From: Microbulbifer halophilus
Lineage (GTDB): Bacteria > Pseudomonadota > Gammaproteobacteria > Pseudomonadales > Cellvibrionaceae
Length of the DNA stretch: 64,000 bases
Direction of reading: 5' to 3'
NCBI RefSeq assembly: GCF_026183675.1
Contig: NZ_JAPIVK010000002.1
Location: 167,765-231,764 of the forward strand
The translations under genes and the position numbers were made by a program. A model generated the notes under the pieces. The model had not been told where the DNA came from, did not search any database, and saw only the letters and a program-made list of their open reading frames with translations. Positions 1 to 64,000 of the stretch are shown in pieces (the first letter of the stretch is position 1; each line of letters begins with the position of its first letter).

Positions 1-1417
1 AGACCACCGCGGCGCGGGCGTGGGCCGGCATATCGAATTCCGGCACCACCCGGATATGGCGCGCGTCGGCGTAGCGGATGATTTCGATATAGTCGTCGAC
101 ACTGAAGTGGCCGCTGCCGTTGTTGTCGGCCTCGGGGCCGGAGCCCAACTGCGGCAACAGGCACTGGTCTTCGTCCAGATCGAAACAGCGTTTGCTGCCC
201 ACCCCGGTCAGTTCCGGCAGACCCGGTATCTCCAGGCGCCAGCCCTCGTCGTCGGACAGGTGGAAGTGGAAGCGGTTGAGCTTGTAGGCGGCCATCTGGT
301 CCAGCAGTTTCAGCACCAGGTCCTTGCTGTGGAAATTGCGGCCCACGTCCAGGAAGAGGCCGCGGTGATCGAAGCGCGGCGCGTCTTCCACGGTCACGCG
401 CGCCAGGGTGCGGCTGTCGAGATCCACCAGCGCCAACAGCGATTGCAGACCGTAAAAGGCGCCGGCCTGGTCGGCGCCGACGACGGTGGCGCTACGCTCG
501 CCGGTTTCCAGCCGGTAGGCCGCCGCACTTTCATCCCCGAAGGCATCTGCGTCGATTTCGACCGTCACCGCGTAGGCGCCGGGGCCCACCGGTGCCAACT
601 GCAGTTGCTCCAGGCGCTGGCGGAAGGCGTGCAGGCTGCGGCTGTCCAGCGGGCCGGCATTCACGGCGATACCGGTCTTCAGAGTCGCCGGCTCTCCGGT
701 GACCCGGGTCTCCAGCGGCTGCGGGATGATGCGCGCGCGCCAGTCGTCGCCGTCAAAGGGCCCGTCGGCGCTGAAATCGGCATAGCGGGTGGCGGCGGTG
801 GCCAGCACATTGGCATCGGCGGCGGTGCGCTTCCAGTTGTCGGGGTCGTTGGTGCCGATGGGCTTCACCAACCCGTCGATACGGTCGGTATCGGTGGACT
901 CGATCACCCTCGCCTGGCCGGCGACATCCACCACAAACAGGCGCGGCATAAAGTCGGATTCGAACTGGAACCAGTTCTCGGCGAGGAAATCCAGTTCCAG
1001 CGTCTCGCCGGCCTCGATACCGGCAAACTGCGCGTTCGGCGTCAGCCGGTGCAGGTCGCCCTGCACCCGTTCCAGCTCGAAGTCGTCGCGGTTCAGCAGG
1101 CGGAAGCTGCGGCGCACACTGTGGAAATACAGGGTCCAGTCCCGCTCGCCGGCAGCGATTGCCGGCCCTTCGTTGGTCAGCGAGATGCGGTAGCTGGAGC
1201 AGGCGGCCCCACCGCCACCGGCGCGCTTGCAGTCGGCGCGCAGCACCTCGTCGACACCCTGGAAATTGGTCAGTACTTCCTGGGAAACAGCGAAATACCG
1301 GGCGATGCGCTCCGTCGCAGTGGCCGGCGTTTCGGGATCGGTGTTCGGGTCGCTGCAGGCACTCAGCAGGGCGCTGGCGGCAATGGCGGCCAGAGCCAGG
1401 AAGGCAATACGGATCAT
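1..1417 (-). CDS. GH20 beta-N-acetylhexosaminidase (chitobiase) lipoprotein, 3' end cut by window edge
   Basis: Family 20 glycoside hydrolases remove terminal GlcNAc from chitobiose and chitooligosaccharides. Reading inward from an ATG at 1417, the protein begins with a signal peptide ending in a lipobox (LLSAC), so it is probably a lipoprotein. It continues through an N-terminal carbohydrate-binding-like region, a GH20b domain (about residues 210-340) and the start of the catalytic barrel, recognised by RFDHRGLFLDVGRNF and NRFHFHLSDDEGWRLEIPG; the last visible stretch is VVPEFDMPAHARAAV. About 472 residues are visible; the catalytic Asp-Glu pair lies beyond the edge. A NagR-like palindrome sits about 45 bases upstream, as expected for a chitin-utilisation gene. 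The family assignment is firm; whether it prefers chitobiose or longer substrates cannot be told. Confidence 0.93.
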   Translation of the reverse strand, partial: MIRIAFLALAAIAASALLSACSDPNTDPETPATATERIARYFAVSQEVLTNFQGVDEVLRADCKRAGGGGAACSSYRISLTNEGPAIAAGERDWTLYFHSVRRSFRLLNRDDFELERVQGDLHRLTPNAQFAGIEAGETLELDFLAENWFQFESDFMPRLFVVDVAGQARVIESTDTDRIDGLVKPIGTNDPDNWKRTAADANVLATAATRYADFSADGPFDGDDWRARIIPQPLETRVTGEPATLKTGIAVNAGPLDSRSLHAFRQRLEQLQLAPVGPGAYAVTVEIDADAFGDESAAAYRLETGERSATVVGADQAGAFYGLQSLLALVDLDSRTLARVTVEDAPRFDHRGLFLDVGRNFHSKDLVLKLLDQMAAYKLNRFHFHLSDDEGWRLEIPGLPELTGVGSKRCFDLDEDQCLLPQLGSGPEADNNGSGHFSVDDYIEIIRYADARHIRVVPEFDMPAHARAAVV

Positions 1418-1914
1418 GGGCAGGCTCTTATTATTGGTCGGTAAACGCCACCTTAGCGAAAAAGACAGCGCTGTCAACACGAAGAGGAAACGATTGAGAA
1501 TGCAAAAAGAGACGCCCGCGATAGCTGGCATCCAAAACTTCCGTGTATAAGAAGGCCGGCGCACAGATAGACAGGGAATAATGACCGACCGGTGCCGATT
1601 CCGTTTAGTGTCGAACTGCCAAACGGACTAGATCGAGTTGTCATGTAAAGGGGAATCTGCGCCTGCCCGCAGCTATAAAAAACTTTGGCGTTCGCCGGCA
1701 CACCCGCCGCAGGAGATGGACAACAATAAAGAAGCCCAGTGATGATGCGGGCTGCAGCCAATTGACCGGCATTCATCAATTGTCCACAAATTCATGTTGC
1801 CACAAGCGACTCAACTGTGAGATACAACAAGTCACTGAAGGGTGAACCATAATAAATTCAGCGGTTGCAAAGCAATCGCCTGGTGAAAGAAGTAGACACC
1901 CCGGGGTAGATCCA
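1418..1914. other. Intergenic region, GH20 promoter side
   Basis: About 500 bases lie between the divergent GH20 gene and the small exported-protein gene. Apart from the NagR-like palindrome near 1470 I see no RNA gene, conserved repeat or convincing coding sequence here; short open frames on the minus strand have neither recognisable protein features nor good ribosome sites. Confidence 0.5.
1462..1477. promoter_or_regulatory. NagR-like (LacI-family) operator upstream of the GH20 gene
   Basis: The 12-bp perfect palindrome GACAGCGCTGTC (1464-1475) is flanked so that it reads TTGACAGCGCTGTCTT on the minus strand. It resembles the AATGACA-RCGY-TGTCATT boxes reported for NagR of GlcNAc regulons in Xanthomonas and related bacteria (from memory). 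On the minus strand its TTGACA could act as a -35 hexamer, so a bound repressor would block transcription of the GH20 gene. A similar site lies before the chitinase at 31297. Confidence 0.55.
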
Positions 1915-2403
1915 ATGGAACTTTGTCGTTTTCGTTTCCTTCCCAGCAAGCACCTGCCTGTTGTGTTTACCCTTCTCGTGCTTCCCGCATCCGGCAGCTG
2001 CCTCGCCGACGAGCTGTTTATCCCCGACTCGAGCAGCGCCCTGAACCTGCAGGCGGACAATGCTTTCTTCGTCGACAGTGCCTTCGGCATGGACAACGCC
2101 GCCCTCTACGAGGCAGCGGACAACCTGCGCAACAACTCAATGGGCTCGGTGCAGCGCCGCCTGAACTACCAGTGGCTGCAGATGCACACGCGCCCCAACG
2201 AACACGAGCCCATCACCGGCGGCAAGGCCCTGAACGAAATCCTGAAGATGGGCTGGAAGACCTACCGCGAACAACACAAGCGTGCCAAGAGCAACTCCCT
2301 GCTGCGCTACACTACCGGCAAGGGCAAGATCGGCAAGTCGTTCGACTACGATATGCGCCTGTCGGACGAGAAGTTCCGGTTTTCGTTTGAATACGAATTC
2401 TGA
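1915..2403 (+). CDS. Small exported protein with outer-membrane-like C-terminal strand, function unknown
   Basis: The protein has 162 residues. A basic then hydrophobic N-terminus (about residues 12-31) ends in SCLADE, a plausible signal peptidase I site. The mature part is polar, with a helix-prone middle rich in Asn, Glu and Lys. The last residues, RLSDEKFRFSFEYEF, alternate polar and aromatic residues and end in Phe, like the C-terminal strand that targets proteins to the outer-membrane assembly machinery. I do not recognise the family. The start codon is the ATG at 1915; the Shine-Dalgarno sequence is weak. It stands alone, 75 bases before the RDD gene on the same strand, so it may be monocistronic. 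The coding call is well supported by the export signals; function is open. Confidence 0.7.
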   Translation: MELCRFRFLPSKHLPVVFTLLVLPASGSCLADELFIPDSSSALNLQADNAFFVDSAFGMDNAALYEAADNLRNNSMGSVQRRLNYQWLQMHTRPNEHEPITGGKALNEILKMGWKTYREQHKRAKSNSLLRYTTGKGKIGKSFDYDMRLSDEKFRFSFEYEF

Positions 2404-2478
2404 GCGGCCACAACGCACAACCGCAGCCCACTCCAACCTCTGTTAAAATCTCCGCCATTTCCCCTGGCGGAGATTGCC

Positions 2479-2979
2479 GTGAGCCAATCCAGACCCCCTT
2501 CAACTGCCCCCACCTTTGACGAACTGCCTCCCGCGGGTGTCGGCCGCCGCCTGGCGGCCCTGGTCTACGACAGCCTGATCCTTGTGGGCCTGCTGATGGT
2601 CTACGGCTTTGTCGCCATGCTGTTGGCTTCGGCGGTGGTGGGCCTGAACTGCCAGCCGGAGGAACTGGACTACAACCCCTGCGTCAGCGGGCCGCTTTTC
2701 CAGCTCGGGGCAGTGGCGGTGATCGCCGGCTACTTTATCTGGTCCTGGCGCGCCGCCGGCCAGACCATCGGCATGCGCGCTTGGCGGCTGTTACTGGCCT
2801 CCCCGGGCGGGGTGCAACTGAGCTGGCGCCAGTGCGCCCTGCGCGCGCTGGCTGCACCGATTTCCCTCGCCTGCCTGGGCGCCGGCTATTTCTGGGCCTG
2901 GACGCGGGCGGACCGCGCCAGCTGGCACGATCTGGCGTCGGGCGCCGGAGTGCGGTTGTTACCCAAGAAGAAAAAGTAG
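2479..2979 (+). CDS. RDD-family inner-membrane protein
   Basis: The 166-residue protein carries the RDD signature: an Arg in the GVGRRLAAL stretch, an Asp in the first membrane segment (VYDSLILVG), and a late conserved RASWHDLASGAGV motif. Three membrane segments are visible (about residues 29-55, 75-92 and 118-137), with a basic tail of lysines. Transport or ion-exchange roles have been proposed for some RDD proteins; none can be assigned here. The start is GTG at 2479, preceded by GGCGGAGA. RDD genes commonly lie next to lptG/lptF in gammaproteobacteria, and here the gene converges on lptG with a nested palindrome between them. Confidence 0.85.
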   Translation: MSQSRPPSTAPTFDELPPAGVGRRLAALVYDSLILVGLLMVYGFVAMLLASAVVGLNCQPEELDYNPCVSGPLFQLGAVAVIAGYFIWSWRAAGQTIGMRAWRLLLASPGGVQLSWRQCALRALAAPISLACLGAGYFWAWTRADRASWHDLASGAGVRLLPKKKK

Positions 2980-2989
2980 CGCCCTACCG

Positions 2990-3215
2990 CGTAATGCCAG
3001 TCAGTTAAGCGGGTTGAGGCTTGGAAGGTGGGGTTGCACAGGGCTTTAGCTGGGCATTGGGGCGGTCCTGCTACCGGGTGCAGCCTTGCGAGACACGCCG
3101 TAAATACATCCCTGTAGGCTTGTCTGCGAGGTCCCTCTCGCAGACAGTCTCGCAAGGCTGCACCCGGTAGCAGGACCTTTGCCGCGACAGGGCGGCTTAA
3201 CTGATTGGTATTACG
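2990..3215. repeat. Nested inverted repeat between RDD gene and lptG
   Basis: Outer arms at 2990-3010 and 3195-3215 are inverted copies of each other with a few mismatches. Inside lies a near-perfect palindromic element (3064-3177) with about 31-bp arms reading GGTCCTGCTACCGGGTGCAG on the left, and a core containing the blocks GACACGCCGTAAATACATCC and TGTAGGCTTGTCTGCGAGGT. It is copy 1 of the palindrome family also seen at 7193, 19595, 50711, 55244 and 63101. Lying between convergent genes, it could also end transcription from both sides, although there is no T-run. Confidence 0.85.
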
Positions 3216-3217
3216 CC

Positions 3218-4279
3218 CTATCGCGCCCGCTTCAGCAGCATCCAGCCCAACCCGAAACACAGCAACACCGGCAGCAGCACGGCGATCAACGGCGGGAAGC
3301 CGAATACCACCGAGCTGGGGCCGAGCATGTCCTGTACCGTCTGGAAGACGATGCCAACGATGACACCGGTAAATACCCGCAGGCCGGTGGTCACTGTCCG
3401 CAGCGGACCGAAGATGAAGGAAATGGCGACCATCACCAGGCTGGCAATGGTCAGCGGCTGCAGGACCTTCTTCCAGAACTGCAGCCAGTAGCGGCTGGAG
3501 TCCTGCCCCTTGCCGTCCAGGAATGTGCCGTAGGCCCAGAGATTGCGCGGCGACAGGTCGGACGGCAGCGGCACCACCAGCGCAAACAGGTTCGGGGAGA
3601 TATCCGTCTCCCAGACGCTGTCGGATTCCACCTCGCTGCCGACGCTTTCCTCGGTAAAGGTGGTGGCGCGGTTGTTCTGTAACAGCCACTGATCGTCGTC
3701 GAAGACACCACCCTCGGAGAAGACCACCCGCTCCAGGTGGCGTTCGTCGTCGAAGCGGTAGCGGGTGACACCGAACAGTTCCCCGCCCGGCAGGGCCGCG
3801 TTGAAGTGCACGAACTCGCCGTCGTCGGTCATCCACAGGCCCTGGTCGAGCCCGGCGTCCTCCAGCTGGCCGGTCGCCATCGACTTGAACTTCTCCGCCG
3901 ACTGGCTGGTGTGGGGAATGACAAACTCCGCCAGCGCCAGGCCCAGGAAGATGATCAGCAGTACCGGTTTCATCACCGACCAGGTAATGCGCGCCACCGA
4001 CATCCCCGCGGCGCGCATCACTGTCAGCTCGCTGGTGCTGGCCAGGGTGCCGAGGCCGATCAGGCAGCCCACCAGGGCGGCGAAGCCCAGGTATTCGTAC
4101 ACCTGCGCCGGCAGTGTCCAGAGCAGGTAGCGCAGGATATCCGTCGCCCGGTAGGTCTCACTGAGATCCCCCATCTCGTCGATATAGGCGAAGATCAGGT
4201 CCAGGCCCATGATCACCAGCAATACGGCCACAATGGCCGAGGCTACCGCGCGACCGATATAGCGATCGAGTTTGCTCAT
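3218..4279 (-). CDS. lptG: LPS export ABC transporter permease LptG
   Basis: LptG pairs with LptF and the LptB ATPase to pull lipopolysaccharide from the inner membrane to the LptC/LptA bridge. The 353-residue protein starts MSKLDRYIGRAVASAI, has membrane segments near residues 15-35, 60-80 and 100-120, a periplasmic jellyroll domain in the middle (about 130-260), and three membrane segments at the end. This is the YjgP/YjgQ fold and usual length. The chosen ATG at 4279 overlaps the lptF stop codon in an ATGA arrangement, showing translational coupling. A longer reading frame upstream lies inside lptF and is discarded. Confidence 0.96.
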   Translation of the reverse strand: MSKLDRYIGRAVASAIVAVLLVIMGLDLIFAYIDEMGDLSETYRATDILRYLLWTLPAQVYEYLGFAALVGCLIGLGTLASTSELTVMRAAGMSVARITWSVMKPVLLIIFLGLALAEFVIPHTSQSAEKFKSMATGQLEDAGLDQGLWMTDDGEFVHFNAALPGGELFGVTRYRFDDERHLERVVFSEGGVFDDDQWLLQNNRATTFTEESVGSEVESDSVWETDISPNLFALVVPLPSDLSPRNLWAYGTFLDGKGQDSSRYWLQFWKKVLQPLTIASLVMVAISFIFGPLRTVTTGLRVFTGVIVGIVFQTVQDMLGPSSVVFGFPPLIAVLLPVLLCFGLGWMLLKRAR

Positions 4280-5394
4280 CGGTCGCCCTCCACACGGGGG
4301 CGCTTCGGGCGGCGCCGGAAACCGCGCCCACCGAGCAGAATCAGCCCCAGGATCAGAAACGGCGGATGCACCAGCCAGATGGCGGCCGGATTCTCCAGCT
4401 CGCCATCCTCCACGGCGCCGCGTACCCACATCAGGCTGTAGAGGTAGATGATGTACAACAGCACCGCCGGAATCATCTTCAGGTAGCGGCCCCGGCGCGG
4501 ATTGGTACGGCTAAGCGGCACCGCCAGCACTGTCACCACCAGTACCAGCACCGGCAGGCTGAAACGCCAGTGGAGATTGGCGCGCTCCTCGCGCACATCG
4601 CTGCGCATCAGTTCCAGGGTGGCGGTGGATTCGATCCGGTCGCTCTTTTTCCGCCGCAGCGAGGGCACGTCCAGCAACTGCTCATAGCTGGAAAATTCCA
4701 TCACGCGGTAATCGCGCTGCCCGGGCACCCCCTCGTAGCGGTAGCCATCCCGCAGCACCAGGTAGCGCAGCCCCGTCTCCGGGTCTATCTGCTGCACGCC
4801 CTCGCTGGCGACAATCACCGTCTGGCGGTCGCTCTCGGTTTCGACACCGGGCGACCCCAGCTCGGCCAGAAACACATCGTGCATGGTGGATTTGTCATCG
4901 CTGAGGGAGTCCGCGTAGTAAACGGCGCGCCCGCCCTCGGTGGTGACAAACTTGCGCGGCACCAGGTGATCGAACTCGTTGCGCGACTTGTCCGCCGTCA
5001 GCAGCCCGGACGCGCGCTCGATGCCCGTGGGGGCAAAATAGAGACTCATGGCCGCCACCACCAGCGCCACCACCAGCCCCGGCAACAGGGTATAGCCCAG
5101 CAGCCGGCGCTCGCTGAAGCCGCAGGCGTGCAGCACCGTCATCTCACTCTCGATGTAGAAGCGGCCGTAGGCGAGCAGGATGCCGAGGAAAAAGCCCATC
5201 GGCAGCAATACTTCCAGGAAGCCGGGCAGGCGATAGCCCATCACCGGGAAGAGGATGCCGGCGGACAGATCACCGGTGGCGGCCGACGCCAGGTATTTCA
5301 CAAAGCGACCACTCATCACCATCAACAACAGAACGGCGCTGACTGCCAGCGTGGCGTAGAGCAGCTCGCGGCAGAGATAGCGAAAAATAATCAC
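4276..5394 (-). CDS. lptF: LPS export ABC transporter permease LptF
   Basis: This is the second permease of the LptBFG complex. The 372-residue protein begins at GTG 5394 (VIIFRYLCRELLYATLAVSA), matching where LptF proteins normally begin; an upstream extension would add about 41 residues with no family similarity. Membrane segments flank a periplasmic domain containing TEGGRAVYYADSL. The order lptF-lptG with 4-base overlap is the standard operon. It is divergent from pepA, the usual arrangement in Pseudomonas-like and enteric bacteria, leaving 185 bases for two promoters. Confidence 0.95.
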   Translation of the reverse strand: MIIFRYLCRELLYATLAVSAVLLLMVMSGRFVKYLASAATGDLSAGILFPVMGYRLPGFLEVLLPMGFFLGILLAYGRFYIESEMTVLHACGFSERRLLGYTLLPGLVVALVVAAMSLYFAPTGIERASGLLTADKSRNEFDHLVPRKFVTTEGGRAVYYADSLSDDKSTMHDVFLAELGSPGVETESDRQTVIVASEGVQQIDPETGLRYLVLRDGYRYEGVPGQRDYRVMEFSSYEQLLDVPSLRRKKSDRIESTATLELMRSDVREERANLHWRFSLPVLVLVVTVLAVPLSRTNPRRGRYLKMIPAVLLYIIYLYSLMWVRGAVEDGELENPAAIWLVHPPFLILGLILLGGRGFRRRPKRPRVEGDR

Positions 5395-5579
5395 AGACGA
5401 ATGAATTCCTTGGTGACAGCGGTGCGATGAATTCTGGATCAAAAGTGAGCAAGTTTCCCGGCTGGTACAGCAATCCGGCGGCTGGCGGGTTAAACTTGTG
5501 CGACGCATTATCGCCAAAATTGTCTTCGATGTCTCGGGCCGCGGGACATCGACTCAGTTCCAGAAAAAGGAAAGGAAAT

Positions 5580-7046
5580 ATGCAGTTTACTGCCAAGGTC
5601 ACCGATATCAGCAAACAGCGCAGCTCCTGCGCCGTGATTGCCGCGGATGCCAAAAATCGCCTCAGCGCCAGCGGCGACGCGCTGGACAAAACCTGCAACG
5701 GCGCCATCGGCAAGATTCTCAAGCGCGGCGACCTGGGCGGCAAAGTCGGCAGTACCCTGCTGCTCAACCAGATCGAAGGCGCGGCGGAGCGCGTACTGCT
5801 GGTGCGCGCCGGCGATGGCGTGCTGAGCCAGGCCAATTTCCGCAAGATGGCCAAGGCCGGCGCCGAAGCGGTAAAAGGCTTCAAGGACGCCACCAGCTAC
5901 CTCACCGAAGTGGAAGTGACCGATGCCGACACCCGCTGGCAGGCGCAGCAACTGGCCCTGGCCGCCGGCCTCGCCGCCTACAAGTTCACCCGCTGCCTCA
6001 GCGAGGCCAAGGCGAACCCGCTGAAGAAATTCACCGTGCACGCGACGGATCGCAAACAGCTCACAGCCGCCAAACGCGGCGTCGAGTTCGGCGGCGCCCA
6101 GGCCCTGGGCAGCAATGTCGCGCGCGAACTGGGCAACCTGCCCGGCAATATCTGCACACCCAACTACCTCGCCAGCGAGGCGCGGGAGCTGGCCAAAAAG
6201 CATACAAACCTGACCACCTCGGTGCTCGACGAGAAGAAAATGAAATCCCTCGGCATGGGCGCCTTCCTCAGCGTGTCCAAGGGCAGCGACGAGCCGCCGG
6301 CGATGATTGCCATGCAGTACAAAGGTGGCAAGGCCAAGGACAAGCCGGTGGTACTGGTGGGCAAGGGCATCACCTTTGATACCGGCGGCATCAGCCTCAA
6401 GCCCGGTGCGGCCATGGACGAGATGAAGTTCGACATGTGCGGCGCCGCCAGCGTCTTCGGCGTCATCGAGGCGCTGGCGGAAATCGATGCGCCGGTCAAT
6501 GTGGTGGGCCTGGTGGCCGCCGCCGAGAACATGCCCAGCGCCCGCGCCAGCAAGCCTGGCGATGTGGTCACCTCCATGTCCGGCCAGACCATCGAGATCC
6601 TCAACACCGACGCCGAAGGCCGTCTGGTGCTCTGCGACGCCCTGACCTACGCCGCCAAGTTCAAGCCGGCCACCGTCATCGACGTCGCCACCCTCACCGG
6701 CGCCTGCGTGATCGCCCTGGGCAGCCACGCCACCGGCCTCTACGCCAATAAGGACAAACTGGCCAAATCCCTGATCGCCGCCGGCGAGCGCACCGGCGAC
6801 CGCGCCTGGCATATGCCGCTGTGGGATGAATACCAGCCCATGCTGGATTCCAACTTCGCCGATATGCAGAATATCGGCGGCCGCGAAGCCGGCTCGGTAA
6901 CCGCCGCCTGTTTCCTGTCGCGCTTTACCAAAGACTACGAGTGGGCGCACCTGGATATCGCCGGCAGCGCCTGGAACTCCGGCGCCGCCAAGGGCGCCAC
7001 CGGGCGGCCGGTGCCGCTGCTGCTGGAATACCTGCTGGGGAAATGA
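5580..7046 (+). CDS. pepA: Leucyl aminopeptidase (PepA, M17 family)
   Basis: PepA removes N-terminal amino acids using two metal ions; in E. coli it also serves as a DNA-binding accessory factor in Xer recombination. The 488-residue product has a non-catalytic N-terminal domain (to about 160) and the M17 catalytic domain, with VGKGITFDTGG (260-270), MKFDMCGA (282-289) and the family signature NTDAEGRL (342-349), giving the expected Lys, Asp and Glu metal ligands. ATG 5580 follows AAGGAAAGG at good spacing; an open extension upstream lacks family similarity. The gene heads pepA-holC-unknown-valS, a conserved gammaproteobacterial order, but a 419-base repeat-filled gap separates it from holC. 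Confidence 0.97.
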   Translation: MQFTAKVTDISKQRSSCAVIAADAKNRLSASGDALDKTCNGAIGKILKRGDLGGKVGSTLLLNQIEGAAERVLLVRAGDGVLSQANFRKMAKAGAEAVKGFKDATSYLTEVEVTDADTRWQAQQLALAAGLAAYKFTRCLSEAKANPLKKFTVHATDRKQLTAAKRGVEFGGAQALGSNVARELGNLPGNICTPNYLASEARELAKKHTNLTTSVLDEKKMKSLGMGAFLSVSKGSDEPPAMIAMQYKGGKAKDKPVVLVGKGITFDTGGISLKPGAAMDEMKFDMCGAASVFGVIEALAEIDAPVNVVGLVAAAENMPSARASKPGDVVTSMSGQTIEILNTDAEGRLVLCDALTYAAKFKPATVIDVATLTGACVIALGSHATGLYANKDKLAKSLIAAGERTGDRAWHMPLWDEYQPMLDSNFADMQNIGGREAGSVTAACFLSRFTKDYEWAHLDIAGSAWNSGAAKGATGRPVPLLLEYLLGK

Positions 7047-7074
7047 GGCGGGAGGCCGGGACCCGGGACTCTTG

Positions 7075-7160
7075 GTAGGGGGCGCCGTGCGCACCGATCC
7101 AATCAGCGGCGTACACAGCGCATCTCGCAAAGGCTCAACGGTGCGCACGGCGCACCCTAC
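7075..7160. repeat. Inverted repeat with GTGCGCACGGCGCACC arms
   Basis: The left arm at 7075-7095 (GTAGGGGGCGCCGTGCGCACC) and right arm at 7140-7160 are near-perfect inverted copies separated by about 45 bases. The same arm sequence recurs around a different spacer at 43919-43991, so this is a dispersed element rather than a gene-specific terminator. Confidence 0.75.
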
Positions 7161-7192
7161 AGTTGGAGAAGAATACTGAGGCCGGATGTGAA

Positions 7193-7339
7193 GGCCCTGC
7201 TGCCGGGGGCTGTTTGTGAAACGATTGACTCGGGACATCCATGTCCCTCGCCCTTCGGGCACCTGCGGCGTCCAAATCGGCAGTCCTGCCGATTTGTGCC
7301 GATGAGGCTGTTGAGCAAACAGCCACCAGCAGCAGGGCC
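7193..7339. repeat. Composite palindromic element (family-A arms around a hairpin block)
   Basis: Outer arms GGCCCTGCTGCCGGGGGCTG and CAAACAGCCACCAGCAGCAG resemble the arms of the family also at 55244. The centre is different: it holds three short hairpins, GGGACATCCATGTCCC, a GCCCTTCGGGC stem and CAAATCGGCAGTCCTGCCGATTTG. The same hairpin block lies inside the CCCTCTCCC-type repeats at 24619, 47198 and 59077. With the repeat at 7075 this fills most of the pepA-holC gap (7047-7465); I see no gene there. Confidence 0.75.
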
Positions 7340-7465
7340 GTCCCGGAGCCTGCTTACGGAATCTGCCCGCGCCTCGGTTGCGCGAAGATGCCATTCGAAA
7401 CCCCGGAACGCTAACTCTCCGGGTCCCGGGTCCCGATGGTCCCGGGTCCCGCCCCGAGGAACCCC

Positions 7466-7891
7466 ATGACCCGCATCGATTTCTACGTCCTGCAATCCGA
7501 CCGGCCCTACGAGGGCGACATCTTCGTCTGCCGCCTGGCCGAAAAAGCCTACCGCGCCGGCATGCGCGTACTGCTGGCGGTGGACGATCGCCAGCGGGCC
7601 GAGCAGCTGGACGGGTTGCTGTGGACCTTCCGCGAGGACAGCTTCCTGCCCCACGCCCTCCAGGGCGCGGAGCAGCGGGCCGCCGTGGAGATCAACTGCG
7701 GCGAGGAACCCGGGCCCCACCACGGCCTGCTGATCAACCTCTGCAGCGAGGTACCCGGCTGGTTCAGCCGCTTCGAGCGGCTGGCGGAAATCGTCGTGCA
7801 ACAGCCCCGGGCCCTGGAGCGCTCCCGATCCCGATTCAGTCACTTTCGCGACCGCGGATATCCGTTACAATCCCACCGTATTGGCAATTAA
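7466..7891 (+). CDS. holC: DNA polymerase III chi subunit
   Basis: Chi joins the clamp-loader complex to single-strand binding protein during replication. The 141-residue product starts MTRIDFYVLQSD, the typical beginning, followed by YEGDIFVCRLAEKAYRAGMRV and DDRQRAEQLDGLLWTF, which are hallmark HolC segments; length matches the family (about 140-147). ATG 7466 follows a GAGGAACCCC stretch. It sits between pepA and valS as usual. An in-frame upstream start at 7436 would only add repeat-derived residues. Confidence 0.94.
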   Translation: MTRIDFYVLQSDRPYEGDIFVCRLAEKAYRAGMRVLLAVDDRQRAEQLDGLLWTFREDSFLPHALQGAEQRAAVEINCGEEPGPHHGLLINLCSEVPGWFSRFERLAEIVVQQPRALERSRSRFSHFRDRGYPLQSHRIGN

Positions 7892-7915
7892 CCCCAGGCA
7901 CAGCCCCCAGCAGCA

Positions 7916-8713
7916 ATGTCCGGTCGCAAGAACAAGAACAGACACCGCAGAACAGCGCCGGCCACCCGCGGACAGGATCGCGGGCAGCCCACCGAGCTCC
8001 TGGACGAACTCAACTCTCTGCGCGACCTGCTGGGCAGCGACGAACTCGGCGATATCCCCCTGCTCGACCGGGTGGCCGAGCCGGCCCCGGACGACACCCC
8101 GCCGCGCCGGCAGCCGGGGCAACCCCCGGAACGGGGGCCGCAGCCGCCCGCCCAGGAACCACTGGACGAGAGCGACCTGCCAATCCTCTTCTCTCCCGTG
8201 GACGAGGAGCTGCCGGAGGACTGCAAGCCCGAACTGGACGAAGCCGACCGCGCCCTGCTGCGCCCTTTGCAGGAACTGCCGACGAATGCCAATGCCACCG
8301 GCGCCGGCTCCCAGCCGGAACAGCAGGGCGAGCTTTTCAGCGAATCCGGGGAGCGGCCCCCCACAACGTCGGAAAACCCCTTCCTCCCGGCCCATATCCG
8401 CTCGCGCCTGACCGGCGGCCGCATGCCGGAGCCCGAAGCGGAATCCGCTGCCGCCGAGGAAGACGAGTCCGGGCCCGCACCACAGGAAGGGGAATCGCAG
8501 CCCCGGCCCGCCGAGCCGGCGCCCCCCACCGCGGCGCCCCCGGCCGATACCGGGGAAACAGCTGCGGCCGCCGATACCGCGGCAACCGAGCGCGAGCGAC
8601 AGCGCCAGCAACTGATCGACCGCCTGGTCGCCCAGCAACTGCCGGCACTGGAGCGCCAACTGCGCGCGCGCATCGAGCGGATGGTGGACGAACTGGAACG
8701 CAAACGGCAATAA
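7916..8713 (+). CDS. Proline/glutamate-rich, largely disordered protein between holC and valS
   Basis: The 265-residue product has no signal peptide and is dominated by Pro, Glu, Asp and Ala. Short conserved-looking pieces are the basic start (MSGRKNKNRHRR), LLDELNSLRDLLG, and an acidic LPILFSPVDEELPED. The C-terminal 45 residues (ATERERQRQQLIDRLVAQQL to the end) predict one long amphipathic helix. Pseudomonas species also carry an unnamed gene in this position (recall), so it may be a poorly conserved partner of the replication or translation neighbours. The 24-base gap after holC suggests cotranscription. Function is unknown; coding status is supported by position and strong codon bias. Confidence 0.8.
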   Translation: MSGRKNKNRHRRTAPATRGQDRGQPTELLDELNSLRDLLGSDELGDIPLLDRVAEPAPDDTPPRRQPGQPPERGPQPPAQEPLDESDLPILFSPVDEELPEDCKPELDEADRALLRPLQELPTNANATGAGSQPEQQGELFSESGERPPTTSENPFLPAHIRSRLTGGRMPEPEAESAAAEEDESGPAPQEGESQPRPAEPAPPTAAPPADTGETAAAADTAATERERQRQQLIDRLVAQQLPALERQLRARIERMVDELERKRQ

Positions 8714-8886
8714 ACGGCTGTCGATGCCACCGACCCGGCATTACCGCTCACCGGTTATCGCCGATCGGCGCTGCCATTTTGCCCGCCGCGGACCCGACGG
8801 TATAATTCCCGCCCTTTTTCGGCGCACCCGGCTCGGCGCCCCCGGCAGGCACCCGACCCGAATTGACACAAGGTTTCCCCTCCCGC

Positions 8887-11658
8887 ATGGACAAGACATA
8901 CCAGCCCAACGCCATCGAACAACAGTGGTACCAGACCTGGGAAGAGAGCGGCTACTTCAAGCCGTCCGGCGACACCAGCGCCGATCCCTACTGCATCATG
9001 ATTCCGCCGCCGAATGTCACCGGCAGCCTGCACATGGGCCACGGCTTCCAGGAATCCATCATGGACGCCCTGATCCGCTACCACCGTATGCAGGGCGACA
9101 ACACCCTCTGGCAGGTGGGCACCGACCACGCCGGTATCGCCACCCAGATGGTGGTGGAACGGTTGCTGGCGGCGGAAGGCAAGTCCCGTCACGAGTTGGG
9201 CCGCGACAAGTTTATCGAGAGAGTCTGGCAGTGGAAGGAAGAATCCGGCGGCAATATCACCCGCCAGCTCAGGCGCCTGGGCGCCAGCCCCGACTGGTCC
9301 CGCGAGCGCTTCACCATGGACGACGGCTTCTACAAAGCGGTGCAGGAAGTCTTTATCCGCCTGTACGAGGACGGCCTCATCTACCGCGGCAAGCGCCTGG
9401 TGAACTGGGACCCGAAACTGCACACGGCGATTTCCGACCTGGAAGTGCTGAATGAGGAAGAACAGGGCCACCTGTGGCACTTCCGCTATCCGCTGTCCGA
9501 CGGCTCCGGCCACCTGGTGGTCGCCACCACCCGCCCGGAAACCATGCTCGGCGACACCGCCGTAGCGGTGCACCCGGAGGACGAGCGCTACAAACACCTG
9601 ATCGGCAAGACCATCAAACTGCCGCTGGCGGAGCGCGAAATCCCGATTATCGGCGACGACTATGTCGACCGCGAGTTCGGCAGCGGCTGCGTCAAGATCA
9701 CCCCGGCCCACGACTTCAACGACTACGAAATGGGCCAGCGCCACAGCCTCGAGATGATCAACATCCTCGACGCCGACGCCAACCTGAACGACGAGGTGCC
9801 GGAAAAATACCGCGGCATGGAACGCTTCGCCGCCCGCTCCCAGGTCGTCGACGACCTGGACGCGCTGGGGCTACTGGAAAAAACCGAACCCCACACCCTG
9901 AAGGTACCCCGCGGCGACCGCTCCGGCGTGGTGATCGAACCCTGGCTCACCGACCAGTGGTACGTAAAAACCCGGCCGCTGGCGGAAGACGCGATCAAAG
10001 CCGTGGAAGACGGCCGCGTCAATTTCGTGCCCGACAACTACCAGAACATGTACTTCTCCTGGATGCGCGATATCCAGGACTGGTGCATCTCCCGCCAGCT
10101 CTGGTGGGGCCACCGGATCCCGGCCTGGTACGACACCGACGGCAAACTCTACGTCGGCCGTTCCGAAGAAGAAGTGCGGGAGAAACACAATCTGGGCGGT
10201 ATCGAGTTGACTCAGGACGAAGATGTGCTCGACACCTGGTTCTCCTCCGGCCTCTGGACCTTCGGCACCCTCGGCTGGCCCGAGGATACCGCGGAACTGA
10301 AAGCCTTCCACCCCACCTCCGTGCTGGTGACCGGCTTCGATATCATCTTCTTCTGGGTCGCGCGCATGATGATGCTGACCCTCTATTTCAAGAAGGAAGT
10401 CCCCTTCCACACGGTTTATGTACACGGCCTGGTGCGCGACAGCCACGGGCAGAAGATGTCCAAGTCCAAGGGCAATGTGCTGGACCCGATCGACCTGATC
10501 GACGGCATCGACCTGGAGAGCCTGGTACAAAAACGCACCAGCGGCATGATGCAACCGCACCTTCGCGACAAGATCGAAAAGCAGACTCGCAAGGAATTCC
10601 CCGAGGGCATCGCCGCCTACGGCACCGACGCGCTGCGCTACACCTACTACTCGCTGGCCTCCACCGGCCGCGATATCCGCTTCGATGTGGGCCGCATCGA
10701 GGGCTTCCGCAACTTCTGCAACAAGATCTGGAACGCCTCCCGCTACGTATTGCAGAACTGCGAGGGATACGACTGCGGCCAGGACGGCGGTGAGGATTTC
10801 GAGCTGAGCCTGGCCGACCGCTGGATTATCTCCCAGCTGCAGCGCACGGAAAAAACCGTGCGTGAAGCGATGGATACCTATCGCTTCGACCTGGCCTCCC
10901 AGGCGCTGTACGACTTTGTCTGGGCCGAGTACTGCAGCTGGTACCTGGAACTGTCCAAGCCGGTACTCTGGGATGAGAATGTGTCGCAGGCGGTCAAGAC
11001 AGGCACCCGCCGCACCCTGATCCGCGTGCTGGAAACCATACTGCGCCTGGCTCACCCACTGATGCCGTTTATCACCGAGGAAATCTGGCAGCGCGTAAAA
11101 GCCCTGGCCGGCACCAGTGGCGACACCATCATGCTGCAGCCCTATCCGGAAGCGGACGAGCGCCGGATCGACACCGGCGCCGAGGCGGCCATCGCCTGGC
11201 TCAAGGTAGTCACCGAGGGGGTGCGCAATATCCGCGGCGAAATGAACATTTCGCCGGCAAAGAAAATCCCGCTGTTGCTGCGCGGCGGTTCGGAAGAAGA
11301 CCGGGAGCGACTGGAGGCCTGCCGCAGCCTGCTGACCAAACTCGCCAGCCTGGAGTCCATCACCTGGCTGGACTCCGGCGAAACGGCCCCCGCCTCCGCC
11401 ACCGCACTCGCCGGCGACCTGGAACTACTGGTTCCCATGGCCGGCCTGATCGATGTGGCGGCGGAGAGCGCGCGCCTGCAAAAGGAAATCGACAAGCTGG
11501 AAAAGGAATTGGCCCGCGTGCGGGGCAAACTCGACAACCCCAAATTCGTCGACAAGGCACCGGCCCATGTAGTGGCGAAGGAAAAGGACAAGCTGGCGGA
11601 AATGCAGAGCGCCCTGTCGCGGCTCGACAAGCAACTGAGGGCCGTGGGCGAACTCTAA
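8887..11658 (+). CDS. valS: Valyl-tRNA synthetase
   Basis: A class I synthetase that charges tRNA-Val and edits threonine. The 923-residue protein shows [15 protein letters not shown] with the HIGH-type motif HMGH at 49-52, the KMSKS motif at 523-527 ([12 protein letters not shown]), an anticodon-binding domain and the C-terminal coiled-coil arm of Lys/Glu-rich repeats (from about 860). ATG 8887 ([15 protein letters not shown]) is the family start; a TTG 24 bases earlier is less likely. It is last in the pepA-holC-valS group. A small hairpin follows its stop. Confidence 0.98.
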
Positions 11659-11674
11659 GCACCCGCTCGGGTGC
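11659..11674. terminator. Small hairpin after valS
   Basis: GCACCCG-CT-CGGGTGC is a perfect 7-bp stem starting within the valS stop codon region. No T-run follows, so it is a weak candidate for a terminator between the convergent valS and secreted-protein genes. Confidence 0.3.
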
Positions 11675-11689
11675 GGGCGCCGCTGGCAG

Positions 11690-12247
11690 CTACATGGCCG
11701 GCTCGACGAAGGTTACATGCACCGGGCCACCGATACTCTGCAAACCATCCAGCAGGCAGTCCAGATACGCCAGTGTCGGGATATCGTTATAGGTGATCAG
11801 CACACTGCTGTTCTGGAATTTGCCGCTCACCACCTCCCCCTGCAGGGCAAACACTCGGGGAACACTGGGCAGATTCAACTCGGTGTCATACAGCTCCACT
11901 TGCACCGACTCCCAGTGGACTAGGCTGTCGGGTTGGTTGTCCCAGTCCACCAACGTAGTCCCCACGACATCGGTATTCACCAGGCAGGACAGACTCCCGT
12001 TGCCGGTGACATTTTTCAGTGTCGCCGTGTGTGTGGAAAAATCCTCGCTGAACATGCAGTTCAGATTGCCCGTACTGGTAAAGCTGGTCGCTTGCGGCAG
12101 CAACTTGAGCGGAGGGTTGAACTGCACGCTGGCATTCCCCAGACAGGTGGCATCCACCTGTTGGGCACCGGCGGGAAGCTGGTACAACAAGCCGGCCCCC
12201 AGCAGCAACACCACTGAAAATAGTTTTCTAAATTTAATTATATTCAT
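11690..12247 (-). CDS. Small secreted protein with four cysteines, function unknown
   Basis: The 185-residue product has a clear signal peptide (hydrophobic 10-23, cleavage near PAGA-QQ). The mature domain is rich in Thr, Ser, Asn and beta-strand-like segments, with four Cys (35, 64, 88, 164) that could form two disulfides. The start of the mature part, ATCLGNASVQFNPPLKLLPQ, reminds me of small secreted proteins common in Streptomyces (ATC-G-x-V-Y-P-L patterns); this is recall and needs a search. ATG 12247 follows AAGG at 8 bases. The gene is divergent from the Coq4-hydrolase fusion and less GC-rich than its neighbours, suggesting acquired DNA. Confidence 0.75.
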   Translation of the reverse strand: MNIIKFRKLFSVVLLLGAGLLYQLPAGAQQVDATCLGNASVQFNPPLKLLPQATSFTSTGNLNCMFSEDFSTHTATLKNVTGNGSLSCLVNTDVVGTTLVDWDNQPDSLVHWESVQVELYDTELNLPSVPRVFALQGEVVSGKFQNSSVLITYNDIPTLAYLDCLLDGLQSIGGPVHVTFVEPAM

Positions 12248-12599
12248 AGCTAATACCTTTATAAATTTCCAGTTGGGCTAGAATAATAATCTACAAGTAC
12301 TGACGGAACGATATTGGCCGGAGGGATACCATGCCACCGTTTGAAAAACGCAAACTTCGGCACATTTTCCTGCGGCAACAGACGTCCCCCGACAACCATC
12401 CCGCGCAGCCTTCGCCAAACCTGTCCGACGCTTCCAAGAGCCGGGAGATCGACCTCCGGGAATTGTCGTCAACGCGCCGACAGGCATAGAGATCAACCCA
12501 AAGCCGCCAAAAGTCATACAGTCCAACATCATGAGATATCTTTTAAAAATCCTGTGCCGTTTCGAAGGGTTTGTCTCCTGGATTGGGCGGAGGGGATTC
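12248..12599. other. Less GC-rich intergenic region between divergent genes
   Basis: These roughly 350 bases separate the secreted-protein gene from the Coq4-hydrolase gene and must contain both promoters. AT-rich stretches near 12230-12300 could hold a -10 element for the leftward gene. No repeat family found elsewhere in the window occurs here. Short open frames on both strands look unconvincing. Confidence 0.4.
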
Positions 12600-14123
12600 A
12601 TGTCCTTCTCCTTCCGCGCTCCCACACCTTCATCCGTCTCTTCGATGTATCTCCTTATTCATAAAAACCGACGCTGGCGCCGCCGTTTCATGACAGAAAT
12701 GTCAGAAAATCGTGCTTATGCAACCATCCTGGCAAAAAAACCGGCCACACCGGGCGACCTCCCCTCCCTGGAGAAGGCCCCGGCGGGGTCCCTTGGTCAT
12801 ACATACGCTGCTTTTATGAAAAACCACCAACTCTCCCTGCCAGTACCGGTAGAGCCGGTGCCCGACGATGACTTTCACTATTGCGTCTACCGCATTCTCA
12901 ACACCCATGATCTCTATCACGTTTTGCTGGATACCGTACCGGATTCATATGGCGAGATGGTGGTTGCCTCCTTCACCAATGCACAGATTCCACTGTATCT
13001 ACACCCATCCACTCATATCGCCGGTTCTCTTGCGTATGCAGCATTCAACCGCAACACCTCAACCCGGTTTCTGATAAGAGGGTGTGCTGTGGGGCACTTA
13101 CTGGGGCTGCGCAGCCAGCCATTGTTCAACGTTGACTGGGATACCCTGTGGCACTTGCCTCTGCCAGAAGCGAGACAAAAACTCGGCATCAACATTCCGG
13201 AAGTGGAATCCCTGGTTGACACTCACACCCCTGGAAGCCCCAGGCTTAAACTGCCAACCCTCTACGAGATGGGCGCGCATAAAGCCTATTATTATGAAAG
13301 GCGCCGTATTGGCGACCAGTATGTTCATCTCTACACACCGAGAGTTCCCACAAATGGATTGTGTCTGCTGGGGAGAGCGATGTTTACAAAAGGAGACTAC
13401 TTTCACCCCGTAGAACGGCACAGTCTCACAGCGGCTTTACTCGGGGCGGGCTGGTCGGTGGCCATCCCTGTTCCCTGCAGGGAAAATAGTGGCGATTTCG
13501 ACAAACTGGCCAAATCCCAGCTCGCTGTTATCAGAGAGTTGAACAACGACGGCTTCTCCAACCTGCATCTGATCGGTCACAGCTTTTCCGGTGTACTGTA
13601 TACTTGGCTGTGCCGCGAATATGAAGAGCTGCCAGTAAAAGGCGTGGCGACAATAGCATGCGGCCTGTGGATCCGCGAGGCAGTAAAAACACTCAGCCGC
13701 AAAGAGCGACACCACCTGATGCGCTACAACATTCAAATGAGGGTACTTCAGGCAGCCGGAAGGAAAGTCGCTTCCCGACAACATGCCTCCGAAGCACTCA
13801 GTGAGACAAAGCGCCTGGTTCGACAAGTCGTGCAATTGCCCTGGAAGGGGAAGACACTGGACCCGGACAACATACTCAATCGTCTGGAAAGGCAAAACCC
13901 ATCCCACACGGTGCCCTGCCTTTCCCTGGCAGGAAATGGAGATAAAATGATGCCCCCCTCGCTGGTTTCCACTTTTCATTCGCGTTTCATGCCACACGCG
14001 AATCAACATATATACCCCGGGGCCGGACACATGAACATTGTCGCTTCCGACCATTACTCGGGCGTATGGCACACACTTATCCACTGGCTGCAATCGGGAA
14101 AGACCACGGAGAAGAACCGCTGA
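12600..14123 (+). CDS. Fusion protein: Coq4-like zinc domain plus alpha/beta hydrolase
   Basis: The 507-residue product has two unrelated halves. Residues about 60-205 match Coq4, a ubiquinone-biosynthesis family: APAGSLGHTYAAFMKNHQLS, then the metal signature HDLYH with a Glu 11 residues later (H103, D104, H107, E119; HDxxHx11E), and a closing LPEARQKLGINIP. Residues about 235-500 look like an alpha/beta hydrolase: nucleophile elbow LIGHSFSG (Ser328; final Ser replaces the usual Gly), a candidate acid in AGNGDKM (Asp448) and a catalytic His in GAGHMNI (His477). ATG 12600 follows GGAGGGG at 4 bases; an ATG at 12531 lacks such a site. The gene lies directly upstream of the complex I operon on the same strand, 301 bases away. 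Coq4 itself acts on the C1 position of the quinone ring; the combined function is unknown. Confidence 0.85.
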   Translation: MSFSFRAPTPSSVSSMYLLIHKNRRWRRRFMTEMSENRAYATILAKKPATPGDLPSLEKAPAGSLGHTYAAFMKNHQLSLPVPVEPVPDDDFHYCVYRILNTHDLYHVLLDTVPDSYGEMVVASFTNAQIPLYLHPSTHIAGSLAYAAFNRNTSTRFLIRGCAVGHLLGLRSQPLFNVDWDTLWHLPLPEARQKLGINIPEVESLVDTHTPGSPRLKLPTLYEMGAHKAYYYERRRIGDQYVHLYTPRVPTNGLCLLGRAMFTKGDYFHPVERHSLTAALLGAGWSVAIPVPCRENSGDFDKLAKSQLAVIRELNNDGFSNLHLIGHSFSGVLYTWLCREYEELPVKGVATIACGLWIREAVKTLSRKERHHLMRYNIQMRVLQAAGRKVASRQHASEALSETKRLVRQVVQLPWKGKTLDPDNILNRLERQNPSHTVPCLSLAGNGDKMMPPSLVSTFHSRFMPHANQHIYPGAGHMNIVASDHYSGVWHTLIHWLQSGKTTEKNR

Positions 14124-14227
14124 ATGAGCGGGCGTCACCAAAAACTTCAGAATAATAGATCATAAGAACAGGCTATCTGATAATTAATCGTTCCTTTCGT
14201 GGTCTGGCTTTCATTTCTACAAAGCTT

Positions 14228-14233
14228 TATAAA
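14228..14233 (+). promoter_or_regulatory. Possible -10 element upstream of the nuo operon
   Basis: TATAAA, within the AT-rich TTTATAAAAT, lies about 195 bases before nuoA in an otherwise GC-rich neighbourhood. The matching -35 (TGGCTT, 17 bases upstream) is weak. It is the best promoter-like sequence in the 14124-14424 gap, which contains no gene. A perfect 12-bp palindrome, GTCTACGTAGAC, lies just downstream at 14255-14266 and could be an operator. Confidence 0.35.
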
Positions 14234-14254
14234 ATTACTGGCCAAACGCATTGG

Positions 14255-14266
14255 GTCTACGTAGAC
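14255..14266. promoter_or_regulatory. Perfect 12-bp palindrome in nuo leader
   Basis: GTCTACGTAGAC is self-complementary over all 12 bases and sits about 22 bases downstream of the best -10 candidate, a position typical for a repressor site. I do not recognise the binding protein. Confidence 0.35.
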
Positions 14267-14424
14267 TCATCCACCGGAGAACCAATAACAGCGCTTTCCA
14301 AAGCGGTGTAATTGTCAACAATTCGATTCCGGCCAGTATTCAGAAGTACCCCCTGTAGCAGTTGCGGTAACAGCGATGAACACAGGGCGCAGTCCGCGCC
14401 CGCCAGCCTTCGGGGAGAGAGAAG

Positions 14425-14838
14425 TTGAATGCGACAACCCTAGCCAACCCGGGTATTTGGCCACTGGTAGTCTACGGCCTGGCGGTGTTCGCGCTGATTG
14501 CACTGATGCTGGGGCTATCGCACTTCCTCGGTCAACGCCGCCGCGACAAGGCCACCGACGAACCCTACGAATCCGGCATCGTCTCCCAGGGCAGCGCCCG
14601 GCTGCGGCTATCCGTCACCTACTACCTGGTCGCCATTCTCTTCATTGTGTTCGACCTGGAAGCCATCTACCTTTTCGGCTGGGCCGTGGCCATACGCGAA
14701 ACCGGCCTCGCCGGCTTTGTCGAAGCCGTTGTTTTTATCCTGATACTGCTCGCCGGTCTGGTCTACCTGTGGCGGCTCGGCGCGCTGGATTGGGGTGGCC
14801 GACAGTTGAGCCTGCGGGAACGAGACAGACAACAATAA
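14425..14838 (+). CDS. nuoA: NADH-quinone oxidoreductase subunit A
   Basis: NuoA is a small three-helix membrane subunit near the quinone site of complex I. The 137-residue protein shows helix 1 (LVVYGLAVFALIALMLGLSHF), the conserved loop YESGIVSQGSARLRLSVTYY and helices 2 and 3 (LFIVFDLEAIYLFGWAVAIR). The in-frame start is TTG 14425 (TTG-AAT-GCG) after GGGGAGAG; an ATG four bases later is out of frame. First gene of nuoA-N; nuoB follows after 9 bases. Confidence 0.97.
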   Translation: MNATTLANPGIWPLVVYGLAVFALIALMLGLSHFLGQRRRDKATDEPYESGIVSQGSARLRLSVTYYLVAILFIVFDLEAIYLFGWAVAIRETGLAGFVEAVVFILILLAGLVYLWRLGALDWGGRQLSLRERDRQQ

Positions 14839-14847
14839 GGAAGCCCT

Positions 14848-15504
14848 ATGCGCTGGAAGCTCACCAGAGCGACAGAGGCAGACAACCTGATCGCCGCGGA
14901 CACCGCGCGCGGGCCGGGCGAACTGCTCTCCGAAGAGGCCGAGAAAAACATTCTGCTGGCCAAACTCGAAGACCTGGTGGCCTGGGGGCGCGCCAACTCC
15001 CTGTGGCCATTCAACTTCGGCCTCTCCTGCTGCTACGTGGAAATGGCCACCGCCTTCACCAGCCGCCACGACCTCTCCCGCTTCGGCTCCGAAGTCATTC
15101 GCGCCACCCCGCGCCAGGCGGACCTGATTGTCATTTCCGGCACCGTGTTCATCAAAATGGCCCCGGTACTGCAGCGCCTCTACGAACAGATGATGGAGCC
15201 CCGCTGGGTCATCTCCATGGGCTCCTGCGCCAACTCCGGCGGCATGTACGACATCTACAGTGTGGTCCAGGGCGTCGACCGCTTTATGCCGGTGGACGTC
15301 TATGTCCCTGGCTGCCCGCCGCGCCCGGAGGCGCTGATGCAGGGCCTGAACCTGTTACAGGATTCCATCGCCAGGGATCGCCGCGCGCTGAGCTGGGTAG
15401 TGGACGACGGCGGTGTGCGACAGGTGCCAAAACCCAGCCAGCGGGATCTGCACCGGGACGAGCGGATGCGCGCGGAAAAATTGCGTTCGCCGGATTCGGT
15501 GTAG
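14848..15504 (+). CDS. nuoB: NADH-quinone oxidoreductase subunit B
   Basis: NuoB holds cluster N2, the last Fe-S cluster before quinone. The 218-residue protein has the four ligands in GLSCCYVEM (Cys61, Cys62), MGSCANSGG (Cys127) and VPGCPPRPE (Cys156). The N-terminus is typical of the proteobacterial form. ATG 14848 follows AAGGAAG. A 219-base gap filled with palindromic repeats separates it from nuoCD. Confidence 0.98.
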
Positions 15505-15535
15505 CAGCCGGATACGGCCAGTGGCACCGAACCAG

Positions 15536-15702
15536 GCCCTCTCCCCCGGCCCCTCTCCCGGGGGGAGAGGGGGAGAAAAACGCGGCACCGAAAATAGAGA
15601 GCCGGCACGAAACAGTCCCCTCTCCCTCCGGGAGAGGGTTAGGGAGAGGGGGAACGAACGAAGCCCCTCTCCCCGCCCCCAATCCCAAAGGGAGAGGGGA
15701 GA
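15536..15702. repeat. Cluster of three CCCTCTCCC-type palindromic repeats between nuoB and nuoCD
   Basis: Three REP-like palindromes occur in a row: 15536-15575, 15617-15652 and 15664-15702. Each has CCCTCTCCC on one side and GGGAGAGGG on the other, with differing loops. The family recurs at 24095, 24253, 24619, 34468, 41136, 45625, 47198, 56603 and 59077. Within an operon such hairpins can stabilise upstream mRNA or reduce downstream expression; that role is inference. Confidence 0.85.
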
Positions 15703-15723
15703 AAAGAGCAACAGGGAAGCCCC

Positions 15724-17529
15724 ATGTCAGACGTAATCGCCCAAAGCGTTTACACCCCGAGCCCCTACCGCGAGGCCGCCGAAGCGTTTATCGGCGACCT
15801 GCGCCGGGAATACACGGGCGACAACTACTGGCTACAGCCGGACTGCCTGGACATGCCCACCCTGTGGATCGGCCAGCGCGATCTGCTGCCACTGCTGCGC
15901 TTTCTGAAAAGCGAAATCTCCCAGCCCTTTGCCATGCTTTACGATCTCTCCGCCATCGACGAGCGCCTGCGCAGCAATCGCGGCAAGGGCGAGCGCAAAC
16001 AGCCGGAGAGCGACTTCACCCTCGTCTACCAGTTGCTGTCATTCGAGCGCGATCTGTTCGTGCGCATCAAGGTCGCCCTGCCGGAATCGCGCCTGTCGGC
16101 GCCCAGCGCCACGCCTGTCTGGGCCTGTGCCAACTGGTACGAGCGGGAAGCCTGGGATCTGTTCGGTATCGAATTTATCGGCCACCCCAACCTGCGCCGC
16201 ATCATGATGCCGCCCACGTGGCGCGGCCACCCACTGCGCAAGGAGCACCACGCCCGCGCCACCGAGGTGGACCCGTTCACCCTGTCCGCGGACAAGCAAC
16301 GCGAAGAACAGCAGGCGCTGCTGTTCAAGCCCGAGGAGTGGGGCATGGCCCGCGCCAACGACAGCTCGGAGTTCATGTTCCTGAACCTGGGCCCCAACCA
16401 CCCCAGCGTGCACGGCGTCTTCCGCGTGGCCCTGCAGCTCGACGGCGAACAGATCGTCGATGCGGTGCCGGATATCGGCTACCACCACCGCGGTGCGGAG
16501 AAGATGGCCGAGCGCCAGGCCTGGCACAGCTATGTGCCCTACACCGACCGCATCGACTACCTGGGCGGGGTGATGAACAACCTGCCCTATGTACTGGCAC
16601 TGGAGCAACTGGCCGGTATCGAAGTGCCGCCGCGGGCGCAGACCATCCGCGTGATGCTGTGCGAGCTGTTCCGCATCGCCAGCCACCTAGTGTTCTATGG
16701 CACCTTTGCTCAGGACGTGGGGCAGATGTCGCCGGTTTTCTATATGTTCGAGGACCGGGAAAAACTCTTCGGCATCGTCGAGGCGATCACCGGCGGGCGC
16801 ATGCACCCGGCCTGGTTCCGCATCGGCGGCGTGGCGCAGGATCTCCCGCACGGCTGGGACAGAGTGATCCGCGAATTTCTCGACTATCTGCCCGCCCGCC
16901 TGCGCGAGTATGAGGGCATGGTGATCGACAACAAGATACTGCAGAAGCGCACCCGCGGTATCGGTGTCTACAACACCGCCGAAGCGCTGGAATGGGGCAT
17001 CACCGGCCCCGGACTGCGCGCCACCGGACTCGAGTGGGACCTGCGCAAGCGCCGGCCCTACAGCGGCTACGATCAATTCGAGTTCGATATTCCCGTCTAT
17101 GATGGGGGGGACTGTTTCGATCGCTGCCGCGTGCGCGTCGAGGAAATGCGCCAGAGCCTGCGCATTATTCGACAGTGTCTCGACAATATGCCGGGCGGGC
17201 CCTACAAGTCCGACCACCCGCTGACCACGCCGCCGCGCAGGAGCGGCACCATGCACGATATCGAGACACTGATCCAGCACTTCGTCAACAACAGCTGGGG
17301 CCCGGTTATGCCGGCGGGCGAAAGCTGTTTCCCGGTGGAAGCCACCAAGGGCCTGAACAGCTATCAGATCGTCAGCGACGGCGGCACCAACGCCTATCGC
17401 AATAGAATCCGTACACCGTCGTTTCCGCACCTGCAGATGATTCCCCTGATGTCCCGCGGACTGCTGGTGTCGGACCTGATCGCAATCATCGCCAGTATCG
17501 ATTTCGTTATGGCGGATGTGGACCGATGA
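15724..17529 (+). CDS. nuoCD: NADH-quinone oxidoreductase fused subunit C/D
   Basis: NuoC and NuoD, part of the hydrophilic connecting arm and quinone cavity, are fused as in E. coli and Pseudomonas. The 601-residue protein has a NuoC part (about 20-190, with [20 protein letters not shown] and [18 protein letters not shown]) joined to a NuoD part from about 215 ([29 protein letters not shown]) ending in the characteristic [12 protein letters not shown] 15724 follows AGGGAAG. Length is that of the fused family (about 600). Confidence 0.98.
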
Positions 17530-17556
17530 CCGGGATGGCATCGAGAGGGGAGCAGG

Positions 17557-18135
17557 GTGAACAGTTTTAGTGAAACAGAAGTCGTCGAAGTAATGGAGCA
17601 CAGCAACGCGTCCTCGGGCAATACCGACGCCGGCCTCAGCGACGAAGAAAAGCGCGAAATTGATCGCGAGTTTTCCCACTACGAGGGCAGGGCCTCGGTG
17701 GGCCTGGAAGCGCTGCGCATCGTGCAGAAACACCGCGGCTGGGTATCCGATAAGAGTCTACAGGCGGTAGCCGACTACCTGGAAATAGCACCGGCGCAGC
17801 TGGAAAGTGTCGCCACCTACTTCCAGCTTATTTTCCGCCAGCCGGTGGGCAGGGAGGTGATGCTGCTGTGCAAGAGCGCAAGCTGCTGGATCACGGGCTG
17901 CAGCCGGCTGCAGGTACATATCCGCAAACGCCTGCAGATAGCGCCGGGGCAAACCAGTAAAGACGGAATTTTCACCCTGCTGGAAACCCCCTGCCTGGGC
18001 GACTGCGACAAGGGGCCGGTAATGCAGGTGGGTGAGGAAATGCACCGCCATCTCACCGAAGAGGCCATCGACAAGCTCATCGAGCAGAAAATTCACAAAC
18101 ATAAAAAAAACGATGCAGACCGATCCACTGACTAA
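17557..18135 (+). CDS. nuoE: NADH-quinone oxidoreductase subunit E
   Basis: NuoE is the 24-kDa-type thioredoxin-fold subunit with cluster N1a. Ligands appear as Cys105 and Cys110 (LLCKSASC) and Cys146 and Cys150 (PCLGDCDKGP). The product is 192 residues from GTG 17557, which has GAGGGGAG 4 bases upstream; a later ATG at 17593 would give 180 residues. Compared with E. coli (166) the N-terminus is longer and acidic. The 3' end overlaps nuoF by 23 bases. Confidence 0.93.
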   Translation: MNSFSETEVVEVMEHSNASSGNTDAGLSDEEKREIDREFSHYEGRASVGLEALRIVQKHRGWVSDKSLQAVADYLEIAPAQLESVATYFQLIFRQPVGREVMLLCKSASCWITGCSRLQVHIRKRLQIAPGQTSKDGIFTLLETPCLGDCDKGPVMQVGEEMHRHLTEEAIDKLIEQKIHKHKKNDADRSTD

Positions 18136-19426
18136 CCCCCTCACCAAAAACGTGGGCGCGGAGAACATCGCCACCGATCTGGAGCGCTACCGCGCCAACG
18201 GCGGCTATCGCGGCTGGCAGAAGGCACTGCAGATGGCCCCCGGCGATATCGTCAAGACGGCGCAGGACGGCGGCCTGCGCGGGCGCGGCGGCGCCGGTTT
18301 CAATACCGGTCTCAAGTGGAGTTTTGTCCCCACTGGCGACGATGCGCCGCCGGTCAAATACCTGGTCTGCAACGCCGACGAAATGGAACCCGGCACCTTC
18401 AAGGACCGGCTGCTGATGGAGCGGGACCCGCACCTGCTGATCGAGGGCATGGCCATCGCCGCCTACGCCATCGGCGCGCGCACTGCGTATATTTTTATCC
18501 GCGGTGAGTACCACCTGGCCACGGCCCGGCTGGAGCGGGCCATCGACGAGGCGAAACAACAGGGGCTGCTGGGCGACAATATCCACGGCAGCGGCTTCAG
18601 CCTGGAAATCTACCTGCACCGCAGCGCCGGCAACTATATCTGCGGCGAGGAAACCGCGCTGCTGAATGCCCTCGAGGGCAAGCGCGCCATCCCCCGCGCC
18701 AAACCGCCATTTCCACAGGTCAGCGGCCTCTGGGGCAGACCCACGGTGGTCAACAATGTGGAAACCCTCTGCAATGTCCCGCCCCTGATCGACCTGGGCA
18801 TCGACTGGTACCGGGGGCTCGGCCGCGGCGAAGACGCCGGCAGCAAACTGTTCGGCGTCAGCGGCAAGGTCAGAAAACCCGGGACCTGGGAACTGCCTAT
18901 GGGTACCCCCATTCACGAAATCATCGAAGAGTGCGCCGGCGGCATGTGCGACGGCCTGAAACTCAAAGGCTTCCTGCCCGGAGGCGGCTCCACGAATTTT
19001 CTCGGCCCCGAACACCTGGACCTGCCCATGGACTACGGCGCCATCGGCAAGGCCGGCAGCCGCATGGGCACCGGCACCATCATCGTCGTGGACGACAGAA
19101 CCTGCCCGGTGGGGCTGGTGCTGAACCTGTCCCGCTTTTTCGCGCGGGAATCCTGCGGCTGGTGCACCCCCTGCCGCGACGGCCTGCCGTGGGTGGTGCA
19201 ACTGCTCAAACGTATCGAATACGGCCAGGGGCGGCCCCGAGATCTGGAGCTGCTTCGCGAACAGGCCGAACGCATGGGCCCGGGCAACACCTTCTGCGCC
19301 CTGGCACCGGGCGCCGCCGCGCCCATATTGAGTGGATTGAAATTATTCGAGCGGGATTTTAGCGAGCATATTGCGCGGGGCCGTTGCCCCTATGTGGCGG
19401 AGACGGAGGTGCTGGAGGCGGTGTAA
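18113..19426 (+). CDS. nuoF: NADH-quinone oxidoreductase subunit F
   Basis: NuoF binds NADH and FMN and carries cluster N3. The 437-residue protein shows the glycine-rich NADH site GLRGRGGAGFNTGLKW, the FMN-site stretch CNADEMEPGTFKDR, and the [4Fe-4S] motif ESCGWCTPCRDG with a later Cys in NTFCALAPGA. ATG 18113 lies inside nuoE, so translation is probably coupled. After it comes a 349-base gap of repeats before nuoG. Confidence 0.97.
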   Translation: MQTDPLTNPLTKNVGAENIATDLERYRANGGYRGWQKALQMAPGDIVKTAQDGGLRGRGGAGFNTGLKWSFVPTGDDAPPVKYLVCNADEMEPGTFKDRLLMERDPHLLIEGMAIAAYAIGARTAYIFIRGEYHLATARLERAIDEAKQQGLLGDNIHGSGFSLEIYLHRSAGNYICGEETALLNALEGKRAIPRAKPPFPQVSGLWGRPTVVNNVETLCNVPPLIDLGIDWYRGLGRGEDAGSKLFGVSGKVRKPGTWELPMGTPIHEIIEECAGGMCDGLKLKGFLPGGGSTNFLGPEHLDLPMDYGAIGKAGSRMGTGTIIVVDDRTCPVGLVLNLSRFFARESCGWCTPCRDGLPWVVQLLKRIEYGQGRPRDLELLREQAERMGPGNTFCALAPGAAAPILSGLKLFERDFSEHIARGRCPYVAETEVLEAV

Positions 19427-19433
19427 AAATCCC

Positions 19434-19468
19434 GGGACTCGGGACTCGGGACTCGGGACTCGGGACTC
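19434..19468. repeat. Five tandem copies of GGGACTC
   Basis: The heptamer GGGACTC is repeated exactly five times just after the nuoF stop. Short tandem arrays like this can change copy number by replication slippage. Related GGGACCCGGGTCCCG-type strings occur at other gene ends in the window (about 7058, 7425, 49350 and 59190), so the array may have grown from a common intergenic motif. Confidence 0.9.
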
Positions 19469-19488
19469 ACGTAGGGTACGCCCTACAG

Positions 19489-19559
19489 CTGTAAGAGCCC
19501 GCTTGCAGGCGAATAAATCGGAGCCTTCGCTCTTTTCGCCTGCAAGTAGGCTCCTACAG
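19489..19559. repeat. Inverted repeat with CTTGCAGGCGAA arms
   Basis: The left arm begins CTGTAAGAGCCCGCTTGCAG and the right arm ends TGCAAGTAGGCTCCTACAG; together they can form a stem of about 23 bp with mismatches around a loop near 19514-19534. A shortened relative is seen at 45494-45516. No gene is present in the 19427-19775 gap. Confidence 0.7.
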
Positions 19560-19594
19560 TTGCGGCTCAAAAAGAATACCGGAGTCAGCGCAAA

Positions 19595-19702
19595 GGTCCT
19601 GATGCCGGGGGCAGTTTGCGGGACCTTGTGAGAAAGGATGTCGATTAGAGCTACAGGGACGTATTTACCGCGTGTCCCGCAAACTGCCCCGGTAGCAGGA
19701 CC
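19595..19702. repeat. Family-A palindrome before nuoG, reversed core
   Basis: Arms GGTCCTGATGCCGGGGGCAG (19595) and the complementary GTCCCGCAAACTGCCCCGGT up to 19702 enclose a core that contains, in reverse orientation, the conserved blocks GTATTTAC and GTGTCCC seen in other copies. It lies 73 bases before nuoG, inside the complex I operon. Confidence 0.8.
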
Positions 19703-19775
19703 GTCACTGGCCTCTCTTGGTGGCACAGAGAAAGGGCGAGGGCGGCCACGGAAATACAAATAAGACGGATCGAAA

Positions 19776-22592
19776 ATGCCGACAATCACCATCGATGGCG
19801 AAGACTACCCGGTAGACGGCGAACAGAACCTGCTGGCCAACTGCCTGTCACAGGGCATCGACCTGCCCTACTTCTGCTGGCACCCGGCCATGGGCTCCGT
19901 GGGCGCCTGCCGACAGTGCGCGGTGATCGAATACAAGGATGCCGAGGATCCGCACGGCAAACTGGTAATGGCCTGCATGACGCCCGTGAAGGACGGCGGG
20001 CTCTACAGCGTTCAGGCCCAGGCCGCGCGGGAGTTCCGCGGCGGTATCATCGAAGACCTGATGACCAACCACCCCCACGACTGCCCGGTGTGCGAGGAGG
20101 GCGGCGAGTGCCACCTGCAGGACATGACCGAAATGACCGGCCACGTGCAGCGCCGCTATCGCGGCAGCAAACGCACCCACCGCAACCAGTACCTGGGCCC
20201 CTTTATCAATCACGAAATGAACCGCTGCATCGCCTGCTACCGCTGCACGCGCTTTTATCGCGACTACGCCGGCGGAGAAGATCTGGAATCCCTGGGCCGC
20301 AACAACCAGGTCTATTTCGGCCGCCAGAATGACGGCATGCTGGAAAACGGCTTCAGTGGCAACCTGGTAGAAGTCTGTCCCACCGGAGTCTTTACCGACA
20401 AAACCTTCAGCGAACACTATGTGCGCAAATGGGATCTGCAGACGGCGCCGTCCATCTGCGAACACTGTGCCGTGGGCTGCAACACTGCACCCGGCGCGCG
20501 CGAGCCCGGTAATGGTTCCGGGGCGATACTGCGTCGGATAACCAACCTCTACAACCGCGATATCAACGGCTACTTCCTCTGCGACCGCGGCCGCTTCGGC
20601 TACGACTATGTCAACGCCGACTCGCGGCTGAAAAAACCGCTGGCGGCCAGCTCCGAATCCCTGATCGGATCTACCGCCGCCCCGGGCGAAAAAGTACACA
20701 GAGAAATTCCCCCGGAGCAGGCGGTCGCCAGGCTCTCTGAACAGCTTCGGGAAGCGCGCAACGGCAAACGCCGCCTGTTCGCCATAGGCTCACCGCGCAC
20801 CTCCCTGGAAAACAATTTCGCCCTGCGCCAGCTGGTCGGCGACGATCATTTTTATTCGGGGCTCGGCGAACGCGACCTCGAACTGCTGCACCTGATCGAC
20901 CGGGTACAGTGCGACCCGCGTATTCACAGCCCCAGCACGCCGGAAATAGAGAGCGCCGACGCAGTGCTGATTCTGGGCGAGGATATCGACAACACCGCAC
21001 CGCGTATTTCACTGGCGGTGCGCCAGGCGGCGCGCAACCGGCAGAAGCGGCAGGCGCGGCAACTGAAAATCCCCCTGTGGCAGGACGATTCCGTGCGCCA
21101 GCTCGGCGGTAGTCCCAGCCCGATACTGCTGGTGGGCACCGGTACGCCGGCGATGGAGGAGATCGCCAGCGAAATACTGCACTGCACCATCGGGCAGACC
21201 GCCGCCTTCGGCGCCGCGGTGCGGGATTGTCTCTGTGGTCGGGAGCCGGCAGCGGGGCTGCTGCCGGAAAGCCAGCTCGAACTGGCCCGGCGCGCCGCGG
21301 AGATGCTGTCGTCGGCGGAGCGGCCGCTGATTATTTCCGGCTGCGGCAGCCGCAACGGCGAAATGATCCGGGCTTCGGCCGCCATCGCCTGCGCCCTCGC
21401 CGAATACGGGGAAAGCGGTTCCGATCAGTGCGATCTCTACCTGGCCTGCCCGGAAATGAACAGCCTCGGTATCGCACAATTGTCTGCCCCCGACTCCGGC
21501 CGCCTGGAGGAACTGGCAGCCAAGCTCCGCGATACCCGCGAAGGGATACCGACGACACTGGTCATACTGGAAAACGACCTCTACCGCCGCGGCGACCGCC
21601 GCACAATCGATACCATGCTGTCCGCCGCCGACCAGGTTGTGTTGCTGGACACGCTGCTCAACGCCACGGCCCGGCACGCCGACCTGATATTCCCCGCCGC
21701 CGCCACCGCGGAATCGGAGGGGAGCACCGTCAACAGCAACGGGGTCGCCCAGCGTTTCTACGCCGTCTACGAAGGCACCGGCTTTATTCAGGAGAGCTGG
21801 CGCTGGCTCGCCGACGCGGCCGCCGATGACGATAAAACCCATCTCGCCGCCTGCGAACACGTTTTCGAGCTGACCGCTGCCCTGGCGAAGGAGTTTCCGG
21901 CACTGGCGGTGCTGGAGGAAACGGGCCCCGACGAAAACTACCGTATCGACGGCCTGAAGGTTGCCCGCCAGAGTCACCGCTACAGCGGCCGCACCGCAAT
22001 CCGCGCCGGCGAGCATGTGGCCGAGCTGCCGCCCCACCCCGATCCCGACGCACCCATGGTCTTCAGCATGGAGGGTATACAGAACCCCGGTAAAACGCCG
22101 CTGCAGGCCAATATCTGGTCGCCGGGCTGGAACTCCAACCAGTCGATTAACAAATTCCTGCGGGGTATCGGCGGCGCACGCAAGGGCACCGACGGCGGCC
22201 AGCGAATCGAGCGGGAACCGCAATCGCTGGACGAATGGCAACCAGGGGGCGGTGAAGCCACTTCCGCGAGCGGCAACTTCACCACCATCCCCCTCTACCG
22301 AATGTTCGGCTCCGACGAACTGAGCGCGCGCGCGAAAGCGATCGCCAGCGTCGTCGACGAGCCCTATGCGGTGCTCAGTGCGAACGATGCGGAGGAGCGC
22401 CATATCCGCACCGGCGACCTGCTGCGGATCAGGGTCAATTCGGAAAGCTACCCGGTGGAAGCGCGGGTCTCCGCCACCCTGCCCCGCGGCACCCTCGGCG
22501 TACCGGCGGGCCTGCCGGGGCTCGAATCCCTCGACTGTCATCTGCCCGGCCGAGTGGTGGTGGAGCAAACCGACACCGGAGACACCCCATGA
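19776..22592 (+). CDS. nuoG: NADH-quinone oxidoreductase subunit G
   Basis: NuoG is the largest peripheral subunit, carrying one [2Fe-2S] and several [4Fe-4S] clusters. The 938-residue protein begins with a ferredoxin domain (PYFCWHPAMGSVGACRQCAV), followed by HDCPVCEEGGECHLQDM, a further set in RCIACYRCTRFY, and CEHCAVGC, the ligand set of the extra N7-type cluster. The rest is a molybdopterin-oxidoreductase-like domain that binds no cofactor in this family. Its stop overlaps the nuoH start by 4 bases (ATGA). Length is close to the E. coli protein (about 908). Confidence 0.97.
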   Translation: MPTITIDGEDYPVDGEQNLLANCLSQGIDLPYFCWHPAMGSVGACRQCAVIEYKDAEDPHGKLVMACMTPVKDGGLYSVQAQAAREFRGGIIEDLMTNHPHDCPVCEEGGECHLQDMTEMTGHVQRRYRGSKRTHRNQYLGPFINHEMNRCIACYRCTRFYRDYAGGEDLESLGRNNQVYFGRQNDGMLENGFSGNLVEVCPTGVFTDKTFSEHYVRKWDLQTAPSICEHCAVGCNTAPGAREPGNGSGAILRRITNLYNRDINGYFLCDRGRFGYDYVNADSRLKKPLAASSESLIGSTAAPGEKVHREIPPEQAVARLSEQLREARNGKRRLFAIGSPRTSLENNFALRQLVGDDHFYSGLGERDLELLHLIDRVQCDPRIHSPSTPEIESADAVLILGEDIDNTAPRISLAVRQAARNRQKRQARQLKIPLWQDDSVRQLGGSPSPILLVGTGTPAMEEIASEILHCTIGQTAAFGAAVRDCLCGREPAAGLLPESQLELARRAAEMLSSAERPLIISGCGSRNGEMIRASAAIACALAEYGESGSDQCDLYLACPEMNSLGIAQLSAPDSGRLEELAAKLRDTREGIPTTLVILENDLYRRGDRRTIDTMLSAADQVVLLDTLLNATARHADLIFPAAATAESEGSTVNSNGVAQRFYAVYEGTGFIQESWRWLADAAADDDKTHLAACEHVFELTAALAKEFPALAVLEETGPDENYRIDGLKVARQSHRYSGRTAIRAGEHVAELPPHPDPDAPMVFSMEGIQNPGKTPLQANIWSPGWNSNQSINKFLRGIGGARKGTDGGQRIEREPQSLDEWQPGGGEATSASGNFTTIPLYRMFGSDELSARAKAIASVVDEPYAVLSANDAEERHIRTGDLLRIRVNSESYPVEARVSATLPRGTLGVPAGLPGLESLDCHLPGRVVVEQTDTGDTP

Positions 22593-23548
22593 GCGCCTCC
22601 ATCTGGCCGACACTGCTGAATATTTTCGGTGTGCTGACCGCGGCGGTACTACTGGCCGCACTGCTGACCTGGGGCGAGCGGCGCCTGCTGGGTTTCTGGC
22701 AGGACAGACCCGGCCCCAATCGCGTGGGCCCCTTCGGTCTGTTCCAGGTAATCGCCGATATGATCAAGCTGTTTTTCAAGGAGGATTTCGTACCGCGCTT
22801 TGCGGATATCCCGGTCTTCATTCTCGCGCCGACCATCGTCATGGTCTCGATGCTGCTGGGTTTTGCGGTGATTCCAGTGTCGCCGGCGGTGGGTGTGATC
22901 GACCTCAATGTGGGGCTGTTGTTCTTTCTCGCCATGTCTTCCATGGCGGTCTACAGCGTGATTCTGGGTGGCTATGCCTCCAACAACAAATACGCACTGC
23001 TGGGCGGGCTGCGCGCTGCGGCGCAGACGGTATCCTACGAGGTCTTCATGGGGCTGAGCCTGATGGGCGTGGTGATGCTGGCCGGCAGCTTCAACCTGCG
23101 GGAAATCGTTCTGGCCCAACAGGATGGCTGGTTTATTCTGCCGCAGTTTGTCGGCTTCCTGATATTTTTTATCGCCGGTATTGCCGAGAGCCACCGGCTG
23201 CCGTTCGACCTGCCGGAGGCGGAGCACGAACTCACCGCCGGCTTTCACACCGAATATTCGGGCATGAAATTCGGCATGTTCTTTGTCGGCGAATACCTGT
23301 CGGTCATCCTGATCTCCGCGCTGACCACCACCCTCTTCCTGGGCGGCTGGCTGGGGCCCTGGCTGCCCCCCGCGGTCTGGTTCGCGCTCAAGACCGGGCT
23401 GCTGGTGGCCGTTTTCGTATTGCTGCGCGCCGCCCTGCCGCGACCGCGCTACGACCAGCTGATGCACTTCGGCTGGAAACTACTGCTGCCGCTGTCGCTG
23501 GTCAATCTGCTGCTGACCGGAGGAATACTGTTATGGCTGCAACAGTAA
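22589..23548 (+). CDS. nuoH: NADH-quinone oxidoreductase subunit H
   Basis: NuoH is the membrane subunit that forms the quinone-access chamber with NuoB and NuoD. The 319-residue protein has about eight membrane helices and the conserved DRPGPNRVGPFGLFQ, AETHRLPFDLPEAE-like segment (read here as AESHRLPFDLPEAEHELTAG) and EYSGMKFGMFF. ATG 22589 overlaps nuoG, and nuoI follows after 12 bases. Confidence 0.98.
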   Translation: MSASIWPTLLNIFGVLTAAVLLAALLTWGERRLLGFWQDRPGPNRVGPFGLFQVIADMIKLFFKEDFVPRFADIPVFILAPTIVMVSMLLGFAVIPVSPAVGVIDLNVGLLFFLAMSSMAVYSVILGGYASNNKYALLGGLRAAAQTVSYEVFMGLSLMGVVMLAGSFNLREIVLAQQDGWFILPQFVGFLIFFIAGIAESHRLPFDLPEAEHELTAGFHTEYSGMKFGMFFVGEYLSVILISALTTTLFLGGWLGPWLPPAVWFALKTGLLVAVFVLLRAALPRPRYDQLMHFGWKLLLPLSLVNLLLTGGILLWLQQ

Positions 23549-23560
23549 CGGAGGTCCGCC

Positions 23561-24076
23561 ATGTTTAGCCTGCTGCGCAGTCTGTGGCTGGTATTCCGCC
23601 ACCTGTTCACGCGCAACGCCACCGTCCAGTACCCGGACGAAAAACCCTACCTGGCGCCCCGCTATCGCGGACGCATCGTGCTCACCCGCGACCCGGACGG
23701 CGAGGAGCGCTGCGTCGCCTGCAACCTCTGCGCGGTGGCCTGCCCGCCGGACTGTATCTCGCTGCAGAAAACCGAAGACGAGGACGGCCGCTGGCGCCCG
23801 GACTTTTTCCGCATCAATTTTTCCCGCTGCATCATGTGTGGCCTGTGCGAAGAGGCCTGTCCCACCTATGCAATCCAGCTGACACCGGATTTCGAGATGT
23901 GTGAGTACGACCGGCAGAATATGGTTTACGAAAAAGAGGATCTGTTGATCAGTGGGCCGGGGAAGTATCACGAGTACAGTTTTTACAATGTGGCTGGGAA
24001 GGCGATTGATGGTAAGGGTAAGGGGGAGGCCGAGAATGAGGCGGAGCCTATCGATGTGAAGAGTCTTAATTTGTAA
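23561..24076 (+). CDS. nuoI: NADH-quinone oxidoreductase subunit I
   Basis: NuoI carries clusters N6a and N6b. The 171-residue protein has two CxxCxxCxxxC(P) sets at Cys51-54-57-61 and Cys90-93-96-100. The last 20 or so residues are a Gly/Lys/Glu-rich tail that differs from the usual ending. The codon use of this tail (GGG, GAT, AAG, TTG) is unlike the body of the gene. It is followed by repeats and the inserted DUF559 gene rather than directly by nuoJ. Confidence 0.97.
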
Positions 24077-24094
24077 GTACGGGGGTCGGGAAGA

Positions 24095-24133
24095 GCCCTC
24101 TCCCCCGACCCCTCTCCCGGGGGGAGAGGGGAG
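24095..24133. repeat. CCCTCTCCC-type palindromic repeat after nuoI
   Basis: Palindrome with GCCCTCTCCC and GGGGAGAGGGG arms directly after nuoI. Together with 24253-24291 (same family, inverted) and 24619-24730 it brackets the DUF559 gene. Confidence 0.85.
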
Positions 24134-24216
24134 TTTTGTAAGCAACTCAGGTTTCACCGAACAGCCTCTGTATTTTTATAAAACTTCTGAAATAAGAATA
24201 TGAATTGATAAGAACC

Positions 24217-24756
24217 ATGAACCCGAACAGACCAACAAGCGGAAAAAGAAAGCTCCCCTCTCCCCCCGGGAGAGGGGCCGGGGGAGAGGGCAGCCTGCAG
24301 CTGGCACGAGCCCGAGATCTGCGCACAAACTCAACGGAAGCCGAAAAACGCCTCTGGTATTACCTCCGCGCCCGCAGGTTTATGGGTTTGAAGTTCAGAC
24401 GGCAACAACCCATCGGCTCGTACATCGTCGATTTTCTATGCCTGGATCTGAAACTGATTATCGAGCTGGATGGCGGCCGGCACTCAGAACAAGGAGCTTA
24501 CGATCGAAGAAGAGATACCTGGTTGCAGAATCAGGGCTTCAGGGTACTCAGGTTCTGGAACAATCAGGTTCTGAGTGAAACCCCAGCCGTGTTGGAAGCG
24601 ATAAGGCACGAGGCGCTCGCCCTCTCCCCCGACCCCACTGACTCGCGCCATCCGTGGCGCTCGCCCGCTTCGCGGGCGCCTTCGGCGTCCAAATCGGCAA
24701 TCCTGCCGATTTGTCCCGGGGGGAGAGGGGAGCTTTCTTATCAGGTTGAGGAGTAA
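24217..24756 (+). CDS. DUF559 endonuclease-like protein inserted between nuoI and nuoJ, ends encoded by repeats
   Basis: The 179-residue product has a central DUF559 domain (about residues 28-132), related to very-short-patch-repair-type nucleases: ARDLRTNSTEAEKRLWYYLR, FRRQQPIGSYIVDFLCLDLK and LIIELDGGRHSEQ, with candidate active-site acids Asp72, Glu83 and Asp85, then GFRVLRFWNNQVL. Residues 12-26 (KLPSPPGRGAGGEGS) and about 136-174 are translations of the palindromic repeats at 24253-24291 and 24619-24730, so the gene and repeats form one cassette. ATG 24217 has a weak ribosome site; a TTG at 24205 is the alternative. The stop lies 2 bases before nuoJ, whose GAGGAG ribosome site is inside this gene. 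The cellular role is unknown; insertion into an operon suggests mobility. Confidence 0.85.
   Translation: MNPNRPTSGKRKLPSPPGRGAGGEGSLQLARARDLRTNSTEAEKRLWYYLRARRFMGLKFRRQQPIGSYIVDFLCLDLKLIIELDGGRHSEQGAYDRRRDTWLQNQGFRVLRFWNNQVLSETPAVLEAIRHEALALSPDPTDSRHPWRSPASRAPSASKSAILPICPGGRGELSYQVEE
24253..24291. repeat. CCCTCTCCC-type palindrome inside the DUF559 reading frame (5' end)
   Basis: CTCCCCTCTCCCCCCGGGAG followed by AGGGGCCGGGGGAGAGGG. It is translated in frame as the N-terminal segment of the DUF559 protein, in inverted orientation relative to the copy at 24095. Confidence 0.85.
24619..24730. repeat. Composite repeat inside the DUF559 reading frame (3' end)
   Basis: The ends are CCCTCTCCCCC and GGGGGGAGAGGGG, but between them lies a block of three hairpins: GCGCCATCCGTGGCGC, a GCCCGCTTCGCGGGC stem and CAAATCGGCAATCCTGCCGATTTG. 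The same block occurs at 7193-7339, 47198-47309 and 59077-59176. It encodes the C-terminal 40 or so residues of the DUF559 protein. Confidence 0.85.
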
Positions 24757-24758
24757 AA

Positions 24759-25280
24759 ATGAACTTTGCGATTTTTTATCTCACCGCCACCATCGCCACC
24801 CTCTCCACCGCCATGGTCATCTTCAACCGCAACGCGGTCCACGCCCTGCTCTACCTGATCGTGTCCCTACTCTCAGTCGCCGTAATCTTCTACCAGTACG
24901 GCGCGCCCTTCGCCGCGGCGCTGGAGGTGATCGTCTATGCCGGTGCGATCATGGTGTTGATGGTGTTCGTGATCATGATGCTGAACCAGGGCGAGGCGGC
25001 GGTGGCGCAGGAGAGTCGCTGGTTGCAGCCGCGCAGCTGGATTGGCCCGGCAATACTGTCGGCGGTGTTGCTGGTGCAGTTGATATGGCTGCTCGGCGGC
25101 GACGGTGGCGAGGGCAGCCCAAACAGCGTGGGGCCCAAGGAAGTCGGGATCGCGCTGTTCAGCCGCTACATCCTCGCAGTGGAACTGGCCTCGATGCTGC
25201 TGCTGGCTGGACTGGTGGGTGCTTTTCATCTGGCGCGGCAACGGAAGACGGATGGCGGGGAGGTAGAGCATGCCGATTGA
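24759..25280 (+). CDS. nuoJ: NADH-quinone oxidoreductase subunit J
   Basis: NuoJ is a five-helix membrane subunit. The 173-residue protein begins [20 protein letters not shown] and has the conserved third-helix region [23 protein letters not shown] 24759 follows GAGGAG. Its 3' end overlaps nuoK by 11 bases. Confidence 0.96.
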
Positions 25281-25581
25281 GTCGGGTCTGCACGCGGGCC
25301 TGTCACTGGCCGCCATCCTCTTCTGTCTCGGCCTCGTTGGCCTGATGGTGCGGCGCAATATCATTTTTATGTTGATGTGCCTGGAGATCTGCACCAATGC
25401 CGCGGCGCTTGCGTTTGTAGTGGCCGGCGCGCACTGGGGCCACGCCGATGGCCAGGTAATGTTTATCTTCGTGATCACGCTGGCAGCGGCCGAGGTGGCC
25501 ATCGCGCTGGCGCTGGTGCTGCAGTTCTACCGCCGCCGACACACGGTGGATATCGATCGACTGAACGGGCTGCGAGGTTGA
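25270..25581 (+). CDS. nuoK: NADH-quinone oxidoreductase subunit K
   Basis: NuoK is a three-helix antiporter-like (MrpC-type) subunit involved in proton pumping. The 103-residue protein has the family's conserved membrane Glu residues in [14 protein letters not shown] and [13 protein letters not shown]. It overlaps nuoJ, and nuoL begins 1 base after its stop. Confidence 0.97.
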
Positions 25582-25582
25582 T

Positions 25583-27430
25583 ATGGAGGAGACGGGTGTG
25601 GGTATCGTCGGCTGGATTCCGCTGCTGCCGCTGCTCGGTTTTCTACTGCTAATCTCAGTGCCCCTGGTTAGCGACAGGGAGCTGCCGGAAAAAGCGACCG
25701 CAATCATCGGCGTCGGCAGTGTCGGCCTGGCGGCGCTGCTCACGGGTCTGCTGGCCGCCACCCATTTCGCCGGCAACGCTGGTGCGACACTGGCAGTATC
25801 ACTCTGGCAGTGGCTCAGTGTCGGCGGACTGCAGCTGGGTTTCGATTTTTATCTGGACTGGCTGACACTGGTGATGCTGTCGGTGGTGACCGGCGTCGGC
25901 TTCCTGATCCACCTCTACTCCGCCGGCTATATGCGCGGCGACAGCGGCTACCGGCGCTATTTCGCCTACCTGAACCTGTTTGTCTGCGCCATGCTGCTAC
26001 TGGTACTGGCGGACAACCTGGTGCTGCTCTATCTGGGTTGGGAGGGCGTGGGCCTTTGCAGCTATCTGCTGATCGGCTTCTGGTATCGGGATCCGGCCAA
26101 CGGCGCCGCCGCGCGCAAGGCATTTATCGTCACCCGTATCGGCGATACCGCCATGGCCATCGGCCTGTTCCTGCTGTTTAACGAATTCGCCACACTGAAT
26201 ATCCGCGAGCTGATCGGCGCCCTGTCGTCCGCGCAGCCGAACGATGCAACGATCACCCTGGCGGCGCTGTTGCTGCTCGGCGGCGCCGTGGGCAAGTCGG
26301 CGCAATTGCCGCTGCAGACCTGGCTGCCGGACGCCATGGCCGGCCCCACCCCAGTCAGCGCCCTGATCCACGCTGCCACCATGGTTACCGCCGGTGTCTA
26401 CCTGATCGCGCGTATGCACCCGCTGTTTGTGCTGTCGGAAACGGCCATGAGCGCGGTGGCGATTGTCGGTGCACTGACCCTACTGCTGGCCGGTTGCAGT
26501 GCACTGGTGCAGTCGGATATCAAGCGGGTGCTGGCCTACTCCACCATCAGCCAGATCGGCTATATGTTTCTGGCCCTCGGTGTGGGCGCCTGGTCCGGGG
26601 CCATTTTCCACCTGATAACCCACGCCTTCTTCAAGGCGCTGCTGTTTCTCGTCGCCGGCTCGGTAATCCTGAGCCTGCACCACGAGCAGGATATTTTCCG
26701 CATGGGCGGCCTGCGCCGGAAGATTCCCTTCACTTTTATCTGCTTCCTGATCGGCTGCGCCTGCCTCGCCGCGCTGCCGTTTACCTCGGGTTTTTACAGC
26801 AAGGATCAGATACTGCTCAGCGCCTGGAATTTCCATCGCGGTTTCAACGGTATCTGGCTGGCCGGGGTTGTCGGTGCACTGATCACCGGGCTCTACAGTT
26901 TCCGCTTGCTGTTGCTGGTGTTTTTCGGCCGCGAGGGCAGCGCCAGCGCCCACTGCGAGGACGCCAACCGCCCTGTGATGACACTGCCGCTCGTCGCGCT
27001 GGCGGTACTGGCGCTGCTGGGCGGCCTGCTGGCGCCGCCGCTGCAGTCGGTCTTCGGCGCCGCCGGCGGCCACGCGCCGATGTGGGTGGAGGCCATTGCC
27101 ATCGCCGCACCCTTTGTCGGCATCGCCATCGCCTGCTGGCTCTGCCTCTATCGGCGCACGCCGGAAAAAGCGCCTTCGACACTTTATAAACTCTGGTACA
27201 GCGGCTGGGGCTTCGACCGGCTGTACGACACGCTACTGGTAAGACCCTTTGTCGCGCTGGCGCGGCTCAACCGCAACGATATCGTCGACCGTTTCTACAG
27301 CGGCACCGCCGCCGCCAGCCGCCAGCTACACGGCCTGATCAGCCTGTCCCAGAACGGGCAGGTGCGCTGGTATATGGCCACGCTGGCGGTCGGAACCATT
27401 CTGTTTCTCGCGCTACTGGTGGCCCTATGA
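25583..27430 (+). CDS. nuoL: NADH-quinone oxidoreductase subunit L
   Basis: NuoL is the distal antiporter-like proton-pumping subunit with the long lateral helix. The 615-residue protein has many membrane helices and hallmark segments LYLGWEGVGLCSYLLIGFWY, SAQLPLQTWLPDAMAGPTPV and LIHAATMVTAGVYLI. Glu in the first segment and Lys in VGKSAQLPLQ are the expected channel residues. ATG 25583 is 1 base after the nuoK stop. It overlaps nuoM by 4 bases. Confidence 0.97.
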   Translation: MEETGVGIVGWIPLLPLLGFLLLISVPLVSDRELPEKATAIIGVGSVGLAALLTGLLAATHFAGNAGATLAVSLWQWLSVGGLQLGFDFYLDWLTLVMLSVVTGVGFLIHLYSAGYMRGDSGYRRYFAYLNLFVCAMLLLVLADNLVLLYLGWEGVGLCSYLLIGFWYRDPANGAAARKAFIVTRIGDTAMAIGLFLLFNEFATLNIRELIGALSSAQPNDATITLAALLLLGGAVGKSAQLPLQTWLPDAMAGPTPVSALIHAATMVTAGVYLIARMHPLFVLSETAMSAVAIVGALTLLLAGCSALVQSDIKRVLAYSTISQIGYMFLALGVGAWSGAIFHLITHAFFKALLFLVAGSVILSLHHEQDIFRMGGLRRKIPFTFICFLIGCACLAALPFTSGFYSKDQILLSAWNFHRGFNGIWLAGVVGALITGLYSFRLLLLVFFGREGSASAHCEDANRPVMTLPLVALAVLALLGGLLAPPLQSVFGAAGGHAPMWVEAIAIAAPFVGIAIACWLCLYRRTPEKAPSTLYKLWYSGWGFDRLYDTLLVRPFVALARLNRNDIVDRFYSGTAAASRQLHGLISLSQNGQVRWYMATLAVGTILFLALLVAL

Positions 27431-29025
27431 TGCTCTCCATAACACTGCCGGCAATCATCGCGGTACTGTTTCTCGGCGGCATTCTGGCCTGGCTGGCGGA
27501 GCGCTGGAAGGACGGCGCCAGCCGCTGGGTGGCACTGCTGAGCCTGCTGCTGGCCTCAATTCTGCTCGCGGGCTACTGGCCACAATTTACAGATGCGTCC
27601 CGCGTCGGCCTCTGGTGGGACAGCCTGCAACTGAGCTGGATACCGCGCTTCGGTATCACTTTTTTCCTGGCGCTGGACGGCCTCGGTTTTCTGCTGCTGG
27701 CGCTGACCCTGTCCATGGGCCTGTTCGGGCTCGCCGCCACCTGGCGGGATATCGACTTCCGCCGCGGCTTCTTCTATTTTAACTATCTGTGGACACTGGC
27801 CGGCGTGGTCGGCGTCTTCACCGCCATGGACCTGTTCCTGTTCTTCTTTTTCTGGGAAGTGATGCTGGTGCCGATGCTGTTCCTGATTGCGATCTGGGGT
27901 TACGAACAGCGCCTCTACGCGGCGATCAAGTTTTTTATTTTTACCCAGGCCAGCAGCCTGCTGATGTTGATCGCCATAGTCGCGCTGGTTTTTCTGCACT
28001 ACAACGCCAGCGGCCAGGTGACCTTCAACTACCGCGAACTGCTCGCCGCCGAGCTGTCGCCGACCGCCGGCTACTGGCTGATGCTGGGCTTCTTTATCGC
28101 CTTCGCGGTCAAGCTGCCGGCGCTGCCGTTGCACCCCTGGCTGCCGGACGCCCACACCCAGGCGCCCACGGCGGGCAGCATCCTGCTGGCGGCGATACTG
28201 CTGAAAACCGGGGCCTACGGTCTGCTGCGTTTTACCCTGCCGCTGTTTCCCGAGGCCTCCATCGCTTTCGCGCCGGTGGCCATGGCGATCGGCGCTGTCA
28301 GTGTGGTCTACGGCGCGGTCATGGCCTTCGCCCAGCGGGATATGAAGCGACTGGTGGCCTACTCCAGTGTCAGCCATATGGGCTTTGTTCTGCTGGGGCT
28401 CTACGCCCTGAACACCATCGCCATCCAGGGCGCGGTAATGCAGATGATCGCCCACGGCCTCAGCACTGCCGCACTGTTTGCACTGGTGGGCGCGCTGCAG
28501 CAGCGGCTGCACAGCCGCGATATGGACGAACTGGGCGGGCTCTGGGCCGGCCTGCCGAAACTCTCTGCCGTCGCGCTGTTTTTTGCCGTGGCTTCGCTGG
28601 GGTTGCCGGGGCTGGGCAACTTTATCGCCGAATTCCTGGTGCTGGTGGGCAGCTTCGACAGCGGCCGTTGGGTGACGGTGGTCGCCGCCATCGGCCTGAT
28701 CGGCGCGGCACTCTATGCGTTGTTGATGATGCAGCGGGTATTTTTCGGCGAAGCGAAAAAAATAAACACAGACGGGCTTTTGCGCGATCTTAACGGGCGC
28801 GAGACAGTAGCCCTGCTGGCGTTGGCTGTCGGCCTGGTGTTCCTGGGCCTGCGCCCGCAGGGGGTTTTCGATACCGCCGAGCCCGCCGTGGCTGGCGCGC
28901 TGCAGCGGATCGACAGTGCGCTGGCGGAAAAATCCCGAGATGCGGTGCCGCTCGCCACGAGCAACGCGCATTCGACGGAGGCCCGCTGGCCGCATTCCAA
29001 TCCTGAAGGGGGTATTTCGCCATGA
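27427..29025 (+). CDS. nuoM: NADH-quinone oxidoreductase subunit M
   Basis: NuoM is the middle antiporter-like proton pump of the membrane arm. The 532-residue protein shows FFFFWEVMLVPMLFLIAIWG with the channel Glu, KLPALPLHPWLPDAHTQAPT with the channel Lys, and DMKRLVAYSSVSHMGFVLLG. The C-terminal tail after about residue 500 is hydrophilic and Ala/Ser-rich. Four-base overlaps with nuoL and nuoN indicate tight coupling. Confidence 0.97.
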   Translation: MMLSITLPAIIAVLFLGGILAWLAERWKDGASRWVALLSLLLASILLAGYWPQFTDASRVGLWWDSLQLSWIPRFGITFFLALDGLGFLLLALTLSMGLFGLAATWRDIDFRRGFFYFNYLWTLAGVVGVFTAMDLFLFFFFWEVMLVPMLFLIAIWGYEQRLYAAIKFFIFTQASSLLMLIAIVALVFLHYNASGQVTFNYRELLAAELSPTAGYWLMLGFFIAFAVKLPALPLHPWLPDAHTQAPTAGSILLAAILLKTGAYGLLRFTLPLFPEASIAFAPVAMAIGAVSVVYGAVMAFAQRDMKRLVAYSSVSHMGFVLLGLYALNTIAIQGAVMQMIAHGLSTAALFALVGALQQRLHSRDMDELGGLWAGLPKLSAVALFFAVASLGLPGLGNFIAEFLVLVGSFDSGRWVTVVAAIGLIGAALYALLMMQRVFFGEAKKINTDGLLRDLNGRETVALLALAVGLVFLGLRPQGVFDTAEPAVAGALQRIDSALAEKSRDAVPLATSNAHSTEARWPHSNPEGGISP

Positions 29026-30557
29026 GTCTGCTGGAACTCCACGCGATACTGCCGCTACTGGTGCTGGGTGCCGGTATCGTTTTCCTGTTGCTGCAGGTCT
29101 CCTTTCGCCGCGGCCACCGCGGCGCGCTGGTTACCACGCTGATTGTCCTGGTGGCGGCGGCACTGGTCTGCTTTCAGGTGGCGGGCCTGCTGGCCGGCGG
29201 GACGAGCTCCATAGAATCCACCGACCTGCTACTGGTGGACCACCGGGCGCTGTTTTTCTGTCTGCTGCTGTTGCTGGCCGCGGTCGCCATCGCGGTGCTG
29301 GGTTTCAACTACCTGAAACACCGCTGCGATCGCAAAGTCTTCGCCGACAGCTATCCGGAAGAATTCTATATCCTGCTGCTGCTGACCATGCTGGGCGCCT
29401 GTACGCTGGTGTTCGCCAGCCATTTCGCCAGCTTTCTGCTGGCACTCGAACTGGTCGGCCTGTCGCTCTACCCGCTGTTGGGTTTCGCCGTCAACGGCGA
29501 CCGCTCGTCACAGCGGGAGCAGCTCGCCTCGCTGGAATCGGGGCTCAAGTATCTGCTGCTGTCGGCCCTGTCCACGGCGCTGGCGCTGTTCGGTATTGCC
29601 CTCGTCTATGCCGCCGGCGGCGCGCTGGATTTTGCCGGCGTCGCCGCCGCGGTAACCGGCATGAAAAGTGGGCCGTCGCTGATGCTGGCGGGACTGACGC
29701 TGCTGCTGATTGGCGTGGCCTTCAAGCTGTCGCTGGTGCCTTTCCATATCTGGACGCCGGATGTCTACCAGGGCGCGCCCACACCGGTGACAGCGCTGAT
29801 CGCCACCGTCGGCAAGGGCGCTGTGGTAGCGCTGCTGCTGCGGCTGTTCGAGCGGCTGGATCTGTTTGCGGTTCCCGCGCTAACCGGGCTGCTGGCGATC
29901 ATGGCGGTGGCGAGTATGCTGGCGGGCAACCTGCTGGCGCTGATGCAGGCGAATATCAAGCGCCTGCTGGCCTATTCGTCCATCGCCCATCTCGGCTACC
30001 TGATCGTGGCACTGCTGATCGGCGGCAGCGCCTTCGGTATCGAGGCGGTGATCTACTACCTGGTGGCCTATGTGATCACCACCCTGGGCGCCTTTGCTGT
30101 GGTGGGGCTGATCGCCGATGCGGCGGTGGAGCTGACCCCCGGCGGTGCGCGGCCGCCGTCGGACTCCGGCAGTGATCCCTTCCACCGGGAGCACTACCGC
30201 GGGCTCTTCTGGCGCTCCCCCTGGCTGGCCTGCTGCCTGGCGGCAATGCTGCTGTCGCTGGCGGGCATCCCGCTGACCATCGGCTTTATCGGCAAGTTTT
30301 ATATTTTTGCCGCCGGCGTGCAGGGGGAGCTCTGGTTGCTGCTCGCCGCGGTGGTGATCGGCAGTGCGCTGGGGCTCTACTACTACCTGCGACTGCTGCT
30401 GACGATGCTGCAGCGGGAGTCGGCCGTAACCGCGGCCGGACAGGACGGAGTCGAGATAGCCGTATCCGGTCACGCCGTACTGGTGCTGCTGACCGGGGCA
30501 CTGTTGCTATTCGGTATCTTCCCGCAAGTCTTGATCAATTGGATAAATGCACTATAA
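29022..30557 (+). CDS. nuoN: NADH-quinone oxidoreductase subunit N
   Basis: NuoN is the antiporter-like subunit nearest the quinone arm. The 511-residue protein contains LLALELVGLSLYPLLGFAV, KLSLVPFHIWTPDVYQGAPT and NIKRLLAYSSIAHLGYLIVA. A polar loop near residues 370-395 (Pro/Gly/Ser-rich) is slightly longer than I expect. It ends the complex I operon; the next gene starts 60 bases on. Confidence 0.97.
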   Translation: MSLLELHAILPLLVLGAGIVFLLLQVSFRRGHRGALVTTLIVLVAAALVCFQVAGLLAGGTSSIESTDLLLVDHRALFFCLLLLLAAVAIAVLGFNYLKHRCDRKVFADSYPEEFYILLLLTMLGACTLVFASHFASFLLALELVGLSLYPLLGFAVNGDRSSQREQLASLESGLKYLLLSALSTALALFGIALVYAAGGALDFAGVAAAVTGMKSGPSLMLAGLTLLLIGVAFKLSLVPFHIWTPDVYQGAPTPVTALIATVGKGAVVALLLRLFERLDLFAVPALTGLLAIMAVASMLAGNLLALMQANIKRLLAYSSIAHLGYLIVALLIGGSAFGIEAVIYYLVAYVITTLGAFAVVGLIADAAVELTPGGARPPSDSGSDPFHREHYRGLFWRSPWLACCLAAMLLSLAGIPLTIGFIGKFYIFAAGVQGELWLLLAAVVIGSALGLYYYLRLLLTMLQRESAVTAAGQDGVEIAVSGHAVLVLLTGALLLFGIFPQVLINWINAL

Positions 30558-30617
30558 ACATGAAAGACGACAACGAACCATTGCCGCCACCACCCACAAA
30601 AAAGACAAGGCAATTCC

Positions 30618-31076
30618 ATGAAGACTTTCAAACAGGCCTACCAGATACTGAAAGACGCCGAGAAGTTCCACCGGGAGATGGCCGATTTCTACGAAGAATT
30701 ACTGGATAAGGCCGACAACAACCGCACCCGGTTGCTGCTAAAACATATGCTGGAGCACGAGCAGCGAATGGCGCAGAACCTGGCCAATTACAGCGGCGTC
30801 ACACAGCACAAGGTGATGAAGACCTGGCTGCAGTACACCCAAGAGGAATCGGCCGGGCACTTTATCAAGTCACTGAATCTGAGCGATCCCCCCACCATTA
30901 AGGAAATCAACCGTATGGGGCGCGAGGTGGAACGCTATTTCTCGGACCTCTACGAAGCCGTCTACGGCGCGATTGAATCCGCGGAAGTCAAAGAAGTCTT
31001 CGAAGATCTCAAGCAGATTCAGGACAAGGAGCGGATTACCCTGTCGATGGCAACCAACTCGCTCTGGGATATGTAG
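30618..31076 (+). CDS. Ferritin-like/rubrerythrin-like helical protein, function unknown
   Basis: The 152-residue soluble protein is almost entirely helical. Repeated Glu-and-His patterns (EKFHREMADFYEELL, MLEHEQRMAQNL, EEESAGHF-like EESAGHF) are spaced as in ferritin-like four-helix bundles that bind two metals, although the exact ExxH pattern cannot be assigned confidently. It starts 60 bases after nuoN on the same strand, with AAGGCAA before the ATG, so it may be cotranscribed with complex I. A role in stress or iron handling is speculation. Confidence 0.7.
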   Translation: MKTFKQAYQILKDAEKFHREMADFYEELLDKADNNRTRLLLKHMLEHEQRMAQNLANYSGVTQHKVMKTWLQYTQEESAGHFIKSLNLSDPPTIKEINRMGREVERYFSDLYEAVYGAIESAEVKEVFEDLKQIQDKERITLSMATNSLWDM

Positions 31077-31248
31077 TAGCGGGACTCAGGTGAGTGCCAG
31101 GGATGGCGCACATCACTCGGGAGTCAAGCAGGATGCACTTCCATTCCTCACCTGCAAGCGGGCTCCCCCAGGCCGGGTTCGAAAGAAAGCGGAAGATCCA
31201 TGCATAAGGGGGAGTTTCTTTGGCCTGGCGGTTATTTTTTCGCCAATT

Positions 31249-31260
31249 TCACAATTGTGA
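31249..31260. promoter_or_regulatory. Palindrome TCACAATTGTGA upstream of the chitinase promoter
   Basis: Perfect 12-bp palindrome just upstream of the -35 candidate. The half-site TGTGA is shared with CRP sites, but the spacing does not fit the CRP consensus (which has TGTGA first, then a 6-base gap, then TCACA). An activator or second repressor site is possible. Confidence 0.3.
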
Positions 31261-31296
31261 TCGAATTCCATTGCTTCAGCGGTAAGCTGTTGTTAT

Positions 31297-31314
31297 TTTG
31301 ACAGCGATGTCATT
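31297..31314. promoter_or_regulatory. NagR-like operator at the chitinase promoter
   Basis: TTTGACAGCGATGTCATT fits the AATGACA-RCGY-TGTCATT type of NagR box at most positions and matches the site upstream of the GH20 gene (TGACAGCGCTGTC). It overlaps the candidate -10 TATTTT at 31294-31299, a position suited to repression released by a GlcNAc metabolite. The regulator itself is not in the window. Confidence 0.55.
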
Positions 31315-31378
31315 TTGATGGCGCCGGGGTTTGAGCGCCTCAACTCAATAAGAATAACTGCTCCAGCAAGGTGAAAAT

Positions 31379-34300
31379 ATGCACAAGCAACTCGCGCTCG
31401 GCGCCCTCGCCGCAGCCATGCTCGGTGCGGGACACGCACATGCCGTGGACTGCTCCAGCCTCTCCCCATGGAATGCTTCCACCGCCTACAACGGCGGCGC
31501 CCGGGTAGAACACAACGGCAACGCCTACGAAGCCAACTGGTGGACCCGGGACCAGGATCCGGAAGAGTACTCTGGCCAGCATCAGGAGTGGGCCCTGCTC
31601 GGCGCCTGTGACGATGGCGCGGATAACCCGCCCCGGGGCTCGATAACCAGTCCCACCGCCGGCTCTGTATTCACCGAAAATGACAGCGTTATCATTTCCG
31701 CGGATGCCAGCGACGACAACGGCGTGGCCGCGGTGGAGTTCTATATCGACGGCAACTCCATCGGCACGGACAACGAGGCGCCCTACCAGACCACCTGGAT
31801 CGCGGTGGCCGGCTCTCCGCTGATCACCGCGCGGATCGAGGACACGGCAGGACAGGAGGCTCTCACCAATGATATCGGCATCACCGTGGAGCCCGGTGAC
31901 CAGGAACCGAACACCCCTCCCAGTGTCAGCCTCGACACACCCGCCGACGACAGCAGCTACGAGGAAGGAGTCAGCGTCAGCCTGAGCGCCTCGGCCGAGG
32001 ACGACGAGGGCCCAATCGGCCGCGTCGAATTCTATGTCGGCGGCCGGAAAGTCGGCGAGGATGCCAGCGCGCCCTACAGCTACGACTGGACCGCCGAGGC
32101 CGGCGAACACGAGGTTTTCGCCCGCGCCTACGACAGCGCCGACACCTGGGCGGATTCCACAGCGATCTCGATCACCGTCAACGGCGAACCGGTGACCGGC
32201 GACTTCCCCTGCCGTCCGGACGGTCTCTACACCAGCCCCGGCACACATCCGGATTACTGCGATATCTACGACGAGGCCGGACGCGAGAAAATGGGCGCCG
32301 ACCATCCGCGGCGGATCATCGGCTATTTCACCAGCTGGCGTAACGGTAGCAACGGCCAACCCAGCTACCTGGTGAAAGATATTCCCTGGGGCAAGATCAC
32401 CCATATCAACTACGCCTTCGCCCATGTGGGCAGTGACTACTCCCTATCCGTGGGCAACACCGACAATCCGGACAACCCCGCCACCGGCATGCAGTGGCCG
32501 GATGTACCCGGCGCGGAAACCGATCCGGATTACGCTTACAACGGACACTTCAACCAGCTGTCCAAATACAAGGAATCCCACCCGGATGTAAAAACCCTGA
32601 TCTCCGTCGGTGGCTGGGCCGAGACCGGTGGCCACTTCAACGAACACGGTGACCGCGTAAATGACGGTGGCTTCTACACCATGACCACCAACGCCGATGG
32701 CAGCATCAATCACCAGGGTATCGAGGCCTTCGCCGATTCCGCAGTGGATTTTATCCGCACTTACGGCTTCGACGGTGTGGATATCGACTACGAATATCCC
32801 ACCACGATGAACGACGCCGGCAACCCGTTGGATTTCGGTATCGCCAATCCCATGCGCGCCCACCTGATGGAATCCTACGAGGAACTGATGCGGGTGCTGC
32901 GCGAAAAGCTCGACGCGGCCGGCGAGCAGGACGACACCCACTATATGCTCACCATCGCCTCCCCCTCTTCCGGCTACCTGCTGCGCGGCATGGAAACCAT
33001 GCAGATCACGCAGTACCTGGACTACGTCAATATCATGACCTACGACCTGCACGGCGCCTGGAACGAATACGTGGGCCACAACTCCGCGCTGTTCGATAAC
33101 GGCGAAGACCCCGAGCTGGAAGCAGCCAACGTGTATTCCACCTCACAGTACGGCGGTATCGGCTACCTGAATATCGACTGGGCGGTGAAGTACTTCCGCG
33201 GATCCATGTCGCCGGGCCGTATCAATATCGGTATTCCCTACTACACCCGCGGCTGGCAGGACGTCGCCGGCGGCAGCAACGGCCTCGGCGGCAGCGCGCC
33301 GCTGCCCGCACAATCCGAATGCCCCGAGGGCACCGGCGGCGCAGCCGACTGCGGCAACGGCGCCGTGGGAATCGACAATATGTGGCACGACAAAGACGCC
33401 GACGGCAACGAAATGGGGGCGGGCTCCAACCCCATGTGGCACGCGAAAAACCTGGAAAACGGCATCCTCGGCAGCTATCTGGAAGACTACGGCCTGGACC
33501 CGACCAACGATCCGGAAGACGAACTGGTAGGTTCCTACGTGCGCCACTACGACAGCGTCGCCGAAGCGCCCTGGCTGTGGAACGAGAACAAGGATGTCTT
33601 TCTCTCCACCGAAGACGAAGAGTCCATGAGCGCGAAGGTACAGTATGTGATCGACAGGGGTGTGGGCGGCATCATGTTCTGGGAACTGGCCGGCGATTTC
33701 GGCTGGGATGCCAACCGGGGCGAGGCCGGTGAGTACTTCATGGGCTCCACCCTCACCACCCTCGCCTACGACAAGTTCAAGACCGCCGACGACTACCGCG
33801 AGCTGCGCAGCGACCGACCACTGCCGGACGAAGCGGTAAATATCGATATGGTGATAGATGGCTTCAAGCTGGGCGACCAGAACTACCCGCTCAACCCGAA
33901 GCTCTACATCACCAACAACACCGGCGTCACCATTCCCGGTGGCACGACCTTCGAGTTCGATATGCCCACCTCCACCTCCGACACCATCACCGACCAGAGC
34001 GGTGCTGGCCTGGAAGTGATCGAGAGTGGCGCCAATGCCGGCGGTGGCAACGTAGGGGGCGCGGAGCACGAGTTCCACCGCGTGCGCTTCACTCTGCCGG
34101 AATGGCAATCCCTGGCCGACGGCGCCACCTGGGACATGACCCTGAACTACTACCTGCCGGTTTCCGGCCCCCAGGCCTACACCGCCACCATCAATGGCAC
34201 CACTTACGCCCTGGCGTTCGAACATCCCGAGTTGCCGCTAGCGGACCTGTCCGATGGTGGTGACGGCGGTGGCGGCAGCAGCTGTAGTTCAGCCGACGTG

Positions 34301-34462
34301 GACACCGGCGACCTGGTGACCTATCCGGAGTGGCCCCGGGGCGATCACGCCTCCGGCGGTGACCGGATTATCCACGAAGGCAGTGTCTATCGGGCCAACT
34401 GGTGGACCAACTCGGTGCCGGGTAGTGACGGCAGCTGGGAATTTGTCTGCACCGTCGACTGA
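31379..34462 (+). CDS. Secreted multidomain GH18 chitinase with chitin-binding modules at both ends
   Basis: The 1027-residue enzyme hydrolyses chitin outside the cell. Signal peptide 1-22 (AHA-VDC). Domain order: CBM5/12-type chitin-binding module (about 24-78, AYEANWWTRDQDP), two Ig-like domains (about 85-172 and 178-270, each with VEFYIDG or VEFYVGG), the GH18 barrel (about 305-790) with catalytic signature DGVDIDYEYP (Asp465-Glu472; Glu472 the acid), a chitinase C-type beta domain (about 815-945), a Gly-rich linker and a second chitin-binding module (about 965-1027, YRANWWTNS). ATG 31379 follows AAGGTG. Expression probably responds to chitin through the NagR-like box. The polar acidic surface is typical of marine secreted enzymes. 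Confidence 0.97.
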   Translation: MHKQLALGALAAAMLGAGHAHAVDCSSLSPWNASTAYNGGARVEHNGNAYEANWWTRDQDPEEYSGQHQEWALLGACDDGADNPPRGSITSPTAGSVFTENDSVIISADASDDNGVAAVEFYIDGNSIGTDNEAPYQTTWIAVAGSPLITARIEDTAGQEALTNDIGITVEPGDQEPNTPPSVSLDTPADDSSYEEGVSVSLSASAEDDEGPIGRVEFYVGGRKVGEDASAPYSYDWTAEAGEHEVFARAYDSADTWADSTAISITVNGEPVTGDFPCRPDGLYTSPGTHPDYCDIYDEAGREKMGADHPRRIIGYFTSWRNGSNGQPSYLVKDIPWGKITHINYAFAHVGSDYSLSVGNTDNPDNPATGMQWPDVPGAETDPDYAYNGHFNQLSKYKESHPDVKTLISVGGWAETGGHFNEHGDRVNDGGFYTMTTNADGSINHQGIEAFADSAVDFIRTYGFDGVDIDYEYPTTMNDAGNPLDFGIANPMRAHLMESYEELMRVLREKLDAAGEQDDTHYMLTIASPSSGYLLRGMETMQITQYLDYVNIMTYDLHGAWNEYVGHNSALFDNGEDPELEAANVYSTSQYGGIGYLNIDWAVKYFRGSMSPGRINIGIPYYTRGWQDVAGGSNGLGGSAPLPAQSECPEGTGGAADCGNGAVGIDNMWHDKDADGNEMGAGSNPMWHAKNLENGILGSYLEDYGLDPTNDPEDELVGSYVRHYDSVAEAPWLWNENKDVFLSTEDEESMSAKVQYVIDRGVGGIMFWELAGDFGWDANRGEAGEYFMGSTLTTLAYDKFKTADDYRELRSDRPLPDEAVNIDMVIDGFKLGDQNYPLNPKLYITNNTGVTIPGGTTFEFDMPTSTSDTITDQSGAGLEVIESGANAGGGNVGGAEHEFHRVRFTLPEWQSLADGATWDMTLNYYLPVSGPQAYTATINGTTYALAFEHPELPLADLSDGGDGGGGSSCSSADVDTGDLVTYPEWPRGDHASGGDRIIHEGSVYRANWWTNSVPGSDGSWEFVCTVD

Positions 34463-34467
34463 GTAGC

Positions 34468-34492
34468 TTCCCTCTCCCTTTGGGAGAGGGAA
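34468..34492. repeat. Short REP-like hairpin after the chitinase
   Basis: TTCCCTCTCCC, TTT loop, GGGAGAGGGAA: an 11-bp perfect stem five bases after the chitinase stop. It is the minimal form of the CCCTCTCCC repeat family and may protect the mRNA 3' end. Confidence 0.75.
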
Positions 34493-34561
34493 CTTGAAAG
34501 AAGCTGTTCTCTCAGGATGTTTCTCTCTCGTCGTTGATCTATAGGTAATGCTCCTATATTT

Positions 34562-34587
34562 GCCCCGGCTCACCGGGGCTTTTTTCG
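34562..34587 (+). terminator. Rho-independent terminator downstream of the chitinase
   Basis: GCCCCGG-CTCA-CCGGGGC forms a perfect 7-bp GC stem followed by TTTTTTCG. It ends the chitinase transcript and separates it from nagX. This is the most classical terminator in the window. Confidence 0.85.
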
Positions 34588-34686
34588 TTCTTGAGCGGGG
34601 GAGTATTTTTCCAATGGATCTGCTCACGGACACGCAACGGGTAAAATGCCCACAAGAGATTCGGAAAAGATGTATCGGGAAGTAGT

Positions 34687-35784
34687 ATGAAAGCCAAAAA
34701 ACAACGCCTCGCCTCCCTGGATGCCCTGCGCGGTTTCGACATGTTCTGGATTATCGGCGGCGAGGCCCTGTTCCCGCCGTTGCTGGCACTTAGCGGCTGG
34801 TCGGTATTCGCGTTCGGTCACAGCCAGATGCAGCATACGGAGTGGAACGGTTTCACCTTCTACGACCTGATTTTTCCGCTGTTCATTTTTCTCTCCGGCG
34901 TCACCCTGGGCCTCGCCAGTAAATCCCTGCGCGGACTGCCACTGGCCGAGCGAAAGCCGGTCTACGGCAAAGCGGTAAAGCGCCTGCTGATCCTGGTCGT
35001 TTTGGGGATTGTCTATAACCACGGCTGGGGCACCGGCATTCCTGCAGATCCCGGAGAAATCCGCTACGCCAGCGTGCTCGCCCGAATCGGCTTCGCCTGG
35101 TTCTTCGCCGCCATGATCGTCTGGCACACCGGTGTGCGCACCCAGTACGCGATCGCCGTCGCCATACTGCTGGGTTACTGGCTGATACAGGCCGGTTTCG
35201 GCGACCTGACGCCAGTGGGCTCCGCCAATGCACGAGTCGACCAATGCTGCCTGCCGGGAATCACTTTCCGGAACCGCGCCTACGACCCGGAGGGCCTACT
35301 GTCCACCATTCCGGCCATCGTCAACGCACTGATGGGTGTGTTTGCCGGCCGCTGGCTTCGCCGGTATCAGGGACAACACGGGAAAATCCTGCAGGGATTG
35401 GTATTCGGCGGTAGCGCCTGCCTGTTGGGCGGCTTTCTCTGGCACTGGATCTACCCGGTGAACAAGGCGCTCTGGACCAGTTCCTTCGTGCTGATCACCA
35501 GTGGCTGCAGCCTGTTGCTGCTGGCGCTGTTCTATCTGCTGGTGGATGTCTGGCAGTGGCGGCGGTTCAGCGCTTTTTTTGCGGCAATCGGCTGCAACGC
35601 GATTCTCGTGTATCTGGGCACCAGCCTGGTCAATTGGAGCTACAGCAGCCAGAGCCTGTTCGGCGGTATCGCCGCGGCGCTGCCGGAGGCCGGTGGTACC
35701 CTGGTGATCGCCATCGGTGTGATACTACTGCAGTGGCTGTTGCTGCGCTGGCTGTATAAACGCGGTATTTTTATCAGCCCCTGA
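34687..35784 (+). CDS. nagX: NagX-like membrane protein (DUF5009, heparan acetyltransferase-related)
   Basis: The 365-residue integral membrane protein starts with the family hallmark RLASLDALRGFDMFWIIGGE, followed by FYDLIFPLFIFLSGVTLGLA and GTGIPADPGEIRYASVLARIG. About ten membrane helices are visible. In marine chitin users such as Shewanella this family (NagX) belongs to the GlcNAc regulon, where an uptake role was proposed; it is related to eukaryotic heparan-alpha-glucosaminide N-acetyltransferase, so acyl transfer is an alternative. It follows the chitinase on the same strand but beyond a terminator; I see no NagR-like box in front of it. Confidence 0.88.
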   Translation: MKAKKQRLASLDALRGFDMFWIIGGEALFPPLLALSGWSVFAFGHSQMQHTEWNGFTFYDLIFPLFIFLSGVTLGLASKSLRGLPLAERKPVYGKAVKRLLILVVLGIVYNHGWGTGIPADPGEIRYASVLARIGFAWFFAAMIVWHTGVRTQYAIAVAILLGYWLIQAGFGDLTPVGSANARVDQCCLPGITFRNRAYDPEGLLSTIPAIVNALMGVFAGRWLRRYQGQHGKILQGLVFGGSACLLGGFLWHWIYPVNKALWTSSFVLITSGCSLLLLALFYLLVDVWQWRRFSAFFAAIGCNAILVYLGTSLVNWSYSSQSLFGGIAAALPEAGGTLVIAIGVILLQWLLLRWLYKRGIFISP

Positions 35785-35820
35785 AGCCGTTCGGGTGATC
35801 GCCGCCGGCCGGAGCAATTT

Positions 35821-36246
35821 TCAGTCTTCGTCCGGCAGGCACTTCCGCAGCAGCCCACTCAACTGTTTTTTCTCCGCCGCGCTCAGCGCATTGAAAAACT
35901 GTTCGTGGGCGCCCCGCCGGGCCACACGGATTTTTTTCAACACCTCCATTCCCCCATCGCTGAGCGACAATTGCTGGCGCCGCGCGTCTTCCGGATCGGG
36001 ACTGCGCAGAATCCAGCCTTCCGCCACAAGGGGAGACAGCATCCGGGTAATGGTCGCCTTGTCGCGGCCGGAGCGGCGCGCCAGTGCGCCGGCGGAGATA
36101 CCGGGCTCGGTGCCGATCATCTGCAGCAACTGTGTCTGAGGCGGGGACAATTCCAGTCCCGCCCGCGCCAGCGACCGTATCATGACCTTGCGCAGCTCGA
36201 TCATCAGGGCGCCGAGGGTAAATTCGAGGGAGGGGGTATCCGGCAT
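35821..36246 (-). CDS. MarR-family transcriptional regulator
   Basis: The 141-residue protein has the winged-helix layout: SPPQTQLLQMIGTEPGISAGALARRSGRDKATITRMLSPLVAEGW, followed by the wing RSPDPEDARRQQLSLSDGG and a C-terminal dimerisation helix. ATG 36246 is chosen; an upstream extension of 10 residues is possible. It is divergent from an MFS drug transporter, the standard layout in which the regulator represses both genes until a ligand binds. Ligand unknown. Confidence 0.92.
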   Translation of the reverse strand: MPDTPSLEFTLGALMIELRKVMIRSLARAGLELSPPQTQLLQMIGTEPGISAGALARRSGRDKATITRMLSPLVAEGWILRSPDPEDARRQQLSLSDGGMEVLKKIRVARRGAHEQFFNALSAAEKKQLSGLLRKCLPDED

Positions 36247-36332
36247 GGCTTCTATCCGCAATCGGCAACAAAACAAACAGCTGGGCTACCCGTAGGCAGT
36301 GCATAAAAGTTGACAACGCCAACCACATTTGA

Positions 36333-36345
36333 TTGACTACATCAA
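36333..36345. promoter_or_regulatory. Candidate MarR operator between regulator and transporter
   Basis: TTGACTACATCAA has TTGA/TCAA half-sites around 5 bases, like many MarR-family operators. It lies between a possible -35 TTGATT (36329) and -10 TATCCT (36351, 16-base spacing) reading towards the MFS gene, so a bound regulator would block the promoter. Confidence 0.45.
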
Positions 36346-36419
36346 CTATCTATCCTGCTGCCCCGCCTGTCAAGGCCCAGTGGAAACACATTGCTTGGCT
36401 GTCTGTCAGAGGTACTACT

Positions 36420-37616
36420 TTGAACCACTCCCCCGCCCCGGGTTTCGGGTTTATCCTGCTACTCGCCATGACCGTAGCCCTGGGCCCCCTGGCGCTGGAT
36501 ACCTACCTGCCGGCCTTTCCCGCCATGGCCGACACTCTGGGGGTGGACAGCCACATTCTTTCCCTGAGTATTTCCATCTATGTATTTGCACTGTCGCTGG
36601 GCCAACTGATCGGCGGACCGCTGTCCGACCGGCTCGGCCGCGGGCCGGTGCTGCTGTCCGGGCTGGCGGTTTTCACCCTGGCCAGCCTCGCCATCTGGCA
36701 GACGGACGACTTCAAGCTGCTGTTGCTATTGCGCGCCCTGCAGGCCTTCGGCGGCGGCTGGGCCGCGGTCTGTGTACCGGCACTGGTGCGCGACCGCATC
36801 CGTGGCCGCGAAGCGGCAAAACTGTTCAGCATGATCGGCCTGATCGTGGTGGCTGCGCCGGCCTTTGCCCCCAGTCTCGGCAGCCTGTTGCTGGAACTGG
36901 GGGGCTGGCCCAGCATCTTCCTGTTCCTGGGCGTGTACGGCGCGGCTCTGCTGGTGGCCCTGCGCAGCACCCTGTTCCGCGGTCCCCGGACCCCGGTGAC
37001 GGCACCCGCGACCAGTGCCCTGCGCCGCTACGCGGCGGTTCTGGCCACCCGCCCGGCGCTGCGCTTTATCGGCCTGCAGGCTATGGCCTTCTCGGTGATG
37101 ATGCTGTTTATCACCCATTCATCGTTTATCTACCAGCATCATTTCGGGGTGGGGCCAAAACTTTTCGCCATACTGTTCGGCGCCAATATCGTGGTGATGA
37201 CGGCGATGATGCTGCTCAACCGCATTGCCCTGAACCGTTTCTCCCCGCACCGGATACTGCGCATCTCGATCACCCTGCAGGCGGCCGGTATCGCCGCGCT
37301 ATCGCTGGTACTGTGGCTGGCGCCGACGCTGTGGCTGTTTGTCCCGGCGATGATGATTACAGTGGGCGCCATGGGTGCCATCAGCCCCAACAACCAGGCC
37401 AGCTGCATGGAGTATTTTGAAGAAAACGGTGGCACCGCGGCCGCGCTGATGGGCGCTTTGCAGTTTTCGGTAGCGGGCGGGGTTTCGGCGCTGTCTTCCA
37501 TGCTACCGGAAACCGTGGAGGCGGTTGTCGCGGGTATGGCGATCTGTTCGGCGGTGTGCCTGCTGCTGGTGTGGACGCCGTTCAGGGATTCACTGCCGGC
37601 TGAACAGCCGCTTTAG
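36420..37616 (+). CDS. MFS multidrug efflux transporter, Bcr/CflA type (DHA1)
   Basis: A 12-helix drug:proton antiporter of 398 residues. Diagnostic stretches are ALGPLALDTYLPAFPAMA (helix 1 motif of the Bcr/CflA subfamily), LIGGPLSDRLGRGPVLLSG (MFS motif A) and the late NNQASCMEYFEENGGTAAAL. I place the start at TTG 36420, which has AGAGG 7 bases upstream and gives the normal N-terminus; a longer frame from 36333 would run across the operator. It is divergent from the MarR gene, which probably controls it. Substrate not predictable. Confidence 0.9.
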   Translation: MNHSPAPGFGFILLLAMTVALGPLALDTYLPAFPAMADTLGVDSHILSLSISIYVFALSLGQLIGGPLSDRLGRGPVLLSGLAVFTLASLAIWQTDDFKLLLLLRALQAFGGGWAAVCVPALVRDRIRGREAAKLFSMIGLIVVAAPAFAPSLGSLLLELGGWPSIFLFLGVYGAALLVALRSTLFRGPRTPVTAPATSALRRYAAVLATRPALRFIGLQAMAFSVMMLFITHSSFIYQHHFGVGPKLFAILFGANIVVMTAMMLLNRIALNRFSPHRILRISITLQAAGIAALSLVLWLAPTLWLFVPAMMITVGAMGAISPNNQASCMEYFEENGGTAAALMGALQFSVAGGVSALSSMLPETVEAVVAGMAICSAVCLLLVWTPFRDSLPAEQPL

Positions 37617-37754
37617 AATGGCGCTCCCCCCCAACCTACACTTGCCATTCCGGCAGGGGCCAGCCCCGAGACGGTGTAGATCGGGCTGAGCCCCGCGAAG
37701 TCCAACGAGCAGGGCACGGGCCCATCTTCCGCCGCGCCGATGACCGGTAAGCAT

Positions 37755-38264
37755 TCAATCGGTCAGCGCCAGCCGCAACTGCAGGCCCCATTTGGAGGTG
37801 GTGCCCGAGGTCACCCAGCGGACGTCGCCACGGCTGTCGACAATCACGATGGTGGGAGTCACACGCACGCCCCAGCGGCCGCTGAGCGCGCCGGTCGGAT
37901 CGTTGATGGTTGGAAGCTGAAGCCCGTGATCACGCAGATATCCGCGCAGTTCATTCCCGTCGCCGGACTGCATGGCGACGGAAATGACCTGGTGATCCCG
38001 GGCCAGGTCGGAGACGGCCGGGGATACCACCCGACAGTAGGGACACCAGGTGGCCCAGAAATAGATCAGTACCGGCCCGTCGGCAGCCATCCGCTGCAGG
38101 TCGACGGCGCGCCCTTCCAGCGTGGTGCCCGCCAGCGGCGGTGCCTGCTCTGTGGGGATACCCCGCTGCTGGTAGTAACCCACAGCGCCGACAATCACCG
38201 CCGCAAACAGCAGGACAGCCGCCAGTTTGCCCAGCGCCGCGATCAGTTTTTTCCGCAACGGCAT
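37755..38264 (-). CDS. Membrane-anchored thioredoxin-like protein (ScsD-like)
   Basis: The 169-residue protein has one N-terminal membrane anchor (about 10-31) and a periplasmic thioredoxin fold with active site ATWCPYC (Cys74, Cys77) and the cis-Pro region RVTPTIVIVD. This resembles ScsD of the suppressor-of-copper-sensitivity system, a thiol oxidoreductase. It is last in a three-gene minus-strand group behind a DsbD/ScsB-like electron importer, 17 bases after the peroxiredoxin-like gene, so it probably receives electrons from it. Confidence 0.88.
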   Translation of the reverse strand: MPLRKKLIAALGKLAAVLLFAAVIVGAVGYYQQRGIPTEQAPPLAGTTLEGRAVDLQRMAADGPVLIYFWATWCPYCRVVSPAVSDLARDHQVISVAMQSGDGNELRGYLRDHGLQLPTINDPTGALSGRWGVRVTPTIVIVDSRGDVRWVTSGTTSKWGLQLRLALTD

Positions 38265-38281
38265 ATCCCCTGAGGCACCGG

Positions 38282-38886
<605 letters not shown>

Positions 38887-38890
<4 letters not shown>

Positions 38891-40929
38891 GGCGTTTCAT
38901 CCTCTGCAAGTTGAAGGGTGGATTTCTCATCGAACAGCGCCACTATCATGCGCTTCTGTAAAATCTGCGGCAGCAGCTCCGGCTCTTCCGCACCGGGCGC
39001 ATACCAGGCGTAGACCGGCACCGAATTGCGCCCCAGTTGCGCCAGCGCCCGGGTGATCTCTGAATCGTGATTGGTCCAGTCGGCACGCACCAGCAGTACG
39101 TCGTGGTCGGCGAACAGTTTCATTGCCGCCGGCGTATCCAGCACCAGTTTCTTGTTCACCTGGCAGGTAATACACCAGGCGGCGGTGTAGTCGATAAAGA
39201 CCGCGCGGCCATCGGCCCGCGCCCGCTCGATGGCGATTTTGTCGTAGGGCTGCCACTCGCCCTGCGCCAGTTGCGGTTCACTCTCCGGCGAGCGCAGCGC
39301 GCCGAACGCCGCCACCAACGCACCGACCGCCAGCAGATAGCCGGCCACCCGGCCGGCGCGAGCGAAGTTGCGCCCCAGCCACAGGGCGAAGACCACCGCC
39401 AGCAACAACAGGGTGCCGATCAGCCAGCCGCTGTCCCCCAGCAGCCGGCCCAGTACCCACAGCAACCAGATCACCGTGGCGTAGAGCGGGAAAGCCAGCA
39501 GCTGTCGGAATTTGTCCATCCAGGGGCCCGGTGCGGGAAGCCTCTTCAACAGCGCCGGGCTGGCGCACAGCAACACGAAGGGCGCGGCGAGGCCGGCGCC
39601 GAGCCCCAGGAACAGCGCCATCGCCGAGGCGGATGGCAGCACCGCCGCCGCTCCCAGTGCCGCGCCCATAAAGGGCCCGGTGCAGGGCGCGGCCACAAAT
39701 ACCGCCAGCACGCCGGTGGCAAAGGAACCGCCGCGACTGCTGCCGGCGATATTCATCAGCCGGTGGCCGAACTCGAACACGCCGCTGAACGACAGCGCCA
39801 TCAACCAGAACAGCAGGATCAGCGCCAGCACCACCGGCGCCGACTGCAACTGGAAGCCCCAGCCCACCGCGGCGCCGCCGGCGCGCAGTGCCAACAGCAG
39901 GCCGCCCAGGGCGGCAAAGGTCACCAAAACACCGGCGCTGTAGACCAGCCCCTCGCGCAGCCGGCCGGCGGTATCGGTGCCGGTATTGATCAGGCCGAAC
40001 AGCTTTATCGACAGTACCGGGAAGACGCACGGCATCAGGTTCAATACGGCGCCGCCGGCAAAGGCGGCCAGCAGCAGCCACCAGAGGGCGGTGGCCTGTC
40101 CATCCGTCGGGGCGCTCGACGCGGCACCGAACGGAATTGCATCGAACCGCCAGGCGCGCTCGCCGTCGGTGGCGACAAAACCGGCGGTTTCGGGCCGCTG
40201 CGACCCGGGTACCCGCTCGAAGGTGTAGTGGATCCGATCGCCGTCGGTGCGCAGCGCCGGTTCCGTGGCCGTCAGCAGTTCCCCGTCCAGCGGAAATACC
40301 CGCGGCGATTGGCCCGGTCCCTCCAGGGTCAAGCGAACCTTTTCGCCGCCGGATTCGGACAGGGATATCGCCCGCCAGGGGCTCCCGGCGCCGGGGCGCG
40401 GCACACGCTGCGCAAACCGGTCCCGCAGGGCGCGGTCGCCGCTGTTCCAGCTGGAAGCCGGCCCCACCGGGCGCTCCAGGCGCATGCTGCCGAAGCCGGG
40501 GATGCAGTTGATCCTGCACACCAGCCATTCCAGATTTGCCTTCAGGGACAGCGTATCGGCGCCGGCGGCGGGTGTTACCTCGAACAGGTAGGCGACATTG
40601 CCCTTGTAGCCGAGATTGGTGAGATGCTCGATCGGCAGGCGCACCGGAAAGGGCCACTGGATCTCGCCCACTGCCGCCGTGTCACTGGCGATATCGAAGC
40701 GCGGCGCGGCACCGGAATCGCCCGCGTTGCGCCAGTAGACATGCCACTCCGGATCCACTTCAAAATAGAAACCGATGGTTTCCGTCTCGCCGGCGACAAA
40801 GGATTCCGGCGCCAGCCAGCGCACGCGCACATGGTCGCCGCTGGCGCTGTCCTGGGCAGCCGCCACAGAGGCAAGGCCCAACAGGATCACCAGGAGAATG
40901 TATTGCGCGACATTGTGCAGGTTGGACAC
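38887..40929 (-). CDS. DsbD/ScsB-like transmembrane thiol-disulfide interchange protein
   Basis: The 680-residue protein imports reducing power into the periplasm. It has a signal peptide, a DsbD-alpha-like N-terminal domain with a Cys pair in LVCRINCIPG, about eight membrane helices containing the paired cysteines of NLMPCVFPVLSIK and VAAPCTGPFMG, and a C-terminal thioredoxin domain with AAWCITCQVNK. This three-part layout matches ScsB and the larger DsbD homologues. GTG 40929 has GAGG 5 bases upstream; GTG 40935 is less likely because it overlaps that site. The gene starts an operon with the two thioredoxin-fold proteins. Copper or peroxide stress is a reasonable but unproven context. Confidence 0.9.
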
Positions 40930-41135
40930 TGACACCTCGTTAATGGCTGCCGGCCCGGATACGGGGTGTTCGGTTTACCGGTGTTATTTTTATACGACAG
41001 CGTCATTCAAGCGGATTCGCCGGCCCGCTGCAAATGCGTTTGCGATGGTTGCACCGGGATTGGGGGCAATCGGAGAAAGCGTTGAGGGGGCTCGGGTGGG
41101 ATGGCCGGAAGTGTAAACGATGTTTCCGGTTTGTA

Positions 41136-41176
41136 CCGTACAGTCCCCTCCCCCCAAGGGAGAGGGGACTGTACGG
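41136..41176. repeat. REP-like hairpin downstream of the phosphoesterase gene
   Basis: CCGTACAGTCCCCTCCC pairs with GGGAGAGGGGACTGTACGG: a long imperfect stem with a short loop, 12 bases beyond the phosphoesterase stop. The outer GTACAG/CTGTAC arms extend the usual CCCTCTCCC repeat. The remaining 40930-41135 sequence shows no gene. Confidence 0.75.
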
Positions 41177-41188
41177 GGCCATAGCCAC

Positions 41189-43126
41189 TTAATCCAGGCT
41201 GTCGCGCTCGACCAGCGCCAGTTCCGCATCCCGCTGCAATACCGCCCACCAGCGATTGTCCTGTGCCGGGTCGAACCCCGCCAGCGGCCAGTCGCCACAG
41301 CCGGCGGCCCGCTCCGGCGCCGTATCCAGGTAACTCTGCTGCCAGCCCGCCTGGACCAGGCACTCTTCCGGTGCCAGCGCTCGCCAGTCGCCCGCCTCTT
41401 TGATAGCCAGTACCGGGGATTCCCCGGCGTCTTCCGGGCCGCTGAATGACAGCGCGTAGGGGTCGGCCACGGCGTCGCCGATATTCCAGGATTTTGTCGC
41501 GTAGTCCGGCAGTTCGACCGGCGGCTTGGCACCGCCGTCGGTGCTGCTCGCGGGCAGCCCCGAATCCGCTTCGATATCTCCGGGCGCGCCGTAGTCGTCC
41601 TGGTAGACACCGGTCTGGTTCTGGGTGCCGCTGACAATCAGGATATCGGAAATGGTGTCGTCGCCAGCAGGCAACCAGCTCAGGGTGATGTGCTCTTTCA
41701 GGTCGATGGTGGCTTCCGGGATTATCAACGAATCGCTGTCTGTATCCGGTACAGCGCGCTGCGGGCCGTTCAGGTTCGGTGTCCAGCTCTCGTGGTACTG
41801 GAACAGCCACTGGTAGGCCAGGCGCATGAGGTCGTTGAGGGATTCCGCGCGGCTCAACCCGGGGGTGTATTCCATATCCCGGGTGCGGGTATCGGTGCGA
41901 TTGAAGGTCCTGTTGCGCCCGCCAGTCAGTTGCGCCTCACCGCCATTGGGCGACAGGCAGAGAGGGGTACGGTATTCCGGCTGCAATACCATCGCCGAGC
42001 GGGTGCCCTCTGGAATCGAATCCGGATAGACCACCACCTCACAGCGGTCGGTGGTGCGGGAAAACCGGTCGAGCAGTGCCCATTCCGCTGCAAACGACTC
42101 GGCCCCGTCATTGCTCTGCGCCGTATGGGGTGAGAAATGGGAAGCGTAATCCACCCTGGAGCCGCGGAAAGTCAGCACCGAGGAGTTGACGTCGAGAGAC
42201 CCCGAGCCGTTTTTCATGGTGGCGTTTTTCTGCGACACGATCGTCTGCACCAAGTCCCGTTCCCCGTAGCGGAATTCGTAGCCCTTGTAGGAGGCGTTGC
42301 CGGCCATGATCTGGGTGTAGGCCGGCATGCGGTAATTGCCGCCCGCAGGTGTGGAGCCGGACGGCAGCGTCTGCAGCGCGGTGCGGGCGGAGATCAGCGA
42401 ACGCTGGTACTGGTGCTCGTGGCCCTGCACATAGATGACGTCGTTGTCGGCGAGGAATTCGCGGATCTGCGGCTGCACCCGATAGACCCGGTTGTCTTCT
42501 TTCGTGCCCTCGACAATCTGTTCGCGGGTCTGGCCGTACTTGGCACCGATCAGGCCGTCATGGCTGGCGACGACGATATGATCCACCCTGTCACGCTGCT
42601 CGTAGACCACCTGCTCAACCCACTCGAAGGCGATGGGCAGGTTGTAGTAGGCGAGACCGATCACCAGCACATTCTCGCGCACCACATAGTAATTGACCCA
42701 TTCGTAACCGGGCATATGCACCGCGTCCCCGGGAATGAAATCCCGTATACTGTCGATCCACTCGACGGTGTAGGCATAGCTGGTTTCGTGGTTGCCCATC
42801 ACCGGCAGGAACTCGATGCCCTTTTCCGCGTAATCGCCGGCCGCGGAGCGCCACTCGGCGAATTCCAGCGCGGAACCGTGATCCGTCAGGTCACCCAGCG
42901 CGATCACCATATCCACGCCCGCGGCCTCCTGGTGCTGGAGCACTGCGCGCATCGGGTGCAGGGCCACATGGGCCTGTCCCTCTCTGTCGGTACCGCCCTG
43001 GGTGTCGGGCAGCAGGCCGATGCGGAATACCGGCGTTTCGATTGTAGATTGGGAATCCGATTCGCAACCGACAAGAATCAGTGCCGACAAGAGCCAACAG
43101 CAACCGGTTCTGATATTACCGACCAT
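41189..43126 (-). CDS. Lipoprotein calcineurin-like metallophosphoesterase
   Basis: The 645-residue protein has a lipoprotein signal (ALILVGC, Cys21) and a metallophosphoesterase domain (about 33-260) with the five metal blocks: LLPDTQG, ALGDLTDHG, VMGNHE, VASHDG and VQGHEHQ. This is the dinuclear-metal phosphoesterase core. The C-terminal half (about 330-645) is acidic, contains beta-rich segments and has no family I recognise; it may bind a substrate. The protein is probably exposed in the periplasm or at the outer membrane and may release phosphate from organic esters. It stands alone. Confidence 0.85.
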   Translation of the reverse strand: MVGNIRTGCCWLLSALILVGCESDSQSTIETPVFRIGLLPDTQGGTDREGQAHVALHPMRAVLQHQEAAGVDMVIALGDLTDHGSALEFAEWRSAAGDYAEKGIEFLPVMGNHETSYAYTVEWIDSIRDFIPGDAVHMPGYEWVNYYVVRENVLVIGLAYYNLPIAFEWVEQVVYEQRDRVDHIVVASHDGLIGAKYGQTREQIVEGTKEDNRVYRVQPQIREFLADNDVIYVQGHEHQYQRSLISARTALQTLPSGSTPAGGNYRMPAYTQIMAGNASYKGYEFRYGERDLVQTIVSQKNATMKNGSGSLDVNSSVLTFRGSRVDYASHFSPHTAQSNDGAESFAAEWALLDRFSRTTDRCEVVVYPDSIPEGTRSAMVLQPEYRTPLCLSPNGGEAQLTGGRNRTFNRTDTRTRDMEYTPGLSRAESLNDLMRLAYQWLFQYHESWTPNLNGPQRAVPDTDSDSLIIPEATIDLKEHITLSWLPAGDDTISDILIVSGTQNQTGVYQDDYGAPGDIEADSGLPASSTDGGAKPPVELPDYATKSWNIGDAVADPYALSFSGPEDAGESPVLAIKEAGDWRALAPEECLVQAGWQQSYLDTAPERAAGCGDWPLAGFDPAQDNRWWAVLQRDAELALVERDSLD

Positions 43127-43184
43127 TTCTCCCGCTCCATTTACCGGCCCATTGAACCGACAGAAAATGACAGTTTAGCGACAT

Positions 43185-43892
43185 TTATTGGAGATCCCGT
43201 TCCCGCAGGGGCGTCAGTGCAGTCACCTCGATCCCCCCGTCGACATAGCGCCAGCGCAGGTCGAAGCCGCACAGTTGCATACCGTAGATCCGCTGCGAAT
43301 CCGGTTGCTGGTAGGCGGGTTTGGGGTCCTGGGCCAGCACCTGCTCGATCAGTCGCGGCAGGTCCGTGCCCCGGTCGTCGCGGTAGGCGGCGGCCTGTTC
43401 GCGGATGGCGTCCGGAATCGATACCGGCAGCGGCGCCGGCGCCGCACCGGCAAAGGCACTGCGCGCCTCGGGGAGCGAGTCGGCGTAGGGAATATAGGGC
43501 TTGATATCCAGCACCGGTGTGCCGTCCACCAGGTCGGCGCCGCCGACAATCAATTCGACCTTCGGTTCGGTGCGCACCTCAAGCAGCCGTACCACCGACA
43601 GTCCGATATTGTTGGGGTGAAACGGCGAGCGGGTGGCCAGCACGCCCAGTTTTTTATTGCCGCCCAGGCGCGGCGGCCGCACTTTCGCCGACCACTGACC
43701 GGCGGCCCGATGAAACTGGAACATCACCCAGATATGGGTATTTTCCTCCAGCCCCGCCACCGCATCGGGCATATCCAGCGGCGGCAGCAGTTCGATGGAA
43801 GCGCGGCTGGCGTCGGCCAGCAACGGCTGTCGCGGCACGCCGAACTTTTCGCCGAAGCAGGAGTGGACGGTGGCGATGGGCTCGACAATCAT
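43185..43892 (-). CDS. trmO: tRNA (N6-threonylcarbamoyladenosine37-N6)-methyltransferase TrmO
   Basis: TrmO (YaeB/TsaA family) methylates t6A37 of some threonine tRNAs. The 235-residue protein shows the family core GVPRQPLLADASRASIELLP, TRSPFHPNNIGLSVVRLL and DGTPVLDIKPYIPYAD, and the usual C-terminal dimer domain. ATG 43892 gives the normal start MIVEPIATVHSCFGEKFG. The E. coli version has RPNPIG where this has HPNNIG, a small departure. It is 58 bases from the phosphoesterase start. Confidence 0.93.
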   Translation of the reverse strand: MIVEPIATVHSCFGEKFGVPRQPLLADASRASIELLPPLDMPDAVAGLEENTHIWVMFQFHRAAGQWSAKVRPPRLGGNKKLGVLATRSPFHPNNIGLSVVRLLEVRTEPKVELIVGGADLVDGTPVLDIKPYIPYADSLPEARSAFAGAAPAPLPVSIPDAIREQAAAYRDDRGTDLPRLIEQVLAQDPKPAYQQPDSQRIYGMQLCGFDLRWRYVDGGIEVTALTPLRERDLQ

Positions 43893-43918
43893 CGGTGACC
43901 AGTGCTCAATTGGTAGTA

Positions 43919-43991
43919 GTAGGATGCGCCGTGCGCACCGGCCGGATTAGCAACGATCTCGATCCTGGCTGGTGCGCACGGCGCACCCTAC
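43919..43991. repeat. Second copy of the GTGCGCACGGCGCACC-armed inverted repeat
   Basis: The arms match those at 7075-7160 (GATGCGCCGTGCGCACC and its complement), but the 30-base spacer differs. It fills the gap between trmO and gabD. Confidence 0.75.
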
Positions 43992-44012
43992 ACTGTTTCC
44001 CGTTGGGGGGAA

Positions 44013-45476
44013 TCAGTTATTGATGCCACCGAGGCAGAGATATTTTATTTCGAGATAATCGTCGAGGCCGTACCTGGAACCCTCGCGGCCCTGGCCGGAT
44101 TCCTTGACACCGCCGAAGGGTGCCATCTCGTTGGAGATGATGCCTTCGTTGACGCCCACCATGCCGTATTCCAGCCCCTCGCTGACGCGCCAGATGCGGC
44201 CGATATCGCGGGAGTAGAAATAGGAGGCGAGGCCGAATTCGGTATCGTTGGCCATGGCGATGACTTCGTCCTCGCCGGAGAATCTGTACAGCGGCGAGAC
44301 CGGGCCGAAAATTTCGTCCCTGAACAGTTTCATCTCGTCGTTGACATCGGTCAGAACCGTGGGCGCATAGAAGCAGTCCCCCATTTCGGCGGGGCCGCCG
44401 CTGACAGCCTGCCTGGCGCCCTTGGCGAGGGCATCCTCCACCAGTGCCTTGACATCCTCCACCGCCTGGCTGTTGATCAGCGGACCGACTTCGATGCCCT
44501 CTTCCACGCCGTTGCCCATTTTCAGCGCCTCGACGGCGGTGGAAAATTTCTGCGCGAATTCGTCGTAGACGCCGTCCTGTACAAAAATGCGGTTGGCGCT
44601 GACGCAGGTCTGGCCGGCGTTGCGGAATTTGCAGATGATGGCGCCCTTGACGGCCTCATCGATATCCGCGTCGTCGAAGACGATAAAGGGTGCATTGCCA
44701 CCCAGTTCCATCGAGGTTTTCTTGATGGTCTCGGCGCACTGGGCCATCAGCTTTTTGCCCACTGCCGTGGAGCCGGTAAAGGTGAACTTGCGCACCAGCG
44801 GGTTGGCGGTCATCTCGGTGCCGATTTCCCGCGAGCTTTTGCCGGCCACCACGTTGAACACCCCGGCGGGAATGCCGGCCTCTTCCGCCAGCACCGCCAG
44901 TGCCAGCGCCGACAGCGGCGTATCGGAGGCCGGCTTGGCCACGAACGGACAGCCGGCAGCCAGTGCCGGGGCCATCTTGCGCGCGATCATGGCACTGGGG
45001 AAATTCCATGGAGTGACGGAACAGGTAACACCGACGGACTGCTTGATGACGACGACGCGCTTGTCGTTCGACGGCGGCGCGATGACATCGCCGTAGACAC
45101 GCTTGGCCTCTTCACTGAACCATTCGATATAGTTGGCGCCGTAGGCGATTTCGGTTTTCGCCTCCTTGAGCGGTTTGCCCTGTTCGGCGGTGAGGATTTT
45201 TGCCAGGTCGTCGACATTGTCCATGATCAGGTCGTACCAGCGGCGCAGGATCTTGGCCCGCTCCTTGACGGTCTTGTCGCGCCAGGCGGGCCAGACTTTG
45301 TCGGCGGCCTCGATGGCGCGGCGGGTTTCATCGGCCCCCAGGTCGGCGATGCTGGCGACCACTTCGCCGGTGGCGGGGTTGGTGATATCGAAGGTTTTGC
45401 CGGAATCGGCGTCGATCCACCGGCCGTTGACGTACGACTGCTTGCGCAGCAGGGAAGGATTGTTGAGTTCAAGCAT
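44013..45476 (-). CDS. gabD: Succinate-semialdehyde dehydrogenase (aldehyde dehydrogenase superfamily)
   Basis: GabD oxidises succinate semialdehyde to succinate in 4-aminobutyrate breakdown. The 487-residue protein has the aldehyde dehydrogenase features PWNFP (156-160), FTGSTAVGK, general base Glu257 in MELGGN and nucleophile Cys291 in GQTCVSANR. The sequence KPASDTPLSALALAVLAEEAG and the ending AYLE-like DDYLEIKYLCLGGI fit the GabD branch; other semialdehyde substrates cannot be excluded. No gabT lies next to it. Confidence 0.88.
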   Translation of the reverse strand: MLELNNPSLLRKQSYVNGRWIDADSGKTFDITNPATGEVVASIADLGADETRRAIEAADKVWPAWRDKTVKERAKILRRWYDLIMDNVDDLAKILTAEQGKPLKEAKTEIAYGANYIEWFSEEAKRVYGDVIAPPSNDKRVVVIKQSVGVTCSVTPWNFPSAMIARKMAPALAAGCPFVAKPASDTPLSALALAVLAEEAGIPAGVFNVVAGKSSREIGTEMTANPLVRKFTFTGSTAVGKKLMAQCAETIKKTSMELGGNAPFIVFDDADIDEAVKGAIICKFRNAGQTCVSANRIFVQDGVYDEFAQKFSTAVEALKMGNGVEEGIEVGPLINSQAVEDVKALVEDALAKGARQAVSGGPAEMGDCFYAPTVLTDVNDEMKLFRDEIFGPVSPLYRFSGEDEVIAMANDTEFGLASYFYSRDIGRIWRVSEGLEYGMVGVNEGIISNEMAPFGGVKESGQGREGSRYGLDDYLEIKYLCLGGINN

Positions 45477-45624
45477 TTTTGGCCTCCATGTTGGTTCGCC
45501 TGCAAGCAGGCTCCTGCGGCGGAGCTGGAGCCCTCAGTGCTCCGAGAAAACGGCTCCGCGTTCCCGGGACCGGCCCGTCCGCCGCTCCTTTGGGAGAGGA
45601 TTGGGGAAAGGGGCACCGGTCGAG

Positions 45625-45664
45625 GCCCTCTCCCCCGGCCCCTCTCCCGATGGGAGAGGGGAGC
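45625..45664. repeat. CCCTCTCCC-type palindrome between gabD and der
   Basis: GCCCTCTCCCCCGGCCCC and CTCCCGATGGGAGAGGGG form the typical repeat. The same 234-base gap (45477-45710) also holds a short relative of the CTTGCAGGCGAA inverted repeat near 45494-45516 and a GGGGCCGTCCGGCCCC hairpin near 45680-45697. Confidence 0.8.
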
Positions 45665-45710
45665 TGTTCTTTCGGGTTTCGGGGCCGTCCGGCCCCGAGT
45701 CCCGACAACC

Positions 45711-47105
45711 CTACTTCTTCTTTTTTACAAACTTCATCAAGCGGCGCTTCTTGGCTTTCTGGCGATCGGTCAATTTGTTCTTCCTGCCGGCGTAGGGGTT
45801 GCTGCCGCTGCGGAGTTCGATCTTGACCGGGGTGCCGTGCAGGTCCAGCGCCTTGCGGAAGGTTTTTTCCAGGTAGCGCACATAGTGCGCGGGCACCTGC
45901 TCCGTCTGGTTGCCGTGGATCACGATCACCGGCGGATTCTGGCCGCCGGCGTGGGCGTAGCGTAGCTTGATGCGGTGGCCGTGCACCAGCGGCGGTTGGT
46001 GCTCACTCACGGCCCACTGCAGAATGCGCGTCAGGTGGTTGGTGGACAGTTTGTCGGTGGCGCTCTGGTAGGCGGACTCAATCGACTCGTACAGGTGGCC
46101 CACACCGGTGCCGTGCAGGGCCGAGATAAAATGGATATCGGCAAAATCCACAAAGCGCAGGCGCCGTTCCAGTTCCGTTTTCACATACTGGCGGTGGTCG
46201 TCCTCGAGCCCATCCCATTTGTTCAGCGCCACCACCAGCGCGCGGCCGGCCTGGATGACGCTGCCCATCAGGTGCAGGTCCTGGTCCACCAGGCCCTCGC
46301 GGGCGTCGATGACCAGCACCACCACATTGGCGTCTTCCACCGCCTGTAGCGTTTTGACGATGGAGAATTTCTCCACCGACTCGCGGATATTCTTGCGCCT
46401 GCGAATACCCGCAGTGTCGATCAGAGTGTAGGGCTTATCGTCGCGCTCGTAGTTGATATAGACACTGTCGCGGGTAGTACCGGGCTCGTCGTAGACCACC
46501 ACGCGGTCCTCGCCCAGCAGGCGGTTGACCAGTGTGGACTTGCCCACATTGGGCCGGCCGACGATGGCGATCTTGATACCCTTGGCCTCGTCCGCGATCT
46601 CCGGCTCCACCGGTTCGGGGAGGTCTTTCACCACCCGCTCCATCAGCGCGCGCACGCCGCGGCCGTGGGTGGCGGTGGTGGGCAGCAGCTCGCCGATACC
46701 CAGTTCGTAGAAAGGCGCCAGGGCGATATCCGGATTGACGCCGTCGACCTTGTTGGCCACCAGCAGGGTCGGTTTGGAGCGGGTGCGGAGCTGGTCGGCG
46801 ATCATCTCGTCCGCCGGGGTCAGACCGTCGCGGCAGTCCACCAGAAACAGGACCACATCCGCCTCGTCGATGGCCTGCAGCGATTGCTGGGCCATGGCTT
46901 CGTCGATGCCCTCCTCATCGCCGCTGATACCGCCGGTGTCGACCAGGATAACCTTGTGGCCCTCGATCTCCGCCTCGCCGTATTTGCGATCGCGGGTGAG
47001 ACCGGCGTAGTTGGCCACCAGGGCATCGCGGCTTTTGGTGAGCCGATTGAAAAGGGTGGATTTGCCCACGTTGGGGCGCCCGACCAGGGCGATTACTGGC
47101 AGCAT
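45711..47105 (-). CDS. der: Ribosome-assembly GTPase Der (EngA)
   Basis: Der has two GTPase domains in tandem and acts in 50S subunit maturation. The 464-residue protein shows a first P-loop GRPNVGKST at 9-17 with DTGG and NKVD, a second P-loop GRPNVGKST near 185 with DTAG and NKWD, and a KH-like C-terminal domain ending in a basic tail ([15 protein letters not shown]). It is downstream of bamB, the conserved neighbour, across a 249-base gap containing a composite repeat. Confidence 0.97.
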
Positions 47106-47197
47106 AGATCGTTCAACTCAAGGCAAATTGGCGTTTGCCAGAAATGCGAACGCCCGCAGAGATGCGGGCGGTATTCCAATTTGGAGGCGCCGGCCCG

Positions 47198-47309
47198 GCC
47201 CTCTCCCCCGGCCCCACTGACTCGCGCCTTCCCTGGCGCTCGCCGCTTCGCGGCGCCTTCGGCGTCCAAATCCGCTCCCGGCGGATTTGTCCCGATAGGA
47301 GAGGGGAGC
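47198..47309. repeat. Composite repeat between der and bamB
   Basis: The ends CCCTCTCCC and GGAGAGGGGAG enclose the three-hairpin block: GCGCCTTCCCTGGCGC, a CGCCGCTTCGCGGCG stem and CAAATCCGCTCCCGGCGGATTTG. Compared with 24619-24730, the hairpins carry compensating base changes. Confidence 0.85.
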
Positions 47310-47354
47310 TATTCTATCGGGTTTCGGGGCCATCCGGTCCCGGGGCCCGGAGTA

Positions 47355-48518
47355 TTATCCCCGCTCCAGCCGCAGGGCGACCAGTTCGCCGTCGTCGGAC
47401 AGGGCAAACAGCAGGTCGCCGTCTGCCAGTAGCGGGATACGCACCGGGTCGCTGTCGATCTCTTCGCGGCCGACAATCTTGCCACTGGCGGGATCCAGCA
47501 CGTGCAGGTAGCCCTCCAGGTCGCCGACCACCAACACGTCGCCGAAATAGGCCGGCCCGCTGAGTTGGCGGCGCAGCAGGTCGTCGTTGTTCCATACGAT
47601 CTGACCGTTGCCCACATTGTAGGCGTAGACGCTGCCCCCGGCATCGCTCAGGTAGACATTGCCCGCGCCCACGGCCACGCTGTGGTGGGTCGAGGCGTCG
47701 CGCGCCCAGAGGCCGCGGCCGTCCTCACGGGACAGGGCCACGGCGCGGCCCTGGTAACTGGCGGCGAACACCAGGTCGCCGCGTACCACCGGCGAGCCGT
47801 CGATATCCACTACCCGGTCCAGCTCGGCGGAGCCCTGTGGAACGGCGACGCGCTGGTCCCAGCGCGGGATACCGTCGGTGGCATCCAGCGCGACCATTTT
47901 GCCGTTGTCGAGGCCGGCGTAAACGACGCCGGCGGACATCACCGGTGCGGCGGTACCGCGCAGGGTGAGTACCGGCAGGGTTGTACTGTGGCTCCAACGC
48001 TCCTCGCCGCTGGAGGCATCGAGGCCAATCAGCTTGCCGTCGACGGTCTGCACCACCACGCGACCGGAGCCGACCGCTGGCGCCGCGACCACTTCGCTGG
48101 ACAGCTGATGGCTCCAGACTTCCTCGCCGGTATCCAGGTCCAGCGCCTCGACCCGACCGCGGTAGTCGGCGACCACGGCGAGGCCCTGGCCGACACCCAC
48201 ACCACCGCTGATCTCGACGTCCAGCTCTGTCTCCCACAGACGCTTGCCGCTGCTGCGCTCAAAGGCGACCACATCGCCCTCGCTGTTGGCGGCGACGATG
48301 CGGCCGGCGGCGATACCGGGCTGCAGCATGGCGTAGAGTCTGGCGTCGATGTCACCGATATTCTCGGACCAGACCTCACGCAGTTCGACACTGGGTTCGA
48401 TATCCACCAGTTCGACCGGATCCGTATCCTCTTTGTCATCATTGGAGGCGCAGGCGCCCAGGGTTGCGGCCAGTGCCACGGCCGCCATACGCGCGGTGTT
48501 GCGGGAAAGAAAATTCAT
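47355..48518 (-). CDS. bamB: Outer-membrane assembly lipoprotein BamB
   Basis: BamB is the beta-propeller accessory of the BAM complex that folds outer-membrane proteins. The 387-residue protein has a lipobox (TLGAC) and repeated PQQ-like propeller blades (VAFERSSGKRLWETEL, EALDLDTGEEVWSHQL, IGLDASSGEERWSHS and so on). ATG 48518 overlaps the yfgM stop (ATGA). The order hisS-yfgM-bamB-der is conserved. Confidence 0.96.
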   Translation of the reverse strand: MNFLSRNTARMAAVALAATLGACASNDDKEDTDPVELVDIEPSVELREVWSENIGDIDARLYAMLQPGIAAGRIVAANSEGDVVAFERSSGKRLWETELDVEISGGVGVGQGLAVVADYRGRVEALDLDTGEEVWSHQLSSEVVAAPAVGSGRVVVQTVDGKLIGLDASSGEERWSHSTTLPVLTLRGTAAPVMSAGVVYAGLDNGKMVALDATDGIPRWDQRVAVPQGSAELDRVVDIDGSPVVRGDLVFAASYQGRAVALSREDGRGLWARDASTHHSVAVGAGNVYLSDAGGSVYAYNVGNGQIVWNNDDLLRRQLSGPAYFGDVLVVGDLEGYLHVLDPASGKIVGREEIDSDPVRIPLLADGDLLFALSDDGELVALRLERG

Positions 48519-49252
48519 TGCTCACTGCTCTCCTGGTCCTGTGCGTCTGTCCCCGATTGCGCCGGTCCTGCGCTGTCTTCTGCTGCAGCTTCCTCTTCGG
48601 CCGGGGCCAGGCTCTCCGACTTCATGCGCAGCAGCCGGGCGCTGTTGGCCTGATCCGGCAGCAGTTGCGCCAGCGCCTGCTGGTAGGCGCTGTGGGCACC
48701 GGCTTCGTCACCCTTCTGCAGCAAGATATCGCCGCGGGTTTCGGCGTAGAGGGCGGCGAAGGCCGGCGGCACCTCGCCTTCCAACAGTGCCAGCGCCTCG
48801 TCCGGCTCGCCGCGGGCGGCCTTCACCGCCGCCAGGCGGCGCTTGGCCAGCAGTTCCATGGAAGGTTCGGAGGCGTTGTCCAGTACCCACTGCAACTGTT
48901 TGGCCGCGGCCTCCAGGTCATTGTTCCCGGCGGCAATCGCGGCCAGGCGCAGGGCGGCCTGGCTGGCGTAGATACGCTTGCCGAACTCGTCTTTGAGTTG
49001 CCGCGCGACACTTTTGGCGGTGGTCAGTTGCTTGTTGTCCGGCTGGCCTTCGTTGGCGGACACTGCCTCTACGAAACTCTGGTAGAGATTGGAGGCCGCC
49101 TCGGCCTTGTCGCGTTCACTGGTCTGCCACCACTGGTAGCCGAAGTAACCGGCCAGTGCCAACACCACGCCGGTGACGATGCCCGTGCCGTTTTCCGCCC
49201 ACCAGCGTTTGAGGGTTTCTATCTGTTCTTCTTCGGTAATGTGGTCAGCCAT
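48515..49252 (-). CDS. yfgM: YfgM/ancillary SecYEG translocon TPR protein
   Basis: YfgM is anchored in the inner membrane and works with PpiD at the Sec translocon. The 245-residue protein starts MADHITEEEQIETLKRWWAE, followed by a membrane helix (about 24-43, TGVVLALAGYFGYQWW), and the remainder consists of TPR-like helices. The last 30 residues are an acidic, Ala/Glu-rich extension not seen in E. coli YfgM (206 residues). Confidence 0.93.
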   Translation of the reverse strand: MADHITEEEQIETLKRWWAENGTGIVTGVVLALAGYFGYQWWQTSERDKAEAASNLYQSFVEAVSANEGQPDNKQLTTAKSVARQLKDEFGKRIYASQAALRLAAIAAGNNDLEAAAKQLQWVLDNASEPSMELLAKRRLAAVKAARGEPDEALALLEGEVPPAFAALYAETRGDILLQKGDEAGAHSAYQQALAQLLPDQANSARLLRMKSESLAPAEEEAAAEDSAGPAQSGTDAQDQESSEQ

Positions 49253-49375
49253 GTAATTATTTGCCTTTCCAGTTTTTAGAGTCGGGCCGGGGCCCGAAAT
49301 TCACGAGCCCGGAATCGGGTTACCAGATTTGCCGATGCGCGGGCCCCGGAGCCCGATGGTCCCGGGTCCCGAAGA

Positions 49376-50638
49376 TCACCCCTGCAGCACTGTCGGCAGT
49401 TCGGCCAGCGCGACCGTCTGCTGCGGCTGGTCGGCGCGCAGGAATTTGACCGTGACCTGCCCCGACGCCGCCTCGTCCTCGCCGATTATCAGCGCGAATT
49501 CGGCGCTGCTCCTGTCGGCCTTTTTCATCTGGCTCTTGAAGCTGCCGCCGCCCATATGGGTCTGCAGGCGCAGCCACGGCATTTCGTCGCGCAGTTGCTC
49601 CGCCGCAGCCAAAGCCGCCGATTGTACATCACCTACGGCCACTACGTAGGCGTCCACTTGCTGGTGCAGCGCTTCGGGCAGCACTTCCAGGGTCTCCAGC
49701 AGCAATACCAGCCGCTCGACCCCGAGGCCGAAGCCCACCGCCGGTGTCGATTTGCCGCCCAGTTGTTCTACCAGACCATCGTAACGGCCGCCGGCGCAGA
49801 CGGTGCCCTGGGCACCGAGGCTGTCGGTGACCCACTCGAACACCGTCTTGCCGTAGTAGTCGAGGCCGCGTACCAGGCGGGAGTTGATCTCGTAGCCGAC
49901 GCCGGCGGCATCGAGCATGGCTTTCAGTTGCTCGAAATGCGCCGCGGATTCCTCGTCGAGGAAGTCCAGTAGACAGGGGGCGTCCGCCAGCAGTTCCTGA
50001 GTGCGGGCGTTCTTGCTGTCGAGAATGCGCAGCGGGTTGCGCTCCAGGCGGCGCTGGCTGTCCTCGTCGAGCTGCTCGCGGTGGTCGCTGAGGTAGGCCA
50101 CCAGCGCCTCGCGGTAGGCGGTGCGGCTGGCGCTGTTGCCCAGGGAGTTGAGCTGCAGTTTGACGTGATCGGCGATACCCAGCTCGCGCCACAGGCGCGC
50201 AGTCATGATGAGGATTTCCGCATCGATATCCGGCCCCTCGATACCGAACACCTCGATACCGAACTGGTGGAACTGGCGCAGGCGGCCCTTCTGCGGGCGC
50301 TCGTAGCGGAACATGGGGCCGAAATACCAGAGCCGCTGGGGCTGTACCAGCAGGTTGTTCTGGATGGCGGCGCGCACGGTTCCGGCGGTGCCCTCCGGGC
50401 GCAGGGTGACGCTGTCGCCGCTCTTGTCTTCGAAGGTGTACATTTCCTTCTCGACAATATCGGTGGCCTCACCCACGGCGCGGCTGAAAAGCTGCGTCGC
50501 CTCGAGGGAGGGGGTGCGGATTTCGCTGTAGCCGTAGCGGCCGAAGAGTTCGCTCAGGGTGGATTCCACATACTGCCATACCGGGGACTGGCCCGGCAGC
50601 AGGTCGTTCATGCCGCGTATTGCGCGAAGTTGTTTCAA
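49376..50638 (-). CDS. hisS: Histidyl-tRNA synthetase
   Basis: A class II synthetase. The 420-residue protein shows [12 protein letters not shown] at the start, [13 protein letters not shown] (motif 2 region), [16 protein letters not shown], the His-specific [15 protein letters not shown] and [14 protein letters not shown], and a C-terminal anticodon domain. The start is TTG 50638 with AAGGAA 6 bases upstream; the ATG at residue 10 would remove conserved IRG. A family-A palindrome lies between it and ispG. Confidence 0.97.
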
Positions 50639-50710
50639 CGGTGTTCCTTAACTTGCTCGTTCTTGTGATACCACGGTGGCTGGTGCCGGTAAGAGAAGTC
50701 CGTGGCGGCG

Positions 50711-50850
50711 CTGCTACCGGTACTCCCTTGCGGGACACGCCGTACATCCATCCCTGGAGGCTTGTCGGCGAGGTGTCCCGGCCGCTCCAGGTATTCACGG
50801 CGCCTTCGGCCCCTCTCGCCGACAGTCCCGCAAGGGAGTACCGGCACCAG
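50711..50850. repeat. Family-A palindrome between hisS and ispG
   Basis: Arms CTGCTACCGGTACTCCCTTG and CAAGGGAGTACCGGCACCAG, with the conserved GGGACACGCCGTACATCCAT core and an extra inserted stretch (about 50780-50810) relative to other copies. Its arm sequence differs from the other copies yet matches its own partner. Confidence 0.8.
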
Positions 50851-50891
50851 CGCCTTGCATCTGGCTTTCGTGTTCTTTTCGGTTGACTGAC

Positions 50892-52004
50892 TCAGGACTT
50901 TGCGATGATATCCGCCTCGCGCTCCTCCTTGGCCGCGGCTTTTTCGCGGATCAGGCGCTCGAGGTTGTCGACCAGGTTCTCGTGCTTGAATTTGCGGTCC
51001 GGCTGGCCGTCCACGTAGATGGCGTGGCTGGGCGTACCGCCGGTGAGGCCGATATCCGCCTCCTTGGCTTCCCCCGGGCCGTTGACGATGCAGCCAATCA
51101 CCGCCACGTCCATCGGTGTGGTGACGTCCTCCAGGCGCGTTTCCAGTTCGTTCATGGTATTCACCACGTCGAAGTTCTGGCGCGAGCAACTGGGGCAGGC
51201 AATGAAGTTGATGCCCTTGGTGCGCAGGCGCAGGCTCTTGAGCAGGTCCCAGCCCACTTTCACCTCTTCCACCGGGTCCGCCGCCAGCGACACGCGTAGG
51301 GTGTCGCCGATGCCGTCCAGCAGCAGCGCGCCCAGGCCGATGGCCGATTTCACCGTGCCCGAGCGCAGGCCGCCGGCCTCGGTAATGCCCAGGTGCAGCG
51401 GCTGCTCTATCTGCTCGGCCAGTTTCCTGTAGGCGGCGGTGGCCATGAAGATATCCGAGGCCTTGACGCTCACCTTGAAATCCTGGAAATCCAGGCCGTC
51501 GAGAATCTCCACATGGCGCAAGGCGGATTCCACCAGCGCGTCCGGCGTGGGCTCGCCGTATTTCTTCTGCAGGTCTTTTTCCAGCGAGCCGGCGTTGACG
51601 CCGATACGGATGGGGATATTCAGGTCGCGGGCCTTGTCCACCACCGCGCGGATGCGCTTCTCGCGGCCGATATTGCCCGGGTTGATGCGCAGGCAGTCGA
51701 CCCCGAGGTCCGCAACCCTGAGCGCGATGCGGTAGTCGAAGTGGATATCCGCCACCAGCGGCAGGTCCACCTGTTTCCTGATCTCGCCGAAGGCCTCGGC
51801 GGCGTCCAGGCTGGGCACGGAGACCCGCACGATGTCGGCGCCGGCCGCCTGCAGCTGCTGGATCTGGTCCACGGTGGCGGCCACATCGCAGGTGTCCGTA
51901 TTGGTCATGCTCTGCACCGAAATCGGTGCACCGCCGCCGACGGGCACATCGCCCACCATGATCTGGCGCGACTGGCGGCGGACTATAGGTGACTCAAATT
52001 GCAT
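50892..52004 (-). CDS. ispG: 4-hydroxy-3-methylbut-2-enyl diphosphate synthase IspG (GcpE)
   Basis: IspG is a [4Fe-4S] enzyme of the MEP isoprenoid pathway, which feeds ubiquinone and cell-wall lipid synthesis. The 370-residue protein has [17 protein letters not shown] near the N-terminus, VSVKASD, and the cluster ligands in [13 protein letters not shown] and [15 protein letters not shown] 52004 ([15 protein letters not shown]) matches the family; an upstream extension of 23 residues is disregarded. It lies downstream of rodZ across a 275-base gap with a multi-hairpin element. Confidence 0.96.
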
Positions 52005-52069
52005 AGGACTGACTCGGCAGTTTCGCAGACTGGAAAATCGAAGGGAGGGATTATAAATGCGGAAGGCTG

Positions 52070-52145
52070 ACAAATCAGCATGGATAGCTGATTTGTACAG
52101 CCGGAGGCTGCCCCCGCAGGGGGTGAAGTACAGGGATGTGCTTCA
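52070..52145. repeat. Four consecutive hairpins between rodZ and ispG
   Basis: Stems in order: ACAAATCAGC/GCTGATTTGT (10 bp, 7-base loop), CAGCC/GGCTG, CCCC/GGGG, and TGAAGTAC/GTGCTTCA. The arrangement resembles the three-hairpin block of the composite repeats but with other sequences. It lies in the probable rodZ-ispG transcript. Nearby, 52261-52275 carries CCGCATTCATCATTC, also seen near 62112. Confidence 0.7.
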
Positions 52146-52279
52146 TACATGCGGAATATGGTTAAATCGCGGGCAAATCGGCCAATTCCGTACGTTTGAC
52201 CGTCAGTGAGGATATGCCCCATAGGGACAGGGAACTCCGGAATGCAGCGAGGGGATCATTCCGCATTCATCATTCCCCC

Positions 52280-53260
52280 TCACTCCCCAACCCTGAGCTT
52301 GCGGGTACTGCGCCCCCCGAGCGGATCGCTGTCCACCAGTTCGCCGCGGAAGTGCACCCGAGTACCCGCCGCATTGCCGAGCATCAGCTCGAACGGCGGT
52401 TCGCCATCGACGGCGACCTGACTGCCGGGGGGTTGCAGTTTGGCCAGCAGCACGGCACCGCTGGCGTCCTTAACTTCCACCCAGGCCTCCTCGGTGAAGG
52501 TGAGCTGCAGGGGCTCGCTGTCCGCCGCTGCCGGGACCGGTTCGGCGGCCGATTCGGCCGCGGCGAGCTCTTCGGCCGGCGCTTCCGGCTCGGGCTCCGG
52601 CGCCGCCGGTTCAGCGGTCGACTCTGCGATCGATTCTCCGGCGAGCGACTCGCCGGCGACCTGCGGCTCGGCTTCCTGCCCCGCCGGGTCGTTATATTCA
52701 TCGGTTTCCACCGCCGCGGCCGTCGCGAACTCCGCAGTTTCCGTCGGCGCCTCGGGAGTGTCGGCGACAGTCTCTTCGGCAACAGGGTCGACAGGCGCCG
52801 AATTCAGCACTGGCGGCGTCAGGTCGCGCCCATTCACCCACCAGAAGATGCCGGCAACCACCAGCAGCGGCAACAGTGCCAGGCCACGCAGGCTGCGTTT
52901 GGGGCGATTGTCGATCACCGGCCCGCGGCGCACGTGTTCGACGATCGCCCGGCTCTCCTCTTCCGCCGCGGCATAACCGGAAAAGGCTTCCAGTGCCGGG
53001 GCCGGATCAATGCCGAGCTCCTTGCAGGCATTGCGGATATAGCCACGCACATAGAGGGCGCTGGGCAGGCGGTCGTAGTCGTCGCGTTCGAGCAGTTCGA
53101 GCTTGTCGACGGTCATGCACAGGCGGCGCGAGAGATCCTCCAGGCTGAGGCCGGCACCCTCGCGAGCGCGGCGCAACTGGTGGCCGGGGGAATTGTCCAG
53201 GTCCCGCTCACCGCTGTGCGGCGCGGGGCTCTCGGTGCTGTCAGAAACGTTATCCGTCAT
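52280..53260 (-). CDS. rodZ: Cell-shape regulator RodZ (HTH, DUF4115)
   Basis: RodZ links MreB filaments to the elongation machinery. The 326-residue protein has an N-terminal HTH domain (about 25-95, QLRRAREGAGLSLEDLSRRL and LPSALYVRGYIRNACKELG), one membrane helix (about 126-143), a long acidic Ala/Glu/Pro-rich periplasmic linker (about 150-245), and a C-terminal DUF4115 beta domain with EEAWVEVKDASG. ATG 53260 overlaps the pilF end by 11 bases; a TTG two codons earlier is possible. Confidence 0.94.
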   Translation of the reverse strand: MTDNVSDSTESPAPHSGERDLDNSPGHQLRRAREGAGLSLEDLSRRLCMTVDKLELLERDDYDRLPSALYVRGYIRNACKELGIDPAPALEAFSGYAAAEEESRAIVEHVRRGPVIDNRPKRSLRGLALLPLLVVAGIFWWVNGRDLTPPVLNSAPVDPVAEETVADTPEAPTETAEFATAAAVETDEYNDPAGQEAEPQVAGESLAGESIAESTAEPAAPEPEPEAPAEELAAAESAAEPVPAAADSEPLQLTFTEEAWVEVKDASGAVLLAKLQPPGSQVAVDGEPPFELMLGNAAGTRVHFRGELVDSDPLGGRSTRKLRVGE

Positions 53261-54029
53261 TGGCAATCATCTTCTTGTACTTCAGCGCTTCGTCTGAGTA
53301 GGGGTAGAGATTTTTCAGGGCCAGACCGTAACTGCGCTCCTTGTCTCGGTTGCCAAAGATTTTCTCGATACGGATCCCCAGCCACAGGGACTGGGGAGTC
53401 TGCCGGTTGTCGGCGCTGAATCTGTCCAGGTAGCGCTTCGCCTCAGGATAGGCACCGGCATCGTATTTTAGTTCCGCCAGCGCCAGCATTGCCCGCGCCA
53501 GGTTGTTGTCCAGTGCCAGGGCGCGGGTATAGGCCTTTTCGGCCTCTTCCTCCCTGCCCAGCCGGGCCGCTGTGCGGCCCAGATTGGCGTAGGCGTAGGA
53601 GCGGCGGTTGTAATCCAGGTCCCGGGAGGCTTCGCGGAAGAGTTCCAGCGCTTCTTCGTAGCGCTCCTGCCGGTAGAGAAAGGCACCGTAGTTGACTTTC
53701 GCCATGGAGAAGTCGTCGCCGTAGCGCAGGGCCTTCTCGAAGTGGTCTTCGGCGACGTCGGTCTCGTCCTGCTCCTGGTACAGCAGGGCCAGGCCGTGGT
53801 GGGCACGGGGATCGTGCTCGCCGAGTTCCAGGGCTTTCTTGAAGTGCTCCCGTGCGGCGCCGCGGTTTTCACCGCTCTGCAGATAGCGCAGCCCCAGTTG
53901 TACATGGGTCTCCAGCGCCTGGTCCAGGTCGATTTCCTGGCTTCGCGGCAGGCCGGTGGTCACACAACCACTCAGCAATACAGTGAGAAGAAGCCCCGCA
54001 AGCGGCAGGGGGAGGGATCTGGCTAACAC
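53250..54029 (-). CDS. pilF: Type IV pilus biogenesis lipoprotein PilF/PilW
   Basis: PilF is the pilotin that brings the PilQ secretin to the outer membrane. The 259-residue protein has a lipobox (VLLSGC) and about six TPR repeats (for example AREHFKKALELGEHDPRAHHGLALLYQ, shown here as consecutive helix pairs from residue 45 to 200). The position rlmN-pilF-rodZ-ispG is the standard one. Other type IV pilus genes are not in the window. Confidence 0.92.
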   Translation of the reverse strand: MLARSLPLPLAGLLLTVLLSGCVTTGLPRSQEIDLDQALETHVQLGLRYLQSGENRGAAREHFKKALELGEHDPRAHHGLALLYQEQDETDVAEDHFEKALRYGDDFSMAKVNYGAFLYRQERYEEALELFREASRDLDYNRRSYAYANLGRTAARLGREEEAEKAYTRALALDNNLARAMLALAELKYDAGAYPEAKRYLDRFSADNRQTPQSLWLGIRIEKIFGNRDKERSYGLALKNLYPYSDEALKYKKMIANDG

Positions 54030-54077
54030 AACATCACCTGTCTTTTTATATTCCGCCCGGGTGATGTCTTGCCGACA

Positions 54078-55205
54078 TCACCCGACGATATGTACCGGCC
54101 GCTCGGCATTGCGATAGCGCTGGGAGCGGCGTGTGCGGTCGTTGACGTTGCCGGCCAACTGGCCGCAGGCCGCGGCGATATCGTCGCCGCGAGTGGTACG
54201 CACGGTTACGGTAAAGCCTTTGTCCAGCAAAATCTGCTGAAAACGTCGCAAAGCGTTGTTGCTGACCCGCTGGTAATCGGACAGCTCGAACGGGTTGAAG
54301 GGTATCAAATTTATTTTGACGGGCACATCGCGCAGCAGTTCGGCCAGCTGCTCGGCGTGCTCCGGGCGGTCGTTGACCTCCCGCATCATGGTGTACTCGA
54401 TGGTCATTTTGCGATGGGTGTCGGGCATGCTGTCGATATAGCGCTTGGCGCTGTCCAGCAGCATGGCGATGGGGTATTTCCTGTTGATCGGCACCAGTTC
54501 GTTGCGCAGTTCGTCGTTGGGCGCGTGCAGCGAGATAGCGAGACTCGCGTCGGTCACTTCCGACAGCTTGTCCAGCGCGGGCACGACGCCGGAGGTGCTC
54601 AGGGTCACGCGGCGCTTGGAGATGCCGTAGGCGTTGTCCTCCATCATCAGGTTCATGGCGTCGACGACATTGTCGAAGTTGAGCAGGGGTTCGCCCATGC
54701 CCATCATCACCACGTTGGTGACCTTGCGCGGCCCCTTGGGCTCGAGCTGGCCGAAGGATTTGCAGGCAATCCACACCTGGCCGATGATCTCGGCAGCGGT
54801 CAGGTCGCGGTTGAAGCCCTGCTTGCCGGTGGCGCAGAAACTGCAGTCGAGTGCGCAGCCCACCTGGGAGGAGACGCACAGGGTGCCGCGCTCGCCATCG
54901 GGGATATAGACGGTCTCGATGGCACTGCCGCCCTCGACCCGGACCAGCCACTTGCGCGTGCCGTCGGCGGAATCCCACTGTTTGAGCACTTCCGGGGCGC
55001 GGATCTCTGCCACCTCGGCCAGCTTCTCGCGCAGGGCCTTGCTGACATTGGTCATCTGCGCGAAGTCGTCCACGCCGCTCTGGTGCATCCACTTCAGCAC
55101 CTGCACGGCGCGAAAGCGCTTCTCGCCCAGGGACTCGAAGAACGCGGTCAGCTTCTCGACCGAGAGGCCGAGCAGGTTCACTTTTTCGGTTTTTTCCTGG
55201 GTCAT
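54078..55205 (-). CDS. rlmN: Dual-specificity 23S rRNA/tRNA methyltransferase RlmN
   Basis: A radical SAM enzyme that makes 2-methyladenosine at 23S A2503 and tRNA A37. The 375-residue protein has the CxxxCxxC site at Cys117, Cys121 and Cys124 ([12 protein letters not shown]), [12 protein letters not shown], and a late Cys in [10 protein letters not shown] that forms the methyl-carrying thiol. ATG 55205 has GAGG at 8 bases; a GTG three codons earlier lacks a site. A family-A palindrome separates it from ndk. Confidence 0.97.
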
Positions 55206-55243
55206 GGGATTCACCTCAAGGGATTCTTTCAGGCTCCGGGGCC

Positions 55244-55355
55244 GGGCCTGCTACCGGGGGCTGTTTGCGGGACACGCCGTGAATACATCCCTGTAGGCTT
55301 GTCGGCGAGGTCCCTCTCGCCGACAGTCCCGCAAACAGCCCCCGGTACCAGGCCC
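55244..55355. repeat. Family-A palindrome between rlmN and ndk
   Basis: The clearest copy: arms GGGCCTGCTACCGGGGGCTG and the complementary CAGCCCCCGGTACCAGGCCC, with core blocks GGGACACGCCGTGAATACAT, CCCTGTAGGCTTGTCGGCGA and a TCGGCGAGG-loop-CTCGCCGA hairpin. Confidence 0.85.
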
Positions 55356-55376
55356 TTCACATCGCCCTAACCGACA

Positions 55377-55805
55377 TTAGCCGCGCGGGCAGATCTCGTC
55401 GTCGGCGAAGAAGTAGCCGATCTCGCGGGCGGCTGATTCGGGGGAGTCGGAGCCGTGTACCGCGTTGGCGTCGATGCTGTTGGCGAAATCGGCGCGGATG
55501 GTGCCGGCTTCGGCTTCCTTCGGGTTGGTGGCGCCCATCAGGTCGCGGTTGGCGGTGATGGCGTTGTCACCTTCCAGTATCTGGACCACAACCGGGCCGG
55601 AGGTCATGAAACCCACCAGGTCCTTGAAGAAGGGACGCTCTTTGTGTTCGGCGTAGAAACCTTCAGCCTTTTCGTTGGACAGGTGCAGCATTTTCATGGC
55701 GACGATACGCAGGCCGGCCTTCTCGAAGCGGCTTTCGATTTCGCCGATAACATTCTTGGCGACCGCGTCCGGCTTGATGATGGAAAGAGTGCGCTCCTGG
55801 GCCAT
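55377..55805 (-). CDS. ndk: Nucleoside diphosphate kinase
   Basis: Ndk balances nucleoside triphosphate pools by transferring phosphate through a histidine. The 142-residue protein starts [18 protein letters not shown] and has the active site [12 protein letters not shown] (His117). The length is the usual 141-143. ATG 55805 is the conserved start. Confidence 0.97.
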
Positions 55806-55857
55806 GATTTTCTCCAATTTCTCTGGTTGCTGGGATATTCGTCATTCAAATACAGAA

Positions 55858-55879
55858 AGAGCAACCCGATAGTTGCTCT
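55858..55879 (-). terminator. Hairpin with short T-run after the isc operon (before ndk)
   Basis: On the minus strand AGAGCAAC-TATCGG-GTTGCTCT is followed by TTCTG, so it may end the isc operon transcript after iscX. The T-run is poor, and the hairpin could be partial. Confidence 0.45.
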
Positions 55880-55993
55880 CTCCCGATATTCGCTTCGTTT
55901 AATAAATAAACAACCGCCGGTGGCGGACGGCGGATTATACGCGTTACTGCGTGAAGTTTGTACTATTTCCGATGCAACGGGGCCCTATCCAGG

Positions 55994-56188
55994 CTAATCG
56001 GCCTCTTCGATCCAGGCAGCCTGGATGGCCTCGAGGATTTTCTCGCCGCAGCGATCGGGATCGTCGTCGAAACCGGGCAGCTCCACCACCCAGTTGCGCA
56101 GGTCGACGAAATTGACCCGCAGCGGATCCACATCCGGATGGGTGTCCACCAGCTCGATGGCGATATCGTTGATGTCGGTCCATTTCAT
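55994..56188 (-). CDS. iscX: Iron-sulfur cluster assembly protein IscX
   Basis: IscX is a small acidic modulator of IscS and possible iron donor. The 64-residue protein begins MKWTDINDIAIELVDTHPDV and contains FVDLRNWVVELPGFDDDPDR, which is highly conserved. Last gene of the isc operon, 21 bases after fdx. Confidence 0.96.
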   Translation of the reverse strand: MKWTDINDIAIELVDTHPDVDPLRVNFVDLRNWVVELPGFDDDPDRCGEKILEAIQAAWIEEAD

Positions 56189-56209
56189 GTTGTCTGCTCC
56201 CGCGCTCCG

Positions 56210-56548
56210 TCAGTGTTTTTCCGATACCTGGTTGATGGTGTATTTGGGGATTTCCACCACCAGGTCTTCACCGTCGACGATCGACTGGCAGGACAGGCGC
56301 GACTCGGGCTCCAGTCCCCAGGCCTTGTCCAACATATCCTCCTCCAGCTCGTCCGGCTCTTCCAGTGAGTCGAAGCCCTCGCGCACGATCACGTGGCAGG
56401 TGGTGCAGGCGCAGGATTTCTCGCAGGCGTGCTCGATCTCCACGCCGTTCTGCAGCGCCGCGTCGCAGACGCTGACGCCAGGTTCCACTTCCACTACCTT
56501 GCCGTCGGGGCAGAGTTCGGTGTGGGGCAAAAATACGATTTTCGGCAT
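56210..56548 (-). CDS. fdx: ISC-type [2Fe-2S] ferredoxin
   Basis: Supplies electrons for Fe-S cluster assembly. The 112-residue protein has the ligands Cys42, Cys48, Cys51 and Cys87 (HACEKSCACTTCHV and RLSCQS), the same positions as E. coli Fdx, and the acidic EEPDELEEDMLDKAWGLE patch. ATG 56548 is chosen over a longer frame whose extra residues are translated repeat sequence. Confidence 0.97.
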   Translation of the reverse strand: MPKIVFLPHTELCPDGKVVEVEPGVSVCDAALQNGVEIEHACEKSCACTTCHVIVREGFDSLEEPDELEEDMLDKAWGLEPESRLSCQSIVDGEDLVVEIPKYTINQVSEKH

Positions 56549-56602
56549 AACTGACTGACTCTCTATGGTCCTAAACCCGGGAACATCGGGGCTCGCCCGA
56601 CA

Positions 56603-56640
56603 CCCTCTCCCCCGGCCCCTCTCCCAAAGGGAGAGGAGGA
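56603..56640. repeat. CCCTCTCCC-type palindrome between hscA and fdx
   Basis: CCCTCTCCCCCGGCCCCTCT and CCAAAGGGAGAGGAGG within the isc operon. It may tune expression of the downstream fdx and iscX. Confidence 0.8.
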
Positions 56641-56652
56641 GCAACGCGGGGG

Positions 56653-58527
<1,875 letters not shown>

Positions 58528-58536
58528 TGTTACTCT

Positions 58537-59061
58537 TTAATCCAGGAGATCTTCTTCCAGTTCTTCGACCTGCTTCTGCAGTTTGCCCAGGAACTGCAGC
58601 TTGAGCAGGGAGTCCTTGCCCGCGTCGAGGTCGCCGTCGGCGAAGACTGCGGCAAAATGTTTCTGCTCCGAGGCGAAGAGGCCGTGCACCTCATCGCTCA
58701 ATTCATCCAGGGCCGCGGCCGGGTCCGCTTCGCCGCGCACCTCTTCAAGACGCTCGCGCAGCATCATCTGTTGCATCAGGAATTCGGCGTCGGAGGTGGT
58801 CCGCTCCGGGCTCACCTCGACGCCGGCAAGCTTGAGCAGGTAGCCGGCGCGCCGCACCGGATCGCGCAGTGTGCCGTGGGCCTCGTTGATCTGCGCCGCG
58901 TACTGCATGGCGAGCAGTTGCTCGCGATCGGATTTCGAGGCGTACTTGTCCGGGTGGAATTCCCGCTGCAGTTCGCGGTAGCGCTCGGCCAGGGCCTTGC
59001 GATCGACCTCGAAACCGGGCTCGAGACCGAATATTTCGAAATGGGTCTGGTTCTGTGCCAT
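58537..59061 (-). CDS. hscB: Fe-S assembly J-domain co-chaperone HscB
   Basis: HscB brings IscU to HscA. The 174-residue protein has an N-terminal J-domain with HPD (36-38) in LQREFHPDKYASKSDREQ, and a C-terminal three-helix domain that binds IscU. ATG 59061 is the family start; upstream codons are repeat-derived. Confidence 0.96.
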   Translation of the reverse strand: MAQNQTHFEIFGLEPGFEVDRKALAERYRELQREFHPDKYASKSDREQLLAMQYAAQINEAHGTLRDPVRRAGYLLKLAGVEVSPERTTSDAEFLMQQMMLRERLEEVRGEADPAAALDELSDEVHGLFASEQKHFAAVFADGDLDAGKDSLLKLQFLGKLQKQVEELEEDLLD

Positions 59062-59076
59062 TGAATACGCTCTTTT

Positions 59077-59176
59077 TCCCCGGCCCCACTGACTCACACC
59101 TTCCCTGGTGCTCGCCGCTTCGCGGCGCCTTCGGCGTCCAAATCCGCTCCCGGCGGATTTGTCCCGGGGAGAGGGG
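59077..59176. repeat. Composite repeat between hscB and iscA
   Basis: A copy of the three-hairpin block (ACACCTTCCCTGGTGC, CGCCGCTTCGCGGCG, CAAATCCGCTCCCGGCGGATTTG) with truncated CCCC/GGGGAGAGGGG ends. It lies in the isc operon. Confidence 0.8.
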
Positions 59177-59262
59177 CGCTAATCTATCGGGACCCGGGTC
59201 CCGAAAATACTAAAAAGGCCGGCGTGCGCGACGCACCCGGCCTCGTCGTGGCGGCGGAGAAA

Positions 59263-59586
59263 TTACACGTGAAAGCTTTCGCCACAGCCGCATTCGTTTT
59301 TCACGTTGGGGTTGGAGAAGGCAAAACCTTCATTCAGCCCCTCCTTGACGAAATCCAGTTGTGTGCCATCCAGGTAGGCCAGGCTCTTCGGGTCGACCAC
59401 CAGTTTGACGTCGTCCCGCTCGAACACCCGATCCTCGGCTTCCGCCGAGTCGACAAACTCGAGCACATAGGCCATGCCGGAACAACCGGCGGTCCTGACA
59501 CCGACGCGGATACCGATACCACTGCCGCGCTTTTCGAGCTGGCGCCGGATATGGTCCCGGGCCGCCTCTGTCATGGTAATTGCCAT
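59263..59586 (-). CDS. iscA: A-type Fe-S carrier IscA
   Basis: IscA delivers clusters, mainly [4Fe-4S], to target proteins. The 107-residue protein has the three conserved Cys: Cys35 in [10 protein letters not shown], and Cys99 and Cys101 in [12 protein letters not shown] 59586 gives the exact family length. Confidence 0.97.
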
Positions 59587-59615
59587 AGCGGTTCCCCTAC
59601 TGCTTCCGCTCGCGA

Positions 59616-60026
59616 TCAGCCGGCCTCCTGTACATCGTCGGCAGCCTGGCCGCGCTTGTCGCGGATGCTTTTCACGGCGGCCTTGATGGCGTCCTCGGCC
59701 AGTACCGAGCAGTGAATTTTCACTGGCGGCAGCGCCAGTTCCTCGGCGATGGCGGTATTCTTGATCTGCTCCGCCTCGTCGATACTCTTGCCCTTGACCC
59801 ACTCGGTGAGCAGGGAGCTGGATGCGATGGCGGAACCACAGCCGTAGGTTTTGAACTTGGCGTCCTCGATAAGGCCGTCGTCGTTCACCTGAATCTGCAG
59901 GCGCATCACGTCGCCGCAGGCCGGCGCGCCGACCATGCCGGTACCGACATTGTCCGACTTGTCGTCCATGCGACCAACATTGCGGGGGTGTTCATAGTGA
60001 TCGATCACTTTGTCGCTGTAGGCCAT
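59616..60026 (-). CDS. iscU: Fe-S cluster scaffold IscU
   Basis: The scaffold on which clusters form. The 136-residue protein has Cys37, Cys63 and Cys106, Asp39, and the LPPVK motif (99-103) recognised by HscA. The C-terminus is a few residues longer than E. coli (128). Confidence 0.98.
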
Positions 60027-60057
60027 GACTCTAATCTCCTAAAGTTCTGCAATTTCC

Positions 60058-60097
60058 AAAAGTGGTCTCAAAGCCCTGCGGCTTTGCGGCCACTTTT
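60058..60097. repeat. Nested hairpin between iscS and iscU
   Basis: Outer stem AAAAGTGG/CCACTTTT (60058-60065 with 60090-60097) encloses AAAGCC/GGCTTT. It overlaps the iscS stop codon and, on the minus-strand mRNA, stands 32 bases before iscU. It could attenuate or process the isc transcript. Confidence 0.7.
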
Positions 60098-61310
60098 AGT
60101 GGGCCGCCCATTCAATACTATTCAGGTCAATACCGTCTTTGTACATATCCCAGAGGGGCGACAGTTCGCGAAGTTTCTCCACTGCCTTGCGCACTTCCGA
60201 TGCAGCGGTATCCACGTCGCTCTCGGTGGTAAAACGGCCGAAACTGAAGCGCAGGGAGCTGTGGGCCATCTCGTCGTTGACACCCAGGGCACGCAGCACA
60301 TAGCTGGGCTCGAGGCTCGCGGAGGTACAGGCGGAACCGGAGGAAATCGCCAGGTCCTTGAGCGACATGATCAGGCTCTCGCCCTCCACGAAGGCAAAGC
60401 TCACATTCAGGTTGCCGACCACGCGCTGCTCGACGGAACCGTTGATATGGACCTCTTCCATATCCTTGATCTGGTCCCAGAAGCGGTTGCGCAGCATCAG
60501 CAGGCGCTCGTTCTCCGAGGCCATTTCCTCCCTGGCAATACGGAAGGCCTCGCCCATACCCACGATCTGGTGGGTCGGCAGGGTGCCGGAGCGCATGCCG
60601 CGCTCGTGGCCGCCACCGTGGACCTGCGCCTCGATACGTACCCGCGGCTTGCGGCGTACATAGAGGGCGCCGACCCCTTTGGGGCCGTAAACCTTGTGGC
60701 CGGAGAAAGACATCAGGTCGACTTTCATTTCCGCCAGGTCGATCGGCAGCTTGCCGGCGCTCTGGGCGGCGTCCACGTGGAAAATGACCTTCTTCGCACG
60801 GCAGATCTCGCCGATGGCGGCGATATCGTTGATCACGCCGATCTCGTTGTTGACGTGCATCAGGCTCACCAGCACGGTGTCCTCGCGCAGCGCTTCCTCA
60901 ACCTGTTCCGGGTAGACGATGCCGTCTTCGCGCGGGTTCAGGTAGGTGACTTCGAAACCCTCGCGCTCCAGTTGGCGGCAGGCATCCAGAACGGCCTTGT
61001 GTTCGATCTTGGAGGTGATGATGTGCTTGCCGCGCCCCTGGTAGAAGTGGGCGGCGCCCTTGATCGCCAGGTTGTCGGACTCGGTGGCACCGCTGGTCCA
61101 GACGATTTCGCGCGGGTCGGCATTGACCAGCTCGGCCACCTGGCGACGCGCATCCTCGACCGCCTCTTCCGCTTTCCAGCCATACAGGTGGGAGCGGGAC
61201 GCAGGGTTGCCGAAGTTGCCCTCCATGGTCATCTGCTCCGCCATTTTGCTGGCGACGCGAGGGTCCACCGGGCAGGTAGCCGAATAGTCCAGGTAGATGG
61301 GAAGCTTCAT
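60096..61310 (-). CDS. iscS: Cysteine desulfurase IscS
   Basis: A PLP enzyme that supplies sulfur for Fe-S clusters and tRNA thiolation. The 404-residue protein is the length of E. coli IscS, with PLP lysine Lys206 in [12 protein letters not shown] and mobile-loop active-site Cys328 in [17 protein letters not shown] 61310 ([20 protein letters not shown]) is conserved; upstream in-frame codons are spurious. It follows iscR by 100 bases. Confidence 0.98.
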
Positions 61311-61410
61311 ACTTATCTCTCCGCGCACTGATCTGTTAACTCGAGTGCTGTACTTGCTGAATTCCGATGGAACCGGCGGTCCGCCGGCCGGCGATCCGGA
61401 GGCGCGCACC

Positions 61411-61890
61411 TTACTGCAAGCCGCCGATGACCGCCACTTTCTCTTCCGGCGCCTCGCGCAGATCCTGGCGCCGCGCCACTTCCTGCACCTCGGCCCGCGC
61501 CACCAGGTCGGCGAGACTGATACCGTTGAGGAAGCTGTGTATCTGGTCGCTCAGGTCGGACCAGAGATAGTGCGTCAGGCACTGTTCGCCGCCGGCACAG
61601 TCCGCATTGCCGCCGCAGTTGGTGGCATCCACGGACTCATTGACCGCATCGACGATCTGCGCCACAAAAATGTCGCCGCCGGTGCGCGCCAGGCGGTAGC
61701 CGCCGCCGGGGCCACGCACGCTGGAAACCAGGCCGGACTGCCGCAGGCGGGAGAAAAGCTGTTCCAGGTAGGACAGGGAGATCCCCTGGCGCTTGGATAT
61801 GTCCGCCAGGCTGATAGGGCCGCGATCGGCGTGCAGTGCCAGATCCAGCATTGCCGTGACCGCGTAGCGACCTTTGGTTGTCAAACGCAT
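61411..61890 (-). CDS. iscR: Fe-S cluster-responsive regulator IscR
   Basis: A Rrf2-family winged-helix regulator that binds a [2Fe-2S] cluster and represses its own operon. The 159-residue protein starts [20 protein letters not shown], with cluster ligands Cys92, Cys98, Cys104 and His107 ([17 protein letters not shown]), the same positions as in E. coli. First gene of the isc operon; two type-1 sites cover the promoter. Confidence 0.98.
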
Positions 61891-61932
61891 ATCAGCTCCC
61901 GACTGAGCTATAGCCCTTTTTCGATGGACGGG

Positions 61933-61961
61933 AGTATGTAATAACCCAGCATCTCAGTCAA
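61933..61961 (-). promoter_or_regulatory. iscR operon promoter
   Basis: On the minus strand TTGACT (61961-61956), a 17-base spacer, and CATACT (61938-61933) form a promoter whose -35 is buried in the proximal IscR site. Transcription would start near 61926, about 35 bases before iscR. Confidence 0.6.
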
Positions 61962-61965
61962 GTAT
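61941..61965 (-). promoter_or_regulatory. IscR type-1 site, proximal
   Basis: A 25-bp site reading ATACTTGACT ... GGGTTAT on the minus strand, matching the type-1 IscR pattern (ATA-CC-GACT half-site with inverted partner) bound by [2Fe-2S] IscR. It overlaps the -35 region. Confidence 0.7.
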
Positions 61966-61990
61966 ATAACCGGGTAAAGCAGTCAGGTAT
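61966..61990 (-). promoter_or_regulatory. IscR type-1 site, distal
   Basis: A 25-bp site reading ATACCTGACT ... CCGGTTAT on the minus strand, directly abutting the proximal site without a gap. The tandem arrangement resembles the A and B sites of the E. coli iscR promoter. Confidence 0.7.
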
Positions 61991-61993
61991 TTT

Positions 61994-62129
61994 ATGAATG
62001 ATGAATACGCGGGGTAGTCGGTGCCGTGTGACGATCTCTCCGCCACGACCGTCATCCGCGGCAGGCCAGCCAAGTCGCGGCCCGGGAGTTCCTCCCAACC
62101 CCAATGCCCGGCCGCGTTTCATCATTCAT
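61994..62129. repeat. Inverted repeat upstream of the isc promoter
   Basis: The left arm ATGAATGATGAATACGCGG (61994-62012) and the right arm CCGCGTTTCATCATTCAT (62112-62129) are inverted copies with one base missing. The right arm runs into the 3' end of trmJ. A related half occurs at 52261-52275. Confidence 0.65.
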
Positions 62130-62919
62130 CATTCACTCCCCCGGGCCGCCCCTTGCCGCCCGTCCTGTAGATATAGTTCTGGGTCGCCGTCAGCCAGCCC
62201 CGCAGTATTCCCAGCTCCATATCGTCCGGGCGCACGCGGCTGAACAGCCGGCGCAGGCGGGTCATGGTCTGGCGGGGGTTGTCCGGATCGATAAAGCCCA
62301 GTTCCCCCAGCGCCAGTTGCAGGTGTTCGTAATAGAGCTCCATATCGCCGGCCTTGACCGGCGGCCTGTCCCAGTCCGCGTAGCTGAGTTCAGTGCCCTT
62401 TTCGGCCTCCAGCGCGGCCACGCGCACTTCATAGGCCAGCACCTGCACCGCAGTGGCCAGGTTCAGGGAGCTGTAGTCCGGATTGGCCGGGATATGCACG
62501 TGGTAGTTGCAGGCCTGCAGCTCCTCGTTGGTGAGGCCGCGGTCCTCGCGACCGAACACCAGCGCCACCGGGTGGCTCGGCGCCTCGGTCACGCTCTTCG
62601 CGGCGCACTCCCGCGGCGTCAGCAGCGGCCAGGGAATGCGGCGTTCGCGGGCGCTGGTAGCGACCACCAGGCCGCAGTCCGCCACCGCCTCTTCCAGTGT
62701 GTCCACCACCACCACCCGATCCAGCAGGTCCGCGGCGCCGGCGGCGCGCCAGATGGCATTGGCCGCCGGGAATTCCCGCGGCGCCACCAGGTAGAGCTGG
62801 CTGAGGCCCATATTCTTCAGCGCGCGGGCGGCGCCGCCGATATTGCCGGGATGGGCCGTGTTGACGAGCACCGCACGCACATTGTCGAGGGGCGAAAGGT
62901 CGGGAGTGGAATTGGCCAT
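62122..62919 (-). CDS. trmJ: tRNA (cytidine/uridine-2'-O-)-methyltransferase TrmJ
   Basis: TrmJ methylates the 2'-OH of position 32 in several tRNAs. The 265-residue protein has the SPOUT fold: VRAVLVNTAHPGNIGGAARA at the start, ALVFGREDRGLTNEEL and YSSLNLATAVQVLAYE, which form the SAM-binding knot. The C-terminal extension ends in RTGGKGRPGGVNDE. ATG 62919 is conserved. It lies upstream of iscR on the same strand, as in E. coli, and divergent from suhB. Confidence 0.95.
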   Translation of the reverse strand: MANSTPDLSPLDNVRAVLVNTAHPGNIGGAARALKNMGLSQLYLVAPREFPAANAIWRAAGAADLLDRVVVVDTLEEAVADCGLVVATSARERRIPWPLLTPRECAAKSVTEAPSHPVALVFGREDRGLTNEELQACNYHVHIPANPDYSSLNLATAVQVLAYEVRVAALEAEKGTELSYADWDRPPVKAGDMELYYEHLQLALGELGFIDPDNPRQTMTRLRRLFSRVRPDDMELGILRGWLTATQNYIYRTGGKGRPGGVNDE

Positions 62920-63100
62920 ACTGATAGGGTTGAATCGGTGGTTAGCGGCGCGCGAGTGTAGCAAAACTGCGCGGGAATCCCTACAATCGCCCGCCACAGC
63001 CGGCGCGGCCGGCCCGGAGCGGCAGATCGCGGCTCCCGTTTTTTACGACTTCTGATCAACTCGAGTTTCGGGATTCAAGGCGCTGGCGATTGATGGCACG

Positions 63101-63210
63101 AGCCGGTGCGGGGGGCACCTTTCTGGGACACGCCGTAAATACGTCCCTGTAGGCTTGTCTGCGAGGTCCCTCTCGCAGACAGTCCCAGAAAGGCGCCCCC
63201 CGCACCGGCT
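63101..63210. repeat. Family-A palindrome between trmJ and suhB
   Basis: Arms AGCCGGTGCGGGGGGCACCT and the complementary GGCGCCCCCCGCACCGGCT, which differ completely from the arms of other copies, surround the conserved core GGGACACGCCGTAAATACGT and TGTAGGCTTGTCTGCGAGGT. It sits between divergent genes, so it is not a terminator. Confidence 0.85.
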
Positions 63211-63254
63211 GCCCGCCCCCGGAACTCGCCCCAACCACACAGTGCGGAATTGTT

Positions 63255-64000
63255 ATGGAACCCATGCTGAATATTGCCCTGCGCGCGGCGCGCAAGGCCG
63301 GAGAACTGATTGAACGGGCCTGGGAGCGCAGCGACCTGACCAAATTCGAGGAAAAAGGCCGCAACGATTTCGTCACCGAAGTGGACAGGGCCAGCGAACA
63401 GGAGATCATCTATCACCTGCGCAAGGCCTACCCCAAACACAGCATCCTCGCCGAAGAGAGCGGCGTCACCGAGGGCGCCGAGCCGGACTACGAGTGGATC
63501 ATCGATCCGCTGGACGGCACTACCAACTTTATCCACGGTATTCCCCAGTTCGCCGTCTCCATCGCCTGCCGCTACCGCGGCCGCATCGAGCACGCGGTGG
63601 TACTGGACCCGATCAAGCGGGAGGAATTCACCGCCAGCCGCGGCCGCGGCGCGGCCTTGAACGGCCGCCGCATCCGCGTTTCCGGTCGCCAGCACCTGCG
63701 CGGCGGGCTGATAGGCACCGGCATTCCGTTCAGCGGCCCGGCACTGGAACACATCGATCCCTATCTGGCGGCCCTGAAGGAGATCGCCGGCCAGACTGCC
63801 GGTATCCGCCGCCCGGGTGCCGCGGCCCTGGACCTGGCCTATGTGGCCGCGGGCCGCTTCGACGGTTTCTGGGAGATGTACCTGAACAGCTGGGATATTG
63901 CCGCCGGTTCGCTGTTGGTGAAAGAGGCCGGCGGCCTGATCAGCGATTTCCGCGGCGGCGACGACTACCTGGATTGCGGCCACCTGGTCTGTGCCACCCC
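63255..64000 (+). CDS. suhB: Inositol-1-monophosphatase SuhB, 3' end cut by window edge
   Basis: SuhB is an inositol monophosphatase that in E. coli also takes part in rRNA transcription antitermination. About 248 residues are visible, starting MEPMLNIALRAARKAGELIE, with the metal-binding motifs ILAEESG, IIDPLDGTTNFIHG (Asp84, Asp87) and SWDIAAGSLLVKEAGG. The family length is about 265, so only the last few residues are missing. It is divergent from trmJ, the common arrangement. Confidence 0.97.
   Translation, partial: MEPMLNIALRAARKAGELIERAWERSDLTKFEEKGRNDFVTEVDRASEQEIIYHLRKAYPKHSILAEESGVTEGAEPDYEWIIDPLDGTTNFIHGIPQFAVSIACRYRGRIEHAVVLDPIKREEFTASRGRGAALNGRRIRVSGRQHLRGGLIGTGIPFSGPALEHIDPYLAALKEIAGQTAGIRRPGAAALDLAYVAAGRFDGFWEMYLNSWDIAAGSLLVKEAGGLISDFRGGDDYLDCGHLVCAT

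Follow-up and report, generated by a model that had tools for sequence, protein, structure and literature searches.

A Coq4-type metal domain and an alpha/beta hydrolase domain in one reading frame upstream of nuoA in Microbulbifer halophilus

The fusion gene and its two domains

The stretch of Microbulbifer halophilus DNA analysed here (the window, 64,000 nucleotides) carries at 12600..14123 on the + strand a coding sequence of 507 amino acids with an ATG start, in which a Coq4 domain is followed by an alpha/beta hydrolase domain. Its 507 codons are translated without a stop and both halves pass Pfam cut-offs, so that the single-frame fusion proposed in the preliminary description is borne out. 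The start at 12600 is supported by a GGAGG (12589..12593, +), read from the sequence as a probable ribosome-binding site 6 nt 5' of the ATG. An alternative upstream ATG at 12531, which would give 530 aa, is possible and has no evident ribosome-binding site.

The Coq4 domain spans residues 29-199 (12684..13196, +), where the expected match to PF05019 was obtained at 73.7 bits against a curated cut-off of 22.9 (E 1.8e-20). The match begins at profile position 47, and relatives from the Legionellales align from residue 11 or 12. Among solved structures, 6e12 (Alr8543, E 3.8e-15) and 3msq (E 2.6e-13) are the only ones hit by the full-length protein at E 1 or better, and both hits are confined to the Coq4 half. 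The metal motif HDxxHx11E, which the preliminary description had called complete, is exact at residues 103-119 (12906..12956, +): HDLYH begins at residue 103 and the motif Glu is residue 119. The four ligands (His103, Asp104, His107 and Glu119) show no variation when the window protein is aligned with 45 Coq4 proteins, hand-picked from 80 fetched, the other 35 having been omitted for size.

A linker of about 28 residues (residues 200-227; 13197..13280, +), placed in the gap that separates the Coq4 match from the first hydrolase-like sequence, leads into the alpha/beta hydrolase domain at approximately residues 228-500 (13281..14099, +; outer limits read from the alignment). Here too the profile matches sought were found above their cut-offs, with Hydrolase_4 (PF12146) scoring 34.1 bits against 27 over residues 317-478 and Abhydrolase_1 (PF00561) scoring 29 bits against 25.8. 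The three hydrolase elements noted earlier lie where expected: GHSFSG, the nucleophile elbow with predicted Ser328, starts at residue 326 (13575..13592, +), GNGD with predicted catalytic Asp448 at residue 445 (13932..13943, +), and GAGH with predicted catalytic His477 at residue 474 (14019..14030, +). Judged by motif and alignment only, the predicted triad Ser328-Asp448-His477 has the right order and spacing. An HG oxyanion motif after strand 3 is common among alpha/beta hydrolases, if not universal; the window protein lacks it and has LLGR there instead. Membership in the lysophospholipase L2 (PldB) family was considered and rejected, since BLASTP with E. coli PldB gave only E 1.6.

Searched alone, the hydrolase half had no significant match among solved structures, the best hits being a non-hydrolase at E 0.2 and a carboxylesterase at E 0.41. 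Its own genome aside, it matched in one genome out of 95 in the order (E 0.001) and in six out of 299 in the phylum (E 0.01), always weakly, and it had no plasmid match. Because this half is without a close relative in anything searched, its substrate class is based on fold-level motifs.

The base composition of the gene is foreign to its surroundings. Its GC content at third codon positions (GC3) is 0.591, second lowest among 51 heuristically called ORFs of the window (mean 0.787, sd 0.066), so the lower GC content remarked on earlier is real. The two halves are similar, at 0.585 and 0.595, against 0.79-0.84 for four flanking genes. The lowest GC3 of the 51 (0.556) belongs to the ORF at 55455-55997 (+).

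The gap between valS and nuoA

The fusion ends 301 bases before the start of the nuoA frame (TTG, 14425) on the same strand, confirming the spacing upstream of the complex I operon that had been reported. NuoA was confirmed by Pfam, and valS and nuoB onward were named from their translations. To compare this locus with that of sister genomes, we used the 31 of 48 genomes of the genus in which NuoA was found (the window's included); of the other 30, 20 supplied the sequence preceding nuoA. In 13 of these 20 stretches, valS is matched over its full length and stops 265-1610 bp short of nuoA; ten of the gaps measure 265-751 bp, and the three of 1488-1610 bp contain a protease-like ORF. For the remaining seven, valS is 4.8 kb off in one, C-terminal valS-like pieces occur in two, and the stretch fetched contains no valS in four. 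The window's own valS-nuoA gap measures 2791 bp.

By tblastn, the fusion is absent from all 20 sister stretches. When the window's gap was aligned by blastn to the 13 sister gaps, only chance-level pieces were obtained across 11659..14133 (no strand assigned), a stretch between valS and the nuo upstream region that has no counterpart in the sisters examined. It holds the fusion and a second gene, an ORF of 185 aa at 11690..12247 (-), which has no Pfam or NCBIfam match and is likewise missing from 20/20 sister stretches by tblastn; by eye, its start looks like a signal peptide. Sister sequence resumes at about 14134, 11 bases past the stop of the fusion: the region 14134..14239 (+) is 75.7% identical over 107 nt to two sisters and 70.9% identical over 103 nt to a third, indicating that nuo has retained upstream DNA of its own. 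The edges of the variable stretch showed no convincing repeats; what was detected there amounts to two direct families, short and of two copies each, and two inverted pairs, both weak. A consensus scan of 11600-14600 found no + strand terminator; read-through from the fusion into nuo is therefore possible, which argues against a clean separation of the two.

The protease-like ORFs in the same gap of three sisters (L082, L083 and L085) contain the stretch QEVGHVFGLGH, which we take to be a protease-type motif, and the site thus seems to take up different cargo in different genomes. A conserved place beside nuoA, as membership in the nuo operon would imply, was found in 0 of 20 sister stretches, and the functional link with complex I that adjacency had suggested is not upheld, the gene being missing upstream of nuoA in 20/20 sisters and from 36/36 other genomes of the genus searched whole. 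The suspicion that the gene was acquired is probably correct, given a GC3 of 0.59 against 0.79 and its absence from the sister loci, and it probably arrived by horizontal transfer. On the plain reading of these sequence comparisons, the fusion would be foreign cargo in a variable gap, and its adjacency to complex I would mark a landing site with no working link.

Rarity of the fusion and neighbours of its relatives

A survey of genomes for the same fusion found no second example in five surveys or in the best 80 of 264 Coq4 relatives. With the full protein as query, one of 58 relatives matched, namely the window's own genome, and the protein was missing from all 36 further genomes of the genus that were searched whole. 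Matches were obtained in 20 of 293 genomes of the order and 23 of 398 of the phylum (own genome counted in both); among the matches listed, the window's gene aside, each covers the Coq4 half only or, in three rows, a piece of the hydrolase half only. Of 143 genomes in the order to which the nearest Coq4 relative belongs, 3 matched, all over the Coq4 half only. When a profile was built from the window protein and the three Coq4 relatives closest to it, 4 of 369 genomes of the class matched (the window's, one whose match falls at the Legionella locus, one with another Coq4 gene, L207, and one with a hydrolase, L208), and no second fusion was seen among the 369. A scan of 84,980 species with the single protein returned no relative, while an alignment-based scan of the same collection returned 264 Coq4 relatives in 313 stretches, the best 80 of which include none that matches the window protein past residue 216. 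Since the genome sets overlap and the counts depend on each method's sensitivity, these results indicate rarity and are not proof of uniqueness.

Several apparent leads were set aside. Two long frames (L022 and L025) resembled fusions, and proved to be N-terminal frame extensions in which Coq4 is terminal and no hydrolase follows. Phages contained no match to the protein, there was no PHROG assignment, and viral contigs contained no relative; nine plasmid records, five of which were inspected, align with 27-36% of the query, all within the Coq4 part. A phage or plasmid origin was rejected on these grounds. Elsewhere in the genus, Coq4 genes occur in four other genomes, one as a short marginal match; they lie in different genomic settings, with no match to the window protein where those genomes were searched whole. 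One sister genome (G019, locus L045) has a short Coq4-like match with one internal TAG. Titles and abstract openings among the literature matches listed describe no such Coq4-hydrolase fusion.

The nearest relatives of the Coq4 half are in the Legionellales. A tree built from 89 Coq4 rows separates the window's Coq4 half, together with three proteins of the Legionellales, from the other 85 with support of 100/98; the branch leading to the window protein is long, the program flags a risk of long-branch joining, and the bootstrap had not settled. The nearest relative, from Legionella jamestowniensis (L112), matches residues 11-199 at 31-32% identity. In its genome and in a second one of the Legionellales (G824), Coq4 is followed by an overlapping or directly adjoining gene with weak similarity to hotdog families of the thioesterase type, in every case below the cut-off: 22.3 and 24.5 bits for DUF4442 (cut-off 25), 20.3 and 19.3 for YiiD_C (cut-off 27), and 20.4 and 19.2 for NCBIfam yiiD_Cterm (cut-off 97.1). 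Neither gene has a solved-structure match. In the third genome (G755), the next ORF of at least 90 aa is on the other strand, and no hotdog-like gene follows.

We also examined the genes adjoining Coq4 at the best 80 loci, taking as close neighbours ORFs from a rough call on the same strand and within 150 bp. A downstream neighbour was present at 25 of the 80 loci and an upstream neighbour at 25, giving 50 that were scanned. AMP-binding enzymes account for 7 of the 50, as does urease beta, and no alpha/beta hydrolase appears among the 25 of 46 neighbour families listed (E 1e-5). In five cases the AMP-binding gene and Coq4 share 4 bp; this arrangement, a Coq4-like gene followed by the overlapping AMP-binding gene, was seen in cyanobacteria at L131, L133, L134, L136 and L141. 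The AMP-binding gene of L131 is most like fatty-acyl-AMP ligases, below curated cut-offs. In Scytonema, the upstream neighbour is a 4HBT_2 thioesterase, above cut-off. A Coq4-like gene lies directly 3' of urease beta at L126 and L128 (both Nostoc), L118, L130, L149, L168 and L189, and at the two Nostoc loci it is also directly 5' of urease alpha.

The 80 loci do not argue for an alpha/beta hydrolase as the usual partner of Coq4, having yielded weak or distant matches only. The hydrolase half of the window protein gave one weak match among them (E 0.045), and a three-sequence hydrolase profile matched ORFs in L133, L138 and, weakly, L161, none adjoining Coq4 on the same strand. At L101, a plasmid locus, Coq4 is about 2.2 kb away from an annotated alpha/beta hydrolase, which is on the opposite strand behind transposase genes. 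Another plasmid, pNL2 of Novosphingobium aromaticivorans (L105), carries two Coq4 family genes within about 4.4 kb, adjoining genes annotated for acyclic terpene utilisation, an acyl-CoA dehydrogenase and an FAD-dependent oxidoreductase.

Proposed function and alternatives

We propose, at a probability of roughly 0.4, that the gene encodes an acquired two-step enzyme of a specialised pathway, one that would hydrolyse an ester or thioester and then decarboxylate the product, serving neither the host's ubiquinone synthesis nor complex I. Both predicted sites would be active and would act in series, the hydrolase first. The hydrolase domain (Ser328-Asp448-His477) would cut an ester or thioester whose acid is lipid-like or aromatic, and the Coq4 domain, with one or two divalent metals held by H103, D104, H107 and E119, would then remove the freed carboxylate. 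This decarboxylation may be oxidative, as by COQ4 at C1 of 4-hydroxybenzoate-type rings.

While the architecture of the fusion is read directly from the DNA, the chemistry is one that we infer from excerpts of three publications and from the neighbours of other Coq4 genes. In the excerpts of PMC7615680, a reconstructed ancestral COQ4 carries out Zn-dependent decarboxylation at C1 in vitro, with no C1 hydroxylation, and double mutants of its metal motif give no product. In those of PMC9774615, Alr8543 (6e12) has two Mg2+ at the motif and oleic acid in the crystal. The review PMC12938788, in the part that points to Pelosi 2024, describes COQ4 in human cells as carrying out an oxidative decarboxylation. 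Set against the in vitro result, this leaves the parent COQ4 chemistry not fully settled within the text of these sources.

The evidence for the two-step enzyme comprises the two domain scores above curated cut-offs and the retained site residues; the Legionellales split at 100/98, in which two of three relatives have a weakly thioesterase-like next gene, together with the AMP-binding neighbours (7 of 50) and the 4HBT_2 gene in Scytonema; and a GC3 that is even over both halves, against that of the flanking genes. It is weakened by the lack of close relatives of the hydrolase half and by GR instead of HG at the oxyanion position. Both hotdog matches are sub-cut-off, and the third Legionellales genome has no such gene; no alpha/beta hydrolase occurs among the 25 of 46 neighbour families listed, and urease beta is as frequent a neighbour as the AMP-binding enzymes. 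The long window branch in the tree and the single known member of the fusion weigh on the same side. The idea put forward earlier, hydrolysis of an ester or thioester followed by modification of the ring, is plausible, and it gains some weight from the weakly thioesterase-like next gene of two of the three nearest stand-alone Coq4 relatives and from the AMP-binding enzymes (7/50). A more far-reaching version strikes us as quite unlikely: that the protein would be a self-contained module whose hydrolase releases an acid, aromatic or of beta-hydroxy type, from its thioester with CoA or a carrier, for the Coq4 domain to decarboxylate in place. If it were true, bacterial Coq4-like proteins would be general acid decarboxylases of acyl-carrier pathways, and the C1 chemistry of ubiquinone one special case.

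The main rival to the two-step enzyme is that the Coq4 domain chiefly binds and presents lipid, holding an acyl or prenyl chain and offering its ester to the hydrolase as sole catalyst. We regard this as somewhat unlikely. The best profile of the hydrolase half is Hydrolase_4, a family that includes lipid esterases, and its oxyanion position reads GR as in E. coli PldB. The oleic acid in the Alr8543 crystals (in the excerpts of PMC9774615) points the same way, but the window protein retains the complete set of four metal ligands, and BLASTP with PldB gave only E 1.6. It is also conceivable, and in our judgement unlikely, that both domains belong to one pathway without acting serially on one molecule, the fusion merely tethering partners. 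The comparable pair in two Legionellales genomes consists of two separate genes, which speaks for this alternative; nothing speaks directly against it, and a linker of some 28 residues is compatible with both readings.

Two further explanations appear very improbable. A recent chance fusion or an assembly chimera, with no joint function, could account for a single member in the surveys and the best 80 of 264 relatives, yet GC3 is even across the halves, the site residues are intact, and valS and nuoA flank the gene as in 13 of 20 sister stretches, inside a contig of 237 kb. Slimmer still are the chances that the protein contributes to ubiquinone synthesis in the host or has a tie to complex I. 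The name of the Coq4 family, the position 301 bases 5' of nuoA on the same strand, and the possible read-through in the absence of a + strand terminator in 11600-14600 speak for such a role; the fusion is, however, missing in 20/20 sister stretches, and nuo retains the shared upstream DNA. Moreover, UbiD (TIGR00148) is present in 47 of 48 genomes of the genus and PF05019 in 5 of 48 (the window's genome is included in both counts, and one of the five is a short marginal match). The usual bacterial C1 decarboxylase gene is thus present without Coq4, and with UbiD in the host genome Coq4 need not serve ubiquinone. A role in the host's own ubiquinone synthesis is not sustained by these counts, and genome context argues against a ubiquinone precursor as the likely substrate of the Coq4 half. 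On sister synteny and UbiD together, we rejected a link to complex I or ubiquinone.

The interest of the fusion is that a Coq4 metal domain is joined to what is, by its motifs, an ester-cutting type of domain; none of the other genomes searched showed this combination. The Coq4 chemistry in the excerpts of PMC7615680, PMC9774615 and PMC12938788 was worked out for the eukaryotic enzyme, and those excerpts do not describe the function of the many Coq4-like proteins of bacteria. A fusion that occurs in nature identifies a partner activity for Coq4, and the thioesterase-like and AMP-binding neighbours of its relatives hint at activated or carrier-bound acids as substrates. With both sites on one protein, a direct laboratory test is feasible.

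Compared with known systems, the window protein shares its profile and sequence match, and the full HDxxHx11E, with the Coq4 family (PF05019), human COQ4 and Nostoc Alr8543 (6e12); unlike these, it has a hydrolase fused on, and its host genome has UbiD. It has Tyr106 at a position that is Trp in at least 90% of the 46 aligned Coq4 rows. To the stand-alone Legionellales proteins L112, L198 and L199 it is 32, 31 and 27% identical from residue 11 or 12 on, with the THDxYHV and HIA stretches in common, whereas two of those relatives have a weakly thioesterase-like gene next to them instead of a hydrolase domain. Its nucleophile elbow, acid and histidine come in the same order as in Hydrolase_4 and Abhydrolase_1 enzymes, and it shares with E. 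coli PldB a GR at the oxyanion position (PGR in PldB).
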